A stretch of 57,474 nucleotides of DNA from Candidatus Treponema caballi (GTDB taxonomy: Bacteria; Spirochaetota; Spirochaetia; Treponematales; Treponemataceae): NCBI GenBank assembly GCA_018066285.1, contig JAGHRS010000016.1:1-57474 (forward strand), in the 5' to 3' direction. The notes under the pieces are model-generated. The model did not search any database and was not told the DNA's origin. It saw only the letters and a program-made list of their open reading frames with translations. Positions 1-57,474 of the stretch are shown in pieces (positions within the stretch are counted from its first letter, which is position 1; the number at the start of each line of letters is the position of its first letter). The position numbers were made by a program, and so were the translations under genes.

Positions 1-91
1 TTTCTATTTATTCTACACATGAAATCAAGGATAAAGCAAGAAAATATAAAAAAAAACATTAAAAAAACGGTCTTTTTTATATTTTTGTCTG
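1..91. other. AT-rich intergenic edge
   Basis: AT-rich sequence downstream of the minus-strand esterase, cut by the window edge. It holds only a weak A-run/CGGTC/T-run self-complementary stretch at about 62-79 that might act as a terminator for the esterase. No gene is visible. Confidence 0.4.
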
Positions 92-1459
92 CTAATCTTT
101 TTCCTGATGGCTTTTTACATCAAAAACCATCTTATCCGGTTTTGCCGTACTGAATGTGTTCCATTCAGGCAGCCTGTTATCTTCATAATCAATGCCGTTC
201 GGATTTCCGGTCTTGATGAAGTTGCAGAGGTAATTGCACATCTGCCGTGAAATATCATAGTGAACGCCGGTAAACGGCCTCCAGCATTTTGCAAGTGTCT
301 CAAACCAGAACCACAGATCGACTGAGTGGAACTTTCCGGCGTTGTCCCAGCCTGGAATCGGAACGTCGAACTCGTACATCCAGGTGTCAGTACTGTCACC
401 GAGCTGTTCAAGGGCGGCAATGTACTTCTTTATGCTTTCCTTTACAACGCCGACTGTTTCGTCTGTGCCTGGAACCGGAACCCTGAATTCATCCGTCGTC
501 TGGCCTGCAATAATAGGAACAGGCTTGAACTTTCCGGCTTTCAGAAGCGTATAGAAGTCGCCGTTTACGAACTTGTCGTCCTGAATTGGCAGCCAGATGG
601 AAACTGACTTAGCCCATCCGCCGAATTCTGCCCATTTTTCACGGAAGAACTCTGTGCTTCTGGTGCGTGCGTCCTTAAGGTTTTTTATGCCGCAGAAGTT
701 GAAGAACTCAACGCCTGCCTGTTCTGCTTCCTTCAGTGTCTTCGGCTTGAAAATGCCCATGTTGTCATCAATGATCATGCCGGAATCAACGAGTGCCCTG
801 CTGAACAGGCCTTCTGTTCCATGCGCAATCTGATGAAGGACTGAGCCACCGCCTGCAGACTGACCGCCGATAGTGATGTTCTCAGGGTCGCCGCCAAAAG
901 CAGCTATGTTGTCTTTTACCCACTGCATGGCAAGACGCTGGTCAAGAAGACCGAAGTTTGCCGGTGCATCAGGATTTTCTGCAGTGATTTCAGGATGGCA
1001 GAGGAAACCGAACATATTGAGGCGGTAGTTCATCGTTACGACAACGATACCGCGGCGTGCAATGCGCTCACCGTCAAATTCCATTTCTGCGGTGAAACCT
1101 GTCTGCCAGCCGCCTCCGTAAATCCATACGTAGACAGGAAGTTTTTCTTTATAGGTAACTGCAGGTGTCCACACGTTGAGTGTGAGGCAGTCTTCGCTTA
1201 TGGCAATGTCTTTGTCGACTGACCATTCGCGGCAGTAAAGATCATCTGGATCGTAGTAAGGAGTTGGCTGTACTGGAATTGCAGAGAAATTCCAGGCTTT
1301 GAACGTGCCCTCCCATGGATCTGCGGGAACGGGGGCGTGAAAACGCAGGTCACCAACCGGTGGCTTTGCAAAAGGAATGCCTTTATATGATGTAATTCTT
1401 GGGTCTGCGGCAGGTAAGCCTTCCAAAATACCCTGTTTAACAGTTGTTTTTCTTATCAT
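92..1459 (-). CDS. Type B carboxylesterase (alpha/beta hydrolase)
   Basis: A 455-residue serine esterase of the carboxylesterase type B / para-nitrobenzyl esterase family. Family signatures are visible: the oxyanion-hole run YGGGW near residue 115, the nucleophile elbow GGQSAGG with Ser at about 201, SEDCLTLNVW near residue 90, and a His in the late FHSVDLWFWF segment. There is no signal peptide, so it should act in the cytoplasm. It is divergent from a GH43 glycosidase across 62 bp, which suggests removal of acyl groups (acetyl or feruloyl) from imported hemicellulose oligomers. That substrate is inferred from context only. The start has no Shine-Dalgarno site. Length is slightly below the usual 480-550. 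Confidence 0.85.
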   Translation of the reverse strand: MIRKTTVKQGILEGLPAADPRITSYKGIPFAKPPVGDLRFHAPVPADPWEGTFKAWNFSAIPVQPTPYYDPDDLYCREWSVDKDIAISEDCLTLNVWTPAVTYKEKLPVYVWIYGGGWQTGFTAEMEFDGERIARRGIVVVTMNYRLNMFGFLCHPEITAENPDAPANFGLLDQRLAMQWVKDNIAAFGGDPENITIGGQSAGGGSVLHQIAHGTEGLFSRALVDSGMIIDDNMGIFKPKTLKEAEQAGVEFFNFCGIKNLKDARTRSTEFFREKWAEFGGWAKSVSIWLPIQDDKFVNGDFYTLLKAGKFKPVPIIAGQTTDEFRVPVPGTDETVGVVKESIKKYIAALEQLGDSTDTWMYEFDVPIPGWDNAGKFHSVDLWFWFETLAKCWRPFTGVHYDISRQMCNYLCNFIKTGNPNGIDYEDNRLPEWNTFSTAKPDKMVFDVKSHQEKD

Positions 1460-1486
1460 ATTTGATATTTTTAGTTTATTGGGAGA

Positions 1487-1515
1487 TTGTAATCCTGAAC
1501 ATCAGAAATTATACT
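1487..1515 (+). promoter_or_regulatory. Promoter of GH43 gene, TSS predicted at ATG
   Basis: TTGTAA, 17-nt spacer, TATACT. Six nucleotides separate the -10 box from the ATG at 1522, so transcription should begin at the A of the start codon. There is no room for a Shine-Dalgarno site. Confidence 0.6.
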
Positions 1516-1521
1516 GATATT

Positions 1522-2922
1522 ATGAAAAAGCAAGTTTTTAATCCTTATCTTCCCTCCTGGGAATATATTCCTGATGGTGAACCTCATGTCTTTAACGGCA
1601 GGGTTTACATTTATGGTTCTCATGATCATTTCAACGGATGGATTTTCTGTCCGGGCGATTATGTCTGTTACTCCGCTTCTGTTGATGACCTGAAAGACTG
1701 GCGTTTTGAAGGCGTTACCTACAAAAAGACACAGGATCCGCTTAATGAAGACGGCCACATGTGCCTGTATGCGCCTGATGTGACTGTCGGCCCTGATGGC
1801 AGATACTACCTGTATTACTGCCTTGATAAAGTTCCTGTCGTTTCTGTCGCGGTCAGTGACAAACCGGCTGGTCCGTTTGAATTTTACGGCTATGTGCATT
1901 ACAAGGATGGAACACGTGTCGGCGAGCGTGAAGGCGACATGCCGCAGTTTGATCCCGCCGTCATCACCGAAGGCGAAAGAACTTATCTTTATACTGGTTT
2001 CTGCGGAAACGGCATGAAAGACCGTAAGGGCGCCATGGCAATGGAGCTTGGACCTGATATGCTCACCATGCAGGGTGACTACAACGTCATTGTGCCCGGA
2101 AACGTGTATGGCGCCGGTTCTGGTTTTGAGGGCCACGAGTTTTTTGAAGCTTCTTCAATCAGGAAAATAGGGGATGTGTACTATTTCGTCTATTCATCAG
2201 TCGTCATGCACGAACTCTGCTATGCGACAAGTACATCTCCGCGCGAAGGCTTTACATATGGCGGCGTCATCGTCAGTAACTGCGACATGCACATTTCTTC
2301 CTATAAATCGGCGGATATGCCTGCTGCCTATGGAGCGAACAACCATGGCGGCATGGTGCAGATAAACGAAAACTGGTACATTTTCTACCACAGACAGACA
2401 AATGGAAGCTGGTACAGCCGCCAGGGCTGTGCCGAGAAAATCCGCATTCTTGAAGACGGCAGCATTCCACAGGTTGAGATTACTTCCTGCGGCCTGAACG
2501 ACGGCCCGCTTGAAGGAAAGGGAACGTATCCGGGGTACATTGCCTGCAACATTTTTGTGGAGAAAGACCCGTTCCCGTACATTCACGGAGACAAGTATCC
2601 GTTCATTACGCAGGAGGGCCGGGACGGAGACGAGAACGAAGGTTTTGTCGCAAACATCTATGACGGCGCCACGTTCGGTTTCAAGTACTTTGACTTTAAG
2701 GATGTGAAGAAAGTCTCGCTAACGACGCGCTGTTACATAAGCGGCGTATTCGAAGTGCGGACGGAAATCGGCGGCCCGGTTCTTGGAACGATACCGTGTG
2801 AGTTCAGCAATGTGTGGGTGAAGAACACAGCGGATGTTGCACTTCCGGATGGCATTCATGCGCTGTACTTTACGTTCAGGGGTTCGGGAAACGGTCAGGT
2901 TCAGTCCGTTACTCTTGAGTAA
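1522..2922 (+). CDS. Glycoside hydrolase family 43-like protein
   Basis: A 466-residue protein with the five-bladed propeller pattern of GH43 (arabinofuranosidase / beta-xylosidase group). Visible marks are an N-terminal PDGEPHVFNGRVYIYGSHD block, APDVTVGPDGRYYLYY, QFDPAVI, and the late catalytic-acid block GHEFFEASSIRK. A C-terminal region of about 120 residues with beta-rich sequence may be a carbohydrate-binding module. The ATG at 1522 is chosen because an upstream in-frame extension of 26 residues is hydrophobic, unlike the family N-terminus, and overlaps the promoter. No signal peptide, hence cytoplasmic. The 3' end overlaps the convergent araC-type gene by 14 bp. Exact substrate (arabinan or xylan oligomers) is not decidable from sequence. 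Confidence 0.85.
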   Translation: MKKQVFNPYLPSWEYIPDGEPHVFNGRVYIYGSHDHFNGWIFCPGDYVCYSASVDDLKDWRFEGVTYKKTQDPLNEDGHMCLYAPDVTVGPDGRYYLYYCLDKVPVVSVAVSDKPAGPFEFYGYVHYKDGTRVGEREGDMPQFDPAVITEGERTYLYTGFCGNGMKDRKGAMAMELGPDMLTMQGDYNVIVPGNVYGAGSGFEGHEFFEASSIRKIGDVYYFVYSSVVMHELCYATSTSPREGFTYGGVIVSNCDMHISSYKSADMPAAYGANNHGGMVQINENWYIFYHRQTNGSWYSRQGCAEKIRILEDGSIPQVEITSCGLNDGPLEGKGTYPGYIACNIFVEKDPFPYIHGDKYPFITQEGRDGDENEGFVANIYDGATFGFKYFDFKDVKKVSLTTRCYISGVFEVRTEIGGPVLGTIPCEFSNVWVKNTADVALPDGIHALYFTFRGSGNGQVQSVTLE

Positions 2923-3802
2923 GTGTAAAATCTCCGATATTGGCGATTGTTGAGGGGACGGTAATATCCTTGCCGTTTTTCTTGTACTTCATGGGAGTGC
3001 AGTTCATGTACTCCTTGAAGATCTTTGAGAAATACTGGATGTTGTTGAATCCGTTGTCCCTCGCAATCTCCGTAATGTTCTTATCCGAATAAATCAGATC
3101 AAGACATGACTTCTCAATACGATACATATTCACGTAATCGGTGAATTTCATCCCGGTGGATGATTTGAACAGGCGGATGAAATGACTCTTGCAGTAATTC
3201 GTCGTCTTCAGAAGGTCATCCAGACAGATGTTTTCCCTGTAGTGATCCTGGATGTAACGGATTGCAGTGTCGATTGCGGAAACAGATGTGCTTTTCTTGT
3301 CAAATACGGGATCAGAAATGATTTCCATATACTGATGTGTTTCAATGACATACGAGATGATGGTCATCAGGACGCTTTTAATCTGAACCTGGTAGCCGAA
3401 ACTTTTTGTGGCTTGCAGGATGGTCATCCGTTCTATGCATTTAAGCAGTTCGGGCGGAATCGTGAGGAAACGCTTGATTTTCATTTTGTCGAAGATGCGG
3501 CGGCAGGCATCAGTTTTTGAGCCAAACACAGCCGGATCGAAAACCAGGGCGTGATAATGGAATGTTGCTCCATCTGCTACGGCTTTGACAAGGTGACTGA
3601 CTCCCGGTTCTATGAAAATGACCGTACCCGCCTGGATGTGATGTTCTGTATTGTCTATGCAGAATATGCACGAGCCCTTATCGAGGTAGAACAGTTCGTA
3701 CTCGATATGATGGTGGAAATAATCGAAATAGATTGTCTGCGAAAACAGCCCGATGGGGAAATCAGGTTCACTTTTATCAAAGAATTCGTATTCTACACTC
3801 AT
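2909..3802 (-). CDS. AraC-family transcriptional regulator
   Basis: A 297-residue regulator with an N-terminal cupin-like sensing domain (HHIEYELFYLDKG, then AGTVIFIEPGVSH, residues about 30-90) and a C-terminal double helix-turn-helix AraC domain (residues about 180-280, with the typical second-HTH run ITEIARDNGFNNIQYFSKIF). It lies tail-to-tail with the GH43 gene and is the natural candidate regulator of the esterase/GH43 locus, probably sensing a sugar. A perfect 7-bp inverted repeat covers its promoter (3813-3839), suggesting autoregulation or control of a divergent neighbour. Confidence 0.9.
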   Translation of the reverse strand: MSVEYEFFDKSEPDFPIGLFSQTIYFDYFHHHIEYELFYLDKGSCIFCIDNTEHHIQAGTVIFIEPGVSHLVKAVADGATFHYHALVFDPAVFGSKTDACRRIFDKMKIKRFLTIPPELLKCIERMTILQATKSFGYQVQIKSVLMTIISYVIETHQYMEIISDPVFDKKSTSVSAIDTAIRYIQDHYRENICLDDLLKTTNYCKSHFIRLFKSSTGMKFTDYVNMYRIEKSCLDLIYSDKNITEIARDNGFNNIQYFSKIFKEYMNCTPMKYKKNGKDITVPSTIANIGDFTLTQE

Positions 3803-3812
3803 GATTGTAAGT

Positions 3813-3839
3813 ATGACGCGTTTTTTATTTCTGCGTCAT
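3813..3839. promoter_or_regulatory. Inverted-repeat operator over araC-type promoter
   Basis: ATGACGC, 13-nt gap, GCGTCAT, a perfect inverted repeat. On the minus strand the arms fall on a weak -35 (TGACGC) and -10 (CATACT) separated by 17 nt. The -10 ends 7 nt before the ATG at 3802. It may be the autoregulatory site of the AraC protein; clpB is transcribed from the other side, so an effect there is also possible. Confidence 0.5.
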
Positions 3840-3858
3840 CGGATAAATTCCGTAACTG

Positions 3859-3887
3859 TTGCCGATTGAGAAGTTTATCGCTATTTT
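3859..3887 (+). promoter_or_regulatory. Promoter of clpB, near-leaderless
   Basis: TTGCCG, 17 nt, TATTTT, then six nucleotides to the ATG at 3894. The AAAGG just before the ATG is too close to serve as a normal Shine-Dalgarno site. I see no CIRCE (HrcA) inverted repeat. Confidence 0.45.
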
Positions 3888-3893
3888 AAAGGC

Positions 3894-6503
<2,610 letters not shown>

Positions 6504-6518
<15 letters not shown>

Positions 6519-8705
6519 TTCAAGTTCCTCGAGTTCTTCCAGCTCTTCCGGTTCATCAGGATCTGATGGAGACTCGGGGACTTCTTTTTCTTCGGTCTTT
6601 TCTGCTGCTGGAATGACTTCTCCGTCCTCATCAAGTTCCTCAAGCTCTTCTGCTTCTTCGAGCTCTTCAACATCATCCGCTTCTGAGAAGTTTTTCTTAT
6701 CTTCTGCCAGAGCTTCATCTGAGAATGTAAGACCGTTGACTTTATAGTATTCCTCTGTGGAAATCTTCATGAGTTCAAGGAAATCATCCGTTGGCATCGG
6801 GCGGCCATAGAAATAGCCCTGGAAGTAATCTACTCCGAGGCGTGAAAGCCAGTCTGCCTGTTCACTTGTTTCAATACCTTCTGCAAGAACAAGCATTCCG
6901 AGCGCCTTGATCATCTGGATGGTGGAGGCGAGAGCAATACTTGCCTTATTGTTGCTGAACGCTTTCCAGACAATCTCCTTGTCGAGTTTGATAAGCTTGA
7001 ACGGCAGGTTCAGCATGTAGTTCATGTTGGAGTAACCTGAACCGTAATCGTCAAGGGAAAGTTCAACGCCGTTATCTGCAAGTGTCTGCATGTTTCTTAG
7101 CAGAATCTCAGGGGTATATGCTGTTGCTGTTTCCGTAATCTCAAAGTCGAGGATGCGGGACGGAATCTGATACACAGCCTGGATGGACATAATCTGCTCT
7201 GCAAGAATTTCCTGCATACACTGGGTGACTGACAGATTGATGTCGATTTTCTCAATACCGTAGCGTTCAAGATTGATTCGTGCCAGCGTACGGCAGACTG
7301 TATCAAAGACGAATTCTCCTGCACGAAGGATGACGCCAGTCTTTTCAGCGATTGGAATGAACTCTTCAGGAGAAATGAAGTTTCCTTCATCATCGCGCAG
7401 GCGGATGAGCGCCTCAGCTCCGATAAGCCTTTTCTGTGCCGTTGAGTAAATAGGCTGGAAATAGACTTCGAACTTATTTTCAGAAAGAGCGTTCTTGAGG
7501 ACGTGTTCAAGCGTAATGGTGCGGCGGCGGTAGGCAATGTCGATGTTGCGGGCATAAATCAAGGCGCTCTTGTAGCGCTCGTCATTGGCAACAAGGTGAA
7601 GGATATCGCTTATTTCCGCCGTACTCTGCGCTTCCTCAGGGCATGCAATGACACAGAGCCTTGAGTAAAGCAGAATGTGTGCTTCTTCTGCCGTCCACTG
7701 CTGATGGAACCTGGTGCGGATCTGGAATACGGCCTTTTCAATCTGGCGCGGATCTGCATCTTCAAAGACAAGACAGAACTGACCCATGTTCAGGTGATAA
7801 ATCAGCGTCTTTGGAAACTGTTTTTTAAGGAAGACACCGATTTCTCCGTTTATCTTATCCAGATGTTCCTGGTCGTACGTTGAAGAGAGGAAGAACATGT
7901 CATCTATGTAGACGCCGATGACTGTGATGTGTGTGTTCAGTCTTATCTGACGAGTGGTGATCATGTTGAATGCCTGCTGGTTGTACAGGTTGGTCACGCC
8001 GTCAACAAGCATTCCTGTCTGTTCAATATTGTACGAGAAGACCAGTACTGACAAAGCTACGGAGAAGCACTGTATAAGTACATCCGGGAAGAAAATCTGG
8101 AATACGGAGCCACCGAATGAAAAGAAGACGAAGCTGAGCAGAATGATTTTCTTTCCGGTTGCCAGTGTTTTTCTGTAACGATATATCATTGCAAATGCAA
8201 GCAGGATGTAATAGAACGTTATGCCGTACAGGGCGTAGAAACAGGTTGTTCCACGCACATAGAAATTCGTTTCTGTTAAGGTGAATGCCAGAGTCACCCA
8301 TTGTGAAAGGAATGGCGTCAGGATGATGGCAGTTTCTGCGAAAACAAAAGGTGTTATTACCAGCAGTCTGAATGTCCGTTTCTCAGACCCCTTCGCAACA
8401 TCGAAGAAGTTGACGAGCGCCGCTGCATACATGGTGAAAAGCGGCGTAATCATCATGTTCACCACATAATACACGACATTGACGGCCCAGATCAGCGGAC
8501 GGGAGACAAGCACACGTTCAGCGTCAGACATGTTCTGGAAATAGCCATATACGATATCAGCTACAGTTGCGATGAATGAAATGACGGTGAGATAGAGGAA
8601 AAACTTGTTTTGAAGCAGCTCCAGCTGGTTCCGGAAATAATAAAATATCAGAAGTATTATGAAGATACATACTGCTGCGTAATCAAAATCAAGGCAAAAC
8701 TGCAT
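6504..8705 (-). CDS. Membrane EAL-domain c-di-GMP phosphodiesterase
   Basis: A 733-residue protein with about seven membrane segments (residues 10-230), a degenerate GGDEF-like domain (the motif position reads MGQFC), and an EAL domain from about residue 400. EAL catalytic residues are present: GAEALIRL near residue 430, the NLS metal-ligand site, [13 protein letters not shown], the KLDKE lysine and AEGIE, so phosphodiesterase activity is expected, with the GGDEF part regulatory. The last 65 residues are an unusual acidic tail of Glu-Glu-Leu repeats, overlapping the clpB stop. The ligand of the membrane domain is unknown. Confidence 0.9.
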
Positions 8706-8711
8706 ATAAAA

Positions 8712-8740
8712 AGTATAGCATAATGATTTCTAAAGTGCAA
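8712..8740 (-). promoter_or_regulatory. Promoter of EAL gene, TSS predicted at ATG
   Basis: Minus strand TTGCAC, 17 nt, extended -10 TGCTATACT, then exactly six nucleotides to the ATG at 8705. This would yield a leaderless mRNA. Confidence 0.6.
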
Positions 8741-8752
8741 ACAAGAGAAATG

Positions 8753-9718
8753 CTATTTTTGGCCTGAAATCACAAGGCCCGCAATGGTCAGGATGATACC
8801 CGCGGCTCCCATCAGTGAGATTGTCTCGCCAAGAACGAAAAACGCGAAAACTGTTGTTACTACAGGGATGAGATACAGCCCGATTGTTGCCTTTACGGTA
8901 CCCAGCCCTGCGCATGCCTTGTTCCATGCCATGAAACAGAAACCTGATGCAAGAATGCCGAGAAACGCGAGACATGCGATGTTCCGGAAATCGCTGAACC
9001 GGGCGGCGTTTACAGCCGGTGACCAGTCGCAGAGGATTGTCTGTACGAATGCAGATGATGTTTCTGCCGTGGCCCCGTTCATTGACTGGAACGTGCCGGC
9101 GGCTGCGAGCGGAAGCATGAATAGCAGCGCAAAGAAGAACATCCGTCTTGAAGAGCCTATGTAATGATAGCCCCGTCTGTTCAGGACAGAGAGAAAGACA
9201 GAATATAAGCCCCAGCTTATGGCGGAACCAAGCGCAATCAGGTCGCCTTTGAGGTGAATGCCGAACGACAGCTCTCCGTTGAAACTGACAAGAGCGATTC
9301 CCGCTATTGAGATGATGAAGCCGGCTACAAACCAGCGGTTCATTTCCTTTGATTTCAGGAACAGCTGCAGGAACAGTGCCGTCCACATGGGCGAAATCGC
9401 AACGATGATGCTTACATTTGAAGCAGTCGTGTAAGAAATGGCAATGTTCTCGCTGAACTGGTAGACCGTTACTCCCGCGAGGCCTGCAAACGCAAAAAGC
9501 AGGTTGTCGCCTTTCCGTACGCTCATCCGCTTAGGGTAGAGCACCCACAGAAAGAGGTATCCCAGAAAATAGCGGATGAACAGTATTTCAAGCGGAGAAA
9601 ACGACTGGAGCAGCGTCTTCGTGCAGACGAAGGTGATGCCCCAGAAGAAAATGGTTATCGCAGCGAGAATCCAGCTGACCAGGTCCCCGCTGCTTTTTTC
9701 TGAGAGACCGTTACTCAT
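8753..9718 (-). CDS. EamA/DMT-family transporter
   Basis: A 321-residue inner-membrane protein with about ten membrane helices in two EamA repeats (first around residues 10-140, second around 155-310; the second ends GAAGIILTIAGLVI). Family members move metabolites such as amino acids, nucleotide sugars or sugar phosphates, and the substrate is not predictable here. The ATG at 9718 is chosen because it overlaps the stop region of the upstream symporter gene by 8 bp (translational coupling) and begins the first helix. The open frame extending further upstream is an antisense shadow of that symporter. Confidence 0.85.
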   Translation of the reverse strand: MSNGLSEKSSGDLVSWILAAITIFFWGITFVCTKTLLQSFSPLEILFIRYFLGYLFLWVLYPKRMSVRKGDNLLFAFAGLAGVTVYQFSENIAISYTTASNVSIIVAISPMWTALFLQLFLKSKEMNRWFVAGFIISIAGIALVSFNGELSFGIHLKGDLIALGSAISWGLYSVFLSVLNRRGYHYIGSSRRMFFFALLFMLPLAAAGTFQSMNGATAETSSAFVQTILCDWSPAVNAARFSDFRNIACLAFLGILASGFCFMAWNKACAGLGTVKATIGLYLIPVVTTVFAFFVLGETISLMGAAGIILTIAGLVISGQK

Positions 9719-11177
9719 GTCTCTCTGCAATTTCATCGACGATGCGCTGATATTCCGCTTCATCAATGCGGTATTTCTTTTTAAGGAGCAGCCATGCTCC
9801 CACAAGTGCAATAATCGGGAATAAGACCATGCCGAGGCGTAAGAGCAGGGTCTGATACGGCTCAACATTGCGGATGAACTCGTCAGCGGCTGATGTGACC
9901 TGCTCTGAAGTAAGCAGACCCTTGCCCGCGTCAGTTTCAAGGGAAGAAATCTGCTGGCTTGCAGTATAGATGCCTGAAATGATGAGGACGACGGTGACCA
10001 GTCCCTGCTCAAGGGCTGTTCCGAGCTTAACTGCGAATGAGCGGATAGCTGCGATGACGCTGTCATGGCGCTCGTGGAATCGGTATTCATCGTACTCAAT
10101 GGTGTTGTTGAGCATGACGATGATGATGAGGTTGCTGAATCCCTGGAAGAAGAAGATGACGAAGCCGATGATGTTGACCGCGACAGCACTCATCGGGAAC
10201 AGGTATCCGCATGCCATGAGGGCAAGGTACCCGATGATTTCGACAACGGTTGCAATGCTCAGGAGCTTCATGCGGCTGAACTTCTTTGTCATGGTGTCAT
10301 ACAGCGCCTGTGAGAAGAGGGTACCAAGACCGTACATGACCGTGAACAGGAAAATCAGGCTTCCACCCGTTGAATAGCCGAACTCAAAGAAGAAGAAGTT
10401 TGCACCGAACATGGTGAGCAGGCTGCTTCCCACATGGAACAGAAGCTCTGCAACACCTGATGCGATGAGCTGGTCGTTTCTCTTGAAAATGCGGAACATG
10501 GTGCCCAGGGTAAGTTTTTCAGCCTTTGCTTCCTTCTCAAGGTTTCGCGGCCGTTCCTTACATCCCACAACGACAAGTATCTGGAAGAGAATGAAGCCCA
10601 TTGCAACTGCATAGGCTGACCAGCGGAACGCGTTGACGGCGTTTCCGGCGATGATTGTCGGCACGACACCTGCAACGACGAACTGACCGAGGCAGATGAA
10701 GATACTCATGATGGTGACGAGCGAGTTTCTTGTAGCCGCGTCACTTGAAAGACTTGGCAGCATTCCCCAGTAGGAAATGTCGTTCATTGTGTAGGTCATT
10801 CCCCACAGAAGGTAGCTGACACCGAAGAATGCGACAAAGCCCCAGCCTGTAGGACGGAACGTGAAGAGGGCAGTAATGACGAGCGCATTCAGGATACAGC
10901 CGGCAAGGATCCACGGCTTGTATTTGCCAGCCTTGAAGTGGCTGTTCTCAATGATGATGCCCATCATAGGGTCATTGATTGCATCCCATACGAGACAGAT
11001 GACCATACAGAGACTGATGACGCTGAACTGCGCCACCGTAAGTTTCATTGTGTACTGGACGTACGTCATGAGGAAGAGGCTGATGAACGCATACGCTGCG
11101 TCGCGGCCTGTTGCTCCGATACAGTAAGACCATTTTGTCCGTGCATCAAGTGTAGGAAGTGATTTTTCTTCTGCCAT
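9711..11177 (-). CDS. GPH-family sugar:cation symporter (MFS)
   Basis: A 488-residue, twelve-helix transporter of the glycoside-pentoside-hexuronide:cation symporter family (MelB/XylP type). Signs are the early WDAINDPMMG and the following GKYKPWIL loop, both typical of this family. A strong Shine-Dalgarno AAAGGAG precedes the start. It lies 13 bp downstream of a GH3 glycosidase and overlaps the DMT gene, so the three form one operon. The likely job is uptake of the oligosaccharide or glycoside that the cytoplasmic GH3 enzyme then hydrolyses. Confidence 0.9.
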   Translation of the reverse strand: MAEEKSLPTLDARTKWSYCIGATGRDAAYAFISLFLMTYVQYTMKLTVAQFSVISLCMVICLVWDAINDPMMGIIIENSHFKAGKYKPWILAGCILNALVITALFTFRPTGWGFVAFFGVSYLLWGMTYTMNDISYWGMLPSLSSDAATRNSLVTIMSIFICLGQFVVAGVVPTIIAGNAVNAFRWSAYAVAMGFILFQILVVVGCKERPRNLEKEAKAEKLTLGTMFRIFKRNDQLIASGVAELLFHVGSSLLTMFGANFFFFEFGYSTGGSLIFLFTVMYGLGTLFSQALYDTMTKKFSRMKLLSIATVVEIIGYLALMACGYLFPMSAVAVNIIGFVIFFFQGFSNLIIIVMLNNTIEYDEYRFHERHDSVIAAIRSFAVKLGTALEQGLVTVVLIISGIYTASQQISSLETDAGKGLLTSEQVTSAADEFIRNVEPYQTLLLRLGMVLFPIIALVGAWLLLKKKYRIDEAEYQRIVDEIAERHE

Positions 11178-11190
11178 ATTTTTACTCCTT

Positions 11191-13575
11191 TTATCCGAAA
11201 ATCAGTTTCAGGAATGATTTCAGTTTTTTTCCGTTTGCGCCAAGGACGATTGCTTCTGTCAGCCGGTACGGCACCATGCCTTCTGACTGACAGGTAACGC
11301 AGTCTATCGTACCGTCGGCAGCAGTTTCAAGCACCATCTGGACGGCCGGATCATCAGGCGCACAGCCGGGATTCATCTTGAGCGCTTCCTTTTTAGCTAT
11401 TGAAAGCATGAGCCGTGCAAGTGCAGAATACGGAGCCATCTGGTGCAGCGAGCTCTGAATCGTGAACTCTCCGGGAACAGGTTCCTTCCAGACCGGGAAC
11501 GCGCCTGTCGCCTTTTCGTAGAGCGCTGCGAACTGCGCTTCCGGAACGTCGAGCGGCTTTCCGTTCCGCTCAAAGTAAGCCGGCAGCAGTTCCCTGTCGT
11601 CGCGGCGGTAATCAGTTCCCTCTACGGTGACCGGAACAGAGGCCCGCACATCAGTAAGTGATGCTGCTGCCTGAATCTCGTAGGTACCTGACGGCATGAT
11701 GAACGAAGAAGAGTCCTCGTCGAACAGTGAGAAACTGCGTTCATTAAGTTCAACGGTAACGGTCTTGCTTTCACCGGGCTCAAGGTGCACCTTTGCAAAG
11801 GCGCGGAGCTCGCGGTTTGCCCTGAGATACGTGCATTCAGGGTTCTTTACGTAGAACTGGACTACTTCGCTTCCGCTAACCGCGCCGTCGTTCCTGACGG
11901 TGACTGAGACGGAAAGCGGGCCGCCTTTGTATGTTGATGCGGCGGTAAGGTTTGAGTAGGTGAATGTCGTGTATGAAAGACCGAAACCGAACGGCCATGC
12001 AACCGGAATGTTGAACGTGTCGTAGTAGCGGTAGCCGGTGAAAATGCTTTCCCTGTACTGGATGATGCGCGAATCCGTTGCGAATGTTGATGCGCAGGGC
12101 GTATCCTTTTCAGAGAACGGCCAGGTTTCAGGCAGTTTTCCAGACGGATTTACCTTTCCGGAAATGAGCGCTGCAATTGCTTCAGCAGTTGCCTGGCCTG
12201 AAAGGTACATCAGGAGGATTGCACGTGCACGGGCTGTAAACGGCAGTGTCACCGGAGCGCCAGCAAGACAGATGACGATGATGTTGTTGTGGACGGCATA
12301 CAGTTCATCAAACAGCGCAATCTGCTCATCCGGAATGTTCATGTTCTTTCTGTCAAAACCTTCGCCTTCAATGGAATCAGTCAGACCGCAGAAAAAGAGC
12401 AGCGGTGTGTCTTCGCTGATGTGAGACGATTTAAGCACCATAGCGTTTTCAATGGTGTGGACGGTGTAGCCTGCAGCGTTGAGCGCCTGAATGGCATTTG
12501 TCTTAACGGGCATGTTGATGTGGCTTGAACCGCCGCCCTGAACGTGCATGTGCTCAGCGAGAGAACCTGCAACGGCGATGTGTCTTCCTTCCGGGACTGG
12601 CAGGACGCCGTCATTTTTAAGGAGAACGCCGCAACCAGATGCTATATCGACCGCTTTTTCATGATGGAAACGGAGCATGTCTTCGGGAAGTGTGAAGTCT
12701 TTGCTGTCAGACTCCTTTTTGTTGAGCGAGCCATATTTTTCTGCAAGCGCCTTGATGCGTCCTGCGGCTGTTGAAAGATATTCCCTTTCAAGAGTTCCTG
12801 ACTCGATTGCTTTTTTGAGGAGTTTTGTGTGGTAGCCGTGGCTGTCGGGCATTTCAAGGTCCATGCCCGCCCTAATGCACGCTTCAAGGTCAGTGCAGGC
12901 TCCCCAGTCAGACATGACGGCGCCTTCGTATCCCCATTCCTTTCTGAGAATGTCGGTAAGCAGATGGCTGTTTTCGCATGCGTATCTGCCGTTCAGCTTG
13001 TTGTAGGCTGCCATGATGGTTGCCGGGCGGGCTTCTTTAACGGCTGTCTCGAACGCTGTCAGGTAGATTTCCCTGAGCGCGCGTTCATCAATGCAGCTGT
13101 CGCTTGTCATGCGGAACTTTTCCTGGCTGTTGCCCGCAAAATGTTTGAGTGATGTGCCGACGCCTTCTTTCTGCATGGCATCTATGAATGAAGCAGCCAG
13201 TTTTCCTGAAAGATACGGGTCTTCTGAAAAATACTCGAAGTTACGGCCGCAGAGTGGGGACCGCTTTATGTTTGTTCCCGGTCCGAGCACGACTGAAACG
13301 CCTGCAGCTTTGGCTTCTTCAGCGATTGCGCTGGCAGAAGTTCGGACTGCTTCTGTATCCCAGCTTGCAGCGAGTGCGCATGAAAGGGGGAAACACGTAG
13401 CAGGAACGCTGTCATTGCATTCTGCCGTGTCCTGGGGCTGCATACGGAGCCCGTGCGGTCCGTCGGATACGCGGATGGAGGTCAGTTTGCCTCCGCAGTC
13501 GGATGTGTGCCAGAGCCCGTCGCCTGTAACCAGACGGAGCTCATCATCCAATGAAAGAGTTTTATCGTCAGACAT
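11191..13575 (-). CDS. Glycoside hydrolase family 3 (beta-glucosidase-like)
   Basis: A 794-residue GH3 enzyme. N-terminal barrel: LGPGTNIKRSPLCGRNFEYFSEDP, the KHFAGNSQE block, and the nucleophile Asp in AVMSDWGA. Then the alpha/beta sandwich (GGGSSHIN) and a fibronectin type III-like domain (VRNDGAVSGSEVVQFYV, about residue 570 on). No signal peptide, so it cleaves imported oligosaccharides in the cytoplasm, with glucosidase or xylosidase specificity undetermined. I chose the ATG at 13575 because a TTGCAA/TAAAAT promoter covers the two alternative upstream starts (TTG 13611, ATG 13584). First gene of an operon with the GPH symporter and DMT transporter. Confidence 0.88.
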   Translation of the reverse strand: MSDDKTLSLDDELRLVTGDGLWHTSDCGGKLTSIRVSDGPHGLRMQPQDTAECNDSVPATCFPLSCALAASWDTEAVRTSASAIAEEAKAAGVSVVLGPGTNIKRSPLCGRNFEYFSEDPYLSGKLAASFIDAMQKEGVGTSLKHFAGNSQEKFRMTSDSCIDERALREIYLTAFETAVKEARPATIMAAYNKLNGRYACENSHLLTDILRKEWGYEGAVMSDWGACTDLEACIRAGMDLEMPDSHGYHTKLLKKAIESGTLEREYLSTAAGRIKALAEKYGSLNKKESDSKDFTLPEDMLRFHHEKAVDIASGCGVLLKNDGVLPVPEGRHIAVAGSLAEHMHVQGGGSSHINMPVKTNAIQALNAAGYTVHTIENAMVLKSSHISEDTPLLFFCGLTDSIEGEGFDRKNMNIPDEQIALFDELYAVHNNIIVICLAGAPVTLPFTARARAILLMYLSGQATAEAIAALISGKVNPSGKLPETWPFSEKDTPCASTFATDSRIIQYRESIFTGYRYYDTFNIPVAWPFGFGLSYTTFTYSNLTAASTYKGGPLSVSVTVRNDGAVSGSEVVQFYVKNPECTYLRANRELRAFAKVHLEPGESKTVTVELNERSFSLFDEDSSSFIMPSGTYEIQAAASLTDVRASVPVTVEGTDYRRDDRELLPAYFERNGKPLDVPEAQFAALYEKATGAFPVWKEPVPGEFTIQSSLHQMAPYSALARLMLSIAKKEALKMNPGCAPDDPAVQMVLETAADGTIDCVTCQSEGMVPYRLTEAIVLGANGKKLKSFLKLIFG

Positions 13576-13582
13576 GTTCTCC

Positions 13583-13611
13583 ATTTTAAGCCCATTTCCG
13601 CAATCTTGCAA
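13583..13611 (-). promoter_or_regulatory. Promoter of GH3 operon, decides the start
   Basis: Minus strand TTGCAA, 17 nt, TAAAAT, then seven nucleotides (GGAGAAC) to the ATG at 13575. Transcription would start at or one base before that ATG. Confidence 0.5.
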
Positions 13612-13634
13612 ATAAATGTGAGCGTGCGTGTGGG

Positions 13635-13664
13635 TTGATGATGCATTGCCCGTTCGCGTATAAT
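13635..13664 (+). promoter_or_regulatory. Promoter of ispH, 2-3 nt leader
   Basis: TTGATG, 18 nt, TATAAT (perfect -10). Nine nucleotides separate the -10 from the ATG at 13674, leaving a leader of two or three nucleotides with no Shine-Dalgarno site. Confidence 0.6.
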
Positions 13665-13673
13665 GGCGCTGAT

Positions 13674-14612
13674 ATGAGACGTGAAGTTATTCGTGCTTCG
13701 GTGCTGGGGTATTGCATGGGGGTTCGCCGTGCGGTTTCTGTAGCTGAGAAGTGTCTTGAAACATATAAGGATCATCCCGTGTTTTCGTACGGGCCGCTCA
13801 TCCATAACAGGAGCGCGCTTGCTGCCCTGGAAGAGAAAGGGCTGAAACTGCTTGAACACGTGGATGACCTTCCGGATGCTTTAAATGGGGAAATGTCCGT
13901 TTCAGCAGATAAGGCGCCGGTCGTCATTATCAGGGCGCACGGTGTACCGCCTGAAACGCGCGCCGCTCTGGAAAAGCAGGGATGCATCATTGAGGATGCA
14001 ACATGTCCGCGCGTGCTTGCAAACCAGAAGAAAGCCGCTTCGTATGCGGCAAAAGGTTATACCGTCATTATTGCGGGTGACAAGAACCACGGAGAAGTTA
14101 CGGGGCTTTCCGGCTGTGTCCGTGATGCCGCAGATGCTGCTTTATCCGGTGCTCAAAACGCTGACGATGCACGCGCATCATGCCTGCTTGTGGACAGCTC
14201 ATCAGACGCAGCTGCCCTTGATGTGACCGGATGCGGCGGAAACGTCGTTCTTATAAGCCAGACAACCATAAGCCCTGCAGAATATGCTGAAATAGCGGAT
14301 GTGCTTAAGAAGCGCATTCCGCATCTTGAAGTGCTTGATACCGTGTGCCCGGCGACCCAGGAACGGCAGGCGGCTCTTGAAGAACTGTGTGCGCGCGCGG
14401 AAGGCGTGCTCATTATTGGCGGCAGAAACAGCGCGAATACGCAGCGCCTTTTTACAAGCGCAAAGCAGAAGTGCGCGCATGCCGCCCATATAGAAAAAGC
14501 CGATGACATTCCGGCTGAGTTCTTCAGCCTGAACACCATCGGCATTACCGCGGGCGCCTCAACACCCGACTTCGTAATCGACGCCGTAGAAGCGCGCCTT
14601 TCTTCACACTAA
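13674..14612 (+). CDS. ispH: 4-hydroxy-3-methylbut-2-enyl diphosphate reductase
   Basis: A 312-residue IspH (LytB), last enzyme of the MEP isoprenoid pathway, which reduces HMBPP to IPP and DMAPP with an iron-sulfur cluster. The three cluster cysteines are visible in GYCMGVRRAV, EDATCPRV and DTVCPATQERQ; the conserved RAHGVP block is present. The ATG at 13674 is chosen because it begins the conserved MRREVIRASVLG segment and the upstream in-frame codons lie inside the promoter. Compared with the family pattern it carries two alanine/aspartate-rich insertions (about residues 66-80 and 151-166), both matching the dispersed coding repeat described elsewhere. Confidence 0.95.
   Translation: MRREVIRASVLGYCMGVRRAVSVAEKCLETYKDHPVFSYGPLIHNRSALAALEEKGLKLLEHVDDLPDALNGEMSVSADKAPVVIIRAHGVPPETRAALEKQGCIIEDATCPRVLANQKKAASYAAKGYTVIIAGDKNHGEVTGLSGCVRDAADAALSGAQNADDARASCLLVDSSSDAAALDVTGCGGNVVLISQTTISPAEYAEIADVLKKRIPHLEVLDTVCPATQERQAALEELCARAEGVLIIGGRNSANTQRLFTSAKQKCAHAAHIEKADDIPAEFFSLNTIGITAGASTPDFVIDAVEARLSSH
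13873..13919 (-). repeat. In-frame coding repeat, copy E (in ispH)
   Basis: On the minus strand this segment contains GCCTTATCTGC, the core of the dispersed repeat. The gene reads it in reverse as ALNGEMSVSADKAP, placed between the conserved DLPD and VVIIRAHG blocks where other IspH proteins run straight on. Confidence 0.4.
14124..14180 (+). repeat. In-frame coding repeat, copy F (second in ispH)
   Basis: Contains GCAGATGCTGCTTTATCCGG, close to GCAGATGATGCCTTATCTAC of the clpB copy. It reads in the gene direction as DAADAALSGAQNADDARAS and lies just after the conserved GDKNHGEVTGLSG block. Confidence 0.4.
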
Positions 14613-14652
14613 GCAGATTTTTTCTATGAGTGCATAATCTGCTTAGTGTGAA
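14603..14652. terminator. Bidirectional terminator hairpin, ispH / NifX-like
   Basis: Perfect 17-bp inverted repeat (14603-14619 and 14636-14652) with a 16-nt loop, lying between two convergent genes. The ispH stop codon is inside the left arm. A weaker extension of the arms continues outward. Only a short T-run lies in the loop, so termination would rely on the stem or on Rho. Confidence 0.7.
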
Positions 14653-14661
14653 AGTGCGCTT

Positions 14662-15018
14662 TTAGTGCGCGTCGTGCTCGTGGTCGTGGTGGCTGCAGTT
14701 CGCTTCTGACGAGTAGGCGAGCGTGCCTGCGAGCAGTGCTTTTACTGCGGCATCGGTGCTTCCGGTGACTCCTGCGTGAATGGTGATGCCGGCTGCATCA
14801 AGGGCTGCTTTTGCGCCACCGCCAATGCCGCCGCAGATTAATGCTGTAACACCAAGGTCTTTCAGAAAATCTGCAAGTGCTTCATGTCCCGTGCCATTTG
14901 TAGAAATTACCCTGGAGTCTCTAATATCTCCATTTTCTATGTCATAAATCTTGAACTGTTCAGTGTGTCCGAAATGCTGGAAAACCAAACCGAATTCATA
15001 AGTTGCTGCTATTTTCAT
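14662..15018 (-). CDS. NifX/NafY-like dinitrogenase cofactor-family protein
   Basis: A 118-residue protein of the dinitrogenase iron-molybdenum cofactor family, which in non-nitrogen-fixers is a small protein of unclear role that can bind metal-sulfur clusters. Core pattern: MKIAATYEFGLVFQHFGHTEQFKIY, then ALICGGIGGGAKAALDAAGI. The C-terminus CSHHDHEHDAH is histidine-rich and suggests metal binding. It overlaps the end of the sugar-sensor/GGDEF gene by 4 bp (ATGA) and has a good AAAGGAG site, so the two are co-expressed. There is no nif gene nearby. Confidence 0.85.
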   Translation of the reverse strand: MKIAATYEFGLVFQHFGHTEQFKIYDIENGDIRDSRVISTNGTGHEALADFLKDLGVTALICGGIGGGAKAALDAAGITIHAGVTGSTDAAVKALLAGTLAYSSEANCSHHDHEHDAH

Positions 15019-17000
15019 TTTGAGACTCCTTTATTTTCATCCCTTTCCGGATGTTTCAGATGTTTTTCGATGTACAGCTTATCATCGGCATCTGCAAGCA
15101 GTATGGCAAGGTCTGACTTTTCTTCAGAGAATTCAATGGAGCCAAGGCTTATGGAAAGCGTGAAGGGTAACCCTGCCTCTTTTGAAGAACTTTCATTCAT
15201 GGAAAGCAGTCGTTCTCGCAGTGCCGGAATGTTTTCAAGTGCCATACCTGGAGCAACAACGCCGAATTCATCTCCGCTCAGTCTTCCGACCATATCAGAA
15301 TCACGGAACAGTTTTTTAAGAATCTGAGCTTCGGTCTTGATGGCAAGATCTCCAATGTCATGTCCGTAGGTGTCATTGATTGTTTTAAGTCCGTCAAGGT
15401 CACAGAAGAAAACGACACCTTTTTTTCCGGTTACAACAGAAAGGTTTATAAGCTGCTGCCCGTGTTCATAAAAGCCCCGTCTGTTCAAAATCTGTGTTAG
15501 TTCATCAGTCTTTGACTGCAGGTTGAGCGTCTGATTCCTGCTGATGAGAATATTCCGCTGATCAAGGTCATGCTGGTATTCAAGAGACTGGATGATGACG
15601 TTGGTGAGGATTTTCAGGTTGACGGAAATGACCGTATCATCCGTATGTTCAAGTCTGCAGCAGATATATCCGTAGTTTGACTCATGCATGGTGATTGCCT
15701 GAAGATAGTACTTGCCTGCCTTTGTGTCATCGTATTTCTCGGGAAGAATTCTTTCATGAGGATTAAAGATGATCCTTTCATCCTGAAGGCTTGAGTAACG
15801 GACTCCCTCTTTATCATTTGCAAAAAGTACGAGCTGGGCTTCATCCGGAAGGAAAAAGTCTGCATATTTGTCGCAGTGAAGGGGATTTTCGTACAGACAG
15901 ATGAATATATCCGTGATTTTAGTTACATACAACGTCATGCCGATTGTTTTTTCAACAAAATCTTTGAACGGAGTACGTGTGTTCATGACATCAACAAGGC
16001 TGTTGATTGCGTTTATCTGGTCAAGTTTGTCGATAAGCAGATTGTACGTCTGCTGGGTGACGCGCTCATCCATTGGATGGTATTTTCCAGTCTGGTCAAT
16101 ATATGCGGATGTATCGAGGTCATTGGTAATGCAGCCGCAGGACTGCCGGTAAACGGGATGAGACTGAATGACCGCCATTTTTTCAACAGCATTTCCCTGG
16201 AGATAATTCCATGCCATTTCCGCAGCTTTGTATCCTGAACCAACTATCGACTGATTGATTGATGAAAGGGTCGGTTTGGTCATGAGTGCGAAAAGATCGT
16301 CATCAAAACCGAAGAGAGCTATATCTTTTGGATATGATATTCCCAGTTCCATAAAAGCAAGCATGCAGCCGCCCGCCGTGTAATCATTGGCACACAGAAT
16401 GGCATCAAACGGAACTTCTTCCTTTGTCTTGTATTTTGCAAGAAAGACTTCCTTTGCTGTTCCTGGAGTAAAATCTCCATCAAGAACGAGATCCGGGTCA
16501 AATGGAATGCCGTTTTTCTCAAGGGCGGCCTTAAAGGCTTCAAGCCTGTCTTCTGAATCCGGAGAGTCAATGAGTCCTGCTGAGAAAAAGCCGATTTTCT
16601 TTTTGCCATGGACGTTAACCATATGGTTTACAACTTCTTCATAAGCCTGTGTGCAGACGGTATGCGTATAAAATGATTTTTCCATGTTGAGCGGAACTGC
16701 GACGGAGAAAATGGGTTTTCCCTTGAAAACTTCCAGCTCTTTTATCAGTTCATCGAGTTTCATGGAGGTCAGGAATGTGTTGGTAATAACAATGACGGCA
16801 TCAATTTCAGGTGATTTAAGGATATCCACCGCTGTCCAGTACTGATAGTCATAGTTGTTTCCTTTTTTTGCGGGCTGACAGATAGTGGCGACAAAATAAC
16901 GGACGTCTTCTTTTTCCTTGAAAAAAGATTCAATGCCTTCAAGGACAGAGAAATTGTAATTTGTTGTCAGTTCGTTTACGAGAACAGCTATGTTCTTCAT
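15015..17000 (-). CDS. LacI-type sugar-sensor domain fused to diguanylate cyclase
   Basis: A 661-residue soluble protein. Residues 1-285 look like the ligand-binding half of a LacI-family repressor (NIAVLVNELTTNYNFSVLEGIE at the start, later DAILCANDYTAGGC and GFDDDLFALMTKPTLSSINQ), but the DNA-binding HTH is absent. A middle region (about 300-480) of unknown type follows, then a GGDEF domain from about 495 with the active loop written SGDEF (about residue 575) and an upstream RDSD inhibitory site. It therefore should couple a cytoplasmic sugar or nucleoside signal to c-di-GMP synthesis. The Gly-to-Ser change in the signature is known from active cyclases and is not evidence of loss. Confidence 0.88.
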   Translation of the reverse strand: MKNIAVLVNELTTNYNFSVLEGIESFFKEKEDVRYFVATICQPAKKGNNYDYQYWTAVDILKSPEIDAVIVITNTFLTSMKLDELIKELEVFKGKPIFSVAVPLNMEKSFYTHTVCTQAYEEVVNHMVNVHGKKKIGFFSAGLIDSPDSEDRLEAFKAALEKNGIPFDPDLVLDGDFTPGTAKEVFLAKYKTKEEVPFDAILCANDYTAGGCMLAFMELGISYPKDIALFGFDDDLFALMTKPTLSSINQSIVGSGYKAAEMAWNYLQGNAVEKMAVIQSHPVYRQSCGCITNDLDTSAYIDQTGKYHPMDERVTQQTYNLLIDKLDQINAINSLVDVMNTRTPFKDFVEKTIGMTLYVTKITDIFICLYENPLHCDKYADFFLPDEAQLVLFANDKEGVRYSSLQDERIIFNPHERILPEKYDDTKAGKYYLQAITMHESNYGYICCRLEHTDDTVISVNLKILTNVIIQSLEYQHDLDQRNILISRNQTLNLQSKTDELTQILNRRGFYEHGQQLINLSVVTGKKGVVFFCDLDGLKTINDTYGHDIGDLAIKTEAQILKKLFRDSDMVGRLSGDEFGVVAPGMALENIPALRERLLSMNESSSKEAGLPFTLSISLGSIEFSEEKSDLAILLADADDKLYIEKHLKHPERDENKGVSK

Positions 17001-17009
17001 TGTGAGACA

Positions 17010-17038
17010 ATTATACTGTTATAAAAACGCTGTTGAAA
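17010..17038 (-). promoter_or_regulatory. Promoter of sugar-sensor/GGDEF gene
   Basis: Minus strand TTTCAA, 17 nt, perfect TATAAT, then nine nucleotides to the ATG at 17000, leaving about a 3-nt leader with no Shine-Dalgarno site. The -35 is weak. Confidence 0.5.
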
Positions 17039-17055
17039 AGAAAAAAAATATTGTA

Positions 17056-18417
17056 TTACGCTTTTATTTCACTTTTTGTGCGGAATATTTTCCTGAGCAT
17101 GAAAGCTGCTGCAACAGTAAGGATGAGTTCAGCAACTGCCTGTGCGTAGCCCATGCCGTAAAGCGGATAGAATCTGTTCAGGATGAGGATTGCAGGTATT
17201 TCAAGAACGATTTTGCGCAGTACCGCAAAAAGCAGCGAGTAAGATCCTTTTCCGATAGCCTGATAGACTGCGACAGCTGAAAAGTCGATTGCCAGAAACG
17301 GAATGCCGAGGCTCATGGCACGAAGAAGAAGTTTTCCGTGGGTAACGATGTCGGGATCTGTCATGAACAGGCGGATGAGCTGTTCTGAGAAGATGAAGAA
17401 TGCTGCTCCAAGTGAAAAAGTAACGATAATGGTCAGGCGCAGGACGAACATTGTGCTGTCTTTCATGCGCTTCCTGTTGCCGCTTGCCCAGTTGTAGCTG
17501 ATGAGCGGCATGACGCCTTGTGTTACACCCATGGAAATGTAGATGGGCATCATGTTTATCTTGTGGGCGATTCCCATTGCTGAAACTGCGGCGGCACCGA
17601 AAACAGCAGTAAGGTTGTTCAGGATGAGCGTACCGGTCACGTTCAGGAGGTTCTGTATTGAGGCTGGAATGCCGACACCGAACACTTCCCGGATGATGTC
17701 ACTGCGAAAGCCGAAGAGACGCGGGCTTAAGGAAATGGTCGTGGTCTTCCGGTGCAGGAAGATGTACATGAGAAGGTAGAGCGTTGCAAAGCAGTTTGAT
17801 ATTAACGTTGCAAGACCTGCGCCGGCAGCTCCCATATTCAGAAACTGCGGCAGGATGAAGAACGGGTCGAGCATCATGTTGAGGATGCAGCCTGACATGA
17901 CGCCGACGCTTGCATGCATGGCTTCACCTTCAGCGCGTACGATGTTTGAAAGCACGACGTTGAGGATTGCCGGAGCGGCGCCACAGGTGACCGTCCAGAA
18001 CAGATAGCGGTGTGTCGCATCCCGCGTGATGTCATCGGCTCCCAGAAGGTTCAGGAACGGCTGCTTGAAAAATGCGTAGGTAATCGATATAAGCACGCCG
18101 CATAAGGTCGCCAGGTAAAAGCAGAAAGCAGATGTTTTCTTGACAGTGTCGTATTCTTTCTTGCCGAGTGAGCGGCTCATCATGCTTGAGCCGCCGACAC
18201 CGAACAGGTTGTTGATCGCGTTAAAGGCAAGCAGCATTGGTGCTGCCAGTGAGACAGCGGCGGTTTCTACAGCATCGTTCAGCATGCCGACAAAGTACGT
18301 GTCGGCCATGTTGTAAAGAACCATGACCAGAGTACCCAGAACAGAGGGAACAGCAAGGGTAGCAACAGCTTTCGGGATGGAGTAGTTTTCAAAGAGGTCA
18401 GTTTTCTTTTCGTCCAT
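17056..18417 (-). CDS. MATE-family efflux transporter
   Basis: A 453-residue, twelve-helix multidrug and toxin extrusion protein, in the inner membrane, exporting cationic compounds or metabolites by Na+ or H+ exchange. Typical N-terminal sequence PKAVATLAVPSVLGTLVMVLYNMADTYFVG (first half of the motif at residues about 15-30). The ATG at 18417 fits the family N-terminus and the promoter. The longer open frame upstream runs through a palindromic repeat. Substrate unknown. It has its own promoter and is not obviously in an operon. Confidence 0.9.
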   Translation of the reverse strand: MDEKKTDLFENYSIPKAVATLAVPSVLGTLVMVLYNMADTYFVGMLNDAVETAAVSLAAPMLLAFNAINNLFGVGGSSMMSRSLGKKEYDTVKKTSAFCFYLATLCGVLISITYAFFKQPFLNLLGADDITRDATHRYLFWTVTCGAAPAILNVVLSNIVRAEGEAMHASVGVMSGCILNMMLDPFFILPQFLNMGAAGAGLATLISNCFATLYLLMYIFLHRKTTTISLSPRLFGFRSDIIREVFGVGIPASIQNLLNVTGTLILNNLTAVFGAAAVSAMGIAHKINMMPIYISMGVTQGVMPLISYNWASGNRKRMKDSTMFVLRLTIIVTFSLGAAFFIFSEQLIRLFMTDPDIVTHGKLLLRAMSLGIPFLAIDFSAVAVYQAIGKGSYSLLFAVLRKIVLEIPAILILNRFYPLYGMGYAQAVAELILTVAAAFMLRKIFRTKSEIKA

Positions 18418-18423
18418 ACCGCG

Positions 18424-18452
18424 AGCATAGCATTTTCGCTTTTTTGATGAAA
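18424..18452 (-). promoter_or_regulatory. Promoter of MATE gene, TSS predicted at ATG
   Basis: Minus strand TTTCAT, 17 nt, extended -10 TGCTATGCT, then exactly six nucleotides to the ATG at 18417. Confidence 0.45.
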
Positions 18453-18472
18453 GGGGGCGCGTGCGGGCCCGC

Positions 18473-18700
18473 ACGTCGTACGCGTGAATGAATACCCAAT
18501 CGGCCTTGTTTAGCGAAAGGGAGAGCGGGACTGCCCGAATGACCGGGACATGCATGTCGCGCCTCGGCCCCGAGCATGCGGAACGCATGCGAGTGAGATA
18601 CCTTAGCGCCGCAGCGCGTTATGCGTGGCACGGGCAGTAGGGCAGTCCCGCTCTCCCGTTTACTAAGGAAAGCCCACCCGCGCATTCATTCACGCGACGT
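18473..18700. repeat. Palindromic element PE1 after superoxide reductase gene
   Basis: A 228-bp GC-rich imperfect palindrome. Outer arms share GCGTGAATGAAT (18482-18493) with its complement at 18684-18695; inner arms share a perfect 18-bp GGGAGAGCGGGACTGCCC (18519-18536 against 18640-18657). The middle contains further hairpins and the motif GTGGCACGGGCAGTAGG (18625-18641), related to one in PE2. The right end encodes the last residues and the stop codon of the superoxide reductase. It fills the whole gap to the MATE promoter. Confidence 0.75.
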
Positions 18701-19076
18701 CCTTCTTCCAGAGCTTGTGCAGGTTGCAGTATTCCATGGCTGCCTGCACATCCTCGTTTTCATTAAGCTGGAAAATGGCGAGCGGTTTCTCTCCCGGCCC
18801 GATGCTTTTGGCGTGAAGCCCCTTGCTTGTAAGAAGCACAATCCATTCAATGAAGTGCTCAACAGTTGAAGGATGTTCCTCACTTCCCACCATGATGGTG
18901 ACTTTTCTCCCATCCTGACGGATAACCGGTACGTGTTTTTCGATGCTTGCATCTACTGTTCCTGGCTCGATTTTCTGCATGGGCATGCCGCAACAGACGG
19001 TCGGCACGTTCGTCTTCTTTACGACTGCGACAATCTTGCCGCAGTAAGGGCAATAGTACAATTCAAGTTCTTTCAT
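18690..19076 (-). CDS. Superoxide reductase, desulfoferrodoxin type
   Basis: A 128-residue two-domain superoxide reductase. Residues 1-36 are a desulforedoxin domain with a four-Cys iron site (CPYCGK and VCCGMP). Residues 37-128 are the catalytic domain with EKHVPVI, HPSTVEHFIEW and CNLHKLW, which supply the four His and one Cys of the active iron. It detoxifies superoxide to peroxide without oxygen release, typical of anaerobes. The ATG at 19076 has a strong AAAGGAG site; an in-frame upstream extension is not family-like. The last codons (DVA and stop) lie inside palindromic element PE1, so the C-terminus may have been rewritten by it. Confidence 0.95.
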   Translation of the reverse strand: MKELELYYCPYCGKIVAVVKKTNVPTVCCGMPMQKIEPGTVDASIEKHVPVIRQDGRKVTIMVGSEEHPSTVEHFIEWIVLLTSKGLHAKSIGPGEKPLAIFQLNENEDVQAAMEYCNLHKLWKKDVA

Positions 19077-19204
19077 AGCTGTTTTCTCCTTTTGCTGGCC
19101 GTAGGACTTGTTGCGGCTGCACAACGAGAACATACTTGAAAATGGGAAAAATGTGGTAAAGAAACGCCCGCAAACCCTCATCAAACAGGCGCGGGAGAGT
19201 CATC

Positions 19205-19250
19205 AATGAATCATCAAATAGTCACCTTGGTGACTATTTGATGATTCATT
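19205..19250. terminator. Long hairpin downstream of CPBP protease gene
   Basis: Perfect 22-bp inverted repeat with a 2-nt loop, starting 14 bp after the stop codon of the minus-strand CPBP gene. It is likely to stop or stabilise that transcript. No strong T-run follows. Confidence 0.6.
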
Positions 19251-19264
19251 ATGGATTTGTGTGT

Positions 19265-19873
19265 TTACAGCGAAAGGGCAGCGACGAGTGTATTGATGAT
19301 GCCGTGAAGCAGCCAGCTTGGGATAATGCTTCCTCCCGATCTCTTTTCGTTGAGCCAGCCCTGGAACCATCCGAAAGCACCGGGCAGCAGCGTCATGATG
19401 ATTGTGATCCAGACATTCTGCGTTGCAAGACCAAATGGAACGCCGTGCAGCGCGCCGAAAAGGAGTGCCTGAATGATGTTGCCGGCTGTGAATCCCCACT
19501 TGTCGCTTATCCGCTTCAGAATAAAGCCGCGGAAGACAATCTCCTCGGAAAGACCTGTCCTGATGAAACCGTATACAAAAACTGCAGGCAGCGCGGCAAC
19601 TCCCATTCCGGCGAAACTGCTTCCCGCCGTTGTAATGCCCTCAGAAACACTTGCCGTGACGAGCTTAGTCAAAAGTCCATAGCAGACAACAGCTCCCAGC
19701 GTGACAAGCAGCGTGGCACTCCACTTGCCGTTAACCTGAACGCGCTTAAGACCAATCCACGACAAAAAGCCCTTTCGCTTCCGTGCCGAAACAAGCCACC
19801 AGATAAACGGAATAAACGCAAACAGCACCAGCTGCAAAAGCGCGCCAATCAACTCAGAAATGAAAACACTCAT
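19265..19873 (-). CDS. CPBP-family intramembrane metalloprotease
   Basis: A 202-residue membrane protein of the CAAX protease / bacteriocin-processing (Abi) family. The three signature motifs are present: EEIVFRG (EExxxR), FGALHG (FxxxH) and the late HGIINTL. It should cleave substrates in the cytoplasmic membrane; members process peptides or give bacteriocin self-immunity, and the substrate here is unknown. The ATG at 19873 is preferred over GTG 19879 because GGAGG lies six bases before it. A TATACT -10 lies at 19893-19898. Confidence 0.85.
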   Translation of the reverse strand: MSVFISELIGALLQLVLFAFIPFIWWLVSARKRKGFLSWIGLKRVQVNGKWSATLLVTLGAVVCYGLLTKLVTASVSEGITTAGSSFAGMGVAALPAVFVYGFIRTGLSEEIVFRGFILKRISDKWGFTAGNIIQALLFGALHGVPFGLATQNVWITIIMTLLPGAFGWFQGWLNEKRSGGSIIPSWLLHGIINTLVAALSL

Positions 19874-19944
19874 AAACACCCTCCACGCGCAGTATACACT
19901 CTTTTTGGGAAAGAGAAATCACAAGAAAAGCAAACTTCCCGAAA

Positions 19945-20165
19945 GAAAGCACACATCTGCCTTATTAACGAAAGGGAGAGTGCGGCTGGCGGACCGTGGA
20001 TGTGGCACGGCCGTAGGCGATGCTGGCACGACGCAATATCGGCAGGTATTTGCCTGCCACCCTGCCGCCGATTGTGGCGGGACAGCAGCGCCGGAAGGCC
20101 GGGACGCATACACGGGTAGCCGGACGCACTCTCCCGTTCACTGAGAAAAGCGAATGTGCGCTTTA
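19945..20165. repeat. Palindromic element PE2 after membrane HTH gene
   Basis: About 220 bp, GC-rich imperfect palindrome. The arms share GGGAGAGTGCG (19974-19984, complement at 20125-20135) and outer AAGC.CACAT. The left arm CTTATTAACGAAAGGGAGAG resembles CTTGTTTAGCGAAAGGGAGAG of PE1. The interior has a GGCAGG/CCTGCC hairpin and GTGGCACGGCCGTAGG (20002-20017), like PE1. Its right end touches the stop codon of the membrane HTH gene. Open frames through it are spurious. Confidence 0.75.
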
Positions 20166-20843
20166 TTCCTGCTGTTTGCTTTTTCTGTACATTTCGACGA
20201 GCTGGTCGCGTGTCACGTTTCCGTTGCGTTCCCGCGCCGCCTTGAGCTTTCTGTACACGGTGTTCTCAGAAAATCCCTGTACTTCTTTCTGATATATGGT
20301 GCCATTACACAGCTGGTCAAGAATCATTTTCTCATCATCATAAAGAATGAGCGACTTTCTGTCGTAGTTTCTCTGAAAAATGTAGTTCAGAACACAGACT
20401 AACCAGGCACTTCTGGCAGCATGCAGCAGGAAGTGGATGATTCCTTCATCATTCAGGATGAAGGCTGTGCACGCGGCAATAGCATAGACAATAAGGGCTG
20501 GTATCTTCAGTTTTGGATTCAGCATGTAGACAATACACAGAATGAACAGCGCTGAAAAGTTGTTGTACAGTGCCGTTTTTGTAAATGCAAGGATAAACAC
20601 GACAACAACAGAATAGAAAAGAAAGAAAAACGAAAATGACTCTCTTTTAAAAATCAGGATGAAAGGAATGTAGAGCAGGTTTGCTGCAGAAAGGAAAATG
20701 AATTTCAGGTTTACACCCTCGGTCATGATGCGGGCAAAATAAAGCCCGGCAATCATAAGAGAAAGGAGTGATGTGCAGATAATAAAATAGTCTTTCGACG
20801 CAGTATGCTCTGTGTTTGTTTTTTGAACATCATTTCCTTCCAC
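20163..20843 (-). CDS. Membrane protein with C-terminal HTH-like domain
   Basis: A 226-residue protein I do not recognise. Residues 18-160 hold about five or six hydrophobic segments with short loops. The last 60 residues are hydrophilic and look like a helix-turn-helix of the kind that follows a YDDEKMILDQLCNG helix, then VQGFSENTVYRKLKAARER. A membrane-bound transcription regulator is the simplest reading, but it is inference. The start is GTG, with AAGGAGG six bases upstream. It is the last gene of an operon after the MATE transporter and nucleoside hydrolase, 15 bp from the latter, so it may sense their substrate. Confidence 0.6.
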   Translation of the reverse strand: MEGNDVQKTNTEHTASKDYFIICTSLLSLMIAGLYFARIMTEGVNLKFIFLSAANLLYIPFILIFKRESFSFFFLFYSVVVVFILAFTKTALYNNFSALFILCIVYMLNPKLKIPALIVYAIAACTAFILNDEGIIHFLLHAARSAWLVCVLNYIFQRNYDRKSLILYDDEKMILDQLCNGTIYQKEVQGFSENTVYRKLKAARERNGNVTRDQLVEMYRKSKQQE

Positions 20844-20858
20844 GATAATCCTCCTTTT

Positions 20859-21785
20859 TTATCCGTAGCAAACAGTTAGTTTTGCAAACAGGTCTTCAAG
20901 AACATAGCGTGAATCCATGTCAGTGTAGATGCGGATTTCAGGCAGTCCGTTTCCGAAAGAGGACGATGTGTCCTCATGTACCAGCGGTGCCTCGTGCATC
21001 TGCCAGTGGCCGCAATCAGGATTCAGAACTGCAGCGGGGGCAGGGTTGTCTCCGATTGCCCAGCTTTCACCTTTCGTCCACTGAGCACGTTCTGACATAT
21101 TATATTGTACCATATTTTCGAACAGATGTTTACCTATTTTTCCACACGGATATATTTTTTTCTGGATTTCAGCAAGCCCCAGTGTGATGGTGCTGTACAC
21201 GGTAGAAGGGATGAGCCATATATCCGCGCTGGATGAGAGCACGAAGTTTGCCGAAGCGATGTCGTTTCCTGCATTGAACTCGCGGGTTGGCGCCGCTTCA
21301 AGAAAACCGTGCGTGCCAATCCATACAATGGTCATGCGGCTTTTTATTTCTGGACAGGCCGCGAGTGCCGCGGCTACGTTGGTGATGGCGCCCTGGCACA
21401 ACACAAAAAGCGGATGTGCATCGTCGCGGAGTGCCTCGTCTATGATGAAGCGAACTCCCTCTGAGGCGCTGTCTCCTGTGAAAGCGGATGCTGTCTTTCC
21501 GGCAGAGAAAGCTCCTTCAGGTGCGGGACCTGTTTCTCCTTTGAATGCGGGAACATCCTGCATATCCATGGCGTCAAGCACGGTGAGTATTTCCCGGTAA
21601 CTCAGCTCCATCGAGTTTTCCTGATTGTAGTGCTCGGCAACAATGCCCTTCACGATGAGTTTCTGACTTAAGAGCGCCTGCGCTATTGCAAACGGATCGT
21701 CAGCCTCGCATGCGGCATCCGTATCGATGATGACGCGTACTTTCTTGTAATCCGGAACATCGTACTGAAGCTTTTCCTTTCCCAT
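20859..21785 (-). CDS. Nucleoside hydrolase-like protein
   Basis: A 308-residue protein of the inosine-uridine nucleoside hydrolase fold. The N-terminal calcium-binding run is VRVIIDTDAACEADDPFA, a variant of the usual DTDxGxDDA, and the NAGNDIASANFVL block is also present. It would split ribonucleosides to base and ribose; the altered Asp cluster leaves the true substrate open. ATG 21785 follows GGAG by five bases; a GTG at 21791 overlaps the upstream MATE stop. Residues about 89-108 (GAFSAGKTASAFTGDSASEG) form a low-complexity insertion resembling the coding repeat of clpB. Confidence 0.75.
   Translation of the reverse strand: MGKEKLQYDVPDYKKVRVIIDTDAACEADDPFAIAQALLSQKLIVKGIVAEHYNQENSMELSYREILTVLDAMDMQDVPAFKGETGPAPEGAFSAGKTASAFTGDSASEGVRFIIDEALRDDAHPLFVLCQGAITNVAAALAACPEIKSRMTIVWIGTHGFLEAAPTREFNAGNDIASANFVLSSSADIWLIPSTVYSTITLGLAEIQKKIYPCGKIGKHLFENMVQYNMSERAQWTKGESWAIGDNPAPAAVLNPDCGHWQMHEAPLVHEDTSSSFGNGLPEIRIYTDMDSRYVLEDLFAKLTVCYG
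21462..21525 (-). repeat. Possible coding repeat, copy G (in nucleoside hydrolase gene)
   Basis: The encoded AFTGDSASEG resembles [10 protein letters not shown] of the clpB copy, and GGATGCTGTCTTTCCGG on the plus strand resembles the second ispH copy. This is the weakest member of the family. Confidence 0.3.
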
Positions 21786-21787
21786 AA

Positions 21788-23155
21788 TCACTCCACGCTT
21801 GTTGCAACTGCTGCTGTATCTGAGAGCCTTCTCTTCTTAATATACACATATCTGAGCCATGCCGTAAATGCCGCAAGAAACCAGACGATACCGACAGACC
21901 ACCAGATGCCCCAGACGCCAATCAGCGGGATGGCGGTAAGGATGAACGGAACGGAACAACGTCCGATGGTTTCCACAATGCCGTTGAGCAGTGCGAAGAA
22001 AGCGTCACCGATGCCGCTTAAGATTCCGCGGATGATGTAGACTGTGCCGAGTGACAGGTAGAACAGGCTTGTTATGCGGAGTGCTTTTGCCGTCATCTCA
22101 ATGACAGCCTGGTCGTTTACGAAGATGGAAGCAATCTGGCGTGCGAAAATCCAGAGCGGCGGCACCATGATGAGCGTCCAGAGTGCCATGAGAAGGAGGC
22201 TCTTCCTGTAGCCTGAAATGGCGCGTTCGTTCTTCTTTGCGCCATAGTTCTGCCCCGTGAATGTGGTGAGCGCCGCCGAAAGTGACTGATAGGGCTGGTG
22301 GGCCAGCTGCTCGATGCGGCCGTTTGCAGTGAAGGCAGCGACAGCCACGGCGCTGAATCCGTTGACGACGGTCTGGAGCGCCATGCATGAAATGGCAATC
22401 AGGCTGTACTGCAGTGAAAGCGGCAGTCCGAGCTTGACGATGTTTGCAAGCGTTCCCTTGTTGACGCGCGCATCCTCTTTTTTGAACTTGAAGTACGGAT
22501 TTGTCCTGAGCGCCTGAATGATGCAGAGTACGCCTGAAACAAACTGCGAAAGCACTGTTGCCACACCGGCACCCCAGACGCCGAGTCTCAGGTTCCATAC
22601 GAAGATGATGTCGAGCACGACATTCAGGACGCATGAGAAAATCAGGAAGTAGAGCGGCGTCTTTGAGTCACCGAGCGCACGGATTGAACTTGATGCAAGG
22701 TTGTAGAGCGACACGCACATAAGGCCCACGCACTGTGTCCGCATGTAGGAAGTTGCCTTATCCAGGATGTTTGCCGGCGTGTTGAGTGCGGAAAGAATGG
22801 CCCGTGAGCCCGCGAAGGCACCGATGCCCACGACAAGCGGCAGTGCGAACATGATGTACGCCGTGTTCACCATGCTGTTCCGCACTCTGTCAGCGTTGCC
22901 TTCGCCGAAAGCCTGCGACACGATGATGCCGCCGCCTGACGCAAAGCCGTTGCAGAGCGCAAAGAAAAAGAACGTGATGGAGTTCGTCGCACCGATTGCC
23001 GCAAGGGCATCTGCACCGATGAACTGACCTACAATGATGGAATCAGCAAGGTTGTACAACTGTTGGAACACATTTCCGATAAGCATCGGAATGGAAAAGA
23101 CGATGAGCAGCTTTACGGGGCTGCCCACAGTCATGTCTGTCGTTGTGTCTTTCAT
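21788..23155 (-). CDS. MATE-family efflux transporter
   Basis: A 455-residue twelve-helix MATE transporter in the inner membrane, distinct from the one at 17056-18417. The N-terminal signature PVKLLIVFSIPMLIGNVFQQ is followed by LYNLADSIIVGQFIG. It heads an operon with the nucleoside hydrolase (stop and start overlap within a few bases) and the membrane HTH protein, which makes export of a nucleoside-like or purine compound conceivable. No Shine-Dalgarno site is visible before ATG 23155; an AATTATAAC run lies just upstream, so promoter and start are not cleanly assigned. Confidence 0.9.
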   Translation of the reverse strand: MKDTTTDMTVGSPVKLLIVFSIPMLIGNVFQQLYNLADSIIVGQFIGADALAAIGATNSITFFFFALCNGFASGGGIIVSQAFGEGNADRVRNSMVNTAYIMFALPLVVGIGAFAGSRAILSALNTPANILDKATSYMRTQCVGLMCVSLYNLASSSIRALGDSKTPLYFLIFSCVLNVVLDIIFVWNLRLGVWGAGVATVLSQFVSGVLCIIQALRTNPYFKFKKEDARVNKGTLANIVKLGLPLSLQYSLIAISCMALQTVVNGFSAVAVAAFTANGRIEQLAHQPYQSLSAALTTFTGQNYGAKKNERAISGYRKSLLLMALWTLIMVPPLWIFARQIASIFVNDQAVIEMTAKALRITSLFYLSLGTVYIIRGILSGIGDAFFALLNGIVETIGRCSVPFILTAIPLIGVWGIWWSVGIVWFLAAFTAWLRYVYIKKRRLSDTAAVATSVE

Positions 23156-23266
23156 TTGTTATAATTGCATCTCAAAGAGTTTCTTTGTCTTCAAGTATGT
23201 CAGAAACGCCCTGAGCTTTCTGTCTTTTATCTTATCACATGCGTTAAGATTGATAAAGATTTTATG

Positions 23267-23641
23267 TTATAGTAACAGCAATTCTGGTTTTACGGTTTGA
23301 ATCAGTTTGAAATGACGATCGCTTGTCCAAAGCTGGCAATTGTTCTTAAGTGCGACAAACGCAATCATTCCGTCTTGAAATGGAATGCTGACACCTTTCT
23401 GTCTGAGTTTTATAAATAGTCTGGCCAGTTCCTGCCAGTCGGACTCGCCAAAAGTCAGAACATTAAAGCATTCCAGGGCTTTGTTTATTTCAGAATACTC
23501 TGCCTCAGAATTTGCTCCCCGTAATAATTCTGATTTAATTACTCCGCATACGGCAATTTCATTATGAAGGAAAATGTCAGTTTGTTTTTTTGTTGGATTT
23601 TTCCAATAGTCAATGAATATATTTGAATCAACCAAAATCAT
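23267..23641 (-). CDS. PIN-domain toxin (VapC-like)
   Basis: A 124-residue PIN-domain ribonuclease. Acidic active-site residues are visible: Asp in MILVDSNIFIDYW, Glu in KSELLRG, and the late Asp in IPFQDGMIAF and WTSDRHF. Members cut tRNA or rRNA to halt growth. Its start overlaps the stop of the upstream HTH gene by 4 bp, the usual layout of a toxin-antitoxin pair. The region is AT-rich compared with neighbours, suggesting acquisition. Confidence 0.9.
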   Translation of the reverse strand: MILVDSNIFIDYWKNPTKKQTDIFLHNEIAVCGVIKSELLRGANSEAEYSEINKALECFNVLTFGESDWQELARLFIKLRQKGVSIPFQDGMIAFVALKNNCQLWTSDRHFKLIQTVKPELLLL

Positions 23642-24177
23642 ATAATACTTGCCTCCCGAAATTCGGTAAGCTCATCATTGTTCAGATTAATTTTACCTGC
23701 CAGTTTGAAAAAAGCAGTTTTGTCTTGAGTGCCCATTATTATGTTCGCTTCTGCTTCTGATGAAGTCTGCTGTTTGAGAAAACTGACGAACGCAAGAATT
23801 GCCGGAAGTTGCTCAGAAGGAACTTTGCGCACGGCTTCAACTACATTTTCAAATGATCTGGTACTTTTGTTCCGGAAAGTAATTGAAGGACCATAAGATG
23901 TATCGGGAGAACATGCCTCAATATCGTCTTTTTCTGAACTGACATAGTAAATATTTCCTTGCAACTGTTTATTTGTGTTTTCGGAAAGTGTGTCATCAAT
24001 AATAAAATCATAGGAGACATGATAAAGAGAACATAACTGTCTGATAACTCTGACAGGTGGTTCTACATCACCATTTTCGTATTTTACATACATTTGCCGG
24101 GAAATACCCAACCGTTCTGACAGTGCAGACTGAGAGTAATTATTCTGCTCGCGTAATTTTTTTATTGTGCTGTACAT
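23638..24177 (-). CDS. XRE-type HTH antitoxin paired with PIN toxin
   Basis: A 179-residue protein: an XRE helix-turn-helix at residues 1-62 (REQNNYSQSALSERLGISRQ), a linker of about 60 residues, a helical segment (VVEAVRKVPSEQLPAILAFV), and a C-terminal tail FFKLAGKINLNNDELTEFRE that resembles the toxin-wrapping tail of VapB proteins. Neutraliser and autorepressor of the PIN toxin is the natural reading. The DNA-binding part is XRE rather than the AbrB, RHH or Phd fold most often linked to PIN toxins. It is preceded by a consensus promoter with no 5' leader. Confidence 0.8.
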   Translation of the reverse strand: MYSTIKKLREQNNYSQSALSERLGISRQMYVKYENGDVEPPVRVIRQLCSLYHVSYDFIIDDTLSENTNKQLQGNIYYVSSEKDDIEACSPDTSYGPSITFRNKSTRSFENVVEAVRKVPSEQLPAILAFVSFLKQQTSSEAEANIIMGTQDKTAFFKLAGKINLNNDELTEFREASII

Positions 24178-24183
24178 AATACC

Positions 24184-24212
24184 AATATAGCTGATAAACG
24201 AGGAAATGTCAA
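24184..24212 (-). promoter_or_regulatory. Consensus promoter of the PIN/HTH operon
   Basis: Minus strand TTGACA, 17 nt, TATATT, then exactly six nucleotides (GGTATT) to the ATG at 24177. This is the best promoter in the window and it predicts a leaderless transcript. Confidence 0.75.
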
Positions 24213-24285
24213 AAATAATATATAAAATATGTATATAAAAATTACATATAGTATCTGTAAAAAAAAACTGACCCCGGCTTTCTTG

Positions 24286-26064
24286 CTACTCGCTTCCGGC
24301 GAGCATTTCTGCCAGCTCCTCTTCGCACCAGCCGTTCAGGGATCTGTTTGCTTCCCTGAGCCGCGCCGCAAGCGCTTCCATGGTGTCATCCCATACGAAG
24401 TATTCGCTTACATACGCTCCGGCTTTCTCAATGCTGCCGGACATCTGCACTTCTATGATCTTCTCGAGCATTTTGTGGCTCGCAGCGATGAACGTGTCAA
24501 AATTGACGGTGAGTACGCCATCCTTTACGGCTACAGCCCCTTCCTTCATCAGGAAATAAAGCTGCATGACGGTGCGGACTCTGTGAGCCTGGCTCATGTT
24601 CGGCTTTGCCTTGAGCACGAGGTCTGCCACAAACGTGGTGATCATCTGCTTTTTCTGCTCTGCCGTGTACATGCCCAGTTCCACGAGCGTGTCGAGCATG
24701 CTGACTGAAATCATGTCAGCCTTGTTTTCCTCAATGATGCTCTTGTACTTTCCAAGTGCCTCTGTGCCTGAGTTTGGCCCTAAGGAATGGCCATTCTCAT
24801 GACCGATGGTAATCCAGTGATCTGCGTCATCCAGATAGAACTGGTGCAGGGCCGGGTCGAGCGTTGCGTCCAGAATGCGCTGGAGCAGGGTGGTGTCGCT
24901 TGTCTTACGGATCTGTCTGTGGTAGACGTTGCGTCTTCCGCCGCCAATGGTGAGCGAGAGCTTGTCGTCGTTCGGCAGGTTCTCTGCGAGCGTGATTCCC
25001 GCGCGGTAAGCGCCGCCGTCGCCGCACAGCGTAACGATATCGACGTCGACCATCGTCTGCTTGACCGCCGGTGCCTTGGAAGCGTCTGATGCCTTATCTG
25101 CCGCTCCTGCCGGCTTTATATTCTGCTCATACTTATCTGCGTACGGCATGCGGGCAGCGAGCTCAGGAAGATACTTTTTGATTGCAAGCAGCTGCTCGGT
25201 GCCTTCCTTATTGACGATACCGACACGGAAACCGAGCATATCCTTTGAGACGGGCGTAATCTGCATATCCTTGAGCAGGGCGGCAAGCGTCTCGTTTTCA
25301 TAGACGGTTTCCGTCATTTCATCAGCGTAGTTCTCGCGCGTAATGGTAAATTCAAGCGGCGTGTCCTGAAGGTCGGCCCATGCCTTGTCGGCGTATGCGT
25401 CGGCCATGGGGTCCGCTGTCGTAAGGGCAATCGCCTGAAGCTTAAGGAACTCGTTGAAAGCTGCGTTTGTGCCGCATTCAGAAGCCTTGTTCAGAAGTAC
25501 AGATGCCCTGAAGAACTCGTCCTCGAACGCCTTTGTGTAATCAATGGCTTTCAACCAGCTGAGGCCGTCCGCTGTCTTGTGTGCATCATCACGGACGATG
25601 ACCGAGCGCTGGTTCAGTATGGCGCGCACTTCATCAGTTGCGCCGTTTTTAAGCATATCAAGAAGAATCTTGTGGAACGCCTCTTTTGTTAAATCCGCAG
25701 GATACAGGCCTTTTCCGGGCAGTTCTTCTGCGCCTTCAAGCAGGCTGAACTTCACGGCTTCACGGTCAACGGCGTTAATGCCTTTCTGTGCGCGGAACAG
25801 CTTCATTGCAAGTTCTGCGTCCTTGTTGCCGGCGGCTATCTCCTTTTCAAGAAAGCCTCTGAACGGAATGTTCCGCTCATCATCCATTTTCAGGAACACA
25901 TCCTCAAGAATGTATGCCGCCTGGGTGAGCAGCTTGAGCGCCTGTTTATCGCCATCAGCAAGCGCTGCATACTCCTGGGCGTCTTTTTTGAGCATCTCCT
26001 TTTTTGAAAGATACTCGTCGGATGTTCGTTTTACCAGTTCATCGTGAGAAAGACCAATCTTCAT
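24286..26064 (-). CDS. Peptidase M49 (dipeptidyl-peptidase III-like)
   Basis: A 592-residue protein resembling the M49 family, zinc enzymes that remove dipeptides from peptide N-termini. It has TIGHENGHSLGP (residues about 420-431), where the zinc site is a five-residue HExxH instead of the common six-residue HExxGH, and the second motif EENKAD about 30 residues later. Other zinc-independent blocks such as GDGGAYRAGITLAENLPND fit the family. No signal peptide, so cytoplasmic. The ATG at 26064 follows GGAG by nine bases. Residues about 318-332 (PAGAADKASDASKAPA) are encoded by a copy of the dispersed coding repeat. It follows the YkgJ-like gene by 33 bp, probably in one transcript. Confidence 0.8.
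   Translation of the reverse strand: MKIGLSHDELVKRTSDEYLSKKEMLKKDAQEYAALADGDKQALKLLTQAAYILEDVFLKMDDERNIPFRGFLEKEIAAGNKDAELAMKLFRAQKGINAVDREAVKFSLLEGAEELPGKGLYPADLTKEAFHKILLDMLKNGATDEVRAILNQRSVIVRDDAHKTADGLSWLKAIDYTKAFEDEFFRASVLLNKASECGTNAAFNEFLKLQAIALTTADPMADAYADKAWADLQDTPLEFTITRENYADEMTETVYENETLAALLKDMQITPVSKDMLGFRVGIVNKEGTEQLLAIKKYLPELAARMPYADKYEQNIKPAGAADKASDASKAPAVKQTMVDVDIVTLCGDGGAYRAGITLAENLPNDDKLSLTIGGGRRNVYHRQIRKTSDTTLLQRILDATLDPALHQFYLDDADHWITIGHENGHSLGPNSGTEALGKYKSIIEENKADMISVSMLDTLVELGMYTAEQKKQMITTFVADLVLKAKPNMSQAHRVRTVMQLYFLMKEGAVAVKDGVLTVNFDTFIAASHKMLEKIIEVQMSGSIEKAGAYVSEYFVWDDTMEALAARLREANRSLNGWCEEELAEMLAGSE
25071..25112 (+). repeat. In-frame coding repeat, copy D (in M49 gene)
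   Basis: GTGCCTTGGAAGCGTCTGAT followed by GCCTTATCTGCC, nearly matching the clpB copy over its first 31 bases. The repeat runs against the gene, which reads it as AGAADKASDASKAP. Confidence 0.55.
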
Positions 26065-26097
26065 GTTTATGTACTCCAATTATTATAATATCACAGT

Positions 26098-26778
26098 TTA
26101 CGCAGCAAGTGGCGTGTTAGGCGTGCCGTTCGGGTTATCGTTGCCGTTCATCTGGATTATCCAGAGCAGGCGTCGTATTGTTTCTGGCAGTATGTCGCGG
26201 AGCAGCACCGTCTTGTTGGACTCAGTTGCAGTCTCTGACATCTGCATCAGGTCGCTCATGGCAGGCGGCATTTCGCCCAGAATGGTGGCCGCTTCGTCTT
26301 CAGTGAACTGGCGGTGAGAAAGGGAAGGGCTGTATGCGTGGAGCGTGTCATCCGGGTAGAACCGGCACGGCTTCCAGACGCGTTTCTGTGCCTTGTTGTA
26401 GAAGCTGCTTGCGCCGAACAGCCTGCAGATGAAAGCCCGGCCGCCGTAGATTGAGCAGTGGTACGGGGAATCAGGATTAAAAAGCGGACACGTTTTGTTG
26501 CCATTGTTGAACGGGAACGTTCCGTCCGCAATTTTCAGCGCATTTTCGTATTGGTTTTCAATAAGCCAGGCGGCCATGTAGAGCACTTCGCTTTCCATCA
26601 GGTCAGGCTCAAATCCCACACAGCATTTTCCGCATCCGTCAGGACACAGGAACTGTGTTTTCATATACCACGTTTTCTGGACATGGGCTATATTTTCATA
26701 CTGATTTTCAACACCGACAAGAATATCATGAAGCAGGGTACCATCGAGCTGATCAAGAACGTGAGATATTTCTGACAT
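26098..26778 (-). CDS. YkgJ-family Cys-cluster protein
   Basis: A 226-residue cytoplasmic protein of the zinc/iron-chelating YkgJ family. The cysteine cluster is CPDGCGKCCVGFEPDLMESE (residues about 43-62), followed by CPLF, HCSIY and FICRLFG, the usual distribution for binding a metal or small cluster. Function is not established for the family. ATG 26778 is chosen because GAGG lies seven bases upstream; an earlier in-frame start lacks one. A small CCTCT/AGAGG palindrome covers the ribosome-binding site and could modulate translation. It is divergent from valS. Confidence 0.85.
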   Translation of the reverse strand: MSEISHVLDQLDGTLLHDILVGVENQYENIAHVQKTWYMKTQFLCPDGCGKCCVGFEPDLMESEVLYMAAWLIENQYENALKIADGTFPFNNGNKTCPLFNPDSPYHCSIYGGRAFICRLFGASSFYNKAQKRVWKPCRFYPDDTLHAYSPSLSHRQFTEDEAATILGEMPPAMSDLMQMSETATESNKTVLLRDILPETIRRLLWIIQMNGNDNPNGTPNTPLAA

Positions 26779-26853
26779 CGTTCTACCTCTGAGAGGCGAG
26801 AATATCACTTTTTTTCTGCTTGTTCTACCGGTAGTTTAAAATTTCTTTTCTTA

Positions 26854-26882
26854 TTGAGCAATCTTGGAAAATTCAGTAAACT
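26854..26882 (+). promoter_or_regulatory. Promoter of valS
   Basis: TTGAGC, 17 nt, TAAACT, giving a leader of about 54 nt with a GGAG site before the ATG at 26943. Near the transcript start lies a small hairpin, ACGCA-AAATA-TGCGT (26886-26900). No T-box features are seen. Confidence 0.5.
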
Positions 26883-26942
26883 CATACGCAAAATATGCGT
26901 TTGTTTTACAAGCGCGGAATGACATATTTATAGGAGTACAAA

Positions 26943-29669
26943 ATGAAAGGTATTGAACTTGAGAAAGCGTATAATCCGCAGGATTTTGAGGACCGGATTT
27001 ACGCACGCTGGGAGAACGAGGGCTACTTCAAGCCTGCTTCAGACAAAGATTCTCCAATCCATGACAGATGCAACTGCGGCTGCAAACAGAACACAAGTAC
27101 CTATACCGTCGTCATTCCGCCGCCAAACGTCACCGGCGTCCTTCACATGGGACACGGACTCAACAACACACTGCAGGATATCGTTGTACGCTATCACCGC
27201 ATGAAGGGCGACAACACGCTCTGGCTCACAGGAACTGACCACGCTGGTATCGCTACGCAGAACGTCGTAGAACGCCAGCTCAAGAAAGAGGGCAAGACAC
27301 GCTATGACCTTGGCCGCGAAAAGCTGGTCGAGCGCACATGGGAAGTAACCCACGAACACCACGACATCATCGTAAAGCAGCAGAAGAAGCTCGGTAACTC
27401 AACAGACTGGGGCCGCGAGCGCTTCACCTACGACGAAGGCCTTTCAAAGGCAGTACGCGACGTTTTCGTCACACTGTATGAGCGCGGCCTCATGTACAAG
27501 GGACAGCGCCTGGTTAACTGGTGCCCGCGCTGCGGAACCGCCCTTGCTGATGATGAAGTTGACCATGAAGACACCCAGGGTGCAATGTACCACATCTACT
27601 ACGAGTACGCTGACGGAAGCGGCCGCATTGAGGTTGCAACCACTCGTCCTGAGACATTCTTCGGTGATACAGCCGTTGCAGTAAATCCGTCAGATGAGCG
27701 TTACACAAACATCGTCGGAAAGATGCTCAAGCTGCCGCTCACCGGAAAGGAAATCCCGATCATCGCTGATGAATACGTAGATAAAGAGTTTGGAACCGGT
27801 ATGGTAAAGATTACTCCGGCTCATGACCCTAACGACTGGGAAGTTGGTAAGAGACACAATCTTGAAGTCATCAACCTGCTCACCCCGGACGGCCGCATGA
27901 ACGAGAACGTTCCTGAAAAGTATCAGGGCATGCGTCCTGAAGAAGCACGCAAGCTCGTCATCGAAGACCTTGAGGCAGCCGGCCTTTTCAAGGGCGAAGA
28001 GAAGATGGTCCACTCAGTCGGTCACTGCTACCGCTGTAAGACCGTCGTTGAGCCATACCTGTCAGAGCAGTGGTTCGTAAAGATGAAGCCGCTCGCAGAC
28101 AAGGCTCTCGACGCATGGAAGAAGGGCGAAATCGTATTCTACCCGCGCAAGTGGGAAAACACATACACACACTGGATGGAGAACATCCGCGACTGGTGTG
28201 TCAGCCGCCAGATCTGGTGGGGTCACCGCATTCCTGCATGGTACTGCGAATGTGGCGAGACAATCGTAAGCCGCGAAGACCCATCATGCTGTCCGAAGTG
28301 CGGTTCCAAGAACCTGAAGCAGGACGAAGACGTTCTCGACACCTGGTTCTCAAGCTGGCTCTGGCCGTTCAGTACGCTCGGCTGGCCTGAAAACACACCG
28401 GACCTCGCACAGTTCTATCCGACAACAGCGCTTGTCACCGCATACGACATCATCTTCTTCTGGGTCAGCCGCATGATTATGGCAGGCCTTGAGTTCACCG
28501 GAAAGGCACCGTTCCACGACATCTACATCCACGGTCTTGTACGCGACAAGCAGGGGCGCAAGATGAGTAAGTCACTCGGCAACGGTATAGACCCGCTCGA
28601 CCTGATTGCAGAAGTAGGCTCAGACGCCGTCAAGTACACGCTCGGCTTCATGTGCGCCCAGGGACAGGATGTCCTCGTAGACAAGGAAAGCTTCAAGCTT
28701 GGAAGCCGTTTCAGCAACAAGATCTGGAACGCAAGCCGCTACCTGCTCGGTAACCTTGAGGGACGCAACCTCGTCCCGGTAAAGAAGAGCGACCTTACCG
28801 AGCTCGACAAATGGATTTATGCACGCCTCGACAACTGCGTACGCGTCGTCCGCGACGCTCTTGAAGGCTACCGCTATAACGATGGTGCCCAGGCACTGTA
28901 CGAGTTCTTCTGGACAGAGTTCTGCGACTGGTACGTTGAGGCTACAAAGCTTTCATTCCGTAACGGTGATGATGCAGAAAAAGACAGGGCGGCATCAGTG
29001 CTCCTCAACATTCTTGAAGAGAGCCTCCGCCTGCTGCATCCATACCTGCCGTTCGTCACCGAAGAAATCTACGGCAAGCTGCCGCTCGCTGAAATTGCCG
29101 AAAGCCGCAAAGCAGCAGGCGACGATGCAGTCTGCACAGTCCAGTACACAGGCATGCTTATCGCAGGTCCGTATCCTGAAGCAGATGACAGCCGCGTAAG
29201 TGCCGTCATTACAGACCGCTTTGCAGTCCTTCAGGAATGCATCCGCTCAGTACGTAACCTGCGCGCTGAGTGCGGCATTGCTCCTGAGGTTAAGCTCAAC
29301 GTTGCCGTCATGGTAACAAAGGGCAGCAACGCTGAAGTTCTTCATGAGAAGACGGACATCATCAAGCTGCTTGCAGGCATCGGCAACATCAGCTTTGTTG
29401 ATGAGAAGCCAGCTGGAGCAATCGGTGCTGTCGGCGCCGGCTTCGAGGCCTTCGTACTCGTTGACGCTTCAGTTGACGCAAGCCAGCTCAAGGCACGCTT
29501 CACAAAAGCAATCGAGCAGGAGAAAGCGTTCATCGCCAAGGTTGACGCAAAGCTTTCAGGCAAGTTCGCCGAGTATGCCCCGGCTGAAGTTGTCCAGGCA
29601 GAGCGCGACAAGCGCGAAGAAGCAGTACGCCGCCTGGAAAAGCTTTCATCTTATGTTGAAAACCTTTAA
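26943..29669 (+). CDS. valS: Valyl-tRNA synthetase
   Basis: A 908-residue class I synthetase charging tRNA-Val. The HIGH motif reads HMGHGLNN, the KMSKS loop is RKMSKSLGNGIDP, and the editing domain lies between (about residues 190-330, with TTRPETFFGDTAV). Two cysteine ribbons (WCPRCG, CECGE...CCPKCG) bind zinc. A C-terminal coiled coil (last 65 residues) closes the protein, as in ValS of most bacteria. An early CNCGCKQ insertion in the N-terminus is unusual. Third-codon C is markedly favoured compared with neighbours, a sign of strong expression. It is followed at 37 bp by a SpoT-like hydrolase. Confidence 0.98.
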   Translation: MKGIELEKAYNPQDFEDRIYARWENEGYFKPASDKDSPIHDRCNCGCKQNTSTYTVVIPPPNVTGVLHMGHGLNNTLQDIVVRYHRMKGDNTLWLTGTDHAGIATQNVVERQLKKEGKTRYDLGREKLVERTWEVTHEHHDIIVKQQKKLGNSTDWGRERFTYDEGLSKAVRDVFVTLYERGLMYKGQRLVNWCPRCGTALADDEVDHEDTQGAMYHIYYEYADGSGRIEVATTRPETFFGDTAVAVNPSDERYTNIVGKMLKLPLTGKEIPIIADEYVDKEFGTGMVKITPAHDPNDWEVGKRHNLEVINLLTPDGRMNENVPEKYQGMRPEEARKLVIEDLEAAGLFKGEEKMVHSVGHCYRCKTVVEPYLSEQWFVKMKPLADKALDAWKKGEIVFYPRKWENTYTHWMENIRDWCVSRQIWWGHRIPAWYCECGETIVSREDPSCCPKCGSKNLKQDEDVLDTWFSSWLWPFSTLGWPENTPDLAQFYPTTALVTAYDIIFFWVSRMIMAGLEFTGKAPFHDIYIHGLVRDKQGRKMSKSLGNGIDPLDLIAEVGSDAVKYTLGFMCAQGQDVLVDKESFKLGSRFSNKIWNASRYLLGNLEGRNLVPVKKSDLTELDKWIYARLDNCVRVVRDALEGYRYNDGAQALYEFFWTEFCDWYVEATKLSFRNGDDAEKDRAASVLLNILEESLRLLHPYLPFVTEEIYGKLPLAEIAESRKAAGDDAVCTVQYTGMLIAGPYPEADDSRVSAVITDRFAVLQECIRSVRNLRAECGIAPEVKLNVAVMVTKGSNAEVLHEKTDIIKLLAGIGNISFVDEKPAGAIGAVGAGFEAFVLVDASVDASQLKARFTKAIEQEKAFIAKVDAKLSGKFAEYAPAEVVQAERDKREEAVRRLEKLSSYVENL

Positions 29670-29706
29670 AAAGGGTGTAAGATATAAGTAAGCGAGGAGG
29701 CCGTCC

Positions 29707-30318
29707 GTGTCCATGAAGACAGATAAACCGGAACAGATGAACAAGCAGGGAATGCTGGAACTTACAGAGATGACACTTGCTCCGTATATCCAGCTTTCAA
29801 CAGCTCTCATCGGAAAACGGCGTCGGGCGGGCGGCAACATGTTCCGCCATCAGCTGGACACTCTCGCCATCCTTATAGATTACGGCTACTACGATGCGAC
29901 CCTGCTCAAAGCAGCCGTAATCCATGACCTTATTGAGGATGTGCCCGGATACGATCCCCAGCGCATCCTCGATATTGAACCTGCTGCAAAAGAAGTTCTT
30001 GAGCTTGTCCTTGAAGTCACCAAAAAAGATGGCCAGCTCAAGAAAGATTACCTTCTTGGCATTATTAACCACGGCAGCGAAAAAGCAAAAATCCTTAAAT
30101 GCGCAGACCGCATCAGTAACATGATAAGCCTTGGCTTCGTCACTGATGAAGAGTTCATTGAACGTTACTGCGACGAAACTGAGTTTTTCATCTTCCCTAT
30201 TGCTCTTGATGTTGACTACAACATGTATCAGGAGCTCATCAACCTTGTCATGACACGCAGATATTATCTGGAAGAAACCGGATATTTCACCCGTAAGCGT
30301 GAAGGCAATCTGAAATAA
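29707..30318 (+). CDS. SpoT-like small HD hydrolase (candidate alarmone hydrolase)
   Basis: A 203-residue single-domain HD phosphohydrolase. The pattern matches the hydrolase half of RelA/SpoT: RHQLDTLAIL, the HDLIEDV box (HDxxED), and KCADRISNMISLG, corresponding to the KLADRLHNM segment. No synthetase or ACT domain is present, so a stand-alone (p)ppGpp hydrolase (Mesh1-like) is the likely role. The start is taken as GTG 29707, six bases after GGAGG; ATG 29713 is possible. It is co-transcribed with valS, which links alarmone removal to tRNA charging. Confidence 0.75.
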   Translation: MSMKTDKPEQMNKQGMLELTEMTLAPYIQLSTALIGKRRRAGGNMFRHQLDTLAILIDYGYYDATLLKAAVIHDLIEDVPGYDPQRILDIEPAAKEVLELVLEVTKKDGQLKKDYLLGIINHGSEKAKILKCADRISNMISLGFVTDEEFIERYCDETEFFIFPIALDVDYNMYQELINLVMTRRYYLEETGYFTRKREGNLK

Positions 30319-30357
30319 TCACTGCGGAAAATCTCCTGTTAATAGATGGATATTGAC

Positions 30358-30386
30358 TTGCAAAAAAACTTTAGCAGGCATATAAT
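30358..30386 (+). promoter_or_regulatory. Promoter of kdgK-kdgA
   Basis: TTGCAA, 17 nt, perfect TATAAT. The predicted start of transcription falls inside the palindrome that follows immediately, giving an approximately 80-nt leader to the ATG at 30475. Confidence 0.7.
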
Positions 30387-30404
30387 ATGGTAGTATACTA
30401 CCAT
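30387..30404. promoter_or_regulatory. Operator palindrome, hexuronate regulon
   Basis: Perfect 18-bp palindrome ATGGTAGTATACTACCAT, directly after the -10 box, ideally placed for repression. Its central TAGTATACTA recurs in the uxaC promoter at 36219-36228. A GntR- or LacI-type repressor of uronate catabolism is inferred; no such regulator is encoded in the window. Confidence 0.7.
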
Positions 30405-30474
30405 GGAAGTTAAACACAAAGGGATATGCATCATCCAGAAGGGATGTGACCTGCGTGTTTTTAAGGAGAAAAAC

Positions 30475-31512
30475 ATGTCAAAAACAGTAACTTTCGGCGA
30501 AATCATGCTCCGCCTCAAATCACCCGGAAACGAGCGGCTTTTCCAGTCACCGCTTCTTGAAGCAACATTTGGCGGCGGCGAAGCCAACGTTGCAGTTTCT
30601 CTCTCTATATTCGGCAAAGATGCTTCTTTTGTCACTGCAGTTCCCGACAACGCAGTAGGCGAGGCCGCCATTGCAGAGCTCCGCAAGCACGGTGTTGATA
30701 CAAGCGGTATTGCGCGTGTCAAAGATGGCCGCCTTGGCATTTACTACCTTGAGACAGGTGCCTGTGCACGTCCGTCTCTTGTTGTGTATGACCGCGCCGA
30801 AAGCTGCATTGCAAAGGCTCAGTCAGCGGATTTTGACTGGGACGCAATCATGAAGGATGCAGGATGGTTCCACGTTACAGGTATTACACCGGCCCTCTCT
30901 CAGAACGCTGCGGATGCCGCCCTTGATGCCATGAAGGCCGCAAAGAAAGCCGGCGCCACCGTTTCCATGGACCTTAACTACAGAAAGAAGCTCTGGAAGT
31001 ATGGCAAGAAGGCGCCTGAAGTCATGCGCGAACTGGTGAAGTTTGTTGATGTCGTCATTGCCAACGAAGAAGATATCCAGATGTGCCTCGGTATTAAAGC
31101 TCCTGGCGTTGATGTAACAAAGGGCAAGCTCGAGGCTGATGACTACAAGAAACTGACTCAGGCTGTAAAGGATGAGTTCAAGAACGTTCAGGCAGTTGCC
31201 GTCACACTCCGTGAAAGCAAATCAGCCGACAAGAACGGATGGTCCGCAGTTCTTTCCGGACGCACGGGCTTCTATCAGTCAAAGAAATACGCCATTGATG
31301 ACATCGTCGACAGAGTCGGCGGCGGCGACAGTTTCAGTGCCGGCATCATCTTCGGTCTGCAGGAATACGCTGATGACGAGCAGCTCGCCCTCGAGTACGC
31401 AGTTGCCGCATCAGCTCTCAAGCACACAATCCCGGGCGATTTCAATCTGACTCGGAAGAGCGAGGTTCTCGCTCTCGCAGGCGGAGACGGCTCAGGTCGC
31501 GTGCAAAGATAA
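30475..31512 (+). CDS. kdgK: 2-keto-3-deoxygluconate kinase
   Basis: A 345-residue PfkB-family sugar kinase. N-terminal GGGEANVAVSLSIFG with the following SFVTAVPDN is the substrate-binding strand-loop, and the second signature DRVGGGDSFSAGIIFG carries the catalytic Asp. It phosphorylates 2-keto-3-deoxygluconate to KDPG. Specificity is assigned from the directly following KDPG aldolase gene and from a shared operator with uxaC. ATG 30475 follows AAGGAG; the earlier in-frame start lies over the operator. Confidence 0.9.
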   Translation: MSKTVTFGEIMLRLKSPGNERLFQSPLLEATFGGGEANVAVSLSIFGKDASFVTAVPDNAVGEAAIAELRKHGVDTSGIARVKDGRLGIYYLETGACARPSLVVYDRAESCIAKAQSADFDWDAIMKDAGWFHVTGITPALSQNAADAALDAMKAAKKAGATVSMDLNYRKKLWKYGKKAPEVMRELVKFVDVVIANEEDIQMCLGIKAPGVDVTKGKLEADDYKKLTQAVKDEFKNVQAVAVTLRESKSADKNGWSAVLSGRTGFYQSKKYAIDDIVDRVGGGDSFSAGIIFGLQEYADDEQLALEYAVAASALKHTIPGDFNLTRKSEVLALAGGDGSGRVQR

Positions 31513-31521
31513 GGAGTGCAT

Positions 31522-32487
31522 ATGTCAGAGTTATTGGATAGAATCCGTGATACTGGAATTATTCCAGTTATAAAGCTTACGAGTGTGGAGCAGGCTGTTC
31601 CACTCGCTAAGGCGCTGATTGATGGCGGCATAAACGCAGCTGAAGTCACGTTCAGAAGCGACGCTGCTGCAGAGGGAATCAAGGCGATAAAGAAGGCGTA
31701 CCCGTCCATGCTTTTGGGAGCCGGCACCGTCATCAACAAGGATTATGCACAGCGCGCCATTGACGCCGGGGCAGAGTTCATCGTTGCTCCGGGCTTTAAT
31801 CCTGAAGTCATCGATTTCGTGCTTTCAAAAGGCGTTTCGATGATCCCCGGCGTGGCTACTCCAGGCGAAATAGAGCAGGCTCTGTGCCGCGGTCTTGATG
31901 TGCTCAAGTTCTTCCCCGCAGAGGCAGCAGGCGGCGTCGCCATGCTCAAGGCCTTTGCAGGTCCGTTCCCGAACGTGAAGTTCATGGCGACTGGTGGAAT
32001 AAACGCAGACAATATGGGCGACTATCTCAAGCAGAAGAATATCCTCGCTATCGGCGGCAGCTGGATGGTAAAGGATGATCTTGAGCTCGTTACAAAGCTT
32101 TCGCGCGAGGCCGTCACACGGATGCACGGGTTCACGCTCGGCCACATCGGCGTCAACGGCGCGGATGCAGCAGAAGCCGCTGACATTGCAAAACTCTTTG
32201 CACTTTTCGGACTTGTCGGAAAAGAAGGAAACGCCAGCTGGTTCTGCAACTCCAACACAGACGCGACCAGTTTTGAAGTGATGAAGGGAAGCGGCAAGGG
32301 CATTCATGGCCACATCGCCATCAAGACATGGAACATCGAGCGCGCGCTTGCATACTTGAAGCAGTTCGGCGTCCAGCCTGACATGAGCACCGCAAAGTGG
32401 ACCGGCGAGCCTGGAAAGAGCCAGCTCTCATTCGTCTACACGACGCTCAGTATCGGCGGCTTCGCCATCCACTTCAACAAGATCTGA
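31522..32487 (+). CDS. kdgA: KDPG aldolase with C-terminal VOC-like domain
   Basis: A 321-residue protein. Residues 1-205 are a KDPG / 4-hydroxy-2-oxoglutarate aldolase with the Schiff-base lysine in LKFFPAEAAGG and the GAGTVINKDYA and MATGGIN blocks. It splits KDPG to pyruvate and glyceraldehyde-3-phosphate. Residues 210-321 are an extension with two GHI-type strands (TLGHIGVNG, IHGHIAIKTWNIERALAYLK) typical of the glyoxalase/VOC fold. Normal KdgA is about 205-215 residues. ATG 31522 is preferred over GTG 31516, which lies within the AAGGAG site. It is the second gene of the kdgK operon, nine bases after its stop. Confidence 0.9.
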   Translation: MSELLDRIRDTGIIPVIKLTSVEQAVPLAKALIDGGINAAEVTFRSDAAAEGIKAIKKAYPSMLLGAGTVINKDYAQRAIDAGAEFIVAPGFNPEVIDFVLSKGVSMIPGVATPGEIEQALCRGLDVLKFFPAEAAGGVAMLKAFAGPFPNVKFMATGGINADNMGDYLKQKNILAIGGSWMVKDDLELVTKLSREAVTRMHGFTLGHIGVNGADAAEAADIAKLFALFGLVGKEGNASWFCNSNTDATSFEVMKGSGKGIHGHIAIKTWNIERALAYLKQFGVQPDMSTAKWTGEPGKSQLSFVYTTLSIGGFAIHFNKI

Positions 32488-32514
32488 CGGGATAAGCAGC
32501 AGAGTATTATTCTC

Positions 32515-32543
32515 TTTACATACGTAAAAATACGTATTATACT
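32515..32543 (+). promoter_or_regulatory. Promoter and operator of hicAB
   Basis: TTTACA, 17 nt, TATACT, then exactly six nucleotides to the ATG at 32550, so leaderless. The spacer is almost filled by an inverted repeat, ATACGTA-AAAA-TACGTAT (32520-32537), the probable binding site of HicB for autorepression. Confidence 0.7.
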
Positions 32544-32549
32544 CATTAT

Positions 32550-32735
32550 ATGCCGATGACTTCTCGTGAAATGATTTCTCTTTTACAAAAGAATGGCTTT
32601 GTGATTGTGTCGCAAAACGGGTCACATGTAAAAATGAGAAACACTTCTTCAGGGAAACAGGCAATAATCCCGAATCATGGCGAACTGAAGAAAGGATTGG
32701 AACAGGCGATTTTGAAACAGGCTGGTTTGAAATAG
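32550..32735 (+). CDS. hicA: HicA mRNA interferase toxin
   Basis: A 61-residue toxin with the double-stranded-RNA-binding-like fold of HicA: MTSREMISLLQKNGFVIVSQ, then the catalytic His in GSHVKMRN, followed by IPNHGELKKG. It cleaves mRNA unless HicB binds it. The gene is AT-rich, sits alone with hicB between kdgA and a convergent gene, and has an operator in its promoter. Confidence 0.93.
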   Translation: MPMTSREMISLLQKNGFVIVSQNGSHVKMRNTSSGKQAIIPNHGELKKGLEQAILKQAGLK

Positions 32736-32759
32736 ATCGTGAGGTGCATAGAGGTGTAT

Positions 32760-33155
32760 ATGAGTAAGTATTTTTATCCTGCAGTCTTTCATAAGGCGGA
32801 AGAGGGGGGCTTCTGGATCTCTTTTCCAGATTTTCCAGAGTGTTTGACTCAGGGAGATGATTTGTCACAGGCGTACGAAATGGCTTGTGAGGCATTAGGA
32901 CTTATCATCAGTGACCTTCAGAAAGAGGGAAAAACCGTTCCTGAAGCATCAACGCCAGAGAATATTGAAGTGCCTGTGAATTCATACATAGTAGCAATCC
33001 AGTTTGATATGGATGAATACTTAAGAAAGAATAACAATAAAGCAGTTAAAAAGACCTTAAGCATACCTCAGTGGCTGAATGAACAGGCCGTAGCAAAAGG
33101 AATTAATTTTTCTCAGGTGTTGCAGGAAGCTCTGATTCAAAAGCTTGCATCGTGA
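32760..33155 (+). CDS. hicB: HicB antitoxin
   Basis: A 131-residue antitoxin. Residues 1-80 have the HicB partial RNase H fold (FHKAEEGGFWISFPDFPECLTQGDDL, first 20 typical; then EALGLII). The C-terminus (SIPQWLNEQAVAKGINFSQV) looks like a ribbon-helix-helix DNA-binding domain. ATG 32760 is chosen for the GAGG five bases upstream. It begins 24 bp after hicA in the toxin-first order that is usual for hicAB. Confidence 0.92.
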   Translation: MSKYFYPAVFHKAEEGGFWISFPDFPECLTQGDDLSQAYEMACEALGLIISDLQKEGKTVPEASTPENIEVPVNSYIVAIQFDMDEYLRKNNNKAVKKTLSIPQWLNEQAVAKGINFSQVLQEALIQKLAS

Positions 33156-33171
33156 AGATTTACCGCTTTTC

Positions 33172-34143
33172 TCAAAACAAGTCGAGCGCGCTGTCCAGGT
33201 AGATTGCCTCGCGAACGCGGATCTGGGCTTCAGGCTTTGTCAGGTAATAAAGCAGGAACTCAAGGATGAGCGCGCTTCCCAAAGAACGGCCTTCAATCTT
33301 GAAGTTGGTAAAGCCCAGCGGCTCGTACAGCTTCCGGATGTCTTCCACGCTGATGAACGCCGGGCTTTCCATGGCGCGCGAAAAGCTGTAGGTGCGCCCT
33401 TCAAAGCGGCACCCGCTCCTGTCAGCGAATCGCGCGTCGTAGCACTCAAAGTCTTCGACCTTTTCTCCAAGACTCATCCTGCTGACGTTTTCATAACAGA
33501 GCGCGCGCTTCGTACAGCTGATGGGGCAGCATTCATTACAGAGAAACTCAACTTTATCCTTTTCGCGCGCCGAAAGTGTTTCCAGACTGTCGAACGATTT
33601 GTTCAGCCTGAAATCAGGAACGACATACGCAAATTCAGGACGCGAAAGCTCAGTGCGTAGGTCTTCGAAGCGGGTGAGCACTTTAGTGGTGGATGAGACC
33701 AGATACAGTTCGGGATATGTCTCGCGCAGGTAATCAAGCAGCAACTTGGAATGCACGATGACGCCGTTCTGCGGTGCGCGCGATGCCTTGAAAGTGTCAG
33801 ATGACTTGTCAGCGGTCGCTGCTTCTGAAAGCACACTTCCCGCGAACAGCGCACACAGTTTATTGCAACGTCTGTCTGTCAGGTGCTCGGGGCGGAGCAG
33901 CGAATTACTGAACGTGAGTCGCGCGGATATGCCGTATTCAGAAAGCAGTGCGAGTACATCATGCGCATCAGCGTCCCCAAAGCCGACACGACCGCCGCCC
34001 CACAAACAGTCAGCGGGCGCGCCATAAATAGAGCCGATGTCGCACCAGTCATAGAACCAGTCGCGCCTTTCGCGGAAAAGCGGCAGAAACCGCGCATACA
34101 GCTCGTAAAACTCAAACAGTCCTGGCAGGTGATAGTGAATCAT
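33172..34143 (-). CDS. U32 peptidase-like TIM-barrel protein
   Basis: A 323-residue protein related to the U32 peptidase/UbiU-UbiV group: the C-terminal FTNFKIEGRSLGSALILEF block matches the KIEGR signature, and CNECCPISC with a later CYE gives a four- or five-Cys cluster suited to binding an iron-sulfur cluster. The group usually modifies RNA or quinones or acts on collagen, so no function is assigned. Residues about 101-125 hold a foreign-looking insertion (VLSEAATADKSSDTFKAS) encoded by the dispersed coding repeat. An AGGGA site lies six bases before ATG 34143. It is 551 bp downstream of uxaC. Confidence 0.7.
   Translation of the reverse strand: MIHYHLPGLFEFYELYARFLPLFRERRDWFYDWCDIGSIYGAPADCLWGGGRVGFGDADAHDVLALLSEYGISARLTFSNSLLRPEHLTDRRCNKLCALFAGSVLSEAATADKSSDTFKASRAPQNGVIVHSKLLLDYLRETYPELYLVSSTTKVLTRFEDLRTELSRPEFAYVVPDFRLNKSFDSLETLSAREKDKVEFLCNECCPISCTKRALCYENVSRMSLGEKVEDFECYDARFADRSGCRFEGRTYSFSRAMESPAFISVEDIRKLYEPLGFTNFKIEGRSLGSALILEFLLYYLTKPEAQIRVREAIYLDSALDLF
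33783..33832 (+). repeat. In-frame coding repeat, copy B (in U32-like gene)
   Basis: A 50-bp copy, 36 of 50 bases identical without gaps to the uxaC copy (my manual count), including the seven-base left end ATGCCTT and the eleven-base right end GCTTCTGAAAGC. It runs against the gene, which reads it as LSEAATADKSSDTFKAS. Confidence 0.65.
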
Positions 34144-34205
34144 TGAAGTTCCCTCGCGTCAACAATACACCAGCACATGCTCCTCCGTAAACCCCGCCCA
34201 CGCGA

Positions 34206-34241
34206 GCGGAGAAAAAGCGCAAAACCGCGCGCTTTCTCCGC
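34206..34241. repeat. Hairpin repeat R1
   Basis: GCGGAGAAAAAGCGC, loop, GCGCGCTTTCTCCGC. First of four similar units; the left arm GAAAAAGCGC and right arm GCGC.CTTTCT recur in all. Confidence 0.7.
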
Positions 34242-34373
34242 ACGCTTTTTAAAAGAGAAAAATGGTATTTCAGCGAAATACAACATAAGGAAGACATTTC
34301 TCCGCAGTCTTCATGGTCGCAAAGAGGTTTTTTTCGAAAAAAAAGAAAATGAGAGGGAAGTATCAGGAAGTTG

Positions 34374-34411
34374 TACGTAGAAAAAGCGCTTAACCGCGCG
34401 TTTTCTACGTA
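34374..34411. repeat. Hairpin repeat R2
   Basis: TACGTAGAAAAAGCGCTTAA then CCGCGCGTTTTCTACGTA. Compared with R1 the outer stem changed from GCGGAG/CTCCGC to TACGTAG/CTACGTA: both arms changed together, a compensatory change. Confidence 0.7.
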
Positions 34412-34439
34412 GCCTTTCAAAAGTGTTAAGAATCCGCAT

Positions 34440-34474
34440 GCAGAGAAAAGCGCAAAAGCACTTGCTTTCTCCGC
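34440..34474. repeat. Hairpin repeat R3
   Basis: GCAGAGAAAAGCGCAAAAGC then ACTTGCTTTCTCCGC. Same unit with a weaker inner stem. Confidence 0.6.
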
Positions 34475-34499
34475 AACCAGTAGTTTTCTTTTTTTCAGT

Positions 34500-34538
34500 G
34501 TACGAAGAAAAAGCGTTTAACCGCGCGCTTTCTCCGCA
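34500..34538. repeat. Hairpin repeat R4
   Basis: GTACGAAGAAAAAGCGTTTA then ACCGCGCGCTTTCTCCGCAC. Same unit as R1, with the inner sequence AACCGCGCG shared with R2. Confidence 0.6.
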
Positions 34539-34562
34539 CGCCACGCGTGCGTCAGAACGCAG

Positions 34563-34697
34563 AAAAAGCATTTATTGTAGATTAGTGTGTGGTGGTGCCG
34601 GACTGGGGCACCTGCCGTACGGGAGCATCAGCGATGACACCGGCAGGCAGGGGACACAGGCAGGTACCACCACACACTGCTCTATGAATGCTTTTTA
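34563..34697. repeat. Palindromic element PE3 after uxaC
   Basis: About 135 bp. Perfect 12-bp arms GTGTGTGGTGGT (34585-34596) and complement (34666-34677), outer arms AAAAAGCATT near both ends, and an internal CCTGCCG/CGGCAGG hairpin. The right end overlaps the uxaC stop codon. The interior GGGGCACCTGCCGTACGG resembles GTGGCACGGCCGTAGG of PE2. Confidence 0.65.
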
Positions 34698-36212
34698 TTC
34701 AAAGAAGCGGAACGCGTTTCCAAAGGAGATGTCGTTTACTATGCGGATAAGCGCATCCCAGTCTGCAGGATACTCGCCGTTTTCGACCCAGCCGCCAATC
34801 AGGTTGCACAGAATGCGGCGGAAGTATTCATGGCGCGGATAGGAGAGAAAGCTCCGTGAGTCAGTGAGCATGCCGGTGAATGCGCTCAGCATGCCCAGGT
34901 TTCCGAGCGCCTTGAGCTGCTGTTCCATGCCGTCGCGATGGTCGCAGAACCACCATGCCGCACCCAGCTGGATCTTGCCCGGTATCTCTTCCGTATCGCC
35001 AAGACACGCGCCCTGGAATGCTCCCATAAGCGTGCCGATTGCCTGATAGTCTTTCGGGTTCAGCGAATAAAGGATGGTGCGCGGCATGCCTTCACACTGC
35101 GCTTCCATGCGGCCGAGGAGCGTTGAAAGCGGCGCTGCTATGTTCTGGTCATCGCAGGCGTCAAAGCCGGTGTCAGGACCGAGCGCTTTCAGCATGACGG
35201 GGTTGTTGCTCCGTGTCGCGCCGAAATGCAGCTGCATGACGATGCCGTGCTTCTTATACAGGGCGGCAAGGGCAGAAAGCACATATGCCTTGAACGCGTT
35301 CTCTGCAGCTGCCTTCTCAGCCGGCCCCCATGCCTTATCAGCAGAAGGTGCCTTGTCTGCGCACGAGGCTTCTGAAAGCGCACTTGACTCCTTCGCGCGC
35401 TCGAAAGCCTGGAACGCCAGCTGTCTTTCAGCAGCGAGGGCGGCGTCATCACCAAACGGAGCAGCGAACGGCGGGCAGGGGAGCGCGTGGTCGCTGGCGC
35501 GGCAGCCGTGTTCCTTGAAGAAAACGAGACGCTTTTCAAGAACGGCAATCAGCTCATCCGGGTTGGTAATGGCTGTGCCGGCTGCTTCTGAAAGCTGTTT
35601 GATATAAGAAGGGAAAGTGGCCTGCTCAATGTAGAGCGCCTTGTCCGGCCTGAAAGACGGCACAACCTTTGTCTTGATTTTACCAATGGCGGCAGTCCCA
35701 TCCGCTATCTTCTTGTGCCATTCAAGTGTATCCGCGGGGTCATCAGTCGTTCCCACGGCGTACACGTTCATGCTTTCGAAAATGCCCTTGACTGAAAGTT
35801 CCGGGCGGGCGAGCATGGTATTCGCTTTCTCCCAGATGGCGCTCGCTGTCTTTTCAGAAAGCGGTTCATAAATGCCGAAATAGCGCTGCAGTTCAAGGTG
35901 CGTCCAGTGATAGAGCGGATTTCCCATCAGGCGCTCAACAGTGCGTGCCCAGGCAAGGAACTTTGCGTACGGATCTCCATCCCCTGTGATATACTTTTCA
36001 GGGATGCCTGCGGTCCTCATCTGCCTCCACTTGTAGTGGTCGCCTCCAAGCCAGATTTCGGTGATGTTTGAAAACTGCCTGTTATCCGCAATTTCCTTCG
36101 GATTCAGGTGACAATGATAATCCCAGATTGGCTGTTTTTCAGCTGCTGAGTGGTATAGTTTTTTAGCTGTTTTGCTTTCGAGCAAAAAATCTTTGTCCAT
36201 AAAGTGCTTCAT
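34695..36212 (-). CDS. uxaC: Glucuronate/galacturonate isomerase
   Basis: A 505-residue uronate isomerase, converting glucuronate to fructuronate and galacturonate to tagaturonate, the entry of hexuronate catabolism. N-terminal FMDKDFLLESKTAKKLYH and WDYHCHLNPKEIADNR match E. coli UxaC (FMTEDFLLDTEFARRLYH) and carry the metal-binding HxH. The start at 36212 is kept because the E. coli protein has the same length there. It is about 35 residues longer than E. coli UxaC; an insertion near residues 270-305 (SEASCADKAPSADKAWG) comes from the dispersed coding repeat. Its promoter has the same palindrome as kdgK. Confidence 0.95.
   Translation of the reverse strand: MKHFMDKDFLLESKTAKKLYHSAAEKQPIWDYHCHLNPKEIADNRQFSNITEIWLGGDHYKWRQMRTAGIPEKYITGDGDPYAKFLAWARTVERLMGNPLYHWTHLELQRYFGIYEPLSEKTASAIWEKANTMLARPELSVKGIFESMNVYAVGTTDDPADTLEWHKKIADGTAAIGKIKTKVVPSFRPDKALYIEQATFPSYIKQLSEAAGTAITNPDELIAVLEKRLVFFKEHGCRASDHALPCPPFAAPFGDDAALAAERQLAFQAFERAKESSALSEASCADKAPSADKAWGPAEKAAAENAFKAYVLSALAALYKKHGIVMQLHFGATRSNNPVMLKALGPDTGFDACDDQNIAAPLSTLLGRMEAQCEGMPRTILYSLNPKDYQAIGTLMGAFQGACLGDTEEIPGKIQLGAAWWFCDHRDGMEQQLKALGNLGMLSAFTGMLTDSRSFLSYPRHEYFRRILCNLIGGWVENGEYPADWDALIRIVNDISFGNAFRFFE
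35330..35379 (+). repeat. In-frame coding repeat, copy C (in uxaC)
   Basis: A 50-bp copy, opposite to the gene direction, read by uxaC as LSEASCADKAPSADKAW. See copies A, B and D. It accounts for about half of the extra length of this UxaC. Confidence 0.65.
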
Positions 36213-36218
36213 ACATAC

Positions 36219-36228
36219 TAGTATACTA
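36219..36228. promoter_or_regulatory. Operator palindrome in uxaC promoter
   Basis: TAGTATACTA, identical to the core of the 18-bp kdgK palindrome. Here it contains the -10 box. Confidence 0.65.
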
Positions 36229-36248
36229 CAATATTAATCAGTTGTCGA
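36220..36248 (-). promoter_or_regulatory. Promoter of uxaC, near-leaderless
   Basis: Minus strand TCGACA, 17 nt, TATACT, then seven nucleotides to the ATG at 36212. A transcript would begin at or one base before the start codon. Confidence 0.5.
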
Positions 36249-36298
36249 ATAAAATCTTATTGAAAACAGCGTAATTTCTTGTAAAATCGTACAATCCC

Positions 36299-36327
36299 TT
36301 GACTTTATGATTGCAAATTACTATATT
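36299..36327 (+). promoter_or_regulatory. Promoter of gap
   Basis: TTGACT, 17 nt, TATATT. It gives a leader of about 26 nt with AGGAG before the ATG at 36360, the standard arrangement in contrast to the leaderless genes. Confidence 0.75.
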
Positions 36328-36344
36328 TAAATAAACTTTTATAG

Positions 36345-37388
<1,044 letters not shown>

Positions 37389-37389
37389 T

Positions 37390-37414
37390 GACAGTTTTGC
37401 TTTGCAAAACTGTC
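37390..37414. repeat. Second hairpin after gap
   Basis: GACAGTTTTGC, TTT loop, GCAAAACTGTC: perfect 11-bp arms, one base after the 36-bp palindrome. Confidence 0.8.
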
Positions 37415-37426
37415 GGGCTTAGAAGG

Positions 37427-37458
37427 CCGCTGGTTCTGATGAACTGGCGGTTTTTTTT
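37427..37458 (+). terminator. Rho-independent terminator of gap
   Basis: Stem CCGCTGGTTC/GAACTGGCGG with a TGAT loop (two G-U type pairs), followed by eight T. Confidence 0.85.
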
Positions 37459-37463
37459 ATGCC

Positions 37464-37491
37464 TTGATAAATTTTCTGAAAGTGATATAAT
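37464..37491 (+). promoter_or_regulatory. Promoter of AAA ATPase gene
   Basis: TTGATA, 16 nt, TATAAT. It lies directly after the gap terminator and gives a leader of about 26 nt with a GGAG site. Confidence 0.65.
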
Positions 37492-37523
37492 TAACTCAAG
37501 AGTAAATAACTATGGAGTTAATT

Positions 37524-38942
37524 ATGCAGAGTGGCGATTTTTTTATTGGCAGAACGAAAGAGCTGACTTTTCTTGAAGAACTATATACTTCATCACGGTT
37601 CGAAATGCTTATCCTGCATGGAAGGCGTCGTGTTGGAAAATCGTATCTGCTCAGTCATTTCGCAAAACTGCATAAAGAAAACACCGTATATTTCACTGCG
37701 GATAAATCTTCTGAAGCAAACAATGTCCGTTCCTTTTGCGAGAGTCTTGATGCGGTTCTGAAAGCGGGGGACTTTCTTTCATCATTTACCACTTGGAATG
37801 ATGTGTATTCATTTTTTAAAACTGCAAATATTACAAACAGGCTCGTTATCATTATGGATGAGTTTACCTATTTGTATAACTCAAATCCTGCCTTTGATTC
37901 AGGTTTGCAGAATGCAATAGATGCGATCTTTAAGAATAAAAATATTTTCCTTATCCTTTGCGGTTCAGAAGTTTCTGTTATTGAAGATATCATCGATAAC
38001 GCTGCAAAACCCCTGTATGGAAGAAAAACCGCCAAATTAAAATTGCTTCCGTTCTCCTATAAAGAAGCACGTGCGTTTTTTCCAGCCTATTCTGATGAAG
38101 ATGCATTGATTGCCTATTCAATTCTTGGCGGCATACCGCTATATCTTTCTCTTTTTGATGACAGCCTTACCATCAAAGAAAATGTGGTGAAACATTGTCT
38201 TTCAACTACGGGGTATCTCTTTAATGAAATAGAAACGCTGCTTAGAATGGAACTGAAGGAAACTTATTATTATAAAGATATTATGCTTGCCATAAATGCC
38301 GGCGCGTCAACTTTTACTAAAATCAAGGATAAAGTCGACGGGGATGCAGCCAAAACGGCAAAATATCTTTCTGTACTTATTCATCTTGGTTTCGTCAAAA
38401 AAGAAGTTCCTTGCGGCGAAAAGGAAAAGTCACGGAACACTCTGTATTCAATATGTGATAACTACTTTGCCTTTTATTTTGCATTCATTTTCAAGCATCA
38501 GAACATGCTTAACGGACTTGTTGCACCTGATGTATATTACGACCGTGAATTTACAAAAGAAAAACTGAATACGTACATAGGGCACAGATTTGAGTCAGTT
38601 TGTGAAGCGTATCTGAAAGAACAGTTCTATCACGGGAAAATGCCTTTCTTTGCTGAAAACCTTGGTCGCTGGTGGGGCAATAACCCTGTCCTGAAACGAC
38701 AGGAAGAAATAGATTTAGTTGCACTTGATGATGACAATGCGCTTTTCTGTGAATGTAAGTATACAGAAGAACCATTTGATGAAAAACAACTTCAAGATTT
38801 GAAATCCTCTGCTGCGTGTATCCCGCGTAAAAACAACCATTTCATGATTTTTTCAAAAAACGGTATTACCAGCGGTGTCCAAAAAGAGCTTCAGGAATTA
38901 TCGAACTATTTTGTCGTTGATTTACAGAAATTGTTTGAGTAA
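37524..38942 (+). CDS. AAA ATPase with C-terminal PD-(D/E)XK-like nuclease domain (DUF234 type)
   Basis: A 472-residue P-loop protein of the archaeal-type ATPase/DUF234 group. Walker A is GRRRVGKS near residue 35, Walker B VIIMDEFTYL near 113, then a winged-helix region. The C-terminal domain has EEIDLV...ALFCECKYTE, the D...ExK arrangement of PD-(D/E)XK nucleases. ATG 37524 is chosen because GGAG lies six bases upstream; ATG 37512 is in frame but unsupported. AT-rich. Role unknown; mobile or defence-associated functions are suspected for the group. Its 3' end overlaps the convergent ATPase gene by 37 bp. Confidence 0.8.
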   Translation: MQSGDFFIGRTKELTFLEELYTSSRFEMLILHGRRRVGKSYLLSHFAKLHKENTVYFTADKSSEANNVRSFCESLDAVLKAGDFLSSFTTWNDVYSFFKTANITNRLVIIMDEFTYLYNSNPAFDSGLQNAIDAIFKNKNIFLILCGSEVSVIEDIIDNAAKPLYGRKTAKLKLLPFSYKEARAFFPAYSDEDALIAYSILGGIPLYLSLFDDSLTIKENVVKHCLSTTGYLFNEIETLLRMELKETYYYKDIMLAINAGASTFTKIKDKVDGDAAKTAKYLSVLIHLGFVKKEVPCGEKEKSRNTLYSICDNYFAFYFAFIFKHQNMLNGLVAPDVYYDREFTKEKLNTYIGHRFESVCEAYLKEQFYHGKMPFFAENLGRWWGNNPVLKRQEEIDLVALDDDNALFCECKYTEEPFDEKQLQDLKSSAACIPRKNNHFMIFSKNGITSGVQKELQELSNYFVVDLQKLFE

Positions 38943-40195
38943 CAAAGCAGCCACTTCCAGATGGGAATTACTTCTATCGTGATATCATCCTGAGTAAGGA
39001 CTTTTTCCTCTTCCCAGGTGATGATGATGAACCGCGTTGCTTCTTTTACGGAATGAGCCGCCTGAACAAGCAATTTTGTCTCCCGGTCATCTGAAGTGTC
39101 TGAAAGAGAATAGGCGACTTGAATAACTTCGCCGGTATCTTCAACAAAAAAGTCTGCATCAAGGTGCTGACTTTTAAGATAATACACGCGGTCACGATAC
39201 GCATTCCAAAGCGTTATTGCGACAAGATTTTCAAGAAGACGTGGTTCCGCTCTGTCAAGGAACAGGTTCAGAAGTCCGTTGTCGTTAAAGTAATATTTAG
39301 GCGTCGTTTCCTTATCCACAAACTTTGAAAACCAGCTACGTATGGCAAAAATAAGAAAAGACTGCCTTGCATATCTGATGTAATCAATGACAGCATCCTT
39401 GCTGATGTTAACACCAATTGTATTAAGCGTGTTGTACAGTTTTGAATAGGAAACTTCATCCTTTACCGATTCTGCAATCTTCTTCATTAGAAGTCGTAAT
39501 CCGTTTGTGTTACGGATATTATTTCTGGATGCGATATCACCAAGAAGCACTTTCTGATAGATGCTTGAAACATATTCCCGCTTGTCGCGATATGCTATGT
39601 TTTCAGGAAAACCGCCAAAATAAAAGTAACTTTCAAGTTCTTTCCTGATTTTACCGCTGCCTTTAGTACTTAAAATAGCTTCTTCAGAGCTGTCAGTGTT
39701 TTTTGCCTTAAGATATTCTCTGAAATTGTACGGGGTGACATATTTTGTCAGATATCTGCCGCCAAGCCGGTTTTCAATTTCTGCAGAGAGCATTTTTGCA
39801 TTGCTGCCAGTAATGAACGTATGTTCCTTAGAATCAGCCATGCGGCGCGCAAATTTTTCCCATCCATAAACATTCTGGACCTCATCAAGAAAGAACCAGC
39901 CTGTCTTATTGCTCAACTCTGCCTGAACAGCCAGAATGTCATCAAAATCAGAAAGGGAGAACTCAGCAAGCCGTTCATCCTCAAAATTGATGTAGATGAT
40001 CTGATTCCAGTCTGTTCCTGATGCAACAAGATCCTGAACGAGCTTGTAGAGCAGGGTAGACTTTCCCGCACGGCGTAAACCGATGACAACGTAGTTGGCA
40101 TTCATGTCAAAATCGTATTCGCGCTCAACAATCGTAAAATTCCTGATAATTTCATGCTGGTCAAAAATGACCTTCTTTAAAAGTTCATGATTCAT
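38906..40195 (-). CDS. AAA_14/DUF4143-type ATPase
   Basis: A 429-residue P-loop protein. Walker A GLRRAGKSTLLYKL (about residue 38), Walker B GWFFLDEVQNV, sensor TGSNAKML, then a helical and a DUF4143 region whose end has a degenerate nuclease-like DADFFVED...IQVAYSL. Function unknown; members are common in accessory regions. It is tail-to-tail with the other ATPase gene, with which it shares 37 bp. No Shine-Dalgarno site; a TATATT lies three bases before the ATG. Two copies of an inverted repeat stand just upstream. Confidence 0.8.
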   Translation of the reverse strand: MNHELLKKVIFDQHEIIRNFTIVEREYDFDMNANYVVIGLRRAGKSTLLYKLVQDLVASGTDWNQIIYINFEDERLAEFSLSDFDDILAVQAELSNKTGWFFLDEVQNVYGWEKFARRMADSKEHTFITGSNAKMLSAEIENRLGGRYLTKYVTPYNFREYLKAKNTDSSEEAILSTKGSGKIRKELESYFYFGGFPENIAYRDKREYVSSIYQKVLLGDIASRNNIRNTNGLRLLMKKIAESVKDEVSYSKLYNTLNTIGVNISKDAVIDYIRYARQSFLIFAIRSWFSKFVDKETTPKYYFNDNGLLNLFLDRAEPRLLENLVAITLWNAYRDRVYYLKSQHLDADFFVEDTGEVIQVAYSLSDTSDDRETKLLVQAAHSVKEATRFIIITWEEEKVLTQDDITIEVIPIWKWLLCYSNNFCKSTTK

Positions 40196-40206
40196 AGTAA
40201 TATAAG

Positions 40207-40226
40207 TTGTCGAATATACACGACAA
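40207..40226. promoter_or_regulatory. Inverted repeat operator, copy 1
   Basis: TTGTCG, 8 nt, CGACAA. It lies 12 bp upstream of the ATPase start and overlaps its likely promoter. Confidence 0.55.
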
Positions 40227-40239
40227 AAGTAGTAGTGTA

Positions 40240-40259
40240 TTGTCGAGTATAATCGACAA
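40240..40259. promoter_or_regulatory. Inverted repeat operator, copy 2
   Basis: TTGTCG, 8 nt, CGACAA again, with one more pair (ATTGTCGA/TCGACAAT with a 6-nt centre). Centre-to-centre distance to copy 1 is 33 bp, about three helical turns, suiting cooperative binding. Confidence 0.6.
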
Positions 40260-40283
40260 TGAGGAAGAAGTCAATGAGGACAA

Positions 40284-40313
40284 AAAAAGCTGCCCGCGGC
40301 GGGGCAGCTTTTT
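40284..40313 (-). terminator. Terminator of the lipoprotein operon
   Basis: AAAAAGCTGCCC, 6-nt loop, GGGCAGCTTTTT: perfect 12-bp arms, with seven T on the minus strand. It lies 15 bp after the stop of the last beta-helix lipoprotein. It could also work in the other direction. Confidence 0.85.
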
Positions 40314-40328
40314 AAATTTGTCAGAGTA

Positions 40329-43300
40329 TTATCTTTTCCTGCAGTATCCATCACTATCAAAACAGTAATCAGGATCTGTGCATTCGAAAGTAGCTGCTTG
40401 AGAAACATAAGTGCCTTCAAATATCTGTTTACCTTCTATAGCCGGGAATGATTCAGTATATATTTTAACAGTACTGCCTGATTTTACAACGGACTCGGCT
40501 TCAAGACTGATTTTATATTGATAATTCCTTAATATTTCGATAGTGTCATTCTCTCCAAAAGAGTTGGCTCCTTTAAGAGTCAATTTACCAAATGCAGCAA
40601 TAGTAATAGCGCGTGGGGAATTATTAGTGAAGTTACAATTTTCAAATATGTGTTCTGAATCAGCATTAACATAAATAACTCCTTCATCCGATTTTCCATC
40701 CTTAAATGTACAACCCTTGTAAGTAACGGTTAGACCAGAATAGGAAGAAACGAATAATCCTGATGAATCATCCGTTCGCTCAAAGGTAATATTGTTGAAA
40801 TTAAAATTAGTCATTCCGTTGTTGCCGATATAGAAGGTCTTGGCGCCACCTGCAAATGTAATAGTAGCAGAATGATTATCTGCGGGTTGTATGGTTACTG
40901 TTGGTATTGTGGAAAGTGTATATCCTTGAGATGCAAGTGTACCATTTTCTGGAATAGTGATAATTAACTTTTGTGTATTACCTTTGTAGTTTGAATAAAG
41001 AGAAGACAATGGATCTGCTTCCGAAGCATAATCCGTAATGGAAACTACAGGTTCGGTTGATTTTACTTGAAGTGTACCATTACTGTCAATTTCATAGAGC
41101 GTGTTGTCCAGAACAATCAGGTTGTGGCTTAGAGCGTAAGACATGTAATCTCCGTCAAGAATCTGTGTACCTACAGTGTAGCTTGGAGGGGTAATCTTTA
41201 TCGTTCCGTCACCTACATCTAATGCTTCTGTTATTGTCAGCATTTTGCCGGATTCAAGCTTTATGCCGCCGCCAAATATATTGCCTGCTTTTAGAGTCAC
41301 TGATGAACCAGTGTGGTAAATATCGTTTGAAACACTTGATGCTGTGTTTCCGCTGAATGTACAGTCAGACAATGTCAGAGTACCGTTACTGCCATTGTAG
41401 ATTGCACCACCGGTTTTTTCTGATGAACAGTTGTTAAACGAACAGTTATTCAATGAAAGATTTGCATCATTAAAGATAGCACCCCCTTCACCAGTTGAAG
41501 CCTTGCTGTTTGTTGTGAATGAACAGCTTGTACAAGTTACAGAAGAACTACCAGTACTGTATATAAAACTGCCACCCCCATTAAGGGTGTCACTTCTTGT
41601 GAACTCAATACCTGTTAATGAAATCTCACTACTATCAGAAATCAGCATGTGTGTGGAAGAACCGGAGAACGTAAGCGTGTATGTACCATCATCTGTAACC
41701 TTAATATCAGCATTTTTACCATAAACCGACCAATCTCCGTTAGAAACTACTTCTGATCCGTCTTTTGCCACCCAGATAGTCTTTGCCGTATCGCACAGAC
41801 CAAGTGCGTACTGAAGTGTAGCAAACGGCTTAGATGCTGAATAACCGTAGCCTGAGAGTTCGTCGCTTCCGTTACTGCCGACATACAGCGTTGTCGCTTC
41901 ACTGTACTGCTGCAGTTTACCGTCGCTGTCAATGAAGTAATCTTCCCCAGATGGCATGGTACATGGGAACCAGCTTTGTGTGCTTTCTGTAAGACCGGCT
42001 ATGACAAGAGGATTGTCCATACCTGCGTCGCTGACAGTTGCGAAAACAAAATCAGCGTACGTTGTTTTTCCTTCTGAAAGTGATATGGATTCATCAAGTA
42101 CAATGTAAGAAGATAAAGCCTTTGAATAGTCGCCTACATAATGATAATAACCCATTTGGATAATAATAGGACCACTGAATGTGTTTTGATTCTTTAATGT
42201 AATTATTCCGTCATTAAGATAAATATCATTTGCGTCTCCGGATTGAGCAGTTGTATTCCAATTATTATTATTGTTTGTAAAGGTACAACCGTCAAGTATC
42301 AGTTCGCCTTGTTGACAGTAAAAAGCTCCTGCTGAGTAATAGCCTTCTTCGTAGATACATTTTCCATTTTCGAAATTACAATTAGTGAAAGTAGCTTTCG
42401 ATGTATCTCTCAAAAGCTGAAAGTAACCAGCATATGTTGCTACATAAGAAGAGCTGGTGAAAATGATGTTTTGTGCAGTGAGTGTAGCGTTATCCCACAA
42501 TTCGAATGGAACGTAACTAGTACAGGTGTCATTTACCTTTATAGTTGCTGTTCCACTACCGGAAACGGTAATAGTAACATCTGCTTCTGAAATAGAAATA
42601 TTACCTGATGTTATTTCATATGTTGAGCCTGCTTCCAACGTTATAGTGGAAGTAGTGGAAATATTATCAAATGCTTCGTTTAGCGTGTTATATTGTGTTG
42701 TTTCTCCGTTTTTTGTCAAACTGACAGTTCCATTTTTTTTGATTTCGCCGCTATCATTAATGATGTAGGTTGTACTTCCGTCTGCAGGAACTGAGAAGTA
42801 AGTGGCAGCCTTTGATTCACTTCCACTGGCGAAGAAGCATGAACCTGATGGATCACCGTCGTAATAGAGCGGAATCTTTGAGATGCCGGAACCGGTAACA
42901 GAGAGACCTTCTACCAATGTTACACTTGATGCAGCATACGGGTCATTTTCCTTATGGAATTCAAACCGCTCTGAGTCTTTGAAATTGAGAGTTCCTGCAA
43001 GAGTGAGATTTCCGTAGAAACTGAGGAATTCATACTTATCTTCGTCGGAGATATTGTTCTCAATTGTTGTTGTACCCGAAATAGTCAGAGTTCCTGTGGA
43101 GAAAATGGCACCACCTGCGGTTTCAGCTTGATTGTTGGAAAAAGTACAGCCATTTAATGTACATTCTCCGAAATTGGCAATTGCACCACCATAGTCACAG
43201 GAATTGCCATTTTCGAATGAACAGTTGGTAAACGTACCTCCACTACCAGACTCAATGTATACAAAGCCACCATCACTTCCGCTCTGATAACCGGTTGTTC

Positions 43301-44519
43301 CCTTGAAAGTGATACCGGTTGCAGAAAGTTCTGATTCATCAAATAAACAGAAAACAATTGCCTGAGGATCTATGAATGTCAGCGTTGCATTTCCCTGTCT
43401 ATCCCCAGGAGTGTTTGTATATGCCTGAATATTCCATTTCTTGCCAAACAATTCTGTTGAACCTGTAATCTCTTCGCTGGAACCATCCTTGATGAAGATG
43501 TTTGTTTCTGACGAACTTGAAGCCTGTGCGTAAGCAAAAGCCTTTGAAATTGTCTTAAACGGGCTGTAACGGGTTCCCTTGTCTTCTCCTGAAGACGATG
43601 TAGTGTCAACATATATGGTGTTTCTTGCAAATTGTGTAAGACATGCATCATCAATGACGAAAGAAGTACCTGTGTTGTCATTTTTCAGGTGTTTGGCGTT
43701 TCCGTTTTTTACCCATGTGTAGGTATCAAATCCCTTGATTACATTAATAACTTCTTTACAACTGTAGACTAGAATCTGATCATCATTCACTGTCTGATAG
43801 AACTGGAACGTAAGCGCGTGTGCACCCGTTGGCAAAGAAAGTTCTGCATTATGGGTACTTGAACTTGCACCTTCTGCGTAGGTGAATGATTTGTTAAGAT
43901 ACTGATAATCATCACCTTCTCCACCATCAATCCAGATTGAAAAGCTACTGACAGATTTGCTTGTTGAGGTGATATCAAACGTAACAGTCTGCGTCTGGCC
44001 TTCAGGAAGATCTACCGGTCTGACTACAATCGGGTTTTCAAGCGTTAAGCTGGGATTTCCTTCTGTCAAAGTGACGGGTGCATATGAGCCTGAGAACAGA
44101 AGATCATCAGAATTGGTGTTATTTGTCTCTTTAAAAATCCACACAGTCAGCGTATAGCCGACACCAGGGACAAGGCCTGAAAGAGAAAAATCGTTACCAG
44201 AAAAATAATTGGTGGCTGTTGGTACATCTGGACCTTCGGCCTTAATGAAGAAAGTGAAATTGTCTGTGGTGAGAGGAGTGGAAGGAAAAGCTGTTCGAGC
44301 TCCGGAAGAAGGGGTAAGCATCTGAGCGGGAATTGCACCGTCAAAAGCGATGGTGCCGCTTATAGTGCCAGTTCCCTTTGTGGCGGTCTGTGCAAACTGC
44401 GAAGATACAATGGCATCTTCGCTTATGTCCTTCAGCAGAAGATTTCCGCAGGACGTAAGTCCTGCTAAAAGAAGTAAAACTGAAACGGTACATGCAATAA
44501 AACGTCTTATACTTTTCAT
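40329..44519 (-). CDS. Giant Pmp-like beta-helix lipoprotein 1
   Basis: A 1396-residue predicted surface lipoprotein. The start at 44519 gives a lipoprotein signal ending LAGLTSC (Cys 24), with an AAGGGG site upstream. An N-terminal domain of about 250 residues is shared with the next lipoprotein (GTISGTIAFDGAIP, ARTAFPS, TYTWVKNGN). The rest is right-handed beta-helix built of repeats with GGAI and FxxN motifs as in chlamydial polymorphic membrane proteins, for instance GGAIYNGSNGTLTLSDCTFS. Each helix section opens with a YVD...G....PFKT..KA segment. Adhesion or glycan binding is plausible but not shown. Last gene of its operon. Confidence 0.8.
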   Translation of the reverse strand: MKSIRRFIACTVSVLLLLAGLTSCGNLLLKDISEDAIVSSQFAQTATKGTGTISGTIAFDGAIPAQMLTPSSGARTAFPSTPLTTDNFTFFIKAEGPDVPTATNYFSGNDFSLSGLVPGVGYTLTVWIFKETNNTNSDDLLFSGSYAPVTLTEGNPSLTLENPIVVRPVDLPEGQTQTVTFDITSTSKSVSSFSIWIDGGEGDDYQYLNKSFTYAEGASSSTHNAELSLPTGAHALTFQFYQTVNDDQILVYSCKEVINVIKGFDTYTWVKNGNAKHLKNDNTGTSFVIDDACLTQFARNTIYVDTTSSSGEDKGTRYSPFKTISKAFAYAQASSSSETNIFIKDGSSEEITGSTELFGKKWNIQAYTNTPGDRQGNATLTFIDPQAIVFCLFDESELSATGITFKGTTGYQSGSDGGFVYIESGSGGTFTNCSFENGNSCDYGGAIANFGECTLNGCTFSNNQAETAGGAIFSTGTLTISGTTTIENNISDEDKYEFLSFYGNLTLAGTLNFKDSERFEFHKENDPYAASSVTLVEGLSVTGSGISKIPLYYDGDPSGSCFFASGSESKAATYFSVPADGSTTYIINDSGEIKKNGTVSLTKNGETTQYNTLNEAFDNISTTSTITLEAGSTYEITSGNISISEADVTITVSGSGTATIKVNDTCTSYVPFELWDNATLTAQNIIFTSSSYVATYAGYFQLLRDTSKATFTNCNFENGKCIYEEGYYSAGAFYCQQGELILDGCTFTNNNNNWNTTAQSGDANDIYLNDGIITLKNQNTFSGPIIIQMGYYHYVGDYSKALSSYIVLDESISLSEGKTTYADFVFATVSDAGMDNPLVIAGLTESTQSWFPCTMPSGEDYFIDSDGKLQQYSEATTLYVGSNGSDELSGYGYSASKPFATLQYALGLCDTAKTIWVAKDGSEVVSNGDWSVYGKNADIKVTDDGTYTLTFSGSSTHMLISDSSEISLTGIEFTRSDTLNGGGSFIYSTGSSSVTCTSCSFTTNSKASTGEGGAIFNDANLSLNNCSFNNCSSEKTGGAIYNGSNGTLTLSDCTFSGNTASSVSNDIYHTGSSVTLKAGNIFGGGIKLESGKMLTITEALDVGDGTIKITPPSYTVGTQILDGDYMSYALSHNLIVLDNTLYEIDSNGTLQVKSTEPVVSITDYASEADPLSSLYSNYKGNTQKLIITIPENGTLASQGYTLSTIPTVTIQPADNHSATITFAGGAKTFYIGNNGMTNFNFNNITFERTDDSSGLFVSSYSGLTVTYKGCTFKDGKSDEGVIYVNADSEHIFENCNFTNNSPRAITIAAFGKLTLKGANSFGENDTIEILRNYQYKISLEAESVVKSGSTVKIYTESFPAIEGKQIFEGTYVSQAATFECTDPDYCFDSDGYCRKR

Positions 44520-44532
44520 TTTTTTCTTCCCC

Positions 44533-47478
44533 TTAGTCCAATGTCGCATAGAATGTCGCCGTATAGGCAGCATCTTTATAATTAAAGAACATTATCAATT
44601 CGTATTCTTCCGGATATGCCTGGGCATTAAAGTTTATAGACATTCCGTCCGTATCTACAGTCCATACTGTGCCTTTCTGGAGCTGTTCACCGCCGCACCA
44701 GACTTCGAAGTCAGCATACTCCAGTTGGTCATTGCCTATTTCTTCGTTACCTTTCAAAATGGTGAATGTGAATGTTTTTGAAGATGGCACGCAACTGACA
44801 GTTAAGCCGGCGTTAAGGCCGTTGACTTCTATGGTTCCGCTTAATCCTTGTTTGAGAAGTTTACCGGTGTCTGTTATGATATATGAATTCTGAGTATCGT
44901 AGATGCTGAATTTTCCGGAAGCCGAAGAAACAGCAGAACCGGTGAACAGGTTTGTCGGGACCTTGCCAAAATACTCAAAGTACAGAGGAATAGCGTTAAT
45001 GTTGCTGACAGCAAAACCGCTTTCAAGCTTGATTGAAGCTTCGCCTGATGCAGTATCGCCTGTTAAAATTTCGACAGTCTGTTTTGCGTTATCTGGAATA
45101 TCACTAGCGGTGGTGAATTTATTGGTTCCACTAAAGATAAGTTCTTTATCAAAGGCGATGGCATTGTACTGTACGTCAGCCTTATTGTCTGAGAATGTAC
45201 AGCCTGAAATGGTGGCTTTGTTTGTTGTGTAGATGGCACCACCGTGGTTTCCTGCTGCGTTTCCAGTGAATGTACAGTCTGTTACAGTAAGCTCACCTTT
45301 ATTATAAATGGCTCCACCGTAAGCATAATCTCCGACTGTTGCCTTACCACCGGTGAAGGTACAGCCGAAGCAGGTAACTTTTGCATTGTCATTATAAATA
45401 AATACGCCTGAACTTGTTCCAGTAACGGCTGTCATCTTGAATACAATGTTATTTATTCTTACTTCAGGGTCTGACTCTATCTTAAGCCTTGTACTGTCTA
45501 ATGCTGGACAATTACCCTCGCCATAAGTGCCGATGGTGAGATTTTTGCTTATGGTAATTGTTTCCATGTTTCCGGTGCAGAACGTCTGGTCACGTGCCAG
45601 AAAGATTGCTCCGCCTTCCGAAACCATTTCTACAGCTTTTGCAAGCGTCTTGTACGGTTTGCTCTTTTTACCGGTACCAGTTTCATCATTTCCGGTGGTA
45701 TTGTTGACGTAAATGTCTGTACTGACGGAGCCTGCTTCACCAATGGACGCTTCTGAATCTCCAAGAGTAACAGGATAGCCTGCATCACTGAAGAATACGT
45801 CGTCTTTCGGCTTTGTTGAATATGTTGCAAATGGAATTAAGGCATCTCCTTCATCCCATGCTGTTGCTGTTGTTACGCCGATTATACTGCCGCTTGTGAG
45901 TGTGCCAACGTTTATTTTCATGCCTGCCGGAAGTTTGACGTTGCTTATGGCACCGCTTGTTCCGTTTCCTGTAATGTCGGTAAAACCTGAAACGGTAAGT
46001 GAGCCGCCGGAAACGTTGATTCCAGCTGTCTGGAAGCCGGTAATCTGGCAGTTTTCAAGGGTCAGGTTGCCGTTTACCAGCTCAATGCCTGTTGCATTGG
46101 TTGCGCCGCTGCCTGAAAGGGTGAGACCCCTCAGAGTGACTGTTGGACCAGTATCAGCTTTATTGGTGCTTAACCCAAAAATAGGTGAAACTGATGAGCC
46201 TGATGTAAGTATTGTTGCGGTTCCTTTTCCATCACCTACCGTGTTTTTCCAGCATTCAATTTCAACTGTTACATTGTCTATGAATGCGTAAGTTGCTCCG
46301 CTTACCCGTTTTGGATATGTGCTGCTGAATGTTTCCTGATAGCCGTTTTTAATATGAATATATACCGGTTTACCGCTGTTGCTTCCGCCTGTTATGCAGA
46401 ACATGGCTTCATTCAGTGTTTTGAATGGCTTGTCATAGGTTCCGTTGCCAGACTGTGCTACACCACTGTCAACGTAGAAAACAGTCTGGATATTCATCAT
46501 TGATGTTGTAGAATCGACAGATAATACTCCATTTTGACCAATGGGAAGATTACCATTATTAACCCAGGTGTCAGTCGTCATGTTTTTATATACATTAATT
46601 GTCTGTGTCGTAAAAAATGTGCGCATTGTTCCTACACGATATTCTTCAGAATCGTTATAGGGAGAGACGGCTGGTGTTTGTTCCCGCTGGTTTGCAATCG
46701 CCGATAACCTGGAAAATACTTCAAATGATACTGCATAGGCACCTGCAGGAATGTCGCTGGCGGCAAGGGTGTAGGCCGTTATTGCATTGTTGCCGGAACC
46801 TGTAGTTTCCCCGGCAGTAAATGTCAGTGTATTGCTTGAAATGGCTTTGCCTGTTTTAAGGTCTGTTATTTTTGTAATTGCGGGTTCTGCCCCAACCATG
46901 ATGCTGAGTGGCAGGCTGACATTGCCTGTTCCGGAATCAGTGACTGGGTTCAGGGTAAAGTCGTGCACGTAAACAGGTGCTGTTGCTGTCAGTTTTACAT
47001 TGGATACACTGTCGCTCAGAAGCGGTTTTTTTGATGAATCATTAGTCTTAATGATGGACACCGTTATGGTGTAGGCATGATTCAGTTCAAGCGGCAGTGA
47101 AAAAACGCCTGTGTCCTGATTTATGTTGAAAAGAGCAGGGGAATTAATACTGTCAACAACTTTATTTGGTGTTACAGAAGTATCATTTACCTCTACATAA
47201 TAAGCTGTTTCTGTTGGAGCTGACGGAAAAGCCGTTCGTGCCGCATTGCCCGAAGTTCCTTTCCTGGTGAATGTATCAGCTATTTCTTTTGGGAACGCGC
47301 CTGAAATACCGATGTTTCCTGTAAAGGTAACGGTACCTGAGCCGTTACTTGTTGCGGCAGTGTCCGTGGTTTCCGGTGCCGGTGTAATGCCTGGCAGTGT
47401 TTTCTGGAAAAGGTTTCCGCAGGATGTGAGAAAGATGCAGAGTGTCAGAATGATTACCGGTAAAACGAATCTTTTCAT
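44533..47478 (-). CDS. Giant Pmp-like beta-helix lipoprotein 2
   Basis: A 981-residue paralogue of lipoprotein 1. Signal ends IFLTSC (Cys 20), and CGNL follows in both. N-terminal domain (GTVTFTGNIGISGAFP, AARTAFPSAP), then beta-helix with GGAIYNKGELTVTDCTFTGN and GGAIYTTNKATISGCTFSDN. The C-terminal 100 residues form a separate domain (GTIEVNGLNAGLTVSCVPS) ending in a predicted beta-sandwich. ATG 47478 is preferred, eight bases after GGAG; ATG 47484 overlaps the previous stop as TAATG. Stop lies 13 bp before lipoprotein 1. Confidence 0.8.
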   Translation of the reverse strand: MKRFVLPVIILTLCIFLTSCGNLFQKTLPGITPAPETTDTAATSNGSGTVTFTGNIGISGAFPKEIADTFTRKGTSGNAARTAFPSAPTETAYYVEVNDTSVTPNKVVDSINSPALFNINQDTGVFSLPLELNHAYTITVSIIKTNDSSKKPLLSDSVSNVKLTATAPVYVHDFTLNPVTDSGTGNVSLPLSIMVGAEPAITKITDLKTGKAISSNTLTFTAGETTGSGNNAITAYTLAASDIPAGAYAVSFEVFSRLSAIANQREQTPAVSPYNDSEEYRVGTMRTFFTTQTINVYKNMTTDTWVNNGNLPIGQNGVLSVDSTTSMMNIQTVFYVDSGVAQSGNGTYDKPFKTLNEAMFCITGGSNSGKPVYIHIKNGYQETFSSTYPKRVSGATYAFIDNVTVEIECWKNTVGDGKGTATILTSGSSVSPIFGLSTNKADTGPTVTLRGLTLSGSGATNATGIELVNGNLTLENCQITGFQTAGINVSGGSLTVSGFTDITGNGTSGAISNVKLPAGMKINVGTLTSGSIIGVTTATAWDEGDALIPFATYSTKPKDDVFFSDAGYPVTLGDSEASIGEAGSVSTDIYVNNTTGNDETGTGKKSKPYKTLAKAVEMVSEGGAIFLARDQTFCTGNMETITISKNLTIGTYGEGNCPALDSTRLKIESDPEVRINNIVFKMTAVTGTSSGVFIYNDNAKVTCFGCTFTGGKATVGDYAYGGAIYNKGELTVTDCTFTGNAAGNHGGAIYTTNKATISGCTFSDNKADVQYNAIAFDKELIFSGTNKFTTASDIPDNAKQTVEILTGDTASGEASIKLESGFAVSNINAIPLYFEYFGKVPTNLFTGSAVSSASGKFSIYDTQNSYIITDTGKLLKQGLSGTIEVNGLNAGLTVSCVPSSKTFTFTILKGNEEIGNDQLEYADFEVWCGGEQLQKGTVWTVDTDGMSINFNAQAYPEEYELIMFFNYKDAAYTATFYATLD

Positions 47479-47483
47479 AGCCA

Positions 47484-50400
47484 TTACTCCTCGTCCTCGA
47501 AGACTATCTTTGTTCCGTCAGCGCTGACTTTCCACTTTTTGTAAGTACCACGTTCATCTGCAGGCTGGCTTGTAATCCAGCTGTTCAAGCGGCTGACAAT
47601 GTCTGAAAGTGTAGTTTCTGCATGGATTTCAGCCGCATATGAAGATGCTAAATACAGCGTTTCGTTGTCATTGTTGTTACTGAAGGTACCTGAACCAGAG
47701 TTCTGAAGGTATATGACGTTTTTAAGTGTATTAATACGTCTTATGTCAGAACCATAAATTTCACTGCTTGGGCCATTGAAATTTGTAATGGTTCCTATAT
47801 TGGCAGCATTGTTAAAATTAAGTTTGTAATTGGAAATACTATCAACATATCCCATTAATCCACCTGAAGTTCCGTTATCAGTGGAAACAGTGACATCGCC
47901 ATTGTTAACACAGTTAATGATGGAAACGGTATTTTCAGTGGAACTCGCATTTTTAGATCCTCCAATACCACCGGCATATTGTGTACCGGAAAGAGAAGCA
48001 TTGTTGATGCAGTTTTTGATTGTGCAAGAAACAGGGAATCCTACAATACCCCCTGCATATGTTGCTCCTGATATGGTGACATTATTGATACAATTCTCAA
48101 TTGTGCCAGAACTCAGGTGTCCTACAATGCCACCAATATACTTTCTGTCCCCTGAAGTAGTAATACTTCCGGTGACTGTAACGTTTTTAATGGTTCCACC
48201 GTAAACATCTCCAAATAAGCCATAATAGGTAGCATCTGTCGTCTGGGAATTAATGTTTACCGTGTGTCCCTGACCGTCAAAGGTACCTTGGAATTTGGTG
48301 CTGCTACCTATCGCCCTATATGTGCCGGTTATGGTTACATCGCTGTCAAGCAGAATGGTAACGTTTTCAAGTGATGAGCCCCCGTTTACCCATGTGGCAA
48401 GCTGTGCCAGATCACTTTGTGATGCTGCTGTAACAGTACCGCCTGTTGGAGCTGCTGTCAATGAAGCTACGGAAGGCGGCGGGGTAATTGCAATGGAGTC
48501 TGAATAGTGTCTGCCGTTGTAGACAATATCTATATACAGCGTGTATGTATTTCTTGGCAGTGCCTGCTTCAGGGTAAGCGTGTTGCTGCTGACTGAGTAC
48601 CAGCTTGTTGGAATTGTTTCGCCGTTTTCAGTCAGTTCGAGATGCCAGCTTGTTACATCGTTTGTAATATCAACCGGCTCTGCGCCATCAAGGCTTGCAG
48701 ATACGGTAATCTGCTTTTCAACGCCAGGTATGTAGTTATCTGATGAAACGCTAATGGTGACATCTTCAGTAAAATGATAGCCGCCTGTTCCGCTGTTTAC
48801 TGCGAGAACCGGTGTGCCTGAGTCGTCTGTCTTAATGCCGCAGCCTGCATCACTGGTGAAGACGCTTGCCGGACTGCCGTAAGAAGCCTGCCAGCCGTCA
48901 ACGAACGGAATCAGCTCACCGACTGCGGGCTGGTTTGCTGTCGTGACGCCGATACTGCTTCCTGAAAGGTCGCCGGTAACGGTGATATTTGCACGTGTTA
49001 CAACACCTGAATTATTGGTTGATTCGACAAGGTAAAGATTCTTTGGATTATTGGAAGCGTCCGTATTGTTAGTAATTGTCGCACCTGCAATTTCTATTTT
49101 TGCCCATGCACCTACTGATACACCATAGCCTTTGTTATTTGAAATGATGACGTTTTTAGATTGTATGATTAATCCAAGAGATTCATTAACGCCACCATCT
49201 GAATTATTCTGAATCTTTGTATTTCCTGCAAGAATAAGTTTTTCATAGGAACTTCCCTGAGCTGCATAGGAATGATTTATTCCTGTCTTCTCATTGTCGC
49301 TGATAGTACAATCAGTTATGGTTACTGTAGAGGTACTTGTATCTGATAAGCTGCTATTTCCACCATAGAAATAGATTCCATATCCATAAGACCCCGTCAT
49401 GTGTGTGATGTCACAATTGGTAATTGTTACATGTAGCTTTTCATTGTTATTATCTGGATTACCTGGGACCGAGATTGTCTGGAAGTAAAGTCCTGCATAC
49501 TTGCCGGATTCCTTGCTGTATCCATTAGTGAATGTAAGGTTTTTAAGAGAAAGGGTAGCTGTGTTATTGGCGACGGCACTCCATGAAAGAAGTCCGCCAC
49601 TCGAACCTGCATCAATCGTTCTTCTTGAAGTTCCGCTCAGTGGACTGCCGCTTTCATCAACACCCTGAATGGTCAGTTTTCCAGAGAAACTCGTACTGCT
49701 GTCAATTTTGTTGTTTATCAGATAGGAGCTGCTGAACACATCATCGCTTCCTGTTACGTTGTAGTCTTCCAGTACATCAATATAGAAGCCGTCTGGAAGT
49801 GTCCGGTCAAATGTTTCCTTCAAATTACTCTGATATTTATCTATTTCTTCCATACATTTCTTGAAAGAATAGTATGGATAAAGAAGAGTTCCATCGTTAT
49901 CGTCATCTGTGCCATCAGAAGAGTGTGCCACAAAGAAGTGGTTGCTGCGGATAACTTTGAAGATGTCTTTTGTTGATGTTTCATCACTGGTAAGGCAACC
50001 TGTGCGTTTTGAACGTACGGTTATCGTATAATATGTATTGTTTTCTGCGTTCGGAGGTAATTGAATGGTTCCGCTTGTATCCTCTTTCCATTCAGGAATA
50101 TTGTCTGGAGATAAGAGGTTCCCTTCTTCATCAACCTCTTGTACGATATATTCATACGAGGCATCTGCTACCGGCTTTCCTTCTGTAGTTGCCGTTGCTG
50201 CCTTGATGTTGATTGTCAGTGAGTTGTCCAAGCCGGCAATATAGAAGTTGTCAAATACTGGAGAAGATGGAATTGTAATTGTTGCCGGATTAAGCTTGTC
50301 AGCTTTGTTTGAAACTGTGCTTTCAGACTTCAGTCCTGCCTTATCGGTAATGGTAAGAGTATAGAGCATTTCAGTATCTGAACGCGTGTCGCCTGTTATG

Positions 50401-51257
50401 TAGTAGAACGTGTCAAAAGGTGGATTTGCGGTAAGACCCATCGGCTCAAACTTGTCAACGCTGCCTTCTTCAAGCGGATAAAAATCAATGCCGTAAGGAA
50501 GCTCATCTGTAGGAGCCGGATTTACCAGAAGCTTACCAGTGTTTCCTCCATACGGTGTCAGCTTCAGGCCGTCTTGAGAACCGAAATTGTAGTCTATTTT
50601 CCAGGTACTGTTGTTAATCTTTATGGTATCAAAGTCACCGTTACGGTCACTGCGTGGAATCTCAAAACAGAGGATATACCGGGCAGAATCAGCTTTTTCA
50701 CCAGCCGGGTCCTGGTCAAGCTGCATCATGTAGGTAGCAACAGGATCCGGTGGCGTATTTGCGCTGAGTGTCAGTTCAAGGGAGCCGAACTCACGGTGAG
50801 TCTCCTTGTCATATGCCTTGAGCGTTCCAGAGATATCCTTTGAGCTCAATTCGCTGTCAATGAAAGCATTCCTGTCAATCTGGTCAAGGAAGGCTGACGG
50901 GAAAATCATGCTGTATGTGGAATAGTCATCTGATACCGGTATGAACTGAATGGGGTCTGTTTGCTGGTATTGGACAGAATACAGCAGCTGAATGGATGCT
51001 ATATGGAACGTGTATTCAAAAACAATCTCATACTTCATGGGGTTTCTGAGATAGAGAATGATTGGTGTTGCTGGATTGGTAACGCATGCCGTCTGAGATG
51101 CATCGCGGGGATAGACATCCGGAATTACAAACACCTCAAGATTAGCGTTCTCTGTGTATTCGGTAATGTAGTCTGAAAGTGAACCGCCAAGCAGGTCACA
51201 GGACGCCAGGAGAAGGATTAAAAAAACACATAAAAAACAAGAAAAACGTTTTTTCAT
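47484..51257 (-). CDS. Giant beta-helix/GLUG lipoprotein 3
   Basis: A 1257-residue predicted lipoprotein with signal ending LLLASC (Cys 20). Residues 60-450 appear to be several immunoglobulin-like beta domains. Residues 470-830 form a beta-helix opening with FVAHSSDGTDDDNDGTLLYPYYSF, a variant of the opener in the two paralogues (only its first part is quoted here as a motif). Near residue 1000-1130 come GLUG-type repeats (GGIVGHLSSGTIENCIN, GGIVGFPVSCTIKNCIN), known from surface and adhesin proteins. ATG 51257 follows a GGGGG run. First gene of the three-lipoprotein group, 75 bp after the outer-membrane protein. Confidence 0.78.
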   Translation of the reverse strand: MKKRFSCFLCVFLILLLASCDLLGGSLSDYITEYTENANLEVFVIPDVYPRDASQTACVTNPATPIILYLRNPMKYEIVFEYTFHIASIQLLYSVQYQQTDPIQFIPVSDDYSTYSMIFPSAFLDQIDRNAFIDSELSSKDISGTLKAYDKETHREFGSLELTLSANTPPDPVATYMMQLDQDPAGEKADSARYILCFEIPRSDRNGDFDTIKINNSTWKIDYNFGSQDGLKLTPYGGNTGKLLVNPAPTDELPYGIDFYPLEEGSVDKFEPMGLTANPPFDTFYYITGDTRSDTEMLYTLTITDKAGLKSESTVSNKADKLNPATITIPSSPVFDNFYIAGLDNSLTINIKAATATTEGKPVADASYEYIVQEVDEEGNLLSPDNIPEWKEDTSGTIQLPPNAENNTYYTITVRSKRTGCLTSDETSTKDIFKVIRSNHFFVAHSSDGTDDDNDGTLLYPYYSFKKCMEEIDKYQSNLKETFDRTLPDGFYIDVLEDYNVTGSDDVFSSSYLINNKIDSSTSFSGKLTIQGVDESGSPLSGTSRRTIDAGSSGGLLSWSAVANNTATLSLKNLTFTNGYSKESGKYAGLYFQTISVPGNPDNNNEKLHVTITNCDITHMTGSYGYGIYFYGGNSSLSDTSTSTVTITDCTISDNEKTGINHSYAAQGSSYEKLILAGNTKIQNNSDGGVNESLGLIIQSKNVIISNNKGYGVSVGAWAKIEIAGATITNNTDASNNPKNLYLVESTNNSGVVTRANITVTGDLSGSSIGVTTANQPAVGELIPFVDGWQASYGSPASVFTSDAGCGIKTDDSGTPVLAVNSGTGGYHFTEDVTISVSSDNYIPGVEKQITVSASLDGAEPVDITNDVTSWHLELTENGETIPTSWYSVSSNTLTLKQALPRNTYTLYIDIVYNGRHYSDSIAITPPPSVASLTAAPTGGTVTAASQSDLAQLATWVNGGSSLENVTILLDSDVTITGTYRAIGSSTKFQGTFDGQGHTVNINSQTTDATYYGLFGDVYGGTIKNVTVTGSITTSGDRKYIGGIVGHLSSGTIENCINNVTISGATYAGGIVGFPVSCTIKNCINNASLSGTQYAGGIGGSKNASSTENTVSIINCVNNGDVTVSTDNGTSGGLMGYVDSISNYKLNFNNAANIGTITNFNGPSSEIYGSDIRRINTLKNVIYLQNSGSGTFSNNNDNETLYLASSYAAEIHAETTLSDIVSRLNSWITSQPADERGTYKKWKVSADGTKIVFEDEE

Positions 51258-51332
51258 GAAAAAACCCCCATTCTGAAATTTACTATAGCTCAGGGATTGC
51301 AATATTTCCATTTTTTGACAAAAAAACTTTTA

Positions 51333-52535
51333 TCAGAATTGCCATCCTATCATAACTGTCGGGACAAGATTGCCCATATTCATATCGATGCTTGGCGTAA
51401 TGGTTACGTCAAGGTTCAGTTCCACATACAGCCGCTTTGTCAGGTAATACTGGGCAGAGCCGCCGAACTGTGCACTCAGGTACAGGATGTTGAACGGCTC
51501 CGTGTTGATGTCGTGCGGGAAGTGGAAGGTAATATCATTGAGCAGGACGAGACCGGCTCCCACGTGGCCTTCAAAAATGGCCCTGAGGTTGTTGTTCTTC
51601 TTCTGGTTGCGGATAGGATACTGGTAGATGATGTCGAAGTAGCCTGCAATGTAGTTTCCTGAAAGTTCGTATCCGGTTTCAACCGGCTTCATTTCAAGAT
51701 CGTTCATCAGGCTGTAGGTTGCGTTAAGCCCGAATCCCAGGTATCCCCAGCCTTTCTTGATTGGCATGACGGAAATCTTTGCGCCGGCTCCGAACGGGAA
51801 CATGGTTTCACCAAAGTAGTTTTTGAAGTTACTGTCAAACAGGTTTAACACACAAGCGTAACCGACGGCAACATCAAGGTCCCATGCCTTTCTGTACTTT
51901 ACGGTGATTGGCGTGAATGTCGTTGAAAGACCGCCTTCGTTTTCTATGGTGAGTGTGTATACGCCCGGAAGCAGCAGTTCAGGATCTGTATACAGCTTGA
52001 GTTCGCGGAATTTGTCATCTGAGCCCAGATTTTCCACATCAAACGCAATGCCTTCTTCGTTCCAGAGCGTGAGTTTTGAGCTTCCGAGCAATCCCTTTCC
52101 AGAAAGAGTCAGTTCTCCATCCTTATCTTCAAGATACACGGTGGGTGAGCTTACGCTGTCAACTTTAGGCTGATATACTTTGTTGATTTCAAGAGGAATC
52201 CACTCTGATTCAAGTTCAGGCTTTCCAAGAAGGTTGAAAACGACAATCTTGTACTGGTATATGCCTGAATCAAGCGGAATCTCAATGTGGTTATCCTTTG
52301 TCTCAATGCACTCTGTTTCAGTCCATAATCCGGTAGCAGCATCCTTCATTTCAAGATGGAATTCAAACTTCTGGATGTAGTCAATCTGCTGCCATTCAAA
52401 GCGCTGGACGTATTCTTTTCCCTCATCGGTTTCTACTACATAACAGGCGTCGTTGCTGAATGCCTGCGCAAAGAGGGAAGTGCTCATTATGAGTGCCATA
52501 ATCAATATGGCGGGTATTTTTCGTTTACAAGCCAT
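51333..52535 (-). CDS. Outer-membrane beta-barrel protein with IPT-like domain
   Basis: A 400-residue exported protein: signal peptide (residues 1-27, cut near LFAQA), a beta-rich region that includes an IPT/TIG-like segment (PTVYLEDKDGELTLSGKGLL, about 130-230), and a C-terminal barrel of about 180 residues with alternating strands ending in MIGWQF, a terminal Phe typical of BAM substrates. Start is uncertain: ATG 52535 lies inside the end of the FecR gene (11-bp overlap) and has no good Shine-Dalgarno site, which suggests translational coupling. Function unknown; it probably connects to the FecR protein in the same operon. Confidence 0.72.
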   Translation of the reverse strand: MACKRKIPAILIMALIMSTSLFAQAFSNDACYVVETDEGKEYVQRFEWQQIDYIQKFEFHLEMKDAATGLWTETECIETKDNHIEIPLDSGIYQYKIVVFNLLGKPELESEWIPLEINKVYQPKVDSVSSPTVYLEDKDGELTLSGKGLLGSSKLTLWNEEGIAFDVENLGSDDKFRELKLYTDPELLLPGVYTLTIENEGGLSTTFTPITVKYRKAWDLDVAVGYACVLNLFDSNFKNYFGETMFPFGAGAKISVMPIKKGWGYLGFGLNATYSLMNDLEMKPVETGYELSGNYIAGYFDIIYQYPIRNQKKNNNLRAIFEGHVGAGLVLLNDITFHFPHDINTEPFNILYLSAQFGGSAQYYLTKRLYVELNLDVTITPSIDMNMGNLVPTVMIGWQF

Positions 52536-55341
52536 ATCGTTTACCAAAATCCTTTATCTGAGGTATTGAAAGAGCCGGAAGCTCAATGCTGAATGTTGCG
52601 GAAACTGCAGTTCCGGAAAGCACTTTTTCTTTGTCTGTCAGTTTCGTCCCCTTAAGGCGTCTGACAGCCTGCACAGACCAGGTGAATGTTCCGTTTTCAA
52701 GAACTGAAAGGTCTTCAAGCACGTATTCTGCGCTGCCTGCTTCCAGCGTCTCTTTTTTAAGCGTCTTGCCCGAAGCATCAGAAAGCGTGAAGACATATTC
52801 TGTAGCGTCCGGCACAGGCTCCCATGCAAAGCTGATGTTGCTGTTGGCTGAAAGGTAACTGGCGCCGAACACTTCTGTGTCATCCGGCTGTGCGAGCGTG
52901 GTTGAGGCGAGCTTTGGCAGGGAAGTTACAGTGAAGCCGCGTCCTGATTCAGGTGAAATGCTGTATTCGCCTGATTTTGTGACAGTCGTCGCCTCAATTT
53001 CCCACCAGTAAGAGCCCGCTTCAAGCTGCGGCAGCTGAATGCCGGAGCGTGCGTTTGTCCAGCTCTTTATTTCTGTCTTTGTATCCTGTGAAAGCCTGTA
53101 GAGCTTTACAGTACATGTCTTTGCAGTGTCTTTTGATGTCCAGGTCAGTAAGGATGGTGATGTCCATGCCCTGACTCCGTCATACACGGCGCCGTCTCCC
53201 GGGCTCTGGATTGTGACCGGATGCAGCTGCCGTACGGTGAAGGTGCTGCGTGTCACTGTTCCTGATGAGCGGGAAGCTACTGCTGATTCATTGCGGAATG
53301 CCTGAACACTCCATCCGTAGTCTCCTGCTTCCAGATTCATTATGTCTATAGGAAGGCTTCCAATAGAACCGTCTTTTGAAATGATGAAGTTCTGGTCAAT
53401 GACGTATTCGGAAGGCTTGTCATTCTTGTAGATTCTGACCTGATAATAGTCAGCTTCTTCAACCAGATTCCAGCGCAGTTCGTTGTCCGCCTCCAGAGAC
53501 TTGACCAGTTCGCCGTTCTTCTCCGGATACGAGATGACTGGCGCTGGCATGACAGGTTCTACGATGAACGTCTTTGGCTGTGTTGAAATGACGGCAGAAC
53601 CGGCTTTTGCAGAGATGCGCCAGTAATAGGTGCCTGCTGCGAGCATCTTGCCTGGAACGGTCGTGTCCGTCGTCTCTGTTTTGAGCACGATGTTGCGGAA
53701 TGCGCTGTCAGATGCAACTTCAAGCGTAGTCGGGTTAGGAACATTCGTCTTCCAGGTGAATGACATCTCGCTTGTGCGTGCTGTAGCAATGCGGTAGTTG
53801 TCTGCTGGAGAAAGAGTCTTCTGCTCAATGTCTGCATCAATGGCGTAGAAGCTGTTCTTTGCTGATGCTTTTGAGTTGCCCTCTTCATCATTGATGGTGA
53901 CCTGCCAGGTGTAGTTACCGTTAGGAATTGCATCCACGGCAGTATTGATAGAGCAGTAGTTGCCTGAAACTGTCTTTGTTATGAAAGGCGATGAAGCGTT
54001 CTCCTTGAAGATGGCAAGGTCATAGCTTAATGCTTCTGCATCGTTTTTCCATGAGAAGGTGATTGATTTGTTGGTTACAGAGCCGTCTGCCTGCGTGATG
54101 CGTGTGCAGACGATACCGTCATCTTCCGGTCCGAGAAGGACAGGCGCGTTCAGCTCAGCACTTCTGGTAATGTAGAAATATGATTTGACTGAACTGTTTG
54201 CATAACCGATGTCATCGAACGTGTAGTACGGTGTGACTGTCCAATACCAGGTTCCTTCTCCCAGTGTGTTGATGACTGTTGATGTTGTCGTAAAGCGCTG
54301 TGAGAACACAGGGTTCCTCATGTTCGGATTGTCTGCAATATCAATCCGGTAAGCTGTGGCACGTTCTGATTCAGACCATGAAAGGCGGACCTGCGGCAGC
54401 TTTGTCCTGAACAGTGTCTCGTTTCCGGCCCGCGGCGCAATGAGTGTCGGGGTAGGTGAGTAGAGGACAGTCACTTTTCCCGTGGCAACTTCAGGTTCTT
54501 CATTTTCTGAAAGCGGAACGGTCGTCATGCGCCACCAGTGAGCTCCTTCTGAAAAGGAGAGCTGTGCGGTGCTTGTATTGTTGTATGTTGCGCTTGTTGT
54601 AATTGAATCAAAGTTCTTGTTTTCTGACGTTTCAAGGATGACCGTACGTCCTGCGCTTTCCCAGCTGAATGCAATCTTGCCTCCGTCAGGTGTGAACGTC
54701 ATGGTACGGTAATTGTCTTCCGGATAGTTGACTGAAAGGAAGTGCTCTTCAATGGTTCCTGTTGAGCTGATTTCAGTTACCTTTCCTGCTTCAAGGTCAA
54801 TGGTACCGTTGTCGCCGGTAAAGCTTGCAGCACCGTCCTTGACGGCAATCTTGAGCGGACCGCTTTCCTCACTGCCACCTGCAGCGGCGACAGATGCGTT
54901 TGCGGCAACTTCGACGACTGAACTTCCCGAGCGGATCTTCATGCTTGAGCTTTCACCAGTCCTGACGCTGATTGATCCGGAAGTGAAGTCGACTTCTGCG
55001 CCGCCTTCTTCGCTCAGATTAACGCGGATCATGGTGTTTGACTGCAGTTCCATGATGTTGCCGTCTACGAAACTGATTGTAGCTTCCGACTGTTCTGCAG
55101 TACGGATGGTGTCTCCCTCATAAACGGGAGAATCCTGCTGAAGACGATCCCAAAGCAGGTCGTCTATGAACTTACGCTGAGCGGTCTTATATTTGAAACT
55201 GATGGTCGCTATCGGCTCTTCATCTTTTACCAGCGTTCTGTTGAGCGACTGATAGAACTGCCATATGCTGAAAATTGAACAGCAGACGCAGATAAAGATG
55301 AAGATGACTTCAAACGGCCGTAATCTTGTTCTCTTCTGCAT
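52525..55341 (-). CDS. FecR-domain protein with fibronectin-like repeats
   Basis: A 938-residue protein anchored by one N-terminal membrane segment (residues 10-30). A FecR domain follows (about 60-190: VYEGDTIRTAEQSEATISF, MIRVNLSEEG, VRTGESSSM), then six or more beta-sandwich repeats of about 90 residues carrying W/Y-rich strands such as GTWYWTVTPYY and AGTYYWRISAK. Located in the periplasm. FecR normally relays signals from an outer-membrane receptor to a sigma factor; here no sigma factor is present and its partners are the adenylate cyclase (genes overlap by 32 bp) and the outer-membrane protein. Confidence 0.8.
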   Translation of the reverse strand: MQKRTRLRPFEVIFIFICVCCSIFSIWQFYQSLNRTLVKDEEPIATISFKYKTAQRKFIDDLLWDRLQQDSPVYEGDTIRTAEQSEATISFVDGNIMELQSNTMIRVNLSEEGGAEVDFTSGSISVRTGESSSMKIRSGSSVVEVAANASVAAAGGSEESGPLKIAVKDGAASFTGDNGTIDLEAGKVTEISSTGTIEEHFLSVNYPEDNYRTMTFTPDGGKIAFSWESAGRTVILETSENKNFDSITTSATYNNTSTAQLSFSEGAHWWRMTTVPLSENEEPEVATGKVTVLYSPTPTLIAPRAGNETLFRTKLPQVRLSWSESERATAYRIDIADNPNMRNPVFSQRFTTTSTVINTLGEGTWYWTVTPYYTFDDIGYANSSVKSYFYITRSAELNAPVLLGPEDDGIVCTRITQADGSVTNKSITFSWKNDAEALSYDLAIFKENASSPFITKTVSGNYCSINTAVDAIPNGNYTWQVTINDEEGNSKASAKNSFYAIDADIEQKTLSPADNYRIATARTSEMSFTWKTNVPNPTTLEVASDSAFRNIVLKTETTDTTVPGKMLAAGTYYWRISAKAGSAVISTQPKTFIVEPVMPAPVISYPEKNGELVKSLEADNELRWNLVEEADYYQVRIYKNDKPSEYVIDQNFIISKDGSIGSLPIDIMNLEAGDYGWSVQAFRNESAVASRSSGTVTRSTFTVRQLHPVTIQSPGDGAVYDGVRAWTSPSLLTWTSKDTAKTCTVKLYRLSQDTKTEIKSWTNARSGIQLPQLEAGSYWWEIEATTVTKSGEYSISPESGRGFTVTSLPKLASTTLAQPDDTEVFGASYLSANSNISFAWEPVPDATEYVFTLSDASGKTLKKETLEAGSAEYVLEDLSVLENGTFTWSVQAVRRLKGTKLTDKEKVLSGTAVSATFSIELPALSIPQIKDFGKRYGL

Positions 55342-57421
55342 CCAGGTCTACCTTTGCAAAGTCAGGAATCGGAATACCTAATAACTGACGTACTTCATTC
55401 ATTGTCTTAGGGCCAAGCGGACCAACTGCCTTGATGCAGTCAGGGTCAGCCACGAAATCAGGATCTGTTGTCTTGAAGAACTCTTCAACGTCGAAGTTAG
55501 GCATGTTGACGACGCCATAGAAGTGCTGCTGTCCCTTACCTTTAACTTCAAAGGTTACCGGGATGACTTCAACGAGTACTTCGTTCTTCAGGTTTTCAGG
55601 CTTGATTGTATAGTTGTTCTCCTTGCAGCGGATGTAATCCATCTTGAGGAGGTTGTATGTGTCTTCTGTAATAAGCATGTCGGTACCGCACGGCTTGTTT
55701 GAGGCTTCGGTACGGGATGCGAAGTTTACGGCATCACCGATGGAGGTGAACTCCATCTTATCCATGGAGCCCATGAAGCCGACGGTCGCGCGGCCGCTGT
55801 TAAGACCGGAACCGATGCGGATATGCGGCTTGTACTTGGCCATCGGCTCACCTTCGTGCTCTTTAGTGAACGCTTCCGCGTGCTTGTTGTATTCCATGAG
55901 TGAGTAGCGCATTGCAGTCTGTGCACGGATGGCGTTGACCGCATCCTGCTGGATGTGTGCCTTGTGCTTTGCTTCCATTTCAGCCTTGCGCGGATCTGAA
56001 TCCGGCCACAGCTCAAAGTCGAGGCTGTCATCGCGCAGAACACCCCAGCATGCCATGATTGCGTCACCTTCGAACTTGTCGACGTTACCGCCTGAAATGT
56101 TGATACAGTTGACCATGCGGCTCATGTAGTCGTTCAGGAAGCTGATGATTTCACCAGCGGATTTCTCACCGAAGCGGTTCTTGAAGCCGTCAGAAATGGC
56201 GGTGAATCCGCGGATGTCACTGAAGAAAATCGTGATGTCCTTAAGGTGTGGCTCAAAGTCAATCTCCTTTCGGACGACAGCCTTTGCAACACCCTTGTTC
56301 GTAAGGCGTGAAACAGTGTTCAGAATTTCGCGCTCATCCTTTGTTGATTCGATAAGGACGCCGATTTCATCCTGACGCGCTTTCTTGCCATCTTTTGTGT
56401 TGAGCAGGTCAAACAGTTCCGTATTGAAGTTACCCTGCTTGATTTCGTTAGCAACCGCAGTCAGTGACTGAAGCGGGGTACTGAGTGTCTTTGAATAGAA
56501 GTAAATGAACAGAACAGCAACGAACAGAACGGCGAGTGTCAACCAGATGTTCTGCTGTGTCTGGTTGGTAACCGCTTTCAGTGCGACGCTTTTCTCAATC
56601 ATTGTGATGACGCCGACATCTGCGAACGGCAGCTTGCAGTAAGCTCCGAAGTATTCCTTGCCGTCGGTGTTGGTGAAAAGGACCTGACGGTTTTCATCAC
56701 CGTTCAGGCGCATGAGTGAAACAAGCGGAAGCGTCGACATGTTGACGCCTGCCTTGACGAGGTCGAAGTCTGCATGAAGCAGCAGGTCGCCGTCGTGGTT
56801 GATCATGAATGACTCGTTTACGTTACCGGTACCGAATACCGTTGAAAGACTGTCGCTTGAGAAGAAAACGACGGCAGCGCGCTGTTCGCCTTCATCTTCC
56901 CACGGGAACATGTACACGAGGACAGGAATCTCAAAGACCGGCGCCGCATTAAGGATAAGCGCCTCTCCTTCAATTGCCCTGATAACGTCTTCATCGTGCT
57001 GGTTGAGGTACTTTTCTATTAAGTCCGCCTCAACTTCGTGTGCTATGAAGAAGCGTGAGTTGATCAGTTCCTTGCTGCCCGGGATTATGACACCGGCAAC
57101 GTCGCTGTTGCGCTCGAAAAACCATTCTGATGCCTGGCTTGCAAGAGCGCCATCCGAACCGGCTGCCTGAAGCATATCAAGCAGGAGTGATACGTTTGAA
57201 CGCGTAGAGGCAAGAACCGTTTCTGCTGATGATGCTGTTCTGAGCGTAATGGTCAGGTTGTTGTCCTCTGCAGTGACCTGGACATCTTTTCCCATGAAAT
57301 AGCTGACCAGGAAGGTGATGGTACCAAGTGAAACAATTACCAGAACGGTAATGATGAGGATAAGCTTTGCGCCGATTGATCTGCCGAACAGGCCGGCTTT
57401 TTTCTGCGTGTTATCTTTCAT
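55310..57421 (-). CDS. Membrane class III adenylate cyclase with extracytoplasmic sensor
   Basis: A 703-residue inner-membrane receptor cyclase. One transmembrane helix at 17-40, a sensor domain of about 240 residues outside, a second helix near 290, a HAMP-like linker (SLTAVANEIKQGNF), and a cyclase domain from about 395 to 600. Catalytic features: metal Asp in FFSDIRGFT and FEGDAIMACWG, the adenine-selecting Lys just before the second Asp, and N/R in SIGDAVNFASR. It should make cAMP in response to an external ligand. ATG 57421 fits the membrane anchor; a TATACT lies at about 57466-57471 and the -35 is outside the window. It heads an operon with fecR-like and outer-membrane genes. Confidence 0.85.
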   Translation of the reverse strand: MKDNTQKKAGLFGRSIGAKLILIITVLVIVSLGTITFLVSYFMGKDVQVTAEDNNLTITLRTASSAETVLASTRSNVSLLLDMLQAAGSDGALASQASEWFFERNSDVAGVIIPGSKELINSRFFIAHEVEADLIEKYLNQHDEDVIRAIEGEALILNAAPVFEIPVLVYMFPWEDEGEQRAAVVFFSSDSLSTVFGTGNVNESFMINHDGDLLLHADFDLVKAGVNMSTLPLVSLMRLNGDENRQVLFTNTDGKEYFGAYCKLPFADVGVITMIEKSVALKAVTNQTQQNIWLTLAVLFVAVLFIYFYSKTLSTPLQSLTAVANEIKQGNFNTELFDLLNTKDGKKARQDEIGVLIESTKDEREILNTVSRLTNKGVAKAVVRKEIDFEPHLKDITIFFSDIRGFTAISDGFKNRFGEKSAGEIISFLNDYMSRMVNCINISGGNVDKFEGDAIMACWGVLRDDSLDFELWPDSDPRKAEMEAKHKAHIQQDAVNAIRAQTAMRYSLMEYNKHAEAFTKEHEGEPMAKYKPHIRIGSGLNSGRATVGFMGSMDKMEFTSIGDAVNFASRTEASNKPCGTDMLITEDTYNLLKMDYIRCKENNYTIKPENLKNEVLVEVIPVTFEVKGKGQQHFYGVVNMPNFDVEEFFKTTDPDFVADPDCIKAVGPLGPKTMNEVRQLLGIPIPDFAKVDLDAEENKITAV

Positions 57422-57474
57422 GACAGACTTTCTTCCATAAAAACAAGTTGTATCCAAATACAATAGTATACAAA

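Follow-up and report, generated by a model that had tools for sequence, protein, structure and literature searches.

A palindrome at a superoxide reductase gene end of Candidatus Treponema caballi belongs to an undescribed family of small, strongly folded, probably mobile elements

Introduction

Small palindromic repeats are common in bacteria, and most are read as transposon remnants. Prokaryotic MITEs, for example QMITE of Coxiella and BOX, RUP and SPRITE of pneumococcus, usually come with target duplications and with a parent transposon. Terminator hairpins serve as insertion targets of group IIC introns, whose orientation there is fixed. Integron attC sites, at gene 3' ends, are imperfect and strand-specific hairpins whose structure is what is recognised. 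REPs measure 20 to 40 bp, carry GTAG/CGTC tags, lie mostly downstream of coding regions and often form inverted pairs, and Y1 transposases can have long flanking TIRs (PMC3733652). In yeast mitochondria, GC clusters form mobile palindromes that lack genes and that merge and reshuffle (PMC4478555).

The window analysed here is a stretch of 57,474 nucleotides of the Candidatus Treponema caballi genome, in which a first-pass annotation had described a 228-bp palindrome, PE1, and suggested that it is a small mobile or RNA-forming element. The family to which PE1 belongs resembles MITEs in being short, multicopy, foldable and without open reading frames, with many intergenic copies, and in the terminal inverted repeats and empty sites of its homologues in Treponema sp. 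UBA1233. Unlike MITEs, it shows no target-site duplication and no parent transposon was found, its stem sequences vary between copies while pairing is kept, its strand-polarised core is common to several species, and the element appears to sit inside another inverted repeat. The proposed insertion at terminator-type hairpins in a fixed orientation recalls group IIC introns, whereas the elements have no Rfam match and are far too short for intron domains. As with attC sites, they are strand-specific imperfect hairpins at gene 3' ends, but the conserved part is at the tip rather than the base, the outer arms vary and the copies are dispersed. In behaviour, the yeast GC clusters are the closest system: together with double-hairpin elements of fungal mitochondria (PMC4478555) they are ultra-short, gene-less mobile hairpins that exchange parts and turn over quickly between relatives. 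In contrast to GC clusters, which have short target duplications, the PE1 family occupies a bacterial chromosome and carries a conserved RNA-like apical motif.

Results

Extent and fold of the palindrome

PE1 spans positions 18473 to 18700, as delimited by its inverted repeat and fold, and is not assigned to a strand. Its nested hairpins are present as first described, as is the inner arm, which is perfect over 18 bp (GGGAGAGCGGGACTGCCC, 18519 to 18536, against 18640 to 18657). The outermost perfect arm is of 13 bp and pairs CGCGTGAATGAAT (18481 to 18493) with ATTCATTCACGCG (18684 to 18696). With its flanks, the + strand folds at -145 kcal/mol (z = -5.5), and none of 100 shuffled sequences folds equally well; the palindrome is confirmed and greatly exceeds what chance would give.

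Within the palindrome, the element proper covers 18509 to 18671 on the + strand, with approximate ends TTTAGCGAAAGG and CCGTTTACTAAGGAAA, and is strand-polarised and rich in G.A on that strand. Its boundaries are approximate and the exact insertion limits in this genome are those that we infer from two features, namely G.A mismatches found only in about 50 nt on each side of the core and an outer motif common to other copies. The apical core A, which is the conserved part of the family, lies at 18552 to 18631 (+ strand) and scores 79 bits with the covariance model R1 (see below). It contains an apical hairpin, GCATGCG-GAA-CGCATGC (18574 to 18590, + strand), set between a conserved GA on either side, and, 3' of this hairpin, a conserved single-stranded stretch, GAGTGAGATACCTTAGC (18591 to 18607, + strand), in which most positions are invariant or nearly so and of which the ATACCNTA portion is also found in other Treponema species. 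Two GNA/GNA internal loops are present on the + strand, the first formed by GAA (18537 to 18539) and GTA (18637 to 18639) and the second by GGA (18546 to 18548) and GCA (18628 to 18630). A terminator listing limited to loops of 3 to 8 nt and in the number of pairs, which places long hairpins outside its range, has no entry at 18473 to 18700, and the minus strand just past the PE1 stem is without a long U-run.

The reductase stop codon lies in the outer arm

PE1 is located between the stop codon of its upstream neighbour, a superoxide reductase (desulfoferrodoxin) gene (18690 to 19076; Pfam PF01880 and PF06397), and the start of its downstream neighbour, a MATE transporter gene (17056 to 18417; Pfam PF01554, MatE). 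Both genes are on the minus strand, and the far end of PE1 stops 55 bp short of the start codon of the MATE gene (18417). The right outer arm is a terminator-type stem that holds the last codon of the reductase, an alanine, and its stop codon TGA (minus strand, 18690 to 18692), and the left outer arm is a perfect inverted copy of this gene end; neither arm is assigned a strand.

The earlier proposal that the palindrome supplies this stop codon is not supported. Sequence comparison of the reductase C terminus (..LWKKDVA) with those of congeners (..LWKGEV, ..LWKSES or ..LWRTNP), whose reductases are about 50% identical to it, indicates a protein of native length, so PE1 overlaps the stop codon rather than adding a new one. 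A plain hairpin follows soon after the reductase gene in four of six congeners, and this, together with the native end, makes a stop codon within the arm an ordinary feature rather than one added by the element. Such arms occur at many gene ends of the focal genome: of 582 such ends, 52 have an inverted repeat of at least 11 bp, which in 15 cases overlaps the stop codon, compared with 0 of 582 interior controls. One example in the window, at 14603 to 14652, follows an IspH-like gene. On the other side of the reductase gene, between its start and a CAAX-protease-like ORF, there is a 22-bp perfect hairpin (AATGAATCATCAAATAGTCACC / GGTGACTATTTGATGATTCATT) at 19205 to 19250.

A conserved apical core defines the family

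A DNA search of the focal genome (2.91 Mb in 75 contigs) retrieved 14 places besides PE1, nearly all of which align over a single central stretch of 57 nt composed of CGCMTCGGCCCCGAG, a hairpin and CGAGTGAGATACCWTAGCGCCGCAGCG. A gapped pattern search gave 17 copies, with none for the reversed control pattern, and 26 columns of the 57-nt core are invariant across these copies. The covariance model R1, built from the 17 copies, finds 22 core copies in the genome, including PE1, with E values from 6e-21 to 8e-4, and counts among them a diverged core variant, A' (GAGTCGGATACC). The conserved apical motif consists of TCGGCCCCGA, a variable hairpin and GAGTGAGATACC. Further genomic copies, the test set beforehand for a mobile or RNA-forming element, are therefore present.

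The copies also show the compensatory changes predicted by the first-pass annotation. The sequence of the core hairpin differs widely among them, while 98% of cells are paired and double changes occur in all six pairs. Over 17 pairs, 58 cells are doubly changed, versus 17.3 +/- 3.2 after shuffling, and core pairing reaches 92.7% of cells, versus 19 to 49% in slid controls.

The R1 core was absent from the six congeners searched, from 244 other genomes sampled in the family, and from 293 other genomes of the order, a sample that overlaps that of the family. Rfam gave no match in the window at the gathering threshold, no family for 15 loci searched with permissive settings and none for 7 further loci; plasmids and viral contigs searched for the family gave no match. 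A literature search, which is weak evidence of absence as subscription journals were outside its reach, found no paper describing the family. We regard the PE1 copies as members of an undescribed family in gut Treponema, made up of small non-coding elements that are strongly folded and probably mobile. A kink-turn was considered as the identity of the core and discarded on inspection, because a 3-nt bulge together with a suitable C helix could not be fitted. A second, unrelated palindromic repeat family, with TACTAGAAT / ATTCTAGTA arms, occurs at L067:4902-5016 (C48:13401-13515) and L112:7380-7580 (C61:46980-47180), and it is on this family that the best sub-threshold Rfam match falls, a spurious one to a eukaryotic microRNA model.

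Mismatches reveal two layers, and stems carry different tips

The arms of 18 core-A elements were aligned outward from the core with scoring blind to the type of mismatch. Up to 50 columns from the core, the mismatches comprise 102 G.A, 8 C.T, 32 G.U and 14 A.C, versus 36 G.A, 24 C.T, 34 G.U and 27 A.C beyond 50 columns. The difference between layers in G.A versus C.T (p = 5e-7) and the inner excess of G.U over A.C (p = 0.011) carry p values that are indicative only, because mismatches of related copies are treated as independent. This bias near the core shows that the inner ~165 nt is polarised, as a structure of the + strand. No strand preference is seen in the outer arms, which are nonetheless complementary to their own partners (31.3, versus 18.6 after shuffling and at most 22.5 in 300 shuffles), as are ordinary strand-symmetric inverted repeats such as the terminator hairpins over stop codons in this genome. 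The base and outer arms are unlike between copies, and no TIR shared among the copies of the focal genome was seen. The simplest reading of the two layers would be a folded element within the loop of another inverted repeat.

A survey of long hairpins covering 822 kb (28%) of the focal genome, in MAG assemblies, revealed further long gene-end hairpins that have the same kind of stem and other tips, with core variants A' or B or no core. These have in common 3x3 internal loops of the form GNA/GNA, the polarity of which equals that of the core in core-bearing copies. Two relatives lie in the window, bearing out the kinship with a second palindrome that had been noted at first. The relative at 19941 to 20168 (+ strand) has GNA/GNA loops and polarity as in PE1 and carries core B (ATCGGCAGG..CACCCTGCCGCCGA), which is also found at three other loci. 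The relative at 34563 to 34696 (+ strand) has no apical core and presents two GNA/GNA loops on a long stem, the outer part of which resembles a bidirectional terminator (AAAAAGCATTTAT / ATGAATGCTTTTT). Adjoining it, a region without a convincing gene (34190 to 34545) holds a run of three or more AGAAAAAGCGC..GCGCGCTTTCTCC hairpins, of which two are identical in their arms.

Most copies keep one orientation at gene ends, and one double unit is duplicated

When all tip types are taken together, an oppositely oriented gene has its 3' end no more than about 145 bp rightward of the core in 21 of 28 copies, 2 of 28 have a gene end at a similar distance on the left, and 7 of 28 violate the rule; the genes in this count are open reading frames, mostly unchecked against families. 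This fixed orientation agrees with the earlier suggestion that the element targets gene ends. Two double units, on C17 and C35, each join a minus copy to a plus copy, back to back, and are 91% identical over 374 bp. The genes bordering them are unrelated, and the similarity ends a few bases past the stop codons. Fold-back copying of the gene end, considered as an origin of the gene-end palindromes, might account for the C58 copy and for the 13-bp arm; pre-existing terminator stems are the simpler explanation.

Homologues in rumen Treponema have exchangeable tips and empty sites

A relaxed core pattern matched 14 stretches in 84,980 genomes, 11 of which are in six rumen Treponema/Treponemataceae MAGs. 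The carriers of the family besides the focal genome are RUI404, UBA1233, RUG13083, RGIG2619, Tb.RUG.153 and RGIG4455. These homologues fold to a similar rod with the core GCGAGTCARATACC(W)TATA, and R1 places eight homologous loci at the right position, with weak scores. The stretches from other phyla (L133, L136 and L138) have no rod fold and were taken as chance matches.

In Treponema sp. UBA1233 the query element matches about 20 loci, and many of these match both arms and not the core, in whose place at least two other tips occur. The elements end in TGTGGAAGGCAAGTGC in inverted repeat, and nearly all such pairs are 217 to 315 bp apart, some ends being unpaired in this draft assembly, in which the search of the same repeats for an autonomous partner gave no gene-sized pair. 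The gene between two element copies in L188 was considered as a transposase and set aside, as it resembles, by eye, a flavodoxin/reductase-type ORF. A third apical module (GGTGCGGAATCGGAGGCTGACACGCAACAACATCTGCAC...) occurs on the terminal-repeat stem at L192, L197, L194 and L201, as an imperfect long hairpin with GA-rich loops. At L190 (GTGGAAGGG) and L199 (GTGGAAGAC) the terminal repeats depart from the family consensus by an identical change at both ends, so that the two ends of these elements seem to change together.

For two of the UBA1233 elements, Tb.RUG.153, a close relative, has an empty site, which is clean in one case. Among 18 copies from UBA1233 and Tb.RUG.153, no offset or length tried gave a target-site duplication above shuffled pairs. 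The UBA1233 flanks just outside the element ends are mutually complementary beyond chance (p = 0.001), as if the target were a hairpin. The orientation rule at gene ends is not kept in UBA1233.

Discussion

PE1 is rather probably a copy of a non-autonomous, structure-guided mobile element of rumen/gut Treponema that inserted into a gene-end hairpin. Such an element would move as a strand-specific folded molecule. Within the focal genome it would enter, in a single orientation, the loops of terminator-type hairpins, which are inverted repeats at the 3' ends of genes. In PE1 the inserted element would be the inner stretch of ~165 nt (18509 to 18671), and the outer arms, including the one over the reductase stop codon, would belong to the pre-existing gene-end hairpin. 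A trans-acting enzyme would recognise the GNA/GNA loops and the core on one strand. If insertions land at hairpin tips, elements would nest, giving the same stem with different tips. This reading builds on the observed copy number and conserved core, on compensatory change and strand polarity, on the fixed orientation of copies and the exchange of tips, on duplication at unrelated gene ends, and on empty sites that exist for homologues in another species (UBA1233 versus Tb.RUG.153). PE1 itself now probably acts mainly as an insulating hairpin between the reductase and MATE transcripts.

The proposal of a small mobile or RNA-forming element that targets gene ends and is kin to a second palindrome is upheld by the 22 copies, the compensatory change, the fixed orientation at gene ends, the two relatives in the window, the duplication and the empty sites of homologues. 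An RNA-level function is left unproven, because single-stranded DNA would give the same strand bias. The wobble excess likewise fits RNA and also single-stranded DNA. A structured non-coding RNA or 3'-UTR family, acting in cis or free, in which selection on RNA structure serves a terminator, stabiliser or riboregulator role at gene ends and mobility is incidental, is unlikely. It would account for the conserved single-stranded motif, for tandem G.A beside a variable hairpin, for G.U exceeding A.C in the inner arms and for a core motif kept between Treponema species that otherwise share little sequence; however, one species of the genus carries it while 244 other sampled genomes of the family do not, copies adjoin unrelated genes, the strand that folds lies antisense to the neighbouring gene, and presence varies between close species.

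Mobilisation as single-stranded DNA by the Y1 (HUH) transposase of the genome, with PE1 as a REP-like or IS200/IS605-derived DNA element, is quite improbable. The family shares with REP/BIME and RAYT/TIRYT systems a strand-specific, mismatched single-strand hairpin, intergenic positions 3' of genes and inverted pairs, target-site duplications are lacking, and the focal genome does encode one Y1_Tnp gene. This sole gene (C26:13850), however, has the unrelated repeat GGGACGGTTCTC on its flanks and no PE1-family element there, so it is not an obvious mobiliser and was rejected as such; the region L071:5630-7355 (C26:13630-15355) has the Y1 (IS200-like) gene among several GGGACGGTTCTC copies in both orientations. 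The PE1 element of ~165 nt also lies outside the REP range of 20 to 40 nt, its units being about four to eight times REP length. Ordinary long terminators or intergenic palindromes made similar by convergent requirements are very improbable, since gene-end hairpins, although common in this genome and overlapping stop codons in 15 of 52 cases, would hardly yield 26 invariant columns over 57 nt in 17 copies with no match to the reversed pattern, mismatch strand polarity and homologues in other species.

A wider proposal, tentative and somewhat doubtful, is that the family represents a new spirochaete class of mobile non-coding RNA (or single-stranded DNA) that inserts into hairpin tips, in which the core would drive recognition or insertion and successive insertions would give composite hairpins with interchangeable tips. 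The PE1 family joins a strand-specific structure under compensatory change with an undescribed conserved motif, an RNA-like one carried at the tip of PE1, with tip swapping and with an apparent targeting of gene-end hairpins. Two questions become directly testable with it: which enzyme reads structure over sequence, and whether RNA or DNA forms the folded strand. Its stem variants also make up a natural collection for studies of how gene ends are insulated and how structure guides insertion in gut Treponema.

Follow-up and report, generated by a model that had tools for sequence, protein, structure and literature searches.

The PE2 palindrome and its neighbor PE1

The window, meaning the whole stretch of 57,474 nucleotides that was analyzed, carries an imperfect palindrome of about 280 bp, PE2, the arms of which lie at 19915-20195. 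A sequence-only reading had placed a palindrome at 19945-20165, and this was borne out, the structure being larger than had been stated. Its score of 85 in a strand-symmetric palindrome scan is far beyond chance, as 453 kb of block-shuffled sequence gave three matches scoring 30 or more and one scoring 35 or more. When folded as RNA, the plus strand of 19934-20169 reached -123.6 kcal/mol (z = -8.7), a value that none of 200 shuffles equaled, and the minus strand folded less well (-113.9, z -6.9). The right arm contains the stop codon (20163-20165) of a minus-strand gene of 226 aa (20163-20843), and the palindrome extends about 30 nt beyond that stop into the coding sequence. The gene product has membrane segments and, as judged by eye, an HTH-like C-terminus, while a Pfam search returned no match.

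The head of PE2 (20019-20089, plus strand), here called type B, consists of a CGGCAGG-14 nt-CCTGCCG hairpin with a stem below it, and was matched by covariance model R3 at 93.1 bits. Alignment of the arms revealed four internal loops on the plus strand in which one GNA triplet faces another: GCA at 20026-20028 opposite GGA at 20080-20082, GTA at 20013-20015 opposite GAA at 20094-20096, GCA at 20006-20008 opposite GGA at 20102-20104, and GGA at 19991-19993 opposite GTA at 20116-20118.

A related palindrome, PE1, lies at 18481-18696, again with the plus strand as the fold strand, and was recovered by both covariance model R1 and the palindrome scan. Its head (18555-18621) is of a different type, type A. 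As had been proposed from the sequence, each palindrome meets the stop codon of a minus-strand gene at one end, that of the 226-aa gene for PE2 and that of a desulfoferrodoxin gene (18690) for PE1. The arm sequence claimed to be common to the two is indeed present in each, at 18505-18525 in PE1 (CTTGTTTAGCGAAAGGGAGAG) and 19961-19980 in PE2 (CTTATTAACGAAAGGGAGAG), with a 1-nt indel. The internal motif GTGGCACGG also occurs in both (PE1 18625-18641, PE2 20002-20017), but not at equivalent positions, as it belongs to the 3' arm in PE1 but to the 5' arm in PE2. By sequence alone, the two are only marginally similar (80% over 35 nt, E 1.04). What the palindromes have in common are outer AT-rich and G/C-rich stems, GNA/GNA internal loops, the stop-codon position, and orientation, so that the suggested kinship holds for the outer stem, the stem design and the placement, but not for the heads. 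Helices shared beyond the outer stem, on which that reading had made the kinship depend, are absent at the head and still present in the stems with GNA/GNA loops. The sequence-only interpretation is partly supported, in that PE1 and PE2 form one class but differ in their heads, and the family reaches well past this pair.

A third palindrome of the same stem design, which is headless, was found at 34563-34696. It touches the stop codon of uxaC (34695-36212, minus strand) and folds better on the strand opposite that gene, i.e., the plus strand. Adjoining it, at 34207-34541, a hairpin-like repeat of 39 nt (GAAAAAGCGC...GCGCTTTCTCCG) occurs four times. A separate, near-perfect palindrome of 46 bp (19205-19250), located between the desulfoferrodoxin gene and a CPBP-type protease gene, is probably a terminator.

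Copies in the genome and structure of the head

With PE2 as a query, its central part was found to recur elsewhere in the same assembly, and PE1 retrieves another series of copies. Model R1, which represents the PE1 head and was built from 17 sequences, has 23 matches in the genome, with PE2 not among them, and model R3, representing the PE2 head and built from five sequences, matches six (PE2 and five more), with PE1 not among them. Together with at least one headless copy, PE2 is one of about thirty long, dispersed hairpin repeats in this genome. In the palindrome scan of 453 kb that included the window, six palindromes scored 50 or more, of which three lie at mapped copies and the others are PE1, PE2, and the headless palindrome; another mapped copy, at 151.6 kb of contig C5, scored 48. 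None scoring 50 or more was detected in 360 kb of the sister genome G003, though its GC content is 33%.

From copy to copy the head stays constant, whereas the arms can for the most part not be aligned with one another. The type A head comprises a closing stem and an apical stem, the first covarying and the second strongly so, as well as a tandem G.A step and a conserved bulge on the 3' side, AUACC(U/A)UAGC. Across 23 distinct rows, 11 of its 17 pairs have changed on both sides. The covariation score of the head was 0.400, compared to 0.136 in shuffles, in an alignment (23 rows) that was fitted to the model, with which a sequence-only alignment (A1) agrees for stems 1 and 3; none of 500 shuffles reached this score, and sliding the partners abolished the signal. 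The type B head, a 7-bp hairpin with a 14-nt loop, sits atop the same kind of stem.

Inverted pairs of hairpins, 200-650 nt apart, were seen on contigs C17, C30, C35, C61, and C7 of this genome, those of C17 and C35 being duplicates with about 90% identity over 375 bp. Contig C61 also carries a different palindromic repeat, made up of TTTACCGACAC...GTGTCGGTAA units (locus L088, 6976-7120).

Strand specificity of the fold

In the arms of 28 copies, scored equally for both strands, mismatches were distributed very unevenly, with 185 G.A versus 28 T.C, and 85 G.T versus 44 A.C. Like-with-like mismatches were balanced (42 A.A plus G.G, 45 T.T plus C.C), which means that the excess of G.A is not due to purine skew. 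Windows with GNA opposite GNA numbered 33, compared to two for ANG, one for TNC, and none for CNT, and at least one was present in 20 of 26 elements; two copies with about 90% identity to others (L036 to L035, and L051 to L050) were excluded from this count but included in that of the mismatches. The strand-specific mismatches and GNA/GNA loops indicate that the fold belongs to one strand, which at PE2 is the plus strand. In 22 of 28 cases, the fold strand also had the lower RNA minimum free energy.

GNA, GCGAAGC, and GGAATGGA motifs are familiar from single-stranded DNA, where sheared G.A zippers are exemplified by (TGGAA)n repeats and the GCGAAGC mini-hairpin. Elements of the present family resemble these in having GNA/GNA loops, GGAATGGA loops, and GCGAAGC heads, but sheared G.A zippers are chemical motifs rather than an element family, and RNA can form similar loops. 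The modest excess of G.T, together with the motifs of single-stranded DNA type, inclines us to the view that the fold strand may act as DNA rather than RNA.

Position at gene ends and inverted coding ends

Among 30 elements, a stop codon antisense to the fold strand lay no more than 120 nt rightward of the center in 19 cases, with none in the mirror arrangement, as counted with open frames of at least 150 aa and including one, at L035, that is a 201-aa ORF and probably not a gene. This bias (two-sided p 3.8e-6) was present under all nine settings examined, with the weakest giving p 0.0037. The hairpins sit singly behind ordinary genes that are mutually unrelated, such as those for transporters, a nagB-like deaminase, a MutS2-like protein, and uxaC (names assigned partly by eye). 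With the orientation fixed in this way, it is the complement of the head that is present in the host mRNA.

In many copies, the end of the coding sequence reappears, inverted, on the far side of the hairpin. In a comparison of the mirrored left flank with the 63 nt leading up to the stop codon, 10 of 19 copies exceeded the 95% level of a null of 342 cross-locus comparisons, and three exceeded the 99% level (a spurious ORF, L046, was dropped), with the total beating all of 20,000 permutations; the other nine showed no inverted coding end above the 95% level. In the clearest case, L043, the match covers some 47 coding bases. Since only the coding side can be the original, the inverted copy is the one on the left. 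Template switching during replication creates and corrects hairpin stems (PMC8794818), and is the likely cause of these inverted ends.

Related hairpins in other genomes

Model R1 matched one of 59 genomes, and model R2 one of 274, in both cases only the present genome. An element confined to this genome was nevertheless rejected, because the nagB locus of a sister genome, G001, and a short sequence pattern showed both models to be too narrow. In the present genome a hairpin lies at nagB, and a related one is found at the 3' end of nagB in G001, where, on the opposite strand to the gene, GCGAGTCAGATACCTT forms part of a hairpin, yet model R2 gave it only 11.9 bits; no nagB hairpin was recognized in the other five genomes of the genus. 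The short head pattern GCGAGTNNGATACCWT matched 25 of 274 genomes of the family, of which 17, with up to 13 matches each, were retained after inspection, the remaining eight (G018, G067, G105, G118, G124, G238, G257, and G269) being dropped as they had headless matches only. As a control, the same pattern run backwards gave four matches. A strict pattern, applied to 84,980 species genomes, had a single match, on a Bacteroidales contig and headless, which was taken as chance.

The copies in relatives are long hairpins, the stems of which differ among species and yet pair. Their 7-bp stem was 78% paired, compared to 56% after shuffling, with four rows that are shifted by one base scored as unpaired, and none of 2000 shuffles reached the observed value. 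In this independent set, GNA windows again fell on one strand only (32 versus 0), as counted in those 21 of 55 distinct loci that had alignable arms. Near-identical copies (94-96% over 140 nt) occur within each of the genomes G116, G183, and G166, with flanks at background similarity, and in G001 one left-flank pair reaches 86%. Copy number and positions vary strongly between species. The copies in relatives are not tied to stop codons, and the orientation rule of the present genome was not seen among them.

Homologs of the 226-aa gene at PE2 were present in 36 of the 274 genomes, this one included. The 11 sites compared behind homologs from other genomes were all without the palindrome (scores of 10-20, compared to 69 here), a coarse comparison (12 loci, including that of PE2) as these homologs are only about 49-55% identical.

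Discussion

The open-access literature searched contained no description of an element of this kind in this bacterial group. A known RNA family was ruled out by the lack of Rfam matches, both at eight loci of the family and in the region 17000-22000, where only chance-level scores to eukaryotic miRNA and snoRNA families appeared. A phage or plasmid origin was also rejected, there being no match in viral contigs, plasmids, or phages.

YPAL, ERIC, and the Rickettsia palindromic elements (RPE) are species-specific families of bacterial palindromic repeats. So are the SLS families (PMC2267715). The hairpins described here are similar to all of these in being dispersed, intergenic, non-coding structures (about 100-250 bp in the known families) with a patchy distribution between species. 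They differ in combining unalignable arms with a constant head, in their strand-specific GNA/GNA loops, in their fixed orientation behind stop codons, and in having arms that copy coding ends. Like MITEs, they include near-identical non-coding copies at unrelated sites (up to 96% over 140 nt; G116, G166), but no boundary or target-site duplication could be established, and no autonomous partner was seen.

Several rival explanations were weighed. The stop-codon position, AT-rich outer arms, and inverted copies of coding ends would be consistent with otherwise ordinary bidirectional terminators of great length that were extended in situ by template switching, a process by which hairpin stems are created and repaired (PMC8794818), with the common head as a leftover of duplications. 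Some of the covariation in the arms could likewise come from such switching, with no selection involved (PMC8794818). By itself, however, it would not preserve the GNA/GNA loops of one strand, and should rather erase them; the occurrence of the same head at 23 sites requires copying between loci, and the copies in relatives are not placed at stop codons, all of which leaves growth in place a doubtful explanation.

It is also unlikely that the hairpins are a functional structured RNA family, with transcripts of the fold strand running antisense to the neighboring gene at its 3' end and the head serving as a putative binding site. The conserved head with its covarying stems, the greater frequency of G.T than A.C on the fold strand, and the lower RNA free energy of that strand all fit such a family, but it has no counterpart in Rfam, an excess of G.T of only about twofold is weak for RNA, and the copies shift strongly in number and position from one species to the next.

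There is some likeness to the attC sites of integrons, which lie behind stop codons, conserve structure over sequence, and fold on the bottom strand (PMC8876359). An attC-like recombination site of a new class, working as a folded single strand, could be read from the constant orientation (in this genome only), in which the strand that folds is the one opposite the gene, and from arms that vary in sequence but keep their structure. Compared with attC sites (PMC8876359), however, the present elements are larger and are conserved at the apex instead of the base; neither cassette arrays nor R and L boxes were found, as by eye there was no constant GTTRRRY or RYYYAAC box at the base and the copies stand singly between ordinary genes, and an attC-like site is considered very unlikely.

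Possible mobilizing genes were sought within the genome, and none was found. There is one Y1 (RAYT-like) gene (L066, contig C26), possibly frameshifted near its end, which by eye is surrounded not by the hairpins but by short GGGGACGGTTCTC repeats of its own, running in both directions. At the search threshold, Y1 was absent from G001, G166, G171, and G183, which hold five to seven head-pattern matches each, and for both of these reasons the Y1 transposase is unlikely to be the mobilizer. The genome also encodes two reverse transcriptases (L067 and L068), to which no link was seen. Judged by eye, L067 (contig C56) has nearby repeats that differ mainly in one base type and resembles a prophage diversity-generating retroelement, while L068 has a phage-like context. 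In REP/RAYT systems (REPtrons), as outlined in PMC3733652, palindromes likewise lie near gene ends, with some inverted pairs and a Y1 gene in the genome, but REPs carry GTAG/CGTC tags and are 20-40 bp, whereas the present elements are about 200-280 bp, without a terminal tag or a link to Y1 in copy-rich relatives. No GTAG-type tetranucleotide stands beside a 20-40 bp hairpin. That the hairpins are repeats of the REP type, mobilized by the genome's Y1 transposase, is hardly credible, in spite of that gene, of the GTAG in several left arms, and of the stop codons that REP ends are known to supply (PMC3733652), given that other short repeats flank the gene, copy-rich relatives have no Y1 match, GTAG falls within the wider GNA loop as one of its forms, and neither the length nor the head fits REPs.

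The explanation favored here, which seems moderately probable, is that the PE2 family consists of small, non-autonomous mobile hairpins that act as a folded single strand and have become gene-end hairpins. The working form would be one folded strand (plus at PE2) with a long stem, sheared-purine 5'-GNA/GNA-3' loops, and the conserved head, and a putative enzyme recognizing this form would have spread copies to many unrelated sites. In the present genome, copies would then have settled directly behind genes, in one orientation, where their position and flanking AT and T tracts suggest that they probably serve as terminators or 3'-end hairpins. After insertion, template switching during replication is likely to have made the arms longer and better matched, placing an inverted copy of the 3' end of the host gene on the far side. 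A bolder reading, to be held only tentatively and more doubtful than probable, is that these are a new kind of mobile element, recognized as a folded single strand that GNA/GNA purine zippers stabilize and that bears an aptamer-like head. Such an element would insert behind stop codons in a single orientation, and its stems would take on the host gene's 3' end by inverted copying and so become locus-specific while the head stays constant.

The dispersed hairpins suggest a little-known family of small mobile hairpin elements, in a bacterial family for which palindromic mobile repeats are hardly described in the open-access literature searched. They point to a putative enzyme that handles folded single strands. 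They also provide a natural series on how long hairpins arise and keep pairing, in which the head is constant, the arms are specific to each locus and extend into coding sequence, and the purine loops are specific to one strand.
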